Assembly (NCBI RefSeq): GCF_007692705.1
Contig: NZ_REBN01000233.1
Coordinates: 1-34,224, forward strand
Reading direction: 5' to 3'
Source: Mongoliibacter sp.
GTDB taxonomy: Bacteria; Bacteroidota; Bacteroidia; Cytophagales; Cyclobacteriaceae
DNA length: 34,224 bases
In this document: positions 1 through 34,224 of the stretch, piece by piece
Numbering within the stretch: the stretch's first letter is position 1
Layout: the number at the start of each line of letters is the position of its first letter
The notes under the pieces: generated by a model
Database searches by the model: none
Told to the model about the DNA's origin: nothing
The model's input: only the letters and a program-made list of their open reading frames with translations
Position numbers and translations under genes: made by a program

Positions 1-1007
1 AATCAAAAGAGTGGGAAGTATATGGAAGTATGGAAGCATTTAATGGAGTAAGCCAGGATCCCCCAAGAATTATCAAACTAAATGGTAAGAAAACTGCCGG
101 AATACATGTCAGGGGAGGTACTATTCTGAAAACAACAAATAAGGCAGACCCACTTCATTTTCCTGTTAAAGACGAGAATGGGAATGTGACTTTTGTAGAT
201 AAAACACAGGAACTGGCAGATAGAATTAAAGGGCTTGGTTTTGATGCCGTAATTAATATTGGTGGGGATGGATCTCAAAAAATTTCCAAAGCACTTTATG
301 ATAGGGGACTTCCAATTGTAGGTGTGCCTAAGACTATAGATAATGATCTTTCGGCCACAGATATGACTTTTGGATTTCAAACTGCAGTACAAATCGCTTC
401 TGATAGCTTTGATAAATTGGTAACGACCGCAGAAAGTCACCACAGGGTAATGATCATGGAGGTCATGGGAAGGGATGCTGGCTGGATAGCCCTGCATACT
501 GCAATAGCAGGTGGAGCAGAAATATGTCTGATACCCGAAATTCCTTATGACCTCGGAAAGATTGTCAAAAGGATTGAGTCCAGGTATAAAAAGGGGAGAG
601 GTTTTGTGAATATTGTGATTGCGGAAGGAGCCAAACCACTAGAAGGGACAATTGTATCCAGAGAAGGTGATGAAGGGTCTCGGCATGTCAGGTTAGGAGG
701 AATTGCTTATCAGCTTTCCCAGCAACTCAAAGACGCAGGAATAAAAGCAGAGATTAGAGAAACTGTATTAGGTCATGTACAGAGAGGAGGAACGCCAATG
801 GCATTTGATAGGGTATTGGCATCATTATTCGGTGTGAAGGCTTTTGATATGGTTCAAGCTGGTGAATTCGGGAAAATGGCAGCTTTCGTCAATAATGATT
901 TTGTGTCAGTTCCACTGGAAAATGCCACAAAAGAATATAATATCGTAGATAAAAACAGCTTTATAGTTGATGGAGCAAGGGGATTGGGTATAGTTTTTGG
1001 CGATTAA
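1..1007 (+). CDS. pfkA: 6-phosphofructokinase, 5' end cut off by the window
   Basis: This enzyme phosphorylates fructose 6-phosphate to fructose 1,6-bisphosphate in glycolysis. The frame is open from base 3 to the stop at 1005-1007, so the true start and the first nucleotide-binding glycines lie left of the window; the Met at base 30 is internal. Counting from that Met, GGDGS is at 78-82, PKTIDND at 100-106 (catalytic Asp about 104) and MGRDAGW at 147-152. The Gly after GGD (E. coli Gly104 position) is typical of ATP users, while the Lys before TIDND (E. coli Gly124 position) is typical of the pyrophosphate or group III lineage. Together they suggest an ATP-dependent enzyme of the group III type. 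The DinB-like gene follows after 12 bases. The family assignment is firm; the phosphate donor is inferred. Confidence 0.95.
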   Translation, partial: SKEWEVYGSMEAFNGVSQDPPRIIKLNGKKTAGIHVRGGTILKTTNKADPLHFPVKDENGNVTFVDKTQELADRIKGLGFDAVINIGGDGSQKISKALYDRGLPIVGVPKTIDNDLSATDMTFGFQTAVQIASDSFDKLVTTAESHHRVMIMEVMGRDAGWIALHTAIAGGAEICLIPEIPYDLGKIVKRIESRYKKGRGFVNIVIAEGAKPLEGTIVSREGDEGSRHVRLGGIAYQLSQQLKDAGIKAEIRETVLGHVQRGGTPMAFDRVLASLFGVKAFDMVQAGEFGKMAAFVNNDFVSVPLENATKEYNIVDKNSFIVDGARGLGIVFGD

Positions 1008-1019
1008 AATCAAATTTAT

Positions 1020-1463
1020 ATGAAAGAAGTACTCTTGAACATTTTTGACAGAGATTTAAGTAAGTTAAAAAATGAAATTTCAGCTTTCCGTTCTGAAGAA
1101 AATCTTTGGAAAATTTCAGGAGACATTAAAAACTCTGCAGGAAATCTGGCTCTTCACTTAATAGGTAACTTGAATCACTATATAGGAGCTGTCATTGGAG
1201 AGAATGAATACCAAAGGGATAAGGCATCAGAATTTTCATCAAAAAATATCTCAAGGACTGAATTATTGAATCAAATAGATGAGACCAAGCAGATTGTTTC
1301 CCACGTGATTTTACAATTTCCTGAGGATTGGTTGTCCCGTAATTATCCTGAAATGGTTTTTGATGAGCCTATGACCTATGAGTTTTTTCTACTTCATTTG
1401 GTAGCGCATCTGAATTACCATTTAGGCCAAATCAACTACCATAGAAGATTATTGGATATGTGA
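1020..1463 (+). CDS. DinB-superfamily (DUF1572-like) protein
   Basis: This 147-residue all-alpha protein resembles the DinB/YfiT four-helix bundle. In this family three histidines bind a divalent metal, and some members are thiol-dependent transferases. Helix 2 carries LHLIGNLNH (His46, His53), and the C-terminal helix carries HLVAHLNYHLGQ (His126, His130, His134). His46, His130 and His134 are the likely metal triad. The length is normal for DUF1572. It lies 12 bases after the phosphofructokinase stop, so the two are probably co-transcribed, and a terminator hairpin starts at its stop codon. The substrate is unknown, and the gene should not be read as the DNA polymerase also named DinB. Confidence 0.8.
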   Translation: MKEVLLNIFDRDLSKLKNEISAFRSEENLWKISGDIKNSAGNLALHLIGNLNHYIGAVIGENEYQRDKASEFSSKNISRTELLNQIDETKQIVSHVILQFPEDWLSRNYPEMVFDEPMTYEFFLLHLVAHLNYHLGQINYHRRLLDM

Positions 1464-1494
1464 AAAAGAGGCAGCAATTTGCTGACTCTTTTTT
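1463..1494. terminator. Bidirectional intrinsic terminator between convergent genes
   Basis: The left arm AAAAAGAGGCAGCA pairs with TGCTGACTCTTTTT with one mismatch and a three-base loop. The A run on the left and T run on the right let it work in both directions. It begins in the stop codon of the DinB-like gene and ends at the stop of the sugar dehydrogenase, so it serves both. Confidence 0.75.
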
Positions 1495-2704
1495 AATTTG
1501 GCTCTATTCTGAATAAAGCACCATCCGAATGGTCGGTAAGAAGGTAAAGTAAGCCGTCAGGACCCAATCTTACATCCCTGATCCTGCCGATTTTTTCAGT
1601 AAGTAAAACTTCATCATGGACAATTTCCTCTCCATCCAGAACCAATCTATGAAGTTGTTTTTTGTAAAGGGATCCGGCAAATAGATTTCCATCCCAATCC
1701 GCAATTTTTCCATTTGTATGAAATGCCAGACCAGATGGTGCCATGGATTCCCTCCATACGTGCTTAGGTTTTTCTATTCCGGGGGCTTCTTTCCCGATTC
1801 CAATTTTTGCCTCTGATGAATATTCTACGCCTTGACTCACCTGAGGCCAACCGTAATTTTTACCTTTTTTGATCAAGTGTAATTTATCCCCACCACTTGG
1901 ACCATGTTCACTGCTCCAGATTTGCCCTTCAGGGCTGATGGCCAGACCTTGATTATTTCTATGTCCAAAAGAAAAAATTTCCGGCCTTAAATTTCCTGGA
2001 GCCATATTGACAAATGGATTATCCATTGGCGCACCCCCGTCTTCTTTGATACGTACGATAGACCCAGCCGGATCCGTAAGGTCTTGGGAAGGGTACCTGA
2101 TACCTCTATCACCTATGGAGAATAAAACAGTGCCGTCACCAGGAAATACAATCCTGCTTCCATAATGCCTTCCTGGCTCTGTCCTTGGAATTTGAGTGTA
2201 TAGAACTTCCAAGTCAACCAACTCTGTTTTATCTGGAGATAATTTGGCTCTGGCCAAGGCTGTACCAGTGGCATAATCGTGACTGCTAAAGTTTGAATCG
2301 TCATCACCAGGACTTGAAAATGTAAAGTAAACCCAACCATTTTCAGCGAAGTTTGGGTGGACTACAACGTCCAAAAGACCGCCTTGATTACCTCCTTCAG
2401 GAGCAGTTTTCTGGTCCTCGTCCGTATCTATTTTTGGGAGGTTTTTGAGTGAGGTTATTTTTTCGCCCTCAATGAGAAGCAGTCTTCCGGGTCTTTCCGT
2501 TACCAACATACTTCCGTCATCCAACCAGGAGATAGACCAAGGATGTTCCAAACCTTCTACCAATTGGATTACCTTAAAAGAAACTTTTTCACTTTCTATT
2601 TCTTCTTCTATTATTTTATTTACCACCTTTTGGGCATTTGCAGATGGGACTATTCCTGAAAAAATCCAGGTAAGCAAAATGATTTTATAAATAAATTTTT
2701 CCAT
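1493..2704 (-). CDS. PQQ-dependent sugar dehydrogenase (GSDH family)
   Basis: This is a six-bladed beta-propeller dehydrogenase of the glucose/sorbosone (YliI-like) family, which oxidises aldoses in the periplasm using PQQ and passes electrons to the respiratory chain. Family motifs seen are HPWSISWLDDGSMLVTERPG near the N terminus, GGLLDVVVHPNF, GRHYGSRIVFPGDG (its His is the likely catalytic base), GHRNNQGLA, EHGPSGGD and GRIRDVRLGPDGLLY. The chosen ATG gives a 403-residue protein that starts MEKFIYKIILLTWIFSG and has a normal signal peptide ending ANAQ. An in-frame ATG at 2770 would add 22 residues in front of that signal and is less likely. It diverges from the sulfatase gene. No PQQ-synthesis gene is visible here. 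The exact sugar is unknown. Confidence 0.88.
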   Translation of the reverse strand: MEKFIYKIILLTWIFSGIVPSANAQKVVNKIIEEEIESEKVSFKVIQLVEGLEHPWSISWLDDGSMLVTERPGRLLLIEGEKITSLKNLPKIDTDEDQKTAPEGGNQGGLLDVVVHPNFAENGWVYFTFSSPGDDDSNFSSHDYATGTALARAKLSPDKTELVDLEVLYTQIPRTEPGRHYGSRIVFPGDGTVLFSIGDRGIRYPSQDLTDPAGSIVRIKEDGGAPMDNPFVNMAPGNLRPEIFSFGHRNNQGLAISPEGQIWSSEHGPSGGDKLHLIKKGKNYGWPQVSQGVEYSSEAKIGIGKEAPGIEKPKHVWRESMAPSGLAFHTNGKIADWDGNLFAGSLYKKQLHRLVLDGEEIVHDEVLLTEKIGRIRDVRLGPDGLLYLLTDHSDGALFRIEPN

Positions 2705-2856
2705 AGCATTAAATGATTTTTCATGAAAAAAACTGATTACATGATCTATTTTGAACAAATAATTGACCATTAGGAAAGCGGATTGTTTTTTTTTACAAAA
2801 TACCTATGAAGTTCAAGTTAGATTAAGTTATTTCAACTAAAATCAACCATAAAATC

Positions 2857-4311
2857 ATGCATTCAATCCACTCAAAACAGGTTTTCTTGTTTCCCTATAC
2901 AATTTTCTTAGTTTCTGTAATCTTTAATTTTTCTTGTGCTTCCAAGTCTGATCCTGAGGGGAAAAAGTTACCCAACGTGGTAATTGTATTCACTGATGAC
3001 CAGGGTTACAATGATCTTGGAATTTATGGTTCACCAGATATTTTGACTCCTAATTTGGATAAAATGGCTGAGGAAGGGGTACGATTCAGTAATTTTTATG
3101 TGGCACAGGCAGTTTGCTCTGCATCAAGAGCAGCTTTATTGACAGGCACCTATTCAAATAGGCTTGGAATACATGGAGCTCTGGATCATATGAGCAAGCA
3201 TGGTTTAAACCCCAATGAAACAACCATTGCAGAAATGCTCAAACCTTTAGGTTATGCTACGGCTATTTTCGGAAAGTGGCATTTGGGTCATCATCCTGAA
3301 TTTTTACCAACAAAGCAGGGTTTTGACGAATATTTCGGGATCCCCTATTCCAATGATATGTGGCCTAACCATCCGGAGACCAAAGACTATTACCCACCTC
3401 TACCGCTGTATGAAAATGATAAAGTTGTAGATACCTTGCACAATGATCAAAGCATGCTGACCACTGTTTTGACGGAAAAGTCAGTGGATTTCATTAAAAG
3501 GAATAAAGAAAATCCTTTTTTTCTTTACTTGGCTCATCCTATGCCACATGTTCCATTATTTGTGTCAGAAAAATTCAAAGGTAAATCTGAAAGAGGTTTG
3601 TATGGAGATGTGATCATGGAAATCGATTGGTCAGTCGGACAGGTGATGAAAGCTTTGGAGCAAAATGGTTTGGAAGAAAATACATTGGTGATTTTCCTTT
3701 CTGACAACGGACCTTGGCTATCTTATTCCCTTCATTCAGGTTCAGCCTATCCTCTAAAAGAAGGAAAGGGCACTTCATGGGATGGAGGTGTCAAAATTCC
3801 GGCAATTATGAAATGGAAAGGAAAAATACCGGAAGGAAAAATACAATTAAACCCAGCCATGAGTATAGATATCTTGCCTACCATAGCAGAAATAACGGGT
3901 GCGGAGGAACCTGTGCTGCCAATTGATGGGAAAAGTATTTGGTCCATGGTGATGGACGATTCAAAAAAATCGCCACAGGATGCCTATTATGTATATTATA
4001 ATAGAAATGAATTGCAAGCTGTAATTATGGACGAATGGAAACTCTATTTTCCACATATATACAGGACTATAGCGCCTAATCAACAAGTGAGGGACGATGG
4101 TATTCCAATAAATTATGAAATGATAGATTTGGATGAAATGCAATTATACCACATCCCAAGTGATCCATCAGAGCGTAACAATGTCATAAATGAGAATCCA
4201 GATATTTTGAAAAGAATGATTGAATTAGCCGAGTTAGCAAGACAAGACATGGGTGATGCTTTGTTGAATAAGAAAGGAGCGAACAACAGAGAGCCTGGAA
4301 AAATAGAATGA
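2857..4311 (+). CDS. Sulfatase (family S1), predicted lipoprotein
   Basis: This is a formylglycine-dependent sulfatase that removes sulfate esters, probably from polysaccharide fragments. The N terminus has a hydrophobic stretch and a lipobox-like FNFSC (Cys27), so it is probably membrane anchored. Active-site features are VIVFTDDQGYNDLG (metal Asp47, Asp48), CSASR with the modified Cys87 and Arg91, GKWHLG (Lys140, His142), LSDNG (Asp283, Asn284) and KEGKGTSWDGG (Lys304). The key motif is CxAxR rather than the commoner CxPxR; both are converted by formylglycine-generating enzymes. The length of 484 residues is typical of arylsulfatase A-like enzymes. It diverges from the sugar dehydrogenase and is followed 80 bases later by the AsmA-like gene. 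No maturase is seen in the window, and the substrate cannot be read from sequence. Confidence 0.93.
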   Translation: MHSIHSKQVFLFPYTIFLVSVIFNFSCASKSDPEGKKLPNVVIVFTDDQGYNDLGIYGSPDILTPNLDKMAEEGVRFSNFYVAQAVCSASRAALLTGTYSNRLGIHGALDHMSKHGLNPNETTIAEMLKPLGYATAIFGKWHLGHHPEFLPTKQGFDEYFGIPYSNDMWPNHPETKDYYPPLPLYENDKVVDTLHNDQSMLTTVLTEKSVDFIKRNKENPFFLYLAHPMPHVPLFVSEKFKGKSERGLYGDVIMEIDWSVGQVMKALEQNGLEENTLVIFLSDNGPWLSYSLHSGSAYPLKEGKGTSWDGGVKIPAIMKWKGKIPEGKIQLNPAMSIDILPTIAEITGAEEPVLPIDGKSIWSMVMDDSKKSPQDAYYVYYNRNELQAVIMDEWKLYFPHIYRTIAPNQQVRDDGIPINYEMIDLDEMQLYHIPSDPSERNNVINENPDILKRMIELAELARQDMGDALLNKKGANNREPGKIE

Positions 4312-4391
4312 TTTAATGAATTTTAGATTATTTAAGAATCAAAGGCACGTAACTTGCGTTGACTTAAGTGATTTAAATCCGAATACCCATA

Positions 4392-7300
4392 ATGAAGTAT
4401 AAAAAATTCTGGATAATTCTCAGTATAATTTTAACATCCCTGATTCTTATCCCTAGTGTAGCAGTTTTTTTACTCTACCAGAATCAAAAGCAGCTCACAC
4501 AAAAAGCAGTTCAGGGGCTCAATAAAAGTATAAATGGAGAAATTCAAATTATTGATTCTCATATTTCGCCATTTAAAAATTTCCCTTATATCTCTATTGA
4601 CTTAGAGGGACTTAGTTTGTTTGAAGAAAAAGGGAATTATTCAGATACGCTTCTTCATGTTGGGGATGTCTACGTAGGCTTTAGCATTTCTGATATTTTC
4701 GCGGGAAATTATAATATAAAGTCAATCAAGTTAAGTGCTGGAAAGGTGGATGCAATCCAGTCTGAATCAGGAGCACTGAACCTGCTTAATGCTTTTCAAA
4801 TGGAGGAAGATTCCGCACAGGAGAGTGAGGGATTTGATATAGATCTTTCCTCAATTCTTTTTGAAAATATTTCACTTTCTTATAATGACCATGGCAATGA
4901 TACTGCCATAGACGCTTTTTTGGAAAAAGTGGGCGCCACTTTTAAGATCAGTCAAGATCACATATTTGTAAATTTGGGAGGTGACATAATTTTGGATTAT
5001 TTAAAAAATGGTGAACCTACATTTTTTTTTAACAAGCATATAACTTTGGGGCTTAGTTTGGATTATGATGAGATCTTATCCAAGATTTCAATTTCCAAAT
5101 CCAATATACAACTTGAAGAAGCATTACTTGGCGTTTCAGGAATTGTAATGGTAGGAGAGGAGCTTGACATGGATATCAGGCTTACAGGTGAGAAACCTGA
5201 TTTTTCTCTTATTGCGGCATTTCTACCAAATGAGACAGCAACTATTCTTAAAAGGTATCAAAATGAAGGAGATGTTTTTTTTAACGGAACCGTAAGGGGT
5301 AAAGCTGGTAATGGAAACGTACCTGAAATCGCTGTAGAATTTGGATGTGACAATGCCTATTTCTTAAATCCGAGCATAAATAAGAAGGTAGATGAGTTGA
5401 GGTTCACTGGGTTTTTTACCAATGGTAAAGAAAGGAGTCTCAAGACATCAGAGTTTCAGTTGCTAAATTTTAATGCCCGACCCGATGAAGGAGTTTTTCA
5501 GGGAAGGTTGGTGATAAGGGATTTTGAAAATCCATATGTCAAGGTCAATCTTAATGCCGATTTGGATTTGGGCTTTTTAGGAGAATTTTTTGAAATTGAA
5601 GGACTTTTAGGTATCAGTGGGCAGGTGATATTAAATATGGATTTTGACGAGCTCATTGATATAGAAGGTGGAATAGGTACTATAGGAGACGTTCAAAACA
5701 GTCTTCAAAGTGAGCTTTTAGTTAAAAATCTAAATTTTTCGATTCCGGAATTACCTTACCCCGTAAGGCAGATGAATGCTAAGGCCTTTATGAGAGATGG
5801 TGATATGGAATTGGAGAATCTGAGCTTCAAACTTCTTGACTCTGATTTCTCAATAAATGGAGCGTTTGTGGATTTACCATCCTTGCTACATGGGGACGAG
5901 GATCAAGTTAAAGCAACAATACAAGCTAAGGCTTCAAAAATAGACTTGGGACAATTGATACCTGGGGATACTTCAATGACTGAGGTGATATCAGATTTTG
6001 AAATAAAATTAGCTTTTGAATCTACAGGAAAGGAGTTAAGAAATTTTGAATTCTTACCTAAAGGAGAGTTTATAGTAGAGGATTTCCATGCAAAATTGAA
6101 AAATTATCCGCACGAATTCCATGACTTTGATGTAGACATTCTGATCGATGAGCAAAGTATGCAGATCAAAAATTTTATCGGGATGATTGACACTTCTGAT
6201 TTTCACTTTTCAGGAAGTATAGATAATTATCCAAAATGGTTTCAGGAAAATACTAAAGGTAAAAGTAATATGACTTTTGACCTTGTTTCTCAAAATTTGG
6301 TTGTCAAAGATTTGTTGAACTACAATGGGGTAAATTACCTTCCTGAAGATTATCGGGAGGAAATTTTGAGTGATGTCCTGCTTAAAGGGAAAGTTGAGTT
6401 GAACTATGATGAGGTTTTTCAGTCTGCGGATTTGTATTTGGAAAGACTTGAAGGAAAAATGAAACTCCATCCTCTGAAGCTGGAGGAATTTAAGGGAAGA
6501 GTTCATTATGAAGAAAATTACCTAACAGTGGAGACTTTACAAGGTAGGTTAGGTAAATCGGATTTTAATGTTGATATAGGTTTTTTGATAGGCGAGCCAA
6601 AAGAGGGGTTGAGAAACTATTTTTCCCTAGTAGCAAACAGTTTGGATTTGGACGCTTTGTTAGGCTTTGAATCCATGGATCAAGAAGTAAATCATGAGGA
6701 GTCCTTCAATGTTTTTGAACTTCCTTTTTCTGATATGGACTTTTCTGCACAAGTCAATAAGCTCAATTACCATACGTTTTGGCTTGAAGATGTGACTTTT
6801 AAAGGTAGAACTACAGAAAATCACTACCTCTATGTAGATACCTTAGGACTGAGAGCTGCTGAGGGTACTTTGGGCATCAGCGGATATTTTAATGGTTCTG
6901 ATCCAGAACATATTTACTTTAATAGTACCATGAAGGCTGATAAGTTGGATTTAGACAAGTTGCTCATCAAATTTGAAAACTTTGGACAGGATCAATTGAT
7001 CAATGAGAACCTGCAGGGTTTGGTGTCAGGAACTATAAAAAGTAATTTTCTTGTATACCCTGACCTTACACCAATTTTAGAAAAGTCAGAGGCCAATATG
7101 GAACTGACTGTTTATAAAGGTAGGCTAGTAAATTTTGCTCCTTTAAGCGCTATGGGTGAATATTTCAAGGATAGAAATATGAGTAATGTAAGGTTTGATA
7201 CCTTGAAAAACACTTTTGATTTAAAAGATGGTGTCCTCAATATTCCAAGGATGAATATCAACTCCAGCTTAGGATTCATTGAGATTTCAGGCAAACAAAG

Positions 7301-7526
7301 TTTAGACCTGAATATGGATTATTTTATCCGAATTCCATTAGGATTGGTTACCCAGGTAGGCTTCAGGTCTCTTTTTGGAGGAAAATCCAGAGATGAAGTA
7401 GATGCTGATCAGGAAGATGAAATCATCATGAGAGATCCAAATTCGAGGGTCAGGTTTGTGAATGTTACTATGAAAGGTACACCGGAGGACTATAAAATAG
7501 GATTGGGAAAAGACAAAAATAAATAG
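4392..7526 (+). CDS. AsmA-like envelope protein, 1044 residues
   Basis: The protein begins with one membrane anchor (about residues 7-29, FWIILSIILTSLILIPSVAV) and continues as a very long periplasmic chain rich in beta-strand, with the repeated patterns of the AsmA/TamB-like superfamily. The first 120 residues hold the AsmA N-terminal signature: a short linker, then strands describing ISIDLEGLSLFEEKG and a hydrophobic stretch around DTLLHVGDVYVGFS. The C-terminal part (from about 900) resembles the AsmA-like C-terminal domain, including GRLVNFAPLSAMGEYFKD. Relatives form hydrophobic grooves that move phospholipids toward the outer membrane or affect outer-membrane assembly. It is probably a single-gene unit, because a terminator hairpin begins inside its stop codon. 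The family is clear; the role in this organism is inferred. Confidence 0.85.
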   Translation: MKYKKFWIILSIILTSLILIPSVAVFLLYQNQKQLTQKAVQGLNKSINGEIQIIDSHISPFKNFPYISIDLEGLSLFEEKGNYSDTLLHVGDVYVGFSISDIFAGNYNIKSIKLSAGKVDAIQSESGALNLLNAFQMEEDSAQESEGFDIDLSSILFENISLSYNDHGNDTAIDAFLEKVGATFKISQDHIFVNLGGDIILDYLKNGEPTFFFNKHITLGLSLDYDEILSKISISKSNIQLEEALLGVSGIVMVGEELDMDIRLTGEKPDFSLIAAFLPNETATILKRYQNEGDVFFNGTVRGKAGNGNVPEIAVEFGCDNAYFLNPSINKKVDELRFTGFFTNGKERSLKTSEFQLLNFNARPDEGVFQGRLVIRDFENPYVKVNLNADLDLGFLGEFFEIEGLLGISGQVILNMDFDELIDIEGGIGTIGDVQNSLQSELLVKNLNFSIPELPYPVRQMNAKAFMRDGDMELENLSFKLLDSDFSINGAFVDLPSLLHGDEDQVKATIQAKASKIDLGQLIPGDTSMTEVISDFEIKLAFESTGKELRNFEFLPKGEFIVEDFHAKLKNYPHEFHDFDVDILIDEQSMQIKNFIGMIDTSDFHFSGSIDNYPKWFQENTKGKSNMTFDLVSQNLVVKDLLNYNGVNYLPEDYREEILSDVLLKGKVELNYDEVFQSADLYLERLEGKMKLHPLKLEEFKGRVHYEENYLTVETLQGRLGKSDFNVDIGFLIGEPKEGLRNYFSLVANSLDLDALLGFESMDQEVNHEESFNVFELPFSDMDFSAQVNKLNYHTFWLEDVTFKGRTTENHYLYVDTLGLRAAEGTLGISGYFNGSDPEHIYFNSTMKADKLDLDKLLIKFENFGQDQLINENLQGLVSGTIKSNFLVYPDLTPILEKSEANMELTVYKGRLVNFAPLSAMGEYFKDRNMSNVRFDTLKNTFDLKDGVLNIPRMNINSSLGFIEISGKQSLDLNMDYFIRIPLGLVTQVGFRSLFGGKSRDEVDADQEDEIIMRDPNSRVRFVNVTMKGTPEDYKIGLGKDKNK

Positions 7527-7552
7527 AGCCAATCCTTAATCGAATTGGCTCT
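7525..7552. terminator. Hairpin between convergent genes
   Basis: The arms AGAGCCAAT and ATTGGCTCT pair perfectly over 9 bp around a 10-base loop. The left arm starts inside the TAG stop of the AsmA-like gene. A T-rich run follows on the minus strand (ATTTATTTTT), so it most clearly terminates the leftward membrane-protein gene. Confidence 0.65.
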
Positions 7553-7573
7553 CAAATGTGATTTGGTTAAAAT

Positions 7574-8008
7574 TTATCCTAACCAGCTTGTCCATGGAAT
7601 TCTGCTCAAAATTAAAACTAATCCAATCGCATACATCATGTAAATGGACCTGAATTTGGCCCTGCTGTCGGTTAATTTTTTCGCTCTGGAATACCCTATA
7701 GTAATCAATACAATAGCGACTATATTGATCAATGGATGCTCTAAGGCAGTCAATCTTGCCGCACTGTCAGACATAGCACCGCCACCTTTCAATAGAGCAA
7801 ATCCTAAGGGGCTAACAAAATAAAGAATCAAACCAACGAGTAATTGTACATGCGCAAGTATAAAACCTACCAATGCCAATTTCCTATCCTTTTCTGTAAA
7901 AGCTCTGTTAGTTAAAGATCCAATCAAGGCTGCTATAAAAACAATAGCCAAAATTAACAATACCAGGTAAGCGAGACCTGAATGAAGATGTTGTAAACCA
8001 GTATACAT
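7574..8008 (-). CDS. Four-helix integral membrane protein, cytochrome b-like
   Basis: The 144-residue protein has four predicted membrane helices at about 12-32, 45-66, 88-106 and 121-137. It has conserved-looking histidines at the helix ends: His7 and His9 (LQHLHSGLAY), His53 (AHVQLL) and His91 (EHPLIN). That arrangement, with GYSRAKK and a C-terminal RIPWTSWLG, matches short proteins commonly annotated as cytochrome B in Bacteroidota. Haem binding by the His pairs is plausible but not shown. It follows the methyltransferase gene on the same strand after about 50 bases, with no evident functional link. It could also be a haem-independent membrane protein. Confidence 0.65.
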   Translation of the reverse strand: MYTGLQHLHSGLAYLVLLILAIVFIAALIGSLTNRAFTEKDRKLALVGFILAHVQLLVGLILYFVSPLGFALLKGGGAMSDSAARLTALEHPLINIVAIVLITIGYSRAKKLTDSRAKFRSIYMMYAIGLVLILSRIPWTSWLG

Positions 8009-8062
8009 ATTTTTTAATTATTTTGAAGACCTAAAGATAGTGTGAAAATCTTGATCAAAAGA

Positions 8063-9244
8063 TTACTCTACAAATAAAACCAATCCCTTCAAATATTCCG
8101 TCTCAGGATGGAAAATGTTGATAGGATGATCTCCAGGCTGTGAGAGATAATGAAGAATACGTACGTTTCTTCCAGCATCATGCGCTGCTGCAGTGACCGT
8201 ATTTGCAAATAATTGCTTATCGACTACCTGTGAACAGGAAAAAGTAAATAAAATTCCTCCATTTTTAATTCGCCTCAAGGCTTCAGCATTCAATCTTTTG
8301 TATGCTTGAACTGCATTGTGTCTTGATTTGATGTTTTTGGCAAAAGCAGGTGGATCCAATACGACCAAATCATAATCATTTTCAATTTCCCTTATATATT
8401 TGACCACATCTGCAACAATTGACTTGTGTTTTCCTTCAATCGAAGGGTTCAAGGATAAATTCTGCTCTGTTAATTCAATAGCTTTAGCAGAAATATCCAC
8501 AGAATGTACTTCTTTGGCACCCGCATTCAAGGCAGCTATGGAAAACCCACCAGAATAACAGAAAGTATTCAATACTTTTTTATTACGACTATATTTTGCC
8601 AGTAAATCTCTGTTTTCCCTCTGATCTATGAAGAAGCCTGTTTTCTGCCCTTTTTCCCAATCTATCTCATATCGACTGCCATATTCAGAAACTAAATTGC
8701 TGTCTGGTTTGCCAAATAAAAGACGATTTTCTACTCCAATATCTCTTGGTAGAGTTTCAGCACTTTTATCGAAAACTGATTTGAGTTTATTTCCAAGAAC
8801 AATTTGAAGCGCTTCCGAAATATCCTTGACGTGGCGGTACATGCCGACGTGGTGTGTTTGGATTACTGCCGTCCCATTATAATAATCGATAATAAGACCT
8901 GGCAAACCATCACCCTCTCCATGTATCAGTCGAAAAACATTGGTTTGTTCATTTTCCCATAGTCCAAGGGCCTTTCTGATCTCCAACGCTTTTTCAATTT
9001 TCTTTTTCCAAAAGTCAACGTTGATTTCTATTTCTTCGAATGAGATCATTCGAACCATAATTGAACCGTATTGAAAATGACCTATTCCAAGAAAGGTGTC
9101 CTTGGCACTGAAAACTTGTACCAATTCTCCATTTTTGAGGTCATCGCTTTTTTGAGCTATAGCGCCAGAGAAAATCCAATGGTGTTTTCTCAAAATGGAT
9201 ATTTCTTTACTCCTGAGTAGATGGATTTTTGGATATGAAAGCAT
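8063..9244 (-). CDS. rlmI: RlmI-like 23S rRNA (cytosine-5) methyltransferase
   Basis: This is a class I SAM-dependent methyltransferase; E. coli RlmI methylates C1962 of 23S rRNA. The N-terminal 80 residues form a PUA domain (HHWIFSGAI, FLGIGHFQYGSIMVRMIS). They are followed by an RlmI linker, GQKTGFFIDQRENR, the SAM motif VLNTFCYSGGFSIAALNAGA, the acidic ribose contact HSVDIS, motif IV LDPPAFAKN and motif VI FSCSQ with the likely catalytic Cys. The length from this ATG is 393 residues, against 396 in E. coli. A longer GTG frame from 9298 would add 18 residues that do not fit the PUA domain. The start lies 38 bases inside the end of the symporter gene, so the two are probably transcribed together. 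The exact target base is inferred from the family. Confidence 0.9.
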   Translation of the reverse strand: MLSYPKIHLLRSKEISILRKHHWIFSGAIAQKSDDLKNGELVQVFSAKDTFLGIGHFQYGSIMVRMISFEEIEINVDFWKKKIEKALEIRKALGLWENEQTNVFRLIHGEGDGLPGLIIDYYNGTAVIQTHHVGMYRHVKDISEALQIVLGNKLKSVFDKSAETLPRDIGVENRLLFGKPDSNLVSEYGSRYEIDWEKGQKTGFFIDQRENRDLLAKYSRNKKVLNTFCYSGGFSIAALNAGAKEVHSVDISAKAIELTEQNLSLNPSIEGKHKSIVADVVKYIREIENDYDLVVLDPPAFAKNIKSRHNAVQAYKRLNAEALRRIKNGGILFTFSCSQVVDKQLFANTVTAAAHDAGRNVRILHYLSQPGDHPINIFHPETEYLKGLVLFVE

Positions 9245-10625
9245 GAGTTGTTTTTTTATTTGGGAATATATATGAGCCCAAGACCATAAAGATAGCACTA
9301 ATCATTAAAGCAGGCATATGGGGATAAATCTGGAGATCGTAAATTGAAAGGACAAGGAAAGAGATCATTCCAAAAACTATAGACATTAAAGCACCCATTT
9401 CTGAGGCCCTTTTCCAATACAAACCTGCGGTAAGGGGAACAAAGAGAGAAACCAGCATCAGAATGGAAGCATCAGCTACCAGTTCATAGATATTGGTTTT
9501 CCATTGAGCCATGAGTGTGGCGATGATGGCCACTGTGATGATATTGATTCTTAGAATCCAAAGAAAATGTCGGTCTTTTAGTTTGCGACCAAAATAGGGC
9601 TTGATCAGGTTTTCGGAAATGATCGCAGAGGGAGCCAATAAACCCGAACTCGTAGTACTCATGATTGCTGAAATGAGAGCGCCGAAGAATAGGATTTGCA
9701 CATGTATTCCAGAATGTCTCAAGACCATTTCTGGTAAGAGTAATTGTTTGTTCTCCAGGTAAATTTCAGGATAGAGGTGTTTGGCCGCTAAAGCGATGAA
9801 TAGGGGCAGCAGTCCGATAGTGACATAGAATGTTCCAGCCAGGTATGTAGATCTTATCGCTACCCTTTCAGATTTTGCTGACATTACTCTCTGATAGATG
9901 TCCTGACTGGGTATACTTCCCAGCCCTAAAATCGCCCAGGCCCCGAGGTAGTTAATCCAAGCAGTTGGCCTTGGTTCAGGAAAAAAGGTAAAGCTTCCTT
10001 CTGGGGCAGCTTCCAGAATTGGCATTACACCGCCTGCTTTTTGTGAAACTAGAATAGCCACCCAAATAAGGCCGACTACTATTAAGGTAGTCTGAATAAA
10101 GTCAGTGATGGAAATAGCCCACATTCCACCCAGAAAAGTGTAAAATACAACGATTCCTGCACTCAATACAATACCCATCGAAATACTGATGTCTGAAATA
10201 GATGAAAAAATCAAAGATAATGCTACCAATTGGGCAGCTACGTAGCCAAAATAAGGTGGAATCATGAATATCGATGCGAAAAACTCTACCCTTTTCCCAA
10301 AGATTTTCTTGTATACATCACCAATGGTCAGAACTTTCATTCTATACATAGGCCTAAGGTAAAATACCCCAAACAGAATCAGGCAAAGTGCCCCTCCAAA
10401 AGGGTCCTCGATTACCCCCTGAAGTCCATGATCCAGGTATTCTGATGAAGCCCCAAAAATAGTTTCTGAACCAAACCAAGTAGCAAATAGGGCAGAAGCT
10501 GAGAGTGCTAAGGGAAGCTGTCTTCCAGCCAAGACGAAATCATTGGAGTTTTTGACCAGCTTAGAAGACCAAGCACCAATGGCAACCGTGATGAGGATAT
10601 AGATGATGATCGCTGTTAGAAGCAA
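9207..10625 (-). CDS. Sodium:solute symporter (SSS/SLC5 family)
   Basis: This is a sodium-coupled importer with the LeuT-type fold: 472 residues and about 13 membrane helices. It starts with LLTAIIIYILITVAIGAW (first helix) and SSKLVKNSNDFVLAGRQLP, which is typical of the family. The sequence AIMSTTSSGLLAPSAI (about 320-335) carries the Ser/Thr pair of the second sodium site. The substrate cannot be assigned; the family carries proline, sugars, carboxylates and others. The reading frame has no ATG before the first helix, and an in-frame TAG lies just upstream, so TTG at 10623-10625 is the only plausible start. Its 3' end overlaps the RlmI-like gene by 38 bases. The upstream region holds the repeat cluster at 10671-10945. 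Confidence 0.88.
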   Translation of the reverse strand: MLLTAIIIYILITVAIGAWSSKLVKNSNDFVLAGRQLPLALSASALFATWFGSETIFGASSEYLDHGLQGVIEDPFGGALCLILFGVFYLRPMYRMKVLTIGDVYKKIFGKRVEFFASIFMIPPYFGYVAAQLVALSLIFSSISDISISMGIVLSAGIVVFYTFLGGMWAISITDFIQTTLIVVGLIWVAILVSQKAGGVMPILEAAPEGSFTFFPEPRPTAWINYLGAWAILGLGSIPSQDIYQRVMSAKSERVAIRSTYLAGTFYVTIGLLPLFIALAAKHLYPEIYLENKQLLLPEMVLRHSGIHVQILFFGALISAIMSTTSSGLLAPSAIISENLIKPYFGRKLKDRHFLWILRINIITVAIIATLMAQWKTNIYELVADASILMLVSLFVPLTAGLYWKRASEMGALMSIVFGMISFLVLSIYDLQIYPHMPALMISAIFMVLGSYIFPNKKTTHAFISKNPSTQE

Positions 10626-10670
10626 GGCCTATTATTTTTCAAATACAATCAGAATAAAAAGGAAATATAA

Positions 10671-10760
10671 TTGAAATAAGGTTGAAATAAAGTGGAAATA
10701 CATTCCCATATCAGACTTCATGGCAGATAATCAGGTCTGAAGTTAGGAACTTATATCGCC
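10671..10760. repeat. Extragenic repeat, copy 1 (90 bp)
   Basis: This copy opens with TTGAAATAAGGTTGAAATAA and ends with GGAACTTATATCGCC. Inside, TCAGACTT (10711-10718) and AGGTCTGA (10733-10740) form an 8-bp stem with one G:T position and a 14-base loop. Copy 2 lies 157 bases on and differs by about 11 bases of insertion and several substitutions. It is noncoding and sits upstream of the symporter start. Confidence 0.8.
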
Positions 10761-10763
10761 AAA

Positions 10764-10783
10764 CCTGCCTGCAGGTAGGCAGG
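10764..10783. repeat. GC-rich palindrome CCTGCCTGCAGGTAGGCAGG
   Basis: The ends CCTGCCT and AGGCAGG pair over 7 bp, and an 8-base palindrome CCTGCAGG lies inside, so two alternative foldings exist. It stands out in an AT-rich spacer between the two repeat copies. It looks like a dispersed REP-type element; its function is unknown. Confidence 0.6.
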
Positions 10784-10827
10784 AGCATATTTTAATTATT
10801 ATCACGCAGCCTATATCGTTCAATAAT

Positions 10828-10906
10828 TTGAAATAAGGTTGAAATAAATACCCTCATCAGACCTCAAGGCAGGAAATCAGGTCTGAAACTTGGAACTTAC
10901 ATCGCC
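10828..10906. repeat. Extragenic repeat, copy 2 (79 bp)
   Basis: It has the same opening as copy 1 and ends with GGAACTTACATCGCC. The stem is perfect here: TCAGACCT (10857-10864) and AGGTCTGA (10879-10886), with the same 14-base loop. The changed base in the left arm keeps pairing possible in one copy as G:T and in the other as Watson-Crick, which hints at selection for structure. The rest of the 332-base gap from 10626 to 10957 holds ATATCG motifs at 10752, 10812 and 10924 and no gene. Confidence 0.8.
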
Positions 10907-10957
10907 GAAGGCTTATTTCCTTTTATATCGCGAAGCATATGTCATTTCAATCTGATT

Positions 10958-12613
<1,656 letters not shown>

Positions 12614-12658
12614 TTAAAGAATCAGTAAATATCCTTGACTTTTGCTATGGTATTTCTC

Positions 12659-12702
12659 AAAATAAAAATGCTGGATTTCCCGTAATCCAGCATTTTTATT
12701 TT
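12659..12702. terminator. Strong bidirectional terminator hairpin
   Basis: A perfect 19-bp stem (AAAATAAAAATGCTGGATT and its complement) surrounds the loop TCCCGT. A and T runs lie in the arms themselves. It sits 166 bases downstream of the leftward DUF1080 gene, which it probably terminates, and upstream of the ABC-F gene. The rest of the spacer (12703-12867) shows nothing recognisable. Confidence 0.75.
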
Positions 12703-12867
12703 CTATTACATGATTTTCTGCCTTCTCACCAATAGACTTGTTTAGTTAATATTAAAAATACTTTAGAACAAATAGAAAAAATATCTGATACCAACATATT
12801 GTAAAACCATCTGTTTGTCGGACACGGCTGACATTGCTGGTAAAAATTTTCTATCATTTAATATGTC

Positions 12868-13629
12868 CTAAAAATCCGTTCCTTTATTTTTTTTGTCGTC
12901 CTCTACGATCCAAATATTTCTGAAAAGCACACTGTGTCCTTCAGCTTGAAGCTTTATACCTCCTGGACGATCAGTGATTCCTTTTCCACCATTATTGCCT
13001 CCATCAATTCCTGAATTTGGTCCTCCCCAGACTTGTTGGATTTCTTTGTCCTCGTGGATTTTTTTTCCATTAAAATAAATGGTGACCCTTGCTTTATCAG
13101 TTAATATTCCTTCCGAAAAGCGCGCAGCCTTGAAATTAATATCATAGGCATTCCACTTACCAGTTCCATTGTAAGCCTCTTGCGAAGGTAAATGCTCATT
13201 GATGATTGCGGCCATTCCATGAAGACCATAATCTCCGTCAAGGATCTGAATTTCATACCGGTTTTGAAGATAGACACCGGAATTACCACCTTCCTCCTCT
13301 ACCAAAAATTCCACATGAAGCCTAAAGTCTTTGAATTCATCTTTTGTCACAATATCTGCGGCACCATATTTTCCTCCGGCACCACCAGGATCATTACTGC
13401 TCATGACAGTTCCCCCATCTATAGGATCATTTACGATTTGCCATTTGATTGGCAATTCTGCTGCTAATCTGGGGCCATCCCAATAAGTCCATTTTTCGTC
13501 TAACATTTCCCTACTTCCGTCAAATAGCATTTTTGCATTTTCTGGTTTCTCAGCGCCGATTCCAATTTGAGCTTTTGTATGAAGACTAAATGAAAAAAGA
13601 AAAAGGATTACAAGTCGTAATTTCTGCAT
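12868..13629 (-). CDS. DUF1080 protein (3-keto-disaccharide hydrolase family), secreted
   Basis: This 253-residue protein has a signal peptide (MQKLRLVILFLFSFSLHTKAQ) and a jelly-roll domain of the DUF1080 type. Characterised relatives in gut Bacteroides act on 3-keto-glycosides made by Gfo/Idh/MocA oxidoreductases. Family hallmarks seen are KMLFDGSREM at the start, EGGNSGVYLQNRYEIQILD, the following GTGKWNAYDI, ARVTIYFNGKKIHED and PGGIKLQAEGHSVLFRNIWI at the end. The ATG chosen starts the signal peptide directly; an upstream TTG frame would add 11 residues. It is a single-gene unit with a terminator downstream. A Gfo/Idh/MocA oxidoreductase is present 12 kb away, so a shared pathway is possible but unproven. 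Confidence 0.85.
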   Translation of the reverse strand: MQKLRLVILFLFSFSLHTKAQIGIGAEKPENAKMLFDGSREMLDEKWTYWDGPRLAAELPIKWQIVNDPIDGGTVMSSNDPGGAGGKYGAADIVTKDEFKDFRLHVEFLVEEEGGNSGVYLQNRYEIQILDGDYGLHGMAAIINEHLPSQEAYNGTGKWNAYDINFKAARFSEGILTDKARVTIYFNGKKIHEDKEIQQVWGGPNSGIDGGNNGGKGITDRPGGIKLQAEGHSVLFRNIWIVEDDKKNKGTDF

Positions 13630-13767
13630 AGGTATCTCAGGTTTAGGATTAATATTTAACAATTTGATTATTTTTATTGTGTAAAACTTACATAATCTTG
13701 CAAATTAGCATTAAGAGTATTTTAGAGGTTTAAAAACTGTTTATATTCGGCCATGAATAATATTTGA

Positions 13768-14670
13768 ATGAAAAGAATACTGATTTATACAATAATATTA
13801 GTGGGACTGGCTTCTTGTAAGTCAAGCCAAGAGTCTGAAATTTCAGCTGAAGCACATCTAGAAGAAGTGAATTCTTGGCATCAAAGTCAAATGGAATTCT
13901 TACGTTCTGACGAAAGCTGGCTCAATCTCATAGGTTTGCACTGGCTAGAATATGGTACTAACAGCTTTGGGACGGGTGATGTTGACCTCAAAATTCATGC
14001 ACAAGATTTCCCTGAAGAGATAGGGTCTTTTACTTTGGTCAACGATAAAGTCTATTTTGAACCAGTTTTGGAGGGGGTGTTATTGGATGGTAATAAAATA
14101 CAGGAAAATATTCTTGTTTTTGACTTGGCAAATGGTTTTGACGGACATATGGAGTTTATGAGCCTTCATTGGAATATCATAAAAAGAGGGGATGGCTTTG
14201 CCGTCAGACTTCGTGACCTTAATGCCAAAGATGTACTGGAATTTGAGGGTGTAGATAGATTTCCGGTGGATTTGAAATGGAGAGTAAAAGCAAAATTTAT
14301 TTCTTACGAGCCAGTTAAAGAAGTATTGATTACAAATGTAGTTGGACAAGTGACTCCCAATGCTTCTTCGGGCTATGTTGAATTTGAAATTGAAGGAAAA
14401 CAATATAGAATCGATGCTTTGGCAAATCCGGATGATCTGGAGTTATTTTTAATGTTTGCAGATAATACCAGTGGAGATCAAACCTACGGAGGAGGTAGAT
14501 ATATGTATGTAGACCGAGATTTTTCTACTGACGAAATAATTCTGGATTTCAATAAAGCATATAATCCACCTTGTGTTTATACTTCCTACGCAACCTGTCC
14601 ATTACCTCCAAGACAAAATGTGCTTGATCTGGCTATTACTGCTGGGCAAAGAGATTTTGGAAAGCACTGA
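13768..14670 (+). CDS. DUF1684 family lipoprotein
   Basis: The 300-residue product begins with a lipoprotein signal (MKRILIYTIILVGLASC, modified Cys17) and matches the DUF1684 family. Typical marks are SWLNLIGLHWLEYGTNSFG near residue 50, a middle beta-rich region with VDLKWRVKAKF, TYGGGRYMYVDRDF near 240, and the closing block DFNKAYNPPCVYTSYATCPL then PPRQNVLDLAITAGQRDF. The two Cys in the last block are conserved in the family. The enzymatic role is unknown. Its TGA stop is immediately followed by the stop codon of the convergent hydrolase gene, with no base between them, so the two transcripts must overlap at their 3' ends. Confidence 0.85.
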   Translation: MKRILIYTIILVGLASCKSSQESEISAEAHLEEVNSWHQSQMEFLRSDESWLNLIGLHWLEYGTNSFGTGDVDLKIHAQDFPEEIGSFTLVNDKVYFEPVLEGVLLDGNKIQENILVFDLANGFDGHMEFMSLHWNIIKRGDGFAVRLRDLNAKDVLEFEGVDRFPVDLKWRVKAKFISYEPVKEVLITNVVGQVTPNASSGYVEFEIEGKQYRIDALANPDDLELFLMFADNTSGDQTYGGGRYMYVDRDFSTDEIILDFNKAYNPPCVYTSYATCPLPPRQNVLDLAITAGQRDFGKH

Positions 14671-15711
14671 TTAGGCTGCTTCCTTTAACTCATCTGTTTT
14701 ATTTGCTGGGTTTTTCCTGACTTTAGCTACATTTTCCAAAAAGTCTATGGTTTCATTGAGCACACCTTCCCAGTCCTCCGAAGTAATATCGGAAGCTATT
14801 ACATGGTCGCCTGATTCTGGAAAAGCTACTTTTCTCTTAGCTACTTCAGGTGTAGAGACCGCTTCGTACATCTCAAGCATTTTTGGGACAGAAACCACAA
14901 AATCCTGTTCCTCGTCATTCTTGTAATAATATCCTAAGAAAAGAGGTTGGTTTACATCTTTGAAGGTTTCTTCATTCATTTTACTTCTTAACAAAACTGC
15001 CAGACTTGAATAGGAATTGACATGATATTGTTCAGACCAGTATTTTGCTTTATCTCCCTCTCGTGGTGTATTGATCACTCCATTTTCATATATAAAATTT
15101 TCGGCTAGATACTTAGACCATGGACGGAAAAACTGTTCTAATGCATCACCTCCTTCTCTGATTGCGGGAGAGTAAAGCACCAAAGCTTTCATGTCAGGCC
15201 GCTCTGATGCAAGTACAAGTGACAAGGCTCCACCCATGGATGTGCCTACCACAATCACGGAATCACCCAAGCTTTTCCCTATCATATAGGCTTCTCTGAC
15301 TTCGTCTAGTAAGCTTTGGGCTGTTAGATGCTTAAATGCGTCAGGTCGCGAAATCCCGTGTTCAGGAAGACGTAGGAGGTAAACGTTAGCTCCAAAATGT
15401 TTGCCCAGTTCACGGTTGACAGGGCTTCCTTCTCTTTCGCTCGCTCCAAATCCATGAACATAAACAATAGAGTAGGGGGTTTTGCTTTTGTGTATACTAT
15501 CTGCCCAAATGATTTTTGCTTCATTGCCAGGCTTGAGACCCTGCACAGTATCATTTTTTGAAAAGACATAAGATTCGATCTCAGCGATCCTGGAAGGCAT
15601 TTTTGGATATTCACCATCTAGACTTTGAATCCTCTCTCTTGGCCCGAAAGTGTATACAACTGCAATAATAATAGCTATGGCCATTATGGAAATCAGGATT
15701 TTTTTCAGCAT
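14671..15711 (-). CDS. Alpha/beta hydrolase, membrane-anchored
   Basis: This is a 346-residue serine hydrolase with one N-terminal membrane helix (about 4-22), so the enzyme domain probably faces the periplasm. The oxyanion-hole motif is VHGFGAS (86-91), the nucleophile elbow GTSMGG gives Ser158, and the catalytic His is in SGDHVIAS (His303). Asp270 in DEEQDFVVS is a candidate acid. The fold resembles monoacylglycerol lipase or serine aminopeptidase S33 enzymes; the substrate is unknown. The start codon overlaps the end of the Crp/Fnr gene in the 7-base arrangement ATGCTGA, which suggests translational coupling and control by that regulator. The C-terminal tail is charged (VRKNPANKTDELKEAA). 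Confidence 0.85.
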   Translation of the reverse strand: MLKKILISIMAIAIIIAVVYTFGPRERIQSLDGEYPKMPSRIAEIESYVFSKNDTVQGLKPGNEAKIIWADSIHKSKTPYSIVYVHGFGASEREGSPVNRELGKHFGANVYLLRLPEHGISRPDAFKHLTAQSLLDEVREAYMIGKSLGDSVIVVGTSMGGALSLVLASERPDMKALVLYSPAIREGGDALEQFFRPWSKYLAENFIYENGVINTPREGDKAKYWSEQYHVNSYSSLAVLLRSKMNEETFKDVNQPLFLGYYYKNDEEQDFVVSVPKMLEMYEAVSTPEVAKRKVAFPESGDHVIASDITSEDWEGVLNETIDFLENVAKVRKNPANKTDELKEAA

Positions 15712-16364
15712 ATCGATTCGATGTTACTCTCAAAATAAACAGATTCTTGAACTGCTTTACTGCCTTCAAATATACTCTTTTCAAATCTTATTTCTCTACG
15801 GTTATAAAAAAGTAAGTCTGCTCTTTTCAGCTCATTCAGACTTGATGTGATATTTTGCCGGCATGTCTTCAACATGCTGGCCAAATCATCATGAGTGAAA
15901 AAATTTGGCATCACATAGTTTTCCCCAACTTTGAAACCATAAATTCTGCAAAAATCTACCAGTAGATAAAGAATTCTGTCTACGAGATCCAGGTCGTGGT
16001 TTTTGGCTTTTTGTTGGTGTATTCTTTGTAGTCTTTGGTTATAGCAGTAGATTAATTTTTCTGAAAGCCCATTTACCTGGGATGAATTTAAGTAGCTTAA
16101 TGGAATACTGACCATTTCAGAGTACTTAAGGGTTTCTAAGAAAAATAGGTCTTGACTTTTATAATTAGCACTGGAACTCAAAAAAAACTCCCCTTCAAAA
16201 ATCAAATCGGTATTCACTTTTACGCCGCTGTCATTGATGGCAAATATTTTGGCTATTCCTTTTTTGACCCAAATGAGTTTTGGACTTTCTTCTTTAAGTG
16301 GATTAAGTTGTAAGATTCTGATCTTTTCTCCAGCTGTGCAAATCAATTCGGTTAAAGGTTCCAT
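15705..16364 (-). CDS. Crp/Fnr-type transcriptional regulator
   Basis: The N-terminal half is a cyclic-nucleotide-binding-like beta-roll (KLIWVKKGIAKIFAINDSG, DLIFEGEFFLSSS). A long dimer helix follows (about 110-145, ending DRILYLLVDFCRIYG), then a winged helix with recognition segment THDDLASMLKTCRQNITSSL and wing LLFYNRREIRFEKS. Residues that bind cAMP in Crp are not evident, and there is no Fnr-type cysteine cluster, so the signal is unknown. The start at 16364 (MEPLTELICTAGEKIRILQ) gives 219 residues; an ATG at 16412 would add 16. It overlaps the hydrolase gene by 7 bases and is likely its partner in a two-gene operon. Confidence 0.83.
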   Translation of the reverse strand: MEPLTELICTAGEKIRILQLNPLKEESPKLIWVKKGIAKIFAINDSGVKVNTDLIFEGEFFLSSSANYKSQDLFFLETLKYSEMVSIPLSYLNSSQVNGLSEKLIYCYNQRLQRIHQQKAKNHDLDLVDRILYLLVDFCRIYGFKVGENYVMPNFFTHDDLASMLKTCRQNITSSLNELKRADLLFYNRREIRFEKSIFEGSKAVQESVYFESNIESIC

Positions 16365-16555
16365 AATAATTTCATACTTAAATGAGTCTAAAATTAGTTT
16401 ATAAAACACCATGCACTGTAAAGGGAATATTAAATTTTTAGAAAGTTATATTAACATTAACCCTACATGAAGTGGTCCATTACACATATCAATTTCTCCA
16501 AGTTTCTAATTGCATATTACCTTCAATTTTAACTTTAGAAATGAAGGTAAAAAAA

Positions 16556-16582
16556 CAAGAGCTGCTAAACTAGCAGCTCTTG
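16556..16582 (-). terminator. Terminator of the TonB-dependent receptor gene
   Basis: The arms CAAGAGCTGCTA and TAGCAGCTCTTG form a perfect 12-bp stem with a three-base loop. On the minus strand a run of seven T follows. It lies 22 bases beyond the receptor stop codon. Confidence 0.9.
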
Positions 16583-16603
16583 AAACTTGATATTCTGTTG
16601 ATA

Positions 16604-19600
16604 TTAGAAAGTATAACGTGCTCCAATCTGTACTTGGTAGGGAGGATTTGCTCTTACCGTTTCTCCAAAGGTAGGGTTCACCCGATAAGCATACTGAGGG
16701 TTGCCCTGTTGTAGTGCAATTGGATCAAGGCCCAGGGTCTGAAGTAATACCTGATTACCTCCAGGAACTGTTGGTGCACCACCCCATTCTGAATTTAGCA
16801 GGTTGGTAAAATTGAATACTTCAGCTATGAGTTCTAAGTTACCTTTTCCCATATTTTTTATGATAGTATTATCAATATTAAATGTGAACCTGACGTCCAC
16901 ATTATGCCAGAAGGGATTGTAGATTTCATTTCTTGGAGCAATCTCTCCTAAATTATCTATAAGCAGTCCACGTGCTATATTATCAGAATTTCCGAGTACT
17001 CCCTCCATCCCTTCTGCGATAAGCGTTTCAAACGGAGTAGCATTTGGATTTGCTCTAATTGTTTCTGGGTTAAAAATAAACGCTCTCTTGTTGGCATTGA
17101 TCAAAAGTCCTGCTCCATCACCTACAATATCTCCAAAAACCAAAGGTGACCAAGGCAGTCCAGACTGGCCCACGTATCGAGCTGAAATCCTCATGTTTTT
17201 GAAAGCTGGTGAAGTACCGAACAAAACAATTTTATGTCTAAAATCAGTATTGGCACCTCCTCTATTGGCTGCTAGATCTCTTGGATCATCTACTATTGCT
17301 GTTAGCACTGATGTTCTGGCAATACAGCAATTGTATGAATTATTGTCCTCTGTCCTATTGACTGTGAAAGTACCAGTGATGCTTCCGCCCTTACGAAATA
17401 TATAGCCTGATTCGAAAATAATTCCCCTCTGCCATATATCGGAATCACCGTTAAGTTCCAAAACCCTTCCCAGGTTTTCATTTGCATTGACTACTGACGG
17501 GTTTATGGGATATACCACTACTCCTGGGTTATTAAGGTTGACAGGAGTGATCTGGTCAGGATTGGCATATACACCTCTATTATTTTCATTTGCTAGATTG
17601 AAAGCAAAATCCTCCCTTAAGTTGAGGTCCTGATACCTGTAGTTATTAATTGTTCTTGCAAAATAGGCGTTTGCACCAAGGTAAAATTCATTGGTCATAA
17701 ATCTTCTATAAGCCAAATTTCCTTTCCATGTGTATGGTGCTTCAAAATCTTCACCGATCAAATTAATGTATGGAGATCTTCCTGTTCCTCCCACTGGAAC
17801 TCCTGGCACAGTAGAAGGATCAGCTATATAATTGGGGAAATTGGGGGTAGGTACATCTGCGCCAGTAAGTAAAAGGTCTGTTAGAATTGTACCTGATTGC
17901 AGGATGTTGGATAATTGTGCCCAATGCACAATGTTGGCTGAATATCCTCCTATACCGAACTTCAAGACATTTCTTTGATCTTCATTGAAGTCATAGGTCA
18001 ATTGGAATCTAGGTTGAATATTATTGTAATCTCTTGCAACCACGTCAGTTCTTCTGCCTAGTTCACTTTGCACGAGAGGGTTGAAATCAGGAGTGGTCAT
18101 AAAAACAGTTGCATCCCACCTCAAGCCTAACATTGCACTTAGTTTGTTTGTGAGGCTGGTCTCTGCCTGAACAAAAGCAGACAAATCCAAAGCAGTCTGT
18201 CTTAGTTTTGGGGCGTATCTTCCATCAGGTGCGTTTGGTACCAATCTAGAATACTGGAAAGCCCTGCCTTCCTCTAGGGCATCAAGACTGGCAAATTGGA
18301 ATAGGCCACCTTGTTCGTTGGTGTTTAGGGTGTTGGTAAAAGTTACCATATTGTCTGTCCCGAAGGTCCAAAAGATTTTACCAGTCTGTAGATAAGTAGT
18401 GTTGATCAACTGAAATTGTTGCTCTCCTTGTTCCTCTGGAGCAATTCTATTACCGCCAAATTGGAATTGTCTAAATAACCTAGTTCCATCTTCCTGAAAA
18501 GATTCAATTCCTACAAAACCTCTGGGTGCAAATGATCTTGCTGGAAAATCTCTCTGTGCACGTAAATACTGAAGCTTCAATTCATTGGTAAGTTTTGAAG
18601 AAAATGTAGATCTCAATGCCAGTTGACTATTGGCACCGAAAATTTTAATGTCTCCTCTAGAGTCAGCTAAGGCCGTGGCATCACCACCAATGACAAATTC
18701 ATTTTCTCCCCAAAAGAAATTGTTTCGAAAGGTTAGTTTATGGGTTTCGTTGATTTGCCAATCGAGTTTGGCGAAAACTGTTCTGTTGGTAGGTCTTCTG
18801 TTAAATAACCCTGTTTGTTGTCTGTTGGGGTCTAAGCCATATCGCTCTTCAAGGATATTGATAAACCTGTCTAAACTTTGCTGTGTGATTTGTTCCAATC
18901 TTTCGGTTTGGGAATCTCTTACATCTATAATTGCAAATGGTTCACTTCTGTCTTCAAAATCCAAAGCAGCAAAAAAGTGTAATTTATCCTTGATGATAGG
19001 ACCACCTAATGAAAAACCATATTGATTCACATTGAAATCATTGATTGGCCTTCCTATATAGTCCTGATCTGCTGTGAGTGCTTGATTTCTATTGAAGAAA
19101 AATGCGGAACCTGACATTTCATTGGTTCCAGACTTGGTCACCACATTGATGGCACCACCACCTTGACGGCCTTCCATGACATTATATTCGTTGGTGGTTA
19201 TTTCGTATTCCCGGATAGCCTCCATTGAAACCGTATACTGTGAAATTAACCCTCCGTTCATCATAAACCTTTGGTTGCCACCGTCTAGAGTAATAGCTGT
19301 AGAACTTACTCTAGTACCGCCAATAGCCAATGATCCTCCAGGTGAGGTAGTAGGAGCTAAGTTGGCTAAATCCTGGAAACTACGTCCATTCGTAGGCATA
19401 TATTTAATCTCAGTCATACCAAGCCTTGTTCCCGATCCTATGGGGGAAACCCTGTTTGGTGCATAGTCGTCGGCACTGATAACTATTGTTTCCAATGTTC
19501 CCTCACCATCCCGTAAATCAAAATCAACTCTTACTTGGTCTCCAAGATTCAGTTGATAACCTTTTTTTTCCAAACTTCCCTCACCTACAAATGAAGCCTT

Positions 19601-19846
19601 TACACTGTAAGGGCCTCCAAGCGGAATTTGATTGATCTGAAATCGGCCATCTAAATTGGTAACCGCACCCGTTGTAAAACCAGTAGACTCATTTTTGATA
19701 ATTACATTGGCTCCTGGTAATGTTTCACCTTCTGCTGATCGAACTACTCCAAAGAGTGAAGCTGAAGCAGATTGTGCAAAAATAGGGTTCTCAAACAGTA
19801 AAGAGCAGCAGATTGCCCAAATCATAAATTGTAATGTTGTTTTCAT
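16604..19846 (-). CDS. Oar-like TonB-dependent outer-membrane receptor
   Basis: This is a 1080-residue outer-membrane protein. A signal peptide (residues 1-24, ending IFA before Gln25) is followed by a carboxypeptidase-regulatory-like domain (about 30-115; GVVRSAEGETLPGANVIIKN, TNLDGRFQINQIPLG). The plug domain (about 130-240) carries the typical stretch AINVVTKSGTNEMSGSAFFF at its end, and a large beta-barrel reaches the C-terminal QIGARYTF, whose final Phe is the assembly signal. This layout matches the Oar subgroup, which lacks a SusD partner and is linked to peptide or protein transport in some bacteria. No SusD gene is nearby, so the cargo is unknown. It diverges from the TetR-exporter operon across a 365-base control region and ends in a strong terminator. 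Confidence 0.9.
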   Translation of the reverse strand: MKTTLQFMIWAICCSLLFENPIFAQSASASLFGVVRSAEGETLPGANVIIKNESTGFTTGAVTNLDGRFQINQIPLGGPYSVKASFVGEGSLEKKGYQLNLGDQVRVDFDLRDGEGTLETIVISADDYAPNRVSPIGSGTRLGMTEIKYMPTNGRSFQDLANLAPTTSPGGSLAIGGTRVSSTAITLDGGNQRFMMNGGLISQYTVSMEAIREYEITTNEYNVMEGRQGGGAINVVTKSGTNEMSGSAFFFNRNQALTADQDYIGRPINDFNVNQYGFSLGGPIIKDKLHFFAALDFEDRSEPFAIIDVRDSQTERLEQITQQSLDRFINILEERYGLDPNRQQTGLFNRRPTNRTVFAKLDWQINETHKLTFRNNFFWGENEFVIGGDATALADSRGDIKIFGANSQLALRSTFSSKLTNELKLQYLRAQRDFPARSFAPRGFVGIESFQEDGTRLFRQFQFGGNRIAPEEQGEQQFQLINTTYLQTGKIFWTFGTDNMVTFTNTLNTNEQGGLFQFASLDALEEGRAFQYSRLVPNAPDGRYAPKLRQTALDLSAFVQAETSLTNKLSAMLGLRWDATVFMTTPDFNPLVQSELGRRTDVVARDYNNIQPRFQLTYDFNEDQRNVLKFGIGGYSANIVHWAQLSNILQSGTILTDLLLTGADVPTPNFPNYIADPSTVPGVPVGGTGRSPYINLIGEDFEAPYTWKGNLAYRRFMTNEFYLGANAYFARTINNYRYQDLNLREDFAFNLANENNRGVYANPDQITPVNLNNPGVVVYPINPSVVNANENLGRVLELNGDSDIWQRGIIFESGYIFRKGGSITGTFTVNRTEDNNSYNCCIARTSVLTAIVDDPRDLAANRGGANTDFRHKIVLFGTSPAFKNMRISARYVGQSGLPWSPLVFGDIVGDGAGLLINANKRAFIFNPETIRANPNATPFETLIAEGMEGVLGNSDNIARGLLIDNLGEIAPRNEIYNPFWHNVDVRFTFNIDNTIIKNMGKGNLELIAEVFNFTNLLNSEWGGAPTVPGGNQVLLQTLGLDPIALQQGNPQYAYRVNPTFGETVRANPPYQVQIGARYTF

Positions 19847-19849
19847 TTT

Positions 19850-19884
19850 GGTAGATAATTAAGGTTTAGAAATTTAAATCTACC
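19850..19884 (-). promoter_or_regulatory. Inverted repeat in the receptor leader, next to the start codon
   Basis: GGTAGAT (19850-19856) and ATCTACC (19878-19884) are complementary, with 21 A/T-rich bases between. In the receptor mRNA this stem would end three bases before the AUG and could affect ribosome access. Structure only; a regulatory role is inferred. Confidence 0.4.
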
Positions 19885-19898
19885 ACAGTGACACCACC

Positions 19899-19925
19899 AC
19901 CAATTGTCGTCATACGACAATTGGT
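19899..19925. promoter_or_regulatory. 27-bp inverted repeat, candidate operator
   Basis: ACCAATTGTCG and CGACAATTGGT are perfect 11-bp arms around TCATA. The size and symmetry suit a TetR-type dimer operator, and a tetR gene lies about 290 bases away. It is 53 bases upstream of the receptor start. It could instead act as an mRNA hairpin in the receptor leader; no T run follows on either strand, so a terminator is unlikely. Confidence 0.5.
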
Positions 19926-20006
19926 ATTTCTTAACCTATTCGTAATTTTTAGGAAATTTTAAATTGATGTTTCTTTGTTTTCAATTTATCCTTGATACGG
20001 AGTGAC

Positions 20007-20024
20007 ATCCTATGTTTATAGGAT
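20007..20024. promoter_or_regulatory. Small inverted repeat in the divergent control region
   Basis: ATCCTAT and ATAGGAT are perfect 7-bp arms around GTTT. It lies midway between the receptor and tetR genes. A weaker GCTG/CAGC pair follows at 20040-20054. A role as protein site or RNA hairpin is undetermined. Confidence 0.35.
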
Positions 20025-20157
20025 TGTTGTAGCTTTTATGCTGGCGGATTCAGCACCGAAAAAATAACCGCTCCATTGGGAAATGAATCCGTTCTTATAA
20101 TTGCTTGAATATTTTTAAGAACTGTTTTAGTGAGTATTACAAACTTTTTGAATATTT

Positions 20158-20190
20158 GCATAAACTTTTGGTAAGCTCTTACCGTTATGC
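20158..20190. promoter_or_regulatory. Nested inverted repeat just upstream of tetR
   Basis: Outer arms GCATAA (20158-20163) and TTATGC (20185-20190) enclose inner arms GGTAAG and CTTACC (20170-20183) separated by CT. It ends 21 bases before the tetR ATG, where an autoregulatory operator would overlap the promoter. The arms differ from those at 19899-19925, so the two sites may bind different proteins. Confidence 0.45.
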
Positions 20191-20211
20191 TTTTGTTTTG
20201 AAAAAAACCGA

Positions 20212-20892
20212 ATGGAAAGAATCCTTCAGAAAATAAGAGTAGATATTAACCCGAATATCTACATTAAAGACCCCTTCAGCTCTGATTTGGGAAAGGAAAT
20301 AATTTCTCAAAGTCTAGTTCTTTTGATTGACTTGGGTTTTGAACATTTTACTTTCAAAAAATTGGCAATGAATGTGGGCTGTACCGAATCTGCTATTTAT
20401 AGGTATTTTGATAATAAGCACAAACTTTTGCTTTTCCTCACCTCATGGTATTGGGGTTATTTGGAACAAAATCTTGTTTACGCTACCGCCAATTTGACTG
20501 ATTCACGGAAAAAATTGAAAATAGCTATAAAAATTTTGGTTAAAGGGCCTATCTTCACCCAAAACGATTTTATAGATCCTGTTCAACTTAGAAGACTATT
20601 GACCGACGAAGCAACAAAGGCCATTATGACAAAAGAGGTTGATGAAGAATATAAAAAAGGTTTTTTCAATCATTACCACAAGTTAGGTGAAAGAATTGCC
20701 CACCTAGTCCTTGAAGTTAATCCAAGGTTTGAGTTTCCAAAAACATTGGTTTCCACAGTGATGGAATCCAGTCTTATGCAGTCTTATTATTCCCGACATT
20801 TGCCTGCATTGACGGAGTATCAACCCGGAGACGAAAGGAGAATAGATTTTTTCAATAACCTAGTTTTCAAAACCATAGAAAATGAAAATTGA
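20212..20892 (+). CDS. TetR/AcrR-type regulator of the exporter operon
   Basis: The 226-residue protein has a TetR-type DNA-binding domain at about 25-75: IISQSLVLLIDLGFEHFTFK, then KLAMNVGCTESAIYRYFDNK, which shows the characteristic xxIYRYFxNK end of the recognition helix. The C-terminal part is helical and unlike well-known effector pockets, including a KEVDEEYKKGFFNHYHKLGE stretch. It is the first gene of a four-gene operon and its last 11 bases overlap the ABC gene. By analogy it probably represses its own operon when no ligand is bound. The inverted repeat at 20158-20190 is a natural candidate site. The ligand is unknown. Confidence 0.87.
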   Translation: MERILQKIRVDINPNIYIKDPFSSDLGKEIISQSLVLLIDLGFEHFTFKKLAMNVGCTESAIYRYFDNKHKLLLFLTSWYWGYLEQNLVYATANLTDSRKKLKIAIKILVKGPIFTQNDFIDPVQLRRLLTDEATKAIMTKEVDEEYKKGFFNHYHKLGERIAHLVLEVNPRFEFPKTLVSTVMESSLMQSYYSRHLPALTEYQPGDERRIDFFNNLVFKTIENEN

Positions 20893-22582
20893 TTATACCA
20901 TCACCCCTCTAAGGAGGTTTTTCAAACTCCTTAAAGAAGAAAAAAAGGAAGTATATGCGATATACTTCTATTCCTTGCTCAACGGTGGCGTGTCTTTGAT
21001 TCTTCCACTAGGCATCCAAGCCATAGTTAATTTTGTTCTTGGAGGTCGAGTAAGTACGGCATGGCTGATAATGGTCTTAGTAGTGGCTATCGGAATTACT
21101 TTCGGTGGGTTTTTGCAAATTTCCCAGTTGTATCTCACGGAGAAACTTGAACAAAGGATATTTACTAAAACCGGTTTTAGTTTTGCTTACAGGTTGCCAA
21201 GGTTGAAACTGGATGCATTACAGGAAAAACATACACCAGAATTGGTCAATAGATTTTTTGATGCTGTCAATCTCCAAAAAGGTATGGCAAAGATCTTAAT
21301 TGATTTTTCATTTGCTACAGTACAGATCTTTTTTGGAATGATCCTATTGGCTCTTTACAATGTTTTCTTCGTTATTTTCTCGGTAATTCTTCTGGCCCTC
21401 GTAGCTGTAATCTTCTATTATACTAGCCCTAGAGGTATGGAAACAAACCTGAAAGTTTCTACCCAAAAATATAAGACCGCATATTGGCTTGAAGAAATAG
21501 GTAGAACTATGGCCACCTTCAAATTGGCCGGAAATTCCAAATTACCATTCAATACTATAGATAAATTGCTGGAATCTTATGTGGATTTCAGGAATAAGCA
21601 CTTTGCGGTCCTCGTGCTCCAATATAAAGTGATGATTGTTTTTAAGGCTTTGATCGTAACGACGCTATTGGTAGTCGGTAGTATATTATTGATAGATGAT
21701 CAAATTAGTATAGGCCAGTTTATTGCTGCTGAAGTTATCATCATTTTAATTGTAAGTTCCGTAGAAAAAGTCATTCTATCTTTGGAGACTGTGTACGATA
21801 CGCTGGTAGCTACAGAGAAAATAGGTCAGATTATGGATCTTCCTATGGAAAGGACATCAGGTACCGAAAAATCCCTTACTTCCGATAATGCAGGCCTTCA
21901 CTTTGATGTTCGAAATTTGAGCTACAAGAATAATATGTCAGATTTTGATATTATCAATGATCTCACATTTGAACTGAGGCCAGGTGAAAAAGTGGTCCTC
22001 ACTGGTAATAGTGGAAGTGGCAAGAGTACTTTGATGAATTTGATGGCAGGGCTCTACGGAGAGTATCGTGGTAGAATCATAGTCAACGGTCTCCCTATTG
22101 ATACTATGAATCTAGATAAGTTGAGGAGTTTTATTGGAGACAGTCTTACTTATCAGTCGATTTTTCACGGTACTATATATGAAAATATTACCTTACAAAA
22201 AGACGTTGATGAGAAACACGTCCGTGAAATAATAGAACTTGTAGGGCTTAAGGAATATATATTCAAGCTTCATGATGATTGGGAAACTAAGTTGTTACCT
22301 GAAGGAAAGAATCTCAGTAGGTTGGTAATCAGTAAGATTATCCTTGCCAGATGCCTTGTTAATAATCCTAAGGCATTGTTGCTTGAGAATATTATTTCGC
22401 CTTTTGAAAGTGAGGATAGAGAAAGGATAATGAAATATATACTAGAAAAAGACTGGACAGTCATCTTGGTTGCAGAAGAAGAAGAAATTATCGATATGTT
22501 CCCAAGAGTGATAGAACTTCATCAAGGTAAATTGAAATTTGATGGAGATTCAAAGGTGTATTTAGATGGTAAAAAGAGATAA
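20882..22582 (+). CDS. ABC exporter subunit with a degenerate ATPase domain
   Basis: This is a half-transporter: a membrane domain with about five to six helices (about 25-300) fused to an ATP-binding domain (about 340-566). There is no C39 peptidase domain in front, unlike bacteriocin exporters. Walker A is intact (GNSGSGKS, 375-382) and a Q-loop Gln is present (LTYQSIFHGTIYENI, Gln425). The signature is LSRLV instead of LSGGQ (479-483 region), Walker B ends LLLEN where LLLDE is expected (Glu502, Asn503), and the H-switch His is replaced in VILVAEEEE (Glu532). ATP may bind, but hydrolysis at a site formed by these residues alone is doubtful. HlyD and TolC genes follow, so it is the inner-membrane part of a type I-like export complex. 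The cargo is unknown. Confidence 0.88.
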   Translation: MKIDYTITPLRRFFKLLKEEKKEVYAIYFYSLLNGGVSLILPLGIQAIVNFVLGGRVSTAWLIMVLVVAIGITFGGFLQISQLYLTEKLEQRIFTKTGFSFAYRLPRLKLDALQEKHTPELVNRFFDAVNLQKGMAKILIDFSFATVQIFFGMILLALYNVFFVIFSVILLALVAVIFYYTSPRGMETNLKVSTQKYKTAYWLEEIGRTMATFKLAGNSKLPFNTIDKLLESYVDFRNKHFAVLVLQYKVMIVFKALIVTTLLVVGSILLIDDQISIGQFIAAEVIIILIVSSVEKVILSLETVYDTLVATEKIGQIMDLPMERTSGTEKSLTSDNAGLHFDVRNLSYKNNMSDFDIINDLTFELRPGEKVVLTGNSGSGKSTLMNLMAGLYGEYRGRIIVNGLPIDTMNLDKLRSFIGDSLTYQSIFHGTIYENITLQKDVDEKHVREIIELVGLKEYIFKLHDDWETKLLPEGKNLSRLVISKIILARCLVNNPKALLLENIISPFESEDRERIMKYILEKDWTVILVAEEEEIIDMFPRVIELHQGKLKFDGDSKVYLDGKKR

Positions 22583-22593
22583 CCCAATAAGTT

Positions 22594-23943
22594 ATGATAG
22601 ACATTTCGCAAAATAAAATTGGGGAGAAAGTTACTTTCAATAAGTATAAGAGCATGGGAATGTCTTATCCCCAAGATGAGGCAAAAAAGAGAATAAGGAT
22701 TTTGGTTTGGGCCATGATAGGTGGTTTTTTGTTCTTGTTTTTACCTTGGACCCAAAATGTCAGGTCAGGTGGTTTTGTAACAGCATTAAGGCCAGATCAA
22801 AGACCTCAGACGGTACATTCTATTATTGCTGGAAGGATTGAAAATTGGTACGTAGCAGAAGGTGATTACGTACAAAAAGGAGATACCGTATTAAGAATTT
22901 CGGAGATTAAAGATGATTACTTTGATCCTCAACTTTTGGAAAGGACAAGGCTTCAGGTTGATGCGAAAAATTTAGCAGCTTTGTCATATTCTGAAAAAGT
23001 AAAATCTCTCGAAGTTCAAATCGATGCTTTAAAACAAAACAATGTTTTAAGAAAAGAGCAGGCTGAAAATCGTTTGAGGATGGCAGAACTTCAGGTTATT
23101 TCTGATAGTATCAGGTTTGAGCAGGCAAAAGTAAACTTCAAAATCGGTGAAGATCAGTTGCGCCGTGCGAGAAACTTGTATGAGGAAGGTCTAAGGTCTC
23201 TGACAGATTTTGAACAAAGAGAATCAGCTTTTCAAGAAGTGCAAGCAAATTTGATTGCTACAGAAAACGATCTTTTGAAAAGTCAAAATGCTAGAATAGC
23301 GGCATATATAGAGTTGAATGCCATTGACAATGATTTTAGGGATAGGATGGCCAAATCATCTGCGGATATGTACGAGGCGCTTTCCTCAAGATATGATGCT
23401 GAAGCCACTGCCACCAAGTTGGAAAATCAATTCTCAAATTATGAGGTCAGAACGGGATTCAGGTATATTCTAGCTCCGCAGGAGGGATACATCACTAGGG
23501 CTATTCAAGTAGGTATTGGAGAAACAATCAAAGAAGGTGCTGAGATTATCAGTATTTTACCTGCCAATGCCCAACTTGCAGTTGAGATGTATATTTCACC
23601 TGTAGATTTTCCATTGATGCGTATTGGAAATAGAGTGAGGTTTATATTTGATGGATGGCCAGCGATCGTATTCTCCGGATGGCCTCAGATAACAAATGGT
23701 ACTTTTGGAGGTGTTGTGCATGCTATTGATAATTTTGCAGGTCCTAATGGCAGGTATAGAATTCTAGTAGTAGAAGATCCTCAGGACAAACCTTGGCCGG
23801 AAGCATTGAGAATAGGCTCGGGTGCAGATGGAATTGCTTTACTCAATGATGTACCGCTTTGGTATGAAATATGGCGACAACTCAACGGTTTCCCACCTGA
23901 TTACTATACAGACAGGCAAAAAATTGAAAACCGTAAAAAGTAA
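22594..23943 (+). CDS. HlyD-family periplasmic adaptor
   Basis: The membrane fusion protein links the ABC subunit to TolC. One membrane helix (about 36-54, LVWAMIGGFLFLFLP) follows a short cytoplasmic tail. A lipoyl-like half motif (SIIAGRIENWYVAEGDYVQK, GDTVLRISEI; about 77-107) opens the periplasmic part. A long alpha-helical hairpin (about 115-290) rich in Glu, Gln, Arg and Ala contacts the outer-membrane channel. The second lipoyl half (YILAPQEGYITRAIQVGIGE) and beta-barrel (ISPVDFPLMRIGNRVRFIFD) complete the fold. At 449 residues it is normal for the family. It lies 11 bases after the ABC gene and 9 before tolC. Confidence 0.92.
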   Translation: MIDISQNKIGEKVTFNKYKSMGMSYPQDEAKKRIRILVWAMIGGFLFLFLPWTQNVRSGGFVTALRPDQRPQTVHSIIAGRIENWYVAEGDYVQKGDTVLRISEIKDDYFDPQLLERTRLQVDAKNLAALSYSEKVKSLEVQIDALKQNNVLRKEQAENRLRMAELQVISDSIRFEQAKVNFKIGEDQLRRARNLYEEGLRSLTDFEQRESAFQEVQANLIATENDLLKSQNARIAAYIELNAIDNDFRDRMAKSSADMYEALSSRYDAEATATKLENQFSNYEVRTGFRYILAPQEGYITRAIQVGIGETIKEGAEIISILPANAQLAVEMYISPVDFPLMRIGNRVRFIFDGWPAIVFSGWPQITNGTFGGVVHAIDNFAGPNGRYRILVVEDPQDKPWPEALRIGSGADGIALLNDVPLWYEIWRQLNGFPPDYYTDRQKIENRKK

Positions 23944-23952
23944 TACTATAAC

Positions 23953-25338
23953 ATGCGGCTGATTTTATCAATTATAGCATTTGGATTTATTGTTAGTACC
24001 CATGCCCAAGAGATGTTGACCTATGAGGAATACATGCTTTGGGTAAGAGATTATCACCCTGTAGCTAAACAGGCTGATGTAACATTGAGGTTTGGAGACC
24101 AAGAGCTTCTTTCTGCTAGAGGTGGGTTTGACCCTGTTGCATTTATGGATATCAATGCTAAAAGGTACAATGAAACGGACTATTATGATCGCAGAACAGC
24201 GGGAGTAGTTGTTCCAACCTGGGGTGGTGTAGAGCTTAAGGGTGTGGGTGAACAGAATCGGGGTGCATTTTTAAACCCAGAACAAAGAGTACCTGATAGT
24301 GGTCTCTTGGCTTTAGGGGCATCAGTCAATGTTGGTCAAGGTTTATTCATAGATAGACGTAGAGCTGCCTTGAGGCAAGCTCAGATTTATAGGGATGCTA
24401 CAAGAGCTGAAAGAGAATTAATCCTTAATGATCTATACCTTGATGCCACGGATAGTTATTGGCAGTGGGCTGCAGATTACAATAATTTACAGGTGGTCAG
24501 CGAAGGACTTAGGCTGGCTGAGATGCGTTTTGAAATGATAAAAGAAAGCTTTATTCAGGGGGACTTTCCTGCCATCGATACCGTTGAAGCATATACCCAA
24601 GTCATGGATAGACAGTACAGGTTTCAACAAGCGGAAATCAATTTCTTTCAATCCACCCAAATGCTGAATACCTTCCTCTGGGATTCTGAAGAAACTCCAG
24701 CAGACCTCCTGGTTGGTGTTTACCCGGAAGATGTTCTAGATCCTTTTGTTTTTGATTACAATACGGAAGCATTGAGAGAGTACGTAGACAGTCATCCCGA
24801 GTTACAGTTGACAGATTTTGATATCTCAAACTTAGAAGTTGAAAGGAGGTTTAGAGCCGAAATGCTCAAGCCAGTGCTTAAAGTAGATTATAATTTCCTC
24901 ACAACTTCTATAAATACACTTCCTGAGAACTCCTTTTTTGTCAATGATTACAAATGGGGATTGACCTTTTCCACGCCACTATTTTTGAGAAGGGAAAGAG
25001 GTAATCTTGGTTTCACAAAAGCAAGATTGGACTTCAAAAATTACCAAAGGGATTTGAAATTCATTCAGCTGAGAAATAAATTGGAAACAGAAATTTTCAA
25101 TTTCGAAACCGTCGAGCAGCAACTTGTTACTTTCAGTAATAATGTAACTGGTTTGCAAAGACTGCTTGATGGTGAAATGACAAGGTTTGAAATTGGTGAA
25201 AGTTCTTTATTCTTGGTCAATGCACGTGAGGTCAGTCTTTTTCAGGCACAACAAACGCTCAACGAACTGGCTGCTAAAAGAAAAACAGCATATGCTAAGA
25301 TGCTAAATGCTGCCGGTTTGGGGTTTGATCCGCAATAA
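23953..25338 (+). CDS. TolC-family outer-membrane channel protein
   Basis: The 461-residue protein has a signal peptide (MRLILSIIAFGFIVSTHAQ) and two repeated helix-strand halves typical of TolC: the first around 150-270 with LNDLYLDATDSYWQWAADYN, the second around 350-450 with IQLRNKLETEIFNFETVEQQ and the conserved end SSLFLVNAREVSLFQAQQTL. It forms the outer-membrane exit duct for the exporter encoded just upstream and is the last gene of the operon. A strong terminator follows within 20 bases. Its dedicated position suggests it serves this exporter rather than general efflux. Confidence 0.92.
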   Translation: MRLILSIIAFGFIVSTHAQEMLTYEEYMLWVRDYHPVAKQADVTLRFGDQELLSARGGFDPVAFMDINAKRYNETDYYDRRTAGVVVPTWGGVELKGVGEQNRGAFLNPEQRVPDSGLLALGASVNVGQGLFIDRRRAALRQAQIYRDATRAERELILNDLYLDATDSYWQWAADYNNLQVVSEGLRLAEMRFEMIKESFIQGDFPAIDTVEAYTQVMDRQYRFQQAEINFFQSTQMLNTFLWDSEETPADLLVGVYPEDVLDPFVFDYNTEALREYVDSHPELQLTDFDISNLEVERRFRAEMLKPVLKVDYNFLTTSINTLPENSFFVNDYKWGLTFSTPLFLRRERGNLGFTKARLDFKNYQRDLKFIQLRNKLETEIFNFETVEQQLVTFSNNVTGLQRLLDGEMTRFEIGESSLFLVNAREVSLFQAQQTLNELAAKRKTAYAKMLNAAGLGFDPQ

Positions 25339-25353
25339 GTCTTACACTCATAA

Positions 25354-25388
25354 AAAAATCCCCTTGATGTAAGACCAAGGGGATTTTT
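25354..25388. terminator. Bidirectional terminator after tolC
   Basis: AAAAATCCCCTTG pairs with CAAGGGGATTTTT over 13 bp around a nine-base loop. The A run on the left and T run on the right make it work for tolC and for the convergent oxidoreductase gene ending at 25402. Confidence 0.92.
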
Positions 25389-25401
25389 AATTTTGGATCC
25401 A

Positions 25402-26862
25402 TTATAAGCTATATCCTTCTGGATATTCTCTGCGGACAAATTGATTGGCAGGTTCAAAATTGGTTATTTTCATGTTGGGGCCATCCCATACCAGTTTTAT
25501 TCCTCTGCCAGGATAATCAAATCGATTTGTGCTTCCGTCTTGTGGAACCCTATAATCATAGCTTCTTATGGCCAGGTTACCCATCAATACAGACTCAGTC
25601 AATGGTCCTGCAACGGAGAATGGAGAACTCAGCTTTTTATATGCGTCACTTCCATAACCTTCAATACAAGCTTCCACCCAGTTGTTGTAATGTCCTCGAT
25701 CACCACCTGGTACCCTATACTCCGTTTCAGGTACATTGATGTCATTGGTAAGGGATGTAGGTAACAATTTTGGATCTCGGCCATAAGTTCCGCACATCAT
25801 TTTTCCTTTTGTACCCTCTATGATAACTCCATTCCCTCCATCTCCCATCACTTCATTGGGGCCCAATTCTTCGGGACGGGCTGGTTGTATCCCACCATCC
25901 ATCCAATGGAATTGCAAGTCTTCTTTTCCGTTTCTTTTAAACCTCAGCGTTATATGTGATGAAGGGGGACAGCTTTCAGGGAAATATCCTCTCTGGAATT
26001 CACCTACATAAACAGAACCCACACTACACTCTGCAGACTCAGGATATCCAAGTCCCAAGACTCTAAATGGAGGCTCCATGATATGGCATGCCATATCACC
26101 CAATGCACCTGTGCCATAATCCCACCATCCTCTCCAATTAAAAGGAATTAGGTTAGGCACATAATCTTTATAAGGGGCAGTACCCAACCATAAATCCCAA
26201 TCCAAATCCGATGGTGGAGTAGCTGTGGCCTCAGGCCATGGGATACCTTGTGGCCATACAGGCCTGTCTGTCCAACAATAAACTCTCGTCGCTTCTCCAA
26301 TAAGTCCGGCATTATACCATTCTACCATTTTTCTGACACCTTCACCGGAAGAACCCTGATTACCCATTTGGGTTACTACTTTATATTGATCAGCAGCCTC
26401 AGTAAGCTTTCTTGCTTCATATATATCATGAGTGAGAGGTTTCTGGACATAGGCATGTTTTCCCAGCTTCATGGCAGCCATTGCCTGTACAGCATGCATA
26501 TGATCTGGCGAAGACACAGTGACTGCATCTATATTATCAGATTCTTTATCCATCATTTCCCTGTAATCCCTATAATATTTAGCTTTCGGGTGAGCCTCTA
26601 TGCTTTGTTTTGCCCTTGTGTCATCCACATCACAGAGAGCTACAAAGTCCGCCTTTCCGCTTGCATAGACTCCCCTTACGTCATTTCCTCCCATTCCACC
26701 AACACCGATACCTGCCACTCTTAATTTATCTGAAGGAGCGATAAAGCCAGGTCCTCCTAAAACATGCCTCGGTACAAAATAGAAACCTGCCAGTGCCGTA
26801 GCAGATGCCTTGATGAAATTCCTTCTTGTACCATCTATCTTTGGCAACTCCTCTTTTTCCAT
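25402..26862 (-). CDS. Tat-exported Gfo/Idh/MocA oxidoreductase
   Basis: This 486-residue protein begins with a Tat signal (RRNFIKASATALAGF), so it is exported folded, probably with NAD(P) already bound. The Rossmann domain shows VAGIGVGGMGGNDVRG, an acidic end of strand 2 (LCDVDD), VTVSSPDHMHAVQAMAAMKL and the hallmark GKHAYVQKPLTHD, in which the Lys of the (E/Q)KP motif is catalytic or substrate binding. The C-terminal domain is the Bacteroidota type with WDYGTGALGDMACHIMEPPF. Relatives oxidise or reduce sugar carbons, including formation of 3-keto sugars used by DUF1080 enzymes. The ATG at 26862 is chosen; a TTG 12 codons upstream is less likely. It is convergent with tolC. The substrate is unknown. 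Confidence 0.9.
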   Translation of the reverse strand: MEKEELPKIDGTRRNFIKASATALAGFYFVPRHVLGGPGFIAPSDKLRVAGIGVGGMGGNDVRGVYASGKADFVALCDVDDTRAKQSIEAHPKAKYYRDYREMMDKESDNIDAVTVSSPDHMHAVQAMAAMKLGKHAYVQKPLTHDIYEARKLTEAADQYKVVTQMGNQGSSGEGVRKMVEWYNAGLIGEATRVYCWTDRPVWPQGIPWPEATATPPSDLDWDLWLGTAPYKDYVPNLIPFNWRGWWDYGTGALGDMACHIMEPPFRVLGLGYPESAECSVGSVYVGEFQRGYFPESCPPSSHITLRFKRNGKEDLQFHWMDGGIQPARPEELGPNEVMGDGGNGVIIEGTKGKMMCGTYGRDPKLLPTSLTNDINVPETEYRVPGGDRGHYNNWVEACIEGYGSDAYKKLSSPFSVAGPLTESVLMGNLAIRSYDYRVPQDGSTNRFDYPGRGIKLVWDGPNMKITNFEPANQFVRREYPEGYSL

Positions 26863-27044
26863 TCTCTGAATATTTTTATTGATTTTTAATAATTTCAACT
26901 TTCTAATTTATTAAAAAAATCTGCTAGGCCGCATGATTGAATCTGCCCTTTCGGAAATATGGAAGATTTTGAGGATAAATGGATAAAATTTGTCGATTTA
27001 CTAACTTTTAATTAAACGGTAAATACTTATGAAAAAAAATTAAT

Positions 27045-27052
27045 TAAGTTTG
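27045..27052 (+). promoter_or_regulatory. Candidate Bacteroidota -7 element TAAGTTTG
   Basis: It matches the TAnnTTTG consensus of the Bacteroidota primary sigma factor and is placed about 30 bases before the chosen hexosaminidase ATG. No clear -33 TTTG is present at the right distance, so support is partial. It argues against starting the protein at the TTG at 27050. Confidence 0.35.
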
Positions 27053-27082
27053 AGTGTAAAAATGAACTTAAAACCACTCTGT

Positions 27083-28681
27083 ATGAAACTTAATAATTAC
27101 CTTTTCAAGAGTTTTGCCCTGATATTTTCCGGAATGATATTTTTATCCTGTAATTCTGGTCCAAAAGCAGACCTGAGTCAATATGCAATTATCCCTATTC
27201 CTGTTTCAATGGCAGATGCTGATGGGTATTTTACTATTAAAGCAGGAACGAAAATCACTTCTTCACCTGAACTTTCAAACGAAGCTCAATTTTTGCGTCA
27301 GCAATTGAAATCATTAACCAGCTTAGAAGTAGACTTTGAAGAGGGGGTTTCTGAAAATGTGATTGAGCTTGTCTTGAGTCCAAATTCAGTTATTCCGGAA
27401 GAGGGGTATACGTTGGAAGTTGCATCAGAAAAAATTACCATCACTGGTAAAACAGCCGCCGGGATTTTTTGGGGAACACAAACTTTGGTACAGCTTATTC
27501 CTTCAGTAGAGAATAGAGATTTTGGTCCCAACCCCCAATTTACAATTGCTGCTGGAATGATTGAAGACCATCCTGAATATGAGTATAGGGGAATGATGTT
27601 GGATGTAGCACGTCATTTTTTCCCGGTCGATGAGGTTAAGCATTTGATAGATCAAATCAGTAAGTATAAAATTAATCATTTACATCTGCATCTTTCCGAT
27701 GATCAAGGATGGAGAATAGAGATTAAATCCTGGCCTCTGCTGACAGAGATAGGAGGCAGCACTCAGGTGGGAGGTGAAGCTGGAGGATATTATACTCAAG
27801 AAGATTACAAGGAAATTGTCAGGTATGCTATGGAACGTCATATGACCATAGTCCCAGAGATAGACATGCCCGGACATACTAATTCAGCTTTGGCTGCATA
27901 TGGTGAACTCAACCCAGGTATCAAAGTTCCGGAAGAAGGAGCAGTTGCCACGGAGAGGACTAGAATGGGGGTAGCAGGTCAGCCAACTCCACTTTATACA
28001 GGTACTGAGGTTGGTTTTAGCACCTTAGATACAAATAGACCGGAAACATATCAGTTTGTAGAAGATGTGATCAGGGAAATATCTGAAATCACTCCAGGTC
28101 CATTTTTTCATATTGGAGGGGATGAATCTCATGTGACTGAAATGGAAGATTATATACCCTTCATTGAAAAGGCTCAAGATTTGGTGACAAAATATGGAAA
28201 GAGAACTTTGGGCTGGGATGAAGTAGCTCACGCACAGCTTTTACCAACATCAGTTGCCCAATACTGGGCCAAATCAGAAAATGCAGTAATGGCAATAGAG
28301 CAAGGAGCCAAAGTCCTCATTTCGCCGGCTACAAAGGTTTATTTGGATATGAAATATGATTCCACAACACATATTGGTTTGAGTTGGGCGGCAACCATTG
28401 AGTTGGATGAGGCATACAATTGGGATCCAACCACTTTGGATGAAAAAATAAAAAGAGAACATATCTTAGGGGTAGAGGCTCCTTTGTGGACAGAAACAGT
28501 CACCAACAGGGATGATATAGAGTTCCTGACGTTCCCAAGGTTAGCAGCCATAGCAGAAGTAGCATGGTCTCCAAAAGAAAAACGTGATTGGAATAGTTTT
28601 GCCAATAGGGTAGCAAGGCATGGTAAGCGTTGGGAAAGTGAGGGTATCAATTTTTACAGGTCTCCTAAAGTGGATTGGTAA
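27083..28681 (+). CDS. Beta-N-acetylhexosaminidase (GH20), lipoprotein
   Basis: This glycoside hydrolase removes terminal GlcNAc or GalNAc from chitin fragments, glycans or muropeptides. From this ATG the first residues form a lipoprotein signal with lipobox LSC in MIFLSCNSG. An N-terminal GH20b domain (about 30-150; VIPEEGYTLEVASEKITITG, AAGIFWGTQTLVQLIP) precedes the catalytic barrel (about 155-500): MMLDVARHFFPVDEVKHLID, HLHLSDDQGWRIEIKSWPLL, VPEIDMPGHTNSALAAYG, FHIGGDES with the catalytic pair Asp347-Glu348, LGWDE and the later APLWTET. Two earlier in-frame starts exist (TTG at 27050, ATG at 27062). A terminator follows. The substrate-assisted mechanism is known for the family; the natural substrate is unknown. 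Confidence 0.93.
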   Translation: MKLNNYLFKSFALIFSGMIFLSCNSGPKADLSQYAIIPIPVSMADADGYFTIKAGTKITSSPELSNEAQFLRQQLKSLTSLEVDFEEGVSENVIELVLSPNSVIPEEGYTLEVASEKITITGKTAAGIFWGTQTLVQLIPSVENRDFGPNPQFTIAAGMIEDHPEYEYRGMMLDVARHFFPVDEVKHLIDQISKYKINHLHLHLSDDQGWRIEIKSWPLLTEIGGSTQVGGEAGGYYTQEDYKEIVRYAMERHMTIVPEIDMPGHTNSALAAYGELNPGIKVPEEGAVATERTRMGVAGQPTPLYTGTEVGFSTLDTNRPETYQFVEDVIREISEITPGPFFHIGGDESHVTEMEDYIPFIEKAQDLVTKYGKRTLGWDEVAHAQLLPTSVAQYWAKSENAVMAIEQGAKVLISPATKVYLDMKYDSTTHIGLSWAATIELDEAYNWDPTTLDEKIKREHILGVEAPLWTETVTNRDDIEFLTFPRLAAIAEVAWSPKEKRDWNSFANRVARHGKRWESEGINFYRSPKVDW

Positions 28682-28736
28682 AAGTATTTTTTTAAGAAAA
28701 ATGCCATAAGGATGATGAAATTGAAAAATGTAAACG

Positions 28737-28766
28737 AAAGCGATCACCAATCTGGGTGGTCGCTTT
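28737..28766 (+). terminator. Terminator of the hexosaminidase gene
   Basis: AAAGCGATCACC and GGTGGTCGCTTT pair over 12 bp with one G:T position, followed by TT, CA and TTTT on the plus strand. It lies 56 bases after the stop codon. Confidence 0.8.
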
Positions 28767-28891
28767 TTCATTTTAGACCTATCTTATTGGAAAGGTTTGT
28801 ACCATTGAGTTTGTTAAAATGACTTATTTATATCGCGAGCTTGTCTTTTCAAAAAAATGCCTTTAATATGGCTTTTTAATAGATAAAATTA

Positions 28892-30244
28892 ATGGGAGAT
28901 TTTATAGTAAGTTTCAGTAATTGGATTTGGGATACCCCTATGCTTATCTTGTTGATGGGTGGAGGTTTTGTTCTTTTTGCTTATTCAGGATTTTTGCCAT
29001 TTCGTCGCCTTGGTCATGCTATTACCTTGGTGAGTGGAAAATATGATGACGATAAGCTTCCTGGTCAGATCAGTTCGCGCCAAGCGCTTTCAGCAGCAAT
29101 TGCTGCAACGGTAGGTTTAGGAAACATCAGTGGAGTGGCGATTGCCATCAACATGGGTGGTCCAGGGGCAATTTTTTGGATGTGGATGTCTGCATTTGTA
29201 GGTATGGCCACCAAATATTTCTCCTGTAGCCTATCTATCATGTACAGGGGAAAGGATGATACTGGTGAAGTTCAGGGTGGACCTATGTATGTAATAGAGG
29301 AGGGGATGGGTAAAAAATGGAAGCCATTAGCTGTTTTATTCTCTGTTGCCGGAGTTTTGGGACTACTTGCGATTTTTCAAGCCAATCAGCTTACAGCAGT
29401 TTTAAGATCTGTTCTTTTAGTGCCTTATGATTTGGATACAGGAGAAACGACTAAATGGATTTTGGGTATTTCTATGATGTTGATAGTTGCAGTAGTGATA
29501 TTGGGTGGAATAAAGAGAATTGCCTTGGTAGCTTCAAGGTTGGTGCCGTTTATGGTTGCTCTATATTTTGTAACTGTTCTTATCATCATGTTCCAGTATA
29601 TTGGAGCAGTACCGGATATGCTGTGGTTGATTGTTAAAGACGCCTTTACCGGAGAAGCAGCCATGGGAGGTGCTATAGGAGCAGTGATAGTGATCGGAGC
29701 AAGGCGAGCAGCATTCTCAAACGAAGCAGGTATTGGTACAGCGCCTATGGTTCATGGAGCGTCCAAAAATAATGAACCCGTAAGGGAAGGATTGATTGCC
29801 ATGTTGGGTCCCTTCATTGATACGGTTGTAGTTTGTACACTTACAGCTTTGGTGATATTACTGACGGGTGTATGGGAGTCCACAGAAAATGATGGTGTTA
29901 GGCTTACTTTATCAGCTTTCGAAATGGCGTTACCAGGATTTGGAAAATACCTTTTGATGATGGCTGTACTTGTTTTTGCCCTATCCACCATGTTTACGTA
30001 TTCCTATTACGGGCACAAGTGTTTTATCTATCTCTTTGGAACAAAAAAAGCTGCGTACTATAACTATTTCTACTTGGTAACTATTGTGGCAGGGGCAGTA
30101 GTTTCTTTGGAAGTAGTTGTGAGCTTTATAGATGGAATGTATGCCATCATGGCGATTCCAACTATGATTTCCACCATTTATTTGGCTCCAAAAGTCAAGG
30201 CAGCTACGATAGATTATTTTGAAAGAATGAAAGTCAAAGCATGA
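28892..30244 (+). CDS. Sodium:alanine/glycine symporter (AGCS family)
   Basis: This is a 450-residue membrane protein with about 10-11 helices and a LeuT-like fold. The family signature is clear: GGPGAIFWMWMSAFVG at 89-104, preceded by AAIAATVGLGNISGVAIAI and followed by GEVQGGPMYVIEEGMGKKW. A later loop has RRAAFSNEAGIGTAPMVHGA, also typical. It imports small neutral amino acids such as alanine or glycine with sodium. It is followed after 4 bases by the glycerate kinase gene, so they are almost certainly one operon. Its upstream spacer contains a TTATATCGCGA motif also found at 10923. The exact amino acid is inferred from the family. Confidence 0.92.
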   Translation: MGDFIVSFSNWIWDTPMLILLMGGGFVLFAYSGFLPFRRLGHAITLVSGKYDDDKLPGQISSRQALSAAIAATVGLGNISGVAIAINMGGPGAIFWMWMSAFVGMATKYFSCSLSIMYRGKDDTGEVQGGPMYVIEEGMGKKWKPLAVLFSVAGVLGLLAIFQANQLTAVLRSVLLVPYDLDTGETTKWILGISMMLIVAVVILGGIKRIALVASRLVPFMVALYFVTVLIIMFQYIGAVPDMLWLIVKDAFTGEAAMGGAIGAVIVIGARRAAFSNEAGIGTAPMVHGASKNNEPVREGLIAMLGPFIDTVVVCTLTALVILLTGVWESTENDGVRLTLSAFEMALPGFGKYLLMMAVLVFALSTMFTYSYYGHKCFIYLFGTKKAAYYNYFYLVTIVAGAVVSLEVVVSFIDGMYAIMAIPTMISTIYLAPKVKAATIDYFERMKVKA

Positions 30245-30248
30245 TATT

Positions 30249-31349
30249 ATGAATGTCCTTATCGCTCCAAATGCATTTAAAGGAACTATAGAGGCAGAAG
30301 ATGCCGCTGAGTTAATTGCAAATGCGATAAAGACAAATTACCCAAAAGCAGTTTTAAGCCTTTCTCCAATTGCTGATGGGGGAGATGGGACTTGTTACCT
30401 TTTGGGCAAGTCTTTGAGATTGAAGCAATACTTCAAAACCTGTCTTGATGCCTTGGGAAGGCCGACTAAAGGATACTATTTTCTTACAGAGGATAAAAGA
30501 ACTGCGTATTTGGATGTTTCCACAGTTTCGGGAATCAAAGATTTAAAAGATTACGAAAGAAACCCCTGGGTTTCCACCACTTTCGGAACTGGAGAGCTGA
30601 TCCTTGGGGCTATTGAAAATGGAGCTACTCATATTGTTTTGGGCTTGGGAGGTTCTGCTACGGTAGATCTCGGTCTTGGCATTTTGGGAGCTTTAGGATA
30701 CGTATTTTTAGATAAAAGTGGGAGGCAACTTTCCTTTTTTTCGGACAACTTCTTGAAAGAAGTAGCTCATATCCAAAAACCAATCAAAAAATATGACGTT
30801 CATTTCACCTTTCTTTGTGATGTAGAAAACACTTTTTACGGGGAGAAAGGAGCGGTGCCTGTTTTTGGTCCCCAAAAAGGGCTCTTGCCCGTAGAAATTG
30901 AATTATTTGAAAGCTTATTAACAAGATTAGCAAAACTTTTTTCTGAAAAGACAGGGAAAAAAATTGAGGATAAGGATGGTTTTGGTGCTGCAGGTGGGAT
31001 TGCTTTTGGGCTTTCCTTTTTTTTTCCGATTCAAATTGAAAGGGGAGCAGATTGGTTTTTTAGGCAAGTGGGAATAGATGAAAAAGTGAAATGGGCTGAT
31101 TTCATTTTGACAGGTGAGGGGAGGTATGATGCACAATCAGAAGGAGGGAAGGGTAGTTATGAATTATTGCAAATGGCTAAAAAATATGGGAAGAAATGTG
31201 TCCTCATTACTTCAGGAAATGAAGCATTGGACGCAGATTTTGACAGAATTTTGATTTTACCGGAGCTTGACTTTAGTAATGATAACTTTCAACAAATTGC
31301 CAGACAAAACCTGATTGAAACCATATTGAACTTGGATTTTAAGCGTTGA
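30249..31349 (+). CDS. glxK: Glycerate 2-kinase family protein
   Basis: The 366-residue enzyme of the GarK/GlxK family phosphorylates D-glycerate with ATP, giving 2-phosphoglycerate in characterised members. Marks include MNVLIAPNAFKGTIEAEDAA at the start, SPIADGGDGTCYLL, THIVLGLGGSATVDLGLGIL near 130, DGFGAAGGIAFGLSFFF near 240, and ADFILTGEGRYDAQSEGGKG near 285. The length is close to E. coli GlxK (381). It is tightly linked to the amino-acid symporter, and together they suggest glycine or serine carbon entering glycolysis through glyoxylate or hydroxypyruvate and glycerate, which is inference. The gene ends only 3 bases from the stop of the convergent acyl-CoA dehydrogenase gene. Confidence 0.92.
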   Translation: MNVLIAPNAFKGTIEAEDAAELIANAIKTNYPKAVLSLSPIADGGDGTCYLLGKSLRLKQYFKTCLDALGRPTKGYYFLTEDKRTAYLDVSTVSGIKDLKDYERNPWVSTTFGTGELILGAIENGATHIVLGLGGSATVDLGLGILGALGYVFLDKSGRQLSFFSDNFLKEVAHIQKPIKKYDVHFTFLCDVENTFYGEKGAVPVFGPQKGLLPVEIELFESLLTRLAKLFSEKTGKKIEDKDGFGAAGGIAFGLSFFFPIQIERGADWFFRQVGIDEKVKWADFILTGEGRYDAQSEGGKGSYELLQMAKKYGKKCVLITSGNEALDADFDRILILPELDFSNDNFQQIARQNLIETILNLDFKR

Positions 31350-31352
31350 TTA

Positions 31353-33131
31353 TCAGAACCATTCATTTTTCATATCTATTGTTAGTTGATCTTCTGACAT
31401 CAACCTTTTCGATATCCCTTCTACTTTTATAAGCTCATACTCAAAAAAGTACCTGAGGCACATTAGTTTGCCTTGATAGTAATTTGAGGAACCTTTATTC
31501 TCATCTAAGGCTTTTTGGGCTATTATGCCTTGTTTTAACCATTGCCAGGATATCACAAGAATTCCAAGCATTTCTAGAAATAATGTTGCATCAGCTAAAT
31601 AAGCTTCAGGATTCTCTGAGGCTTTATTGAAAAGAATTCCAAATGTTTTTTGGGCTATTGTCAAGTTCAATGCCAATGACTTCCCCCTTTCTTCGATAGA
31701 AGGCATTTTAGCCGCTATTTTTATTGTTTCATTAATTTCTGATAACAATAATTTCAAAGCTTTCCCTTCTTTTAAAAGCACTTTTCTTCCCAAGAGATCC
31801 ATTCCATGGATACCTGTTGTCCCTTCATGTATGGGGTGTATTCTGGCCTCCCTGTAGTACTGTTCTACTGGAAAATCTGTTGTATAACCTGCGCCTCCTA
31901 GTACTTGGACAGCTGACGAAGTTGTCAAGCATGCCATTTCTGAAGGGTAAGATTTCGCTATAGGGGTCAGAAGGTCCAAAAGTAGGGTTAAGTCTTCTTT
32001 CTCATTCTGATTAGTGACGTGTATGAGATCACTTAGTTTGGCACAGTATATCAGGAGTGATAAGGCTCCCTCTGTAACAGACTTTTGGAAAAGCAACATT
32101 CTTTTGACATCTGCATGCTCAATAATTGGTACTTGAGGTAGTGAGGGGTCTTTTTCTATGATTTTTCTACCTTGAGGTCTATCTTTTGCATAAGATAATG
32201 AAGCATAATATGCAGCTGTACCGATGGCGCAGGCATTCATTCCTACACCAACCCTCGCTTCATTCATCATTTGAAACATATAAGAAAGTCCTTTATTTGC
32301 TTCGCCTACCAAAAAGCCTTCGCAAGAATCATCTGTACCCATCATCAGGTGTGCAATAGGAGCTCCTTTGTAACCCATTTTATGATAAATTCCTTGGGTA
32401 AGTACATCATTTGATTCTCCTGTAGTGATAGATTTTTGGGGCACTACAAATAAAGAAATCCCCTTGGTGCCAAGTGGGGCTCCATCTATGCGTACCAGCA
32501 TCAGATGAATGATGTTTTCACAGGCGTCATGGTCACCACAAGAGATATAAATCTTCTGTCCTTTTATTTTATAAACACCTTGTTTTTCAGTAGGAAAAGC
32601 AGAAGTACTTAAATCAGAGAGTGAACTTCCAGCATCAGGTTCTGTCAAGGCCATTGTGCCTTGCCATTTACCATTGTACATGTTGGGTGTGAATCTATCA
32701 ATCAGCTCTTGGCTGCCAAAGGTTCTGATTAAGTTTGCAGCTCCTGTAGTCAAAAATGGAAAAACAGAAGCGGAATAATTTGATGCTTGGAAAATAAATC
32801 CTGCTGCTTGATGAACTACATTGGGCAATTGTTGGCCTCCCTCTTCATAGGAGAAAGTAGCGTTGATCCACCCATCTTCTCCGAATTGGCGAATAATTCG
32901 TTTCATGCCTTCATGAATCCTGATCTGACCATTTACCAATTGAGGTTCTTTCCTGTCCATTTCTGTCAGTAATGGATAAAGATGGTTTTCCGCAATTTTT
33001 TCAGCAGCATCAAGGACAAATTCAAAAGTCTCCTTATTATGGTCTTTAAAATAGGAGTACTTCGTTAGGTCAAGAATTTGATGGTTTTCAAATAGCTGAA
33101 AGTGCAAGTCACGTTTGGAGAAAAAGGTCAT
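31353..33131 (-). CDS. Acyl-CoA dehydrogenase, long type with C-terminal extension
   Basis: This flavin enzyme introduces a trans-2 double bond in acyl-CoA. At 592 residues it is about 200 longer than classical members and resembles the DmdC/AcdC group with an extra C-terminal helical domain. Visible features are the N-terminal helical domain (1-160), FAD-contacting MALTEPDAGSSLSDLSTSAF, the beta domain through GDHDACENIIHLML, VGVGMNACAIGTAAYYASLS, and the active-site segment QVLGGAGYTTDFPVEQYYRE then ARIHPIHEGTTGI, where Glu436 is the likely catalytic base. The C-terminal extension begins near 460. It stands alone, convergent with glxK. Chain-length or substrate preference is unknown; a DMSP-type role should not be assumed. 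Confidence 0.9.
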   Translation of the reverse strand: MTFFSKRDLHFQLFENHQILDLTKYSYFKDHNKETFEFVLDAAEKIAENHLYPLLTEMDRKEPQLVNGQIRIHEGMKRIIRQFGEDGWINATFSYEEGGQQLPNVVHQAAGFIFQASNYSASVFPFLTTGAANLIRTFGSQELIDRFTPNMYNGKWQGTMALTEPDAGSSLSDLSTSAFPTEKQGVYKIKGQKIYISCGDHDACENIIHLMLVRIDGAPLGTKGISLFVVPQKSITTGESNDVLTQGIYHKMGYKGAPIAHLMMGTDDSCEGFLVGEANKGLSYMFQMMNEARVGVGMNACAIGTAAYYASLSYAKDRPQGRKIIEKDPSLPQVPIIEHADVKRMLLFQKSVTEGALSLLIYCAKLSDLIHVTNQNEKEDLTLLLDLLTPIAKSYPSEMACLTTSSAVQVLGGAGYTTDFPVEQYYREARIHPIHEGTTGIHGMDLLGRKVLLKEGKALKLLLSEINETIKIAAKMPSIEERGKSLALNLTIAQKTFGILFNKASENPEAYLADATLFLEMLGILVISWQWLKQGIIAQKALDENKGSSNYYQGKLMCLRYFFEYELIKVEGISKRLMSEDQLTIDMKNEWF

Positions 33132-33352
33132 TTTGGGAATTTTTGAATCGAAAGGAAGATATCAAAGAGAAATAGGAAAACAAAGAGAAGTCAAGATAAA
33201 GTATCGTAAAAAAAGCTACCTGAAAAAAACAATAGGTTTTTGTTAAAAATTAAGAGTCAAGATTACTATAACCATTTGTAGGTCAAACAAATAAAATAAA
33301 ATCTGGTTTATATTTTCCCTTAATCATTTCTTTAATTTGATATTCCGATCAC

Positions 33353-33562
33353 ATGCTTGATTACATACTTGCTCATCCACTTTATATTCCATTTCTAATC
33401 CTTAATATTTTTATAATCTACAAAGTAATCAAAATATATGTTTGTGAGGATCAGGGTAACAACGATGATGATGATGGAGGTATTCCCGATAATGACGATC
33501 CTGTATTGGATTTACCTCCTGGTGTAGGATCTCCGAAAAAAATTGCAAGTTTAAAAGATTAA
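33353..33562 (+). CDS. Small membrane protein with acidic tail, 69 residues
   Basis: I do not recognise a named family. The ATG-initiated protein has one membrane helix (about 10-30, LYIPFLILNIFIIYKVIKIYV), then a strongly acidic segment CEDQGNNDDDDGGIPDNDDP and a proline/glycine-rich end (VLDLPPGVGSPKK). The clean hydrophobic-acidic division and good reading frame suggest a real gene. Flanking spacers are 221 bases upstream, where nothing else is visible, and about 65 downstream to the GIY-YIG fragment. A weak palindrome AAAGGCCTTT at 33595-33604 may terminate it. It could be a small regulatory or cation-binding membrane protein; that is speculation. Confidence 0.55.
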   Translation: MLDYILAHPLYIPFLILNIFIIYKVIKIYVCEDQGNNDDDDGGIPDNDDPVLDLPPGVGSPKKIASLKD

Positions 33563-33629
33563 CAAGAGTGAATTACATCCTGAATCCAGACTTTAAAGGC
33601 CTTTTATTATAAATTTTAATTGATAGACA

Positions 33630-33746
33630 TCAATCCATTATTTTATTGACATGGTTTTCAAGTCTTTGGCTTGGGTCAAGGGTAGTTATTCCAGAATAGA
33701 AACGTCCAAGTTTTTGGCTATGTAGAATATAAAAATATGCATCCAT
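33630..33746 (-). pseudogene. Truncated GIY-YIG gene fragment
   Basis: This fragment is identical over its first 36 codons to the intact GIY-YIG gene upstream on the same strand. It then leaves the duplicated sequence, adds Met-Asp and stops at TGA (33630-33632). It keeps the first tyrosine motif, YSG and Arg28 but lacks the catalytic Glu67, so it cannot be a working nuclease. It comes with its own copy of the upstream terminator, which shows that a unit, not only a gene, was duplicated. Confidence 0.85.
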
Positions 33747-33809
33747 GAATATAAAATAATAAAAAAAGGCCGGAAATTTCTTTCCGGCCTTGTGGGCCCA
33801 CCTGGGCTC
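33639..33809. repeat. Direct repeat, copy 1 (171 bp)
   Basis: It is identical to 34054-34224 at an offset of 415 bases. It contains the start of a GIY-YIG gene, its upstream spacer, a terminator and the sequence GAGCCCAGGTGGGCCCAC (minus strand). The identity suggests a recent duplication or an active element. Confidence 0.95.
33766..33791 (-). terminator. Terminator hairpin within repeat copy 1
   Basis: AAGGCCGGAAA and TTTCCGGCCTT pair perfectly over 11 bp with a TTTC loop. On the minus strand seven T follow. It immediately follows the tRNA-like tail, as a tRNA terminator would. Confidence 0.88.
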
Positions 33810-33867
33810 TGCCGATTTCTATCGGTGCAGGGACCTCCTGCCCCGATAGCTATCGGGGGAGTCAGAA
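33792..33867 (-). other. tRNA 3'-half-like sequence with replaced loops
   Basis: Read on the minus strand, the order is CTGACTC, a perfect palindrome CCCCGATAGCTATCGGGG (33841-33858), CAGGAGGTCCCTG, then CCGATAGAAATCGG (33812-33825), then AGCCCAGGTGGGCCCAC. From memory of tRNA sequences, the first, third and last parts look like the anticodon stem, variable region, T stem and acceptor 3' strand of a tRNA, possibly of the Met-CAU type. The anticodon loop and T loop positions are occupied by the two CCGAT palindromes. It cannot be a working tRNA. The TGA in CTGACTC is the stop codon of the GIY-YIG gene. The tRNA relationship is an inference; the palindromes and repeat structure are seen directly. 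Confidence 0.5.
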
Positions 33868-34161
33868 GCTTTTGAATTTTGATAAAAGCTTTTCTATTAT
33901 CTCAGGGTACATTTTTAAGTTTTGTATGTAAGTAGAAGATTTCATTTTTTTAATATGGATTTCTAATTTTCTTGCTTGTGAAAAATCTTGACATTTTATG
34001 GCAAGGAAAAGATTCCAATCATCAGCTTTTCGAGTAAAGTTGCTATTTCCATATATTTTATTGACATGGTTTTCAAGTCTTTGGCTTGGGTCAAGGGTAG
34101 TTATTCCAGAATAGAAACGTCCAAGTTTTTGGCTATGTAGAATATAAAAATATGCATCCAT
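33862..34161 (-). CDS. GIY-YIG nuclease-domain protein, 99 residues
   Basis: This small single-domain protein resembles the UPF0213/YhbQ type of GIY-YIG nucleases. The first motif is the variant YFYIL (Tyr6), the second FYSGIT (Tyr17, Gly19), followed by QRLENH with Arg28 and His32, and ARKLEIHIKK with the metal-binding Glu67. These are the core catalytic residues of the fold, so activity is plausible. It is preceded by a terminator hairpin (34181-34206) only 20 bases before its ATG and followed directly by a tRNA-like tail that supplies its stop codon. A truncated second copy lies downstream. This context looks like a small selfish or repetitive element next to a tRNA, rather than a DNA-repair gene; that is inference. 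Confidence 0.85.
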   Translation of the reverse strand: MDAYFYILHSQKLGRFYSGITTLDPSQRLENHVNKIYGNSNFTRKADDWNLFLAIKCQDFSQARKLEIHIKKMKSSTYIQNLKMYPEIIEKLLSKFKSF

Positions 34162-34224
34162 GAATATAAAATAATAAAAAAAGGCCGGAAATTTCTTTCC
34201 GGCCTTGTGGGCCCACCTGGGCTC
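34054..34224. repeat. Direct repeat, copy 2 (at least 171 bp, cut by the window end)
   Basis: It matches 33639-33809 base for base and is still matching where the window stops, so the true repeat may be longer. On the minus strand it enters with GAGCCCAGGTGGGCCCAC, which could be the 3' end of a tRNA or of another element copy lying outside the window. Confidence 0.95.
34181..34206 (-). terminator. Terminator hairpin within repeat copy 2
   Basis: This is the same 11-bp stem, TTTC loop and T run as the hairpin at 33766-33791. It probably ends a transcript, perhaps a tRNA, that begins beyond the right edge of the window. Confidence 0.88.

Follow-up and report, generated by a model that had tools for sequence, protein, structure and literature searches.

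What is a small GIY-YIG nuclease gene doing between two copies of a tRNA 3' end, and why are its first codons repeated behind the second copy? The right end of a 34,224-nucleotide stretch of the Mongoliibacter sp. genome (the whole stretch is hereafter called the window) raises this question. Read along the minus strand, a tRNA is followed by a terminator, a 99-codon GIY-YIG open reading frame, a tRNA-like tail, a second terminator, codons 1-36 of the same open reading frame, and flank (Table 1). The original prediction, made from the letters of the window, described a perfect direct repeat of 171 bp offset by 415 bp, an intact and a 36-codon copy of the GIY-YIG gene, and a tRNA 3'-end-like sequence before each terminator; it also expected a tRNA past the right edge. 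All of this holds: the copies match at 171/171 bases with a spacing of 415 bp, the two open reading frames agree with the description, and both gene starts are preceded by AAGGCCGGAAATTTCTTTCCGGCCTT and a run of T, itself following the 18-mer GAGCCCAGGTGGGCCCAC, which is the true 3' end of an intact tRNA(CAT) found on contig C202 of the same genome. The cut copy shares codons 1-36 with the full gene and then continues into unrelated sequence. By our own reading, the tail tracks the tRNA from about nucleotide 25 to its end, but the anticodon loop is exchanged for CCCCCGATAGCTATCGGGG and the T loop for CACCGATAGAAATCGGCA.

Table 1. Features of the tRNA-nuclease repeat at the right end of the window, in minus-strand order
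Feature	Position	Strand	Basis or comment
Direct repeat copy 1: tRNA 3' end, terminator, codons 1-36 of full GIY-YIG gene	34054..34224	-	171 bp, 100% identity with 33639-33809
Intact tRNA(CAT) gene, last 18 nt; remainder on contig C202 (C202:38-112, -)	34207..34224	-	55-bp overlap with C202 and ARAGORN
Terminator hairpin AAGGCCGGAAATTTCTTTCCGGCCTT 3' of intact tRNA	34181..34206	-	Sequence and repeat comparison
Full GIY-YIG gene, 99 aa; stop TGA inside tRNA-derived tail	33862..34161	-	Open reading frame; Pfam PF01541, E 2e-10
Tail: copy of tRNA 3' part, interrupted by two hairpins	33792..33870	-	Read against C202 tRNA
Palindrome CCCCGATAGCTATCGGGG replacing anticodon loop; core CCGATAGCTATCGG	33841..33858	-	Core 13 times in the genome, counting this copy
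Palindrome CCGATAGAAATCGG replacing T loop	33812..33825	-	Sequence
Direct repeat copy 2: tRNA-like tail end, terminator, codons 1-36 of cut GIY-YIG gene	33639..33809	-	Repeat comparison
Terminal 18 nt of tail, equal to tRNA 3' end	33792..33809	-	Repeat comparison
Terminator hairpin, copy 2	33766..33791	-	Repeat comparison
GIY-YIG gene cut after 36 codons	33639..33746	-	Open reading frame; PF01541, E 1.2e-4

ARAGORN finds no tRNA in the window itself, the tRNA sitting just beyond its right edge, and the window has no Rfam match. The right end of the window is also the end of its contig (C276 of genome G000), and contig C202 begins with the window's last 55 bases before continuing into the intact tRNA gene, which is the sole full-length copy in the genome; two other genomic places match it at 79%, over part of it only. 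ARAGORN labels this tRNA as tRNA-Met, and from its acceptor stem we suspect an AUA-reading tRNA-Ile. The repeat runs up to the very last base of the contig, which leaves the count of tandem units at this locus uncertain. Mongoliibacter ruber (locus L071, genome G021) supports joining C202 and the window contig in this order, as both align there to one continuous locus. In that separate assembly, the locus holds a full gene followed by a second copy that shares its first 22 codons only, within a 135-bp repeat of 100% identity. Divergence between the window genome and M. ruber is about 25% at the locus and the two copies within each genome are 100% identical, which, together with second copies that end at codon 36 in one genome and codon 22 in the other, fits repeated local re-duplication.

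A GIY-YIG family beside tRNA genes

By its sequence, the window protein is a member of the GIY-YIG nuclease superfamily that has kept its catalytic residues. Residues Y6, Y17, G19, H32, T43, W49, E67 and K71 are invariant among 24 aligned members of the family and R28 is found in at least 90% of them; we take Tyr, Tyr, Arg and Glu to be the catalytic residues of the GIY-YIG fold. An AlphaFold2 model of the 99 residues (mean pLDDT 93.6) is a single compact fold, and the GIY-YIG fold takes up the whole protein, leaving no separate DNA-binding part. Compared with solved structures, the family profile matches best to 1zg2 (E 5.7e-12) and 1ywl (E 3.8e-9) of UPF0213, followed by SLX1 entries (E 6e-6 to 0.01), with I-TevI at E 0.13 only; Foldseek likewise ranks UPF0213 and SLX1 first, with no match at E 0.001 or better. 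Site-specific binding is therefore not obvious in a protein that consists of the catalytic domain only and lies closer to UPF0213 and SLX1 than to I-TevI.

Some of the 24 members match family models of homing enzymes: 12 match NCBIfam TIGR01453, group I intron endonuclease (best E 5e-8), with the UPF0213 model absent among the NCBIfam matches, and four match PHROG 314, annotated 'homing endonuclease' (best E 8e-6). At the limits used, the window protein itself has no match in NCBIfam, PHROG or PADLOC. Up to eight of the 24 members match the PADLOC candidate model PDC-S14 (best E 5e-5), and we rejected a defence-family identity because these matches are weak only. Carriage by phages or plasmids was rejected as well, since the window protein, as sole query, had no match among 50,697 records of phages and 72,556 of plasmids. 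The nuclease looks to be under purifying selection, despite some decayed array copies with stop codons or truncations: dN/dS could be estimated for 9 of 25 pairs and lies at 0.10-0.21; dS exceeds 1 in five of these nine, and of the remaining pairs 14 were saturated and two failed.

Relatives of the window protein at E 0.001 occur in 95 of 196 genomes of the family; profile A1, at the same threshold, finds relatives in 271 of the 395 genomes sampled from the class, which we take to be Bacteroidia, with context checked for part of the matches. They include members of Mongoliibacter, Aquiflexum and Cognataquiflexum and two Flavobacteriaceae. For the survey of genomic context, 139 distinct loci were picked from the better matches by nuclease similarity and none by tRNA; 20 of them (L051-L070) were chosen partly for tandem matches or other places of interest, and L082-L168 are the better-scoring places among the matches listed. 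A same-strand tRNA gene lies within 250 bp upstream of the first unit at 111 of the 139 loci (median 45 bp), at a distance of 20-65 bp in 93 of these 111. With a few dozen tRNA genes among the thousands of genes of a bacterium, linkage at about 1% of loci would be expected by chance. The linked tRNAs carry 15 anticodons (CAT 30, TAC 26, GTT 23, TGT 7, CAA 5, GGC 5, TAA 3 and eight more). Eight of the 28 unlinked loci, the window included, have less than 260 bp of upstream sequence, as expected if assemblies break in repeats. The other 20 have enough upstream sequence, and among these a tRNA lies at 252 and 260 bp in two and at 437-785 bp in three; in a scan of 18 unlinked loci with Rfam, five have a tRNA downstream of the unit.

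Read from 5' to 3', the recurring unit begins with an intact tRNA and a terminator; a GIY-YIG gene encoding about 80-100 aa comes next, and the tail repeats part of that tRNA, with hairpins where one or two of the arms would be. Its length is 415 bp in the window and mostly 346-430 bp in relatives, reaching 743 bp in L053. Two or more units are present at 48 of the 139 loci, a share inflated by the way in which loci were chosen, and the longest array that we read has 14 units (L051). A significant copy of part of the local tRNA follows the nuclease in 133 of 174 scored units from 111 loci, short or incomplete regions being omitted, and, among loci with a single unit, at 49 of 65. Tails that match the tRNA 3' end at 12 or more of 14 bases number 106, of which 93 are distinct. 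A perfect hairpin with a stem of at least 6 is present in 88 of these 93, compared with 13.6 of the shuffled tails and 19 of the 93 matching intact tRNAs, and CCGA..TCGG is present in 72. For L031, L119, L150 and L163, the longest hairpin of the tail is in an AT-rich part and not in the replaced arm.

Broken copies also lie on the other side of the intact tRNA. Broken 5' tRNA copies are found upstream at 32 of 109 loci, 31 of them with hairpin-like sequence in place of the anticodon arm, and the control with reversed upstream sequence gave none. Tandem upstream copies of 83-94 bp occur, for example, at L022, L023, L036 and L041. In the open-access literature, with most subscription papers and all preprints outside it, we found no account that brings together GIY-YIG genes, tRNA copies and hairpins.

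Occupied and empty sites, and the arm that is broken

Comparison of close relatives places the cassette inside the tRNA gene. In genus g64, whose named relatives are Aquiflexum and Cognataquiflexum, locus L183 has the tRNA directly before its native terminator with no cassette, and three congeners carry the cassette; in two of the three, a stop codon interrupts the nuclease. The intact tRNA of all three occupied loci is identical to that of L183, with no recoding. Homology of the right flank begins within the tail at tRNA nucleotides 56-57 and runs through the native terminator for more than 400 bp; homology of the left flank in G192 extends into the first upstream copy and ends at the anticodon loop (nucleotides 34-35). 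These limits mean that, seen from the empty site, the composite as a whole is lodged in the tRNA gene and comes with a complete tRNA gene of its own. In a second pair, in genus g78, the empty G127 and the occupied G078 have the same left flank as far as the tRNA, and on the right they agree again from 93 bp beyond the tRNA.

These two are the clear empty sites (G064 and G127) among the 13 nuclease-free loci that a comparison of 30 tRNA(CAT) loci contained. Six of the others (G088, G132, G007, G140, G164 and G035) have flanks too unlike those of occupied congeners; G137 is at a contig end, G165 has a right-side match to G107 only, G005 and G128 had no congener compared, and G150 has the cassette's terminator with a different 3' flank. 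An empty site is presumably one that was never occupied, loss being possible. The original prediction had suggested a small element that inserts at tRNA ends and carries a copy of the tRNA 3' part, and had expected GIY-YIG genes linked to such tails in other genomes. The occupied and empty tRNA genes support the former, and the linkage to tRNA genes and tails recurs in other genomes as expected. Three features go beyond that prediction: hairpins in place of loops in the tRNA copy, broken 5' copies ahead of the tRNA, and an association of nuclease clade with broken arm and hairpin type.

The kind of tRNA, the arm that is broken and the hairpin that replaces it can be set against the nuclease phylogeny, for which we used a maximum-likelihood tree of 132 nucleases and 96 columns, in which 61 of 129 inner branches are open and forks are often weak. 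On this tree, the anticodon label changes 26 times, compared with a mean of 66.9 when shuffled and with none of 200 shuffles as low, and the Val and Asn groups each contain rows from many host families. Each nuclease lineage is, on this tree, associated with one tRNA isotype, with exceptions. Such clustering could also arise if the nuclease were passed on vertically at a single tRNA locus.

The midpoint splits the tree into clade I (56 rows) and clade II (76 rows), and the tails of the two differ in the arm that is broken. Arms were scored as broken at fewer than 14 of 17 matches in 88 of the 93 tails (L026, L031, L066, L139 and L162 were left out). The anticodon arm is broken in 38/38 clade I tails and the T arm in 3/38, whereas the T arm is broken in 39/50 clade II tails. 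Counted with one value per locus, and with L041, which has three differing tails, entered as intact, the T arm is broken at 3/32 clade I loci versus 31/40 clade II loci, with P 4e-9 as a guide only because related loci are not independent. The hairpin follows the same division, since the CCGATAG core is present in 31/50 clade II tails and 0/38 clade I tails. Two isotypes are represented in both clades: the T arm is broken at 1/5 Asn loci in clade I and 5/7 in clade II, and at 1/16 Val loci in clade I and 1/2 in clade II. As Asn and Val tRNAs thus occur in both clades with clade-wise arm breakage, the broken arm and the hairpin type follow the nuclease more than the tRNA.

A proposed route of spread and its relation to known systems

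The closest precedent that we found for a GIY-YIG enzyme acting on tRNA genes is SegB of T-even phages, which is reported to cleave within tRNA genes, with RAWTSGAAC as its motif, and to amplify tRNA and segB in tandem through recombination (PMC13096335). In our own reading, RAWTSGAAC is the reverse complement of a T loop, GTTCSAWTY. Like the nuclease described here, SegB is a GIY-YIG enzyme encoded beside tRNA genes of many isotypes; it differs in being phage-borne, and hairpin-interrupted tRNA copies do not figure in the passages considered (PMC13096335). The cassette is chromosomal, encodes the catalytic domain only and has tRNA sequence on both sides, and the window protein is unmatched in the phage collection.

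The anatomy of the unit, its isotype link, its variable occupancy of one locus among congeners and the correspondence of clade, arm and hairpin are read from the genomes themselves. To account for them, we favour a compact nuclease cassette that homes into tRNA genes and uses tRNA sequence as its homology arms, a reading to which we give an even chance of being correct. By analogy with SegB, it would involve homing-type cutting, repair through tRNA homology and growth of arrays. On a chromosome without the cassette, the nuclease would cut the tRNA gene close to whichever arm is broken in the tail, that is, in the anticodon arm for clade I and in the T arm for most of clade II. Repair would then copy the cassette in, with the tRNA sequence at its two ends serving as homology arms, so that no other flank homology would be needed. 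The intact tRNA within the cassette would restore the host tRNA and the displaced 3' end of the recipient's gene would become the tail, in which the hairpin may remove the cut site or shorten the homology, so that the tail would escape both renewed cutting and loss by recombination. Repeated cutting and unequal repair could in turn produce nuclease arrays downstream and 5'-half tRNA copies upstream.

Several observations count against this homing reading. Since the intact tRNA of the cassette is identical to that of the empty site, a nuclease that cuts the tRNA gene should cut the donor as well. The T arm is intact at 9/40 clade II loci; the upstream copies of clade II have hairpins in the D and anticodon arms, yet the T arm is absent from them; and 20 loci with enough upstream sequence lack a tRNA within 250 bp upstream.

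Enzymes of the I-TevI and SegB type typically have a separate DNA-binding part behind the catalytic domain. Because such a part is absent here, we do not class the protein with these homing endonucleases, which it nevertheless resembles in having occupied and empty alleles in close relatives (three and one in g64, one and one in g78). The resemblance to UPF0213 and SLX1 lies in sequence and fold, as these provide the best matches of the window family among solved structures; to our knowledge, the UPF0213/SLX1 group has no tRNA link or repeat arrays. Integrative elements that target tRNA genes through tyrosine integrases also leave a displaced tRNA 3' fragment beside the native flank and keep an intact tRNA, whereas the 415-bp unit has no room for a tyrosine or serine integrase, its fragment is interrupted by hairpins and it forms tandem arrays. 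RAYT transposases are the Y1 HUH partners of REP palindromes, and REP/REPIN-RAYT systems resemble the cassette in that palindromes are scattered over the genome in numbers that go with a small nuclease gene linked to them; here, in contrast, the gene beside the palindromes is GIY-YIG rather than Y1 HUH, and Y1 copy number is not explanatory. The cassette is thus neither an integrase element nor a REP/RAYT system. It is possible, though we hold it only tentatively, that it represents a separate class of mobile element, in which each nuclease lineage has its own hairpin and a set tRNA arm that is broken, the intact tRNA is brought along and the palindrome is seeded into loops of further structured RNAs, making a replicating pair that is RAYT/REP-like and of separate origin.

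The cassette has the look of a selfish element that has so far been overlooked, one that targets tRNA genes and yet leaves the host with a working tRNA. If this is true, a common and unremarked gene would be explained as a selfish system inside tRNA genes, with bearing on the targets of small one-domain GIY-YIG proteins, on the pull that tRNA genes exert on mobile DNA and on the origin of the palindromes. If the hairpin blocks cutting, the cassette would furthermore be a natural cut-and-rescue design, in which an element breaks an essential tRNA gene and supplies its replacement.

Dispersed palindromes and alternative explanations

The palindrome of the window tail is not confined to it. The window genome contains its core CCGATAGCTATCGG 13 times, the tail accounting for one copy. 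Among 13 scanned loci with such palindromes, two fall within known RNAs, one in an apical loop of RNase P RNA and the other in that of a cobalamin riboswitch. This distribution favours an explanation that we nonetheless regard as unlikely, namely that the GIY-YIG protein partners a palindrome family in a RAYT/REP-like manner; it would nick or cut hairpins and spread the palindrome into hairpin loops, the tRNA copies being one kind of target and the tRNA link a safe harbour. The clade II-specific CCGATAG core fits this explanation, as do two of the best structure matches, which are Slx1-Slx4 entries on branched DNA. The number of palindromes also rises with a strong nuclease match: among the 196 family genomes, at least five palindromes are present in 27/41 with a strong match, 8/54 with a weaker match only and 9/101 with none, where array palindromes are counted in, 'strong' denotes E up to 1e-10 to the window protein and approximates clade II-like nucleases, and 'none' denotes no window-protein match rather than a nuclease-free genome (G017 and G157, the latter with 14 palindromes, match profile A1). 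By genus, the proportions are 20/25 versus 5/59 (P 2e-10). Palindrome count goes with the nuclease (rho 0.52) and not with Y1 transposases when the nuclease is allowed for (partial rho 0.06), for which reason we rejected Y1 transposases as the palindrome source. Within the 19 mixed genera, the comparison is less decisive, with 13 higher, five lower and one tie (Wilcoxon P 0.007, sign test P 0.10 only) and array palindromes included. Nine of the 101 no-match genomes reach five palindromes all the same, one of them with 77, and the hairpins of clade I differ, the dispersal data covering CCGATAGCTATCGG only.

A role at the level of RNA, which we consider distinctly improbable, would make the tail a structured 3' UTR or a tRNA-derived decoy RNA that is processed by tRNA enzymes and serves regulation or defence. 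At least two complementary pairs lie directly outside the core in 22/22 distinct copies, with four pair types at the first position, so that the stems are kept perfect, although insertion of the palindrome into existing hairpin loops would give the same perfect stems. The nuclease stop codon lies inside the tRNA-derived tail in the window and at some other Met loci that we read, and the PDC-S14 matches of up to eight members point in the same direction. Against such a role, array copies decay through stop codons and truncations, and many tails have no 5' acceptor strand and many upstream copies no T arm or 3' strand, so that most would not form a tRNA. Exceptions to this are, by its alignment, the tail of L150 and some downstream copies that are intact tRNAs.

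Similarly improbable, in our estimate, is plain tandem duplication of tRNA genes followed by decay, in which the nuclease settled once, was inherited vertically and left the tail and head copies as dead sequence. Intact tandem tRNA genes do lie upstream at 17/109 loci, and copies that are identical within a genome and about 25% apart between the window genome and M. ruber are what re-duplication predicts. Random decay, however, would be expected to produce neither perfect hairpins in place of whole arms, at the excess over shuffled tails and intact tRNAs described above, nor breakage of a clade-specific arm, and the empty sites within the same genus are unexpected under single settlement, though loss could explain them. 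An assembly artefact or chance repeat at the contig end has next to no credibility and was rejected, for although the repeat ends exactly where the contig does and overlaps the next contig by 55 bp, its copies are identical at every base and relatives in other assemblies share the same plan, some within one contig.

Nuclease genes apart from a tRNA, and tRNA loci without a nuclease

At one locus (L060, G142:C33:308300-315000) the nuclease is present twice, with ~3 kb between the copies, and an Asn-tRNA-like tail lies behind the one copy that was read. ARAGORN found no tRNA in the 6.7 kb scanned there, and the locus may represent a cassette that has departed from its tRNA locus. At two further loci the nuclease lies farther behind the tRNA, with gaps of 437 bp (L025, G107:C11) and 503 bp (L027, G026:C31) vs the usual ~45 bp; in G107, the sequence separating the two aligns with the 3' flank found in G165, whose tRNA locus contains no nuclease. 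Cassette traces also occur at tRNA loci that contain no nuclease, with the terminator still present at L182 (G150) and a decayed upstream copy still present at L172 (G165).

Arrays of tRNA 5' halves

At six loci (L022, L023, L036, L041, L051 and L186), the intact tRNA is preceded by tandem tRNA 5' halves that bear hairpins, with a copy length of ~75-94 bp and no gene seen within the arrays.

The palindrome outside cassettes and an ORF in the window

The product of the ORF beside the cut GIY-YIG copy has a hydrophobic N-terminal part and an Asp-rich middle, and a Pfam search with it returned no match.

Palindromes outside cassettes and the ORF beside the cut copy
Feature	Location	Strand	Source
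CCGATAGCTATCGG palindrome, apical loop of RNase P RNA gene	L013, G000:C73:7524-7537		Mongoliibacter sp. genome of the window
CCGATAGCTATCGG palindrome, apical loop of cobalamin riboswitch	L010, G000:C7:6697-6710		Mongoliibacter sp. genome of the window
ORF, 69 codons, adjoining cut GIY-YIG copy	33353-33562	+	ORF listing of the window

Another genome, G159, carries the CCGATAGCTATCGG palindrome 77 times and has no match in a search with the window protein as the query; a divergent relative may be present there.
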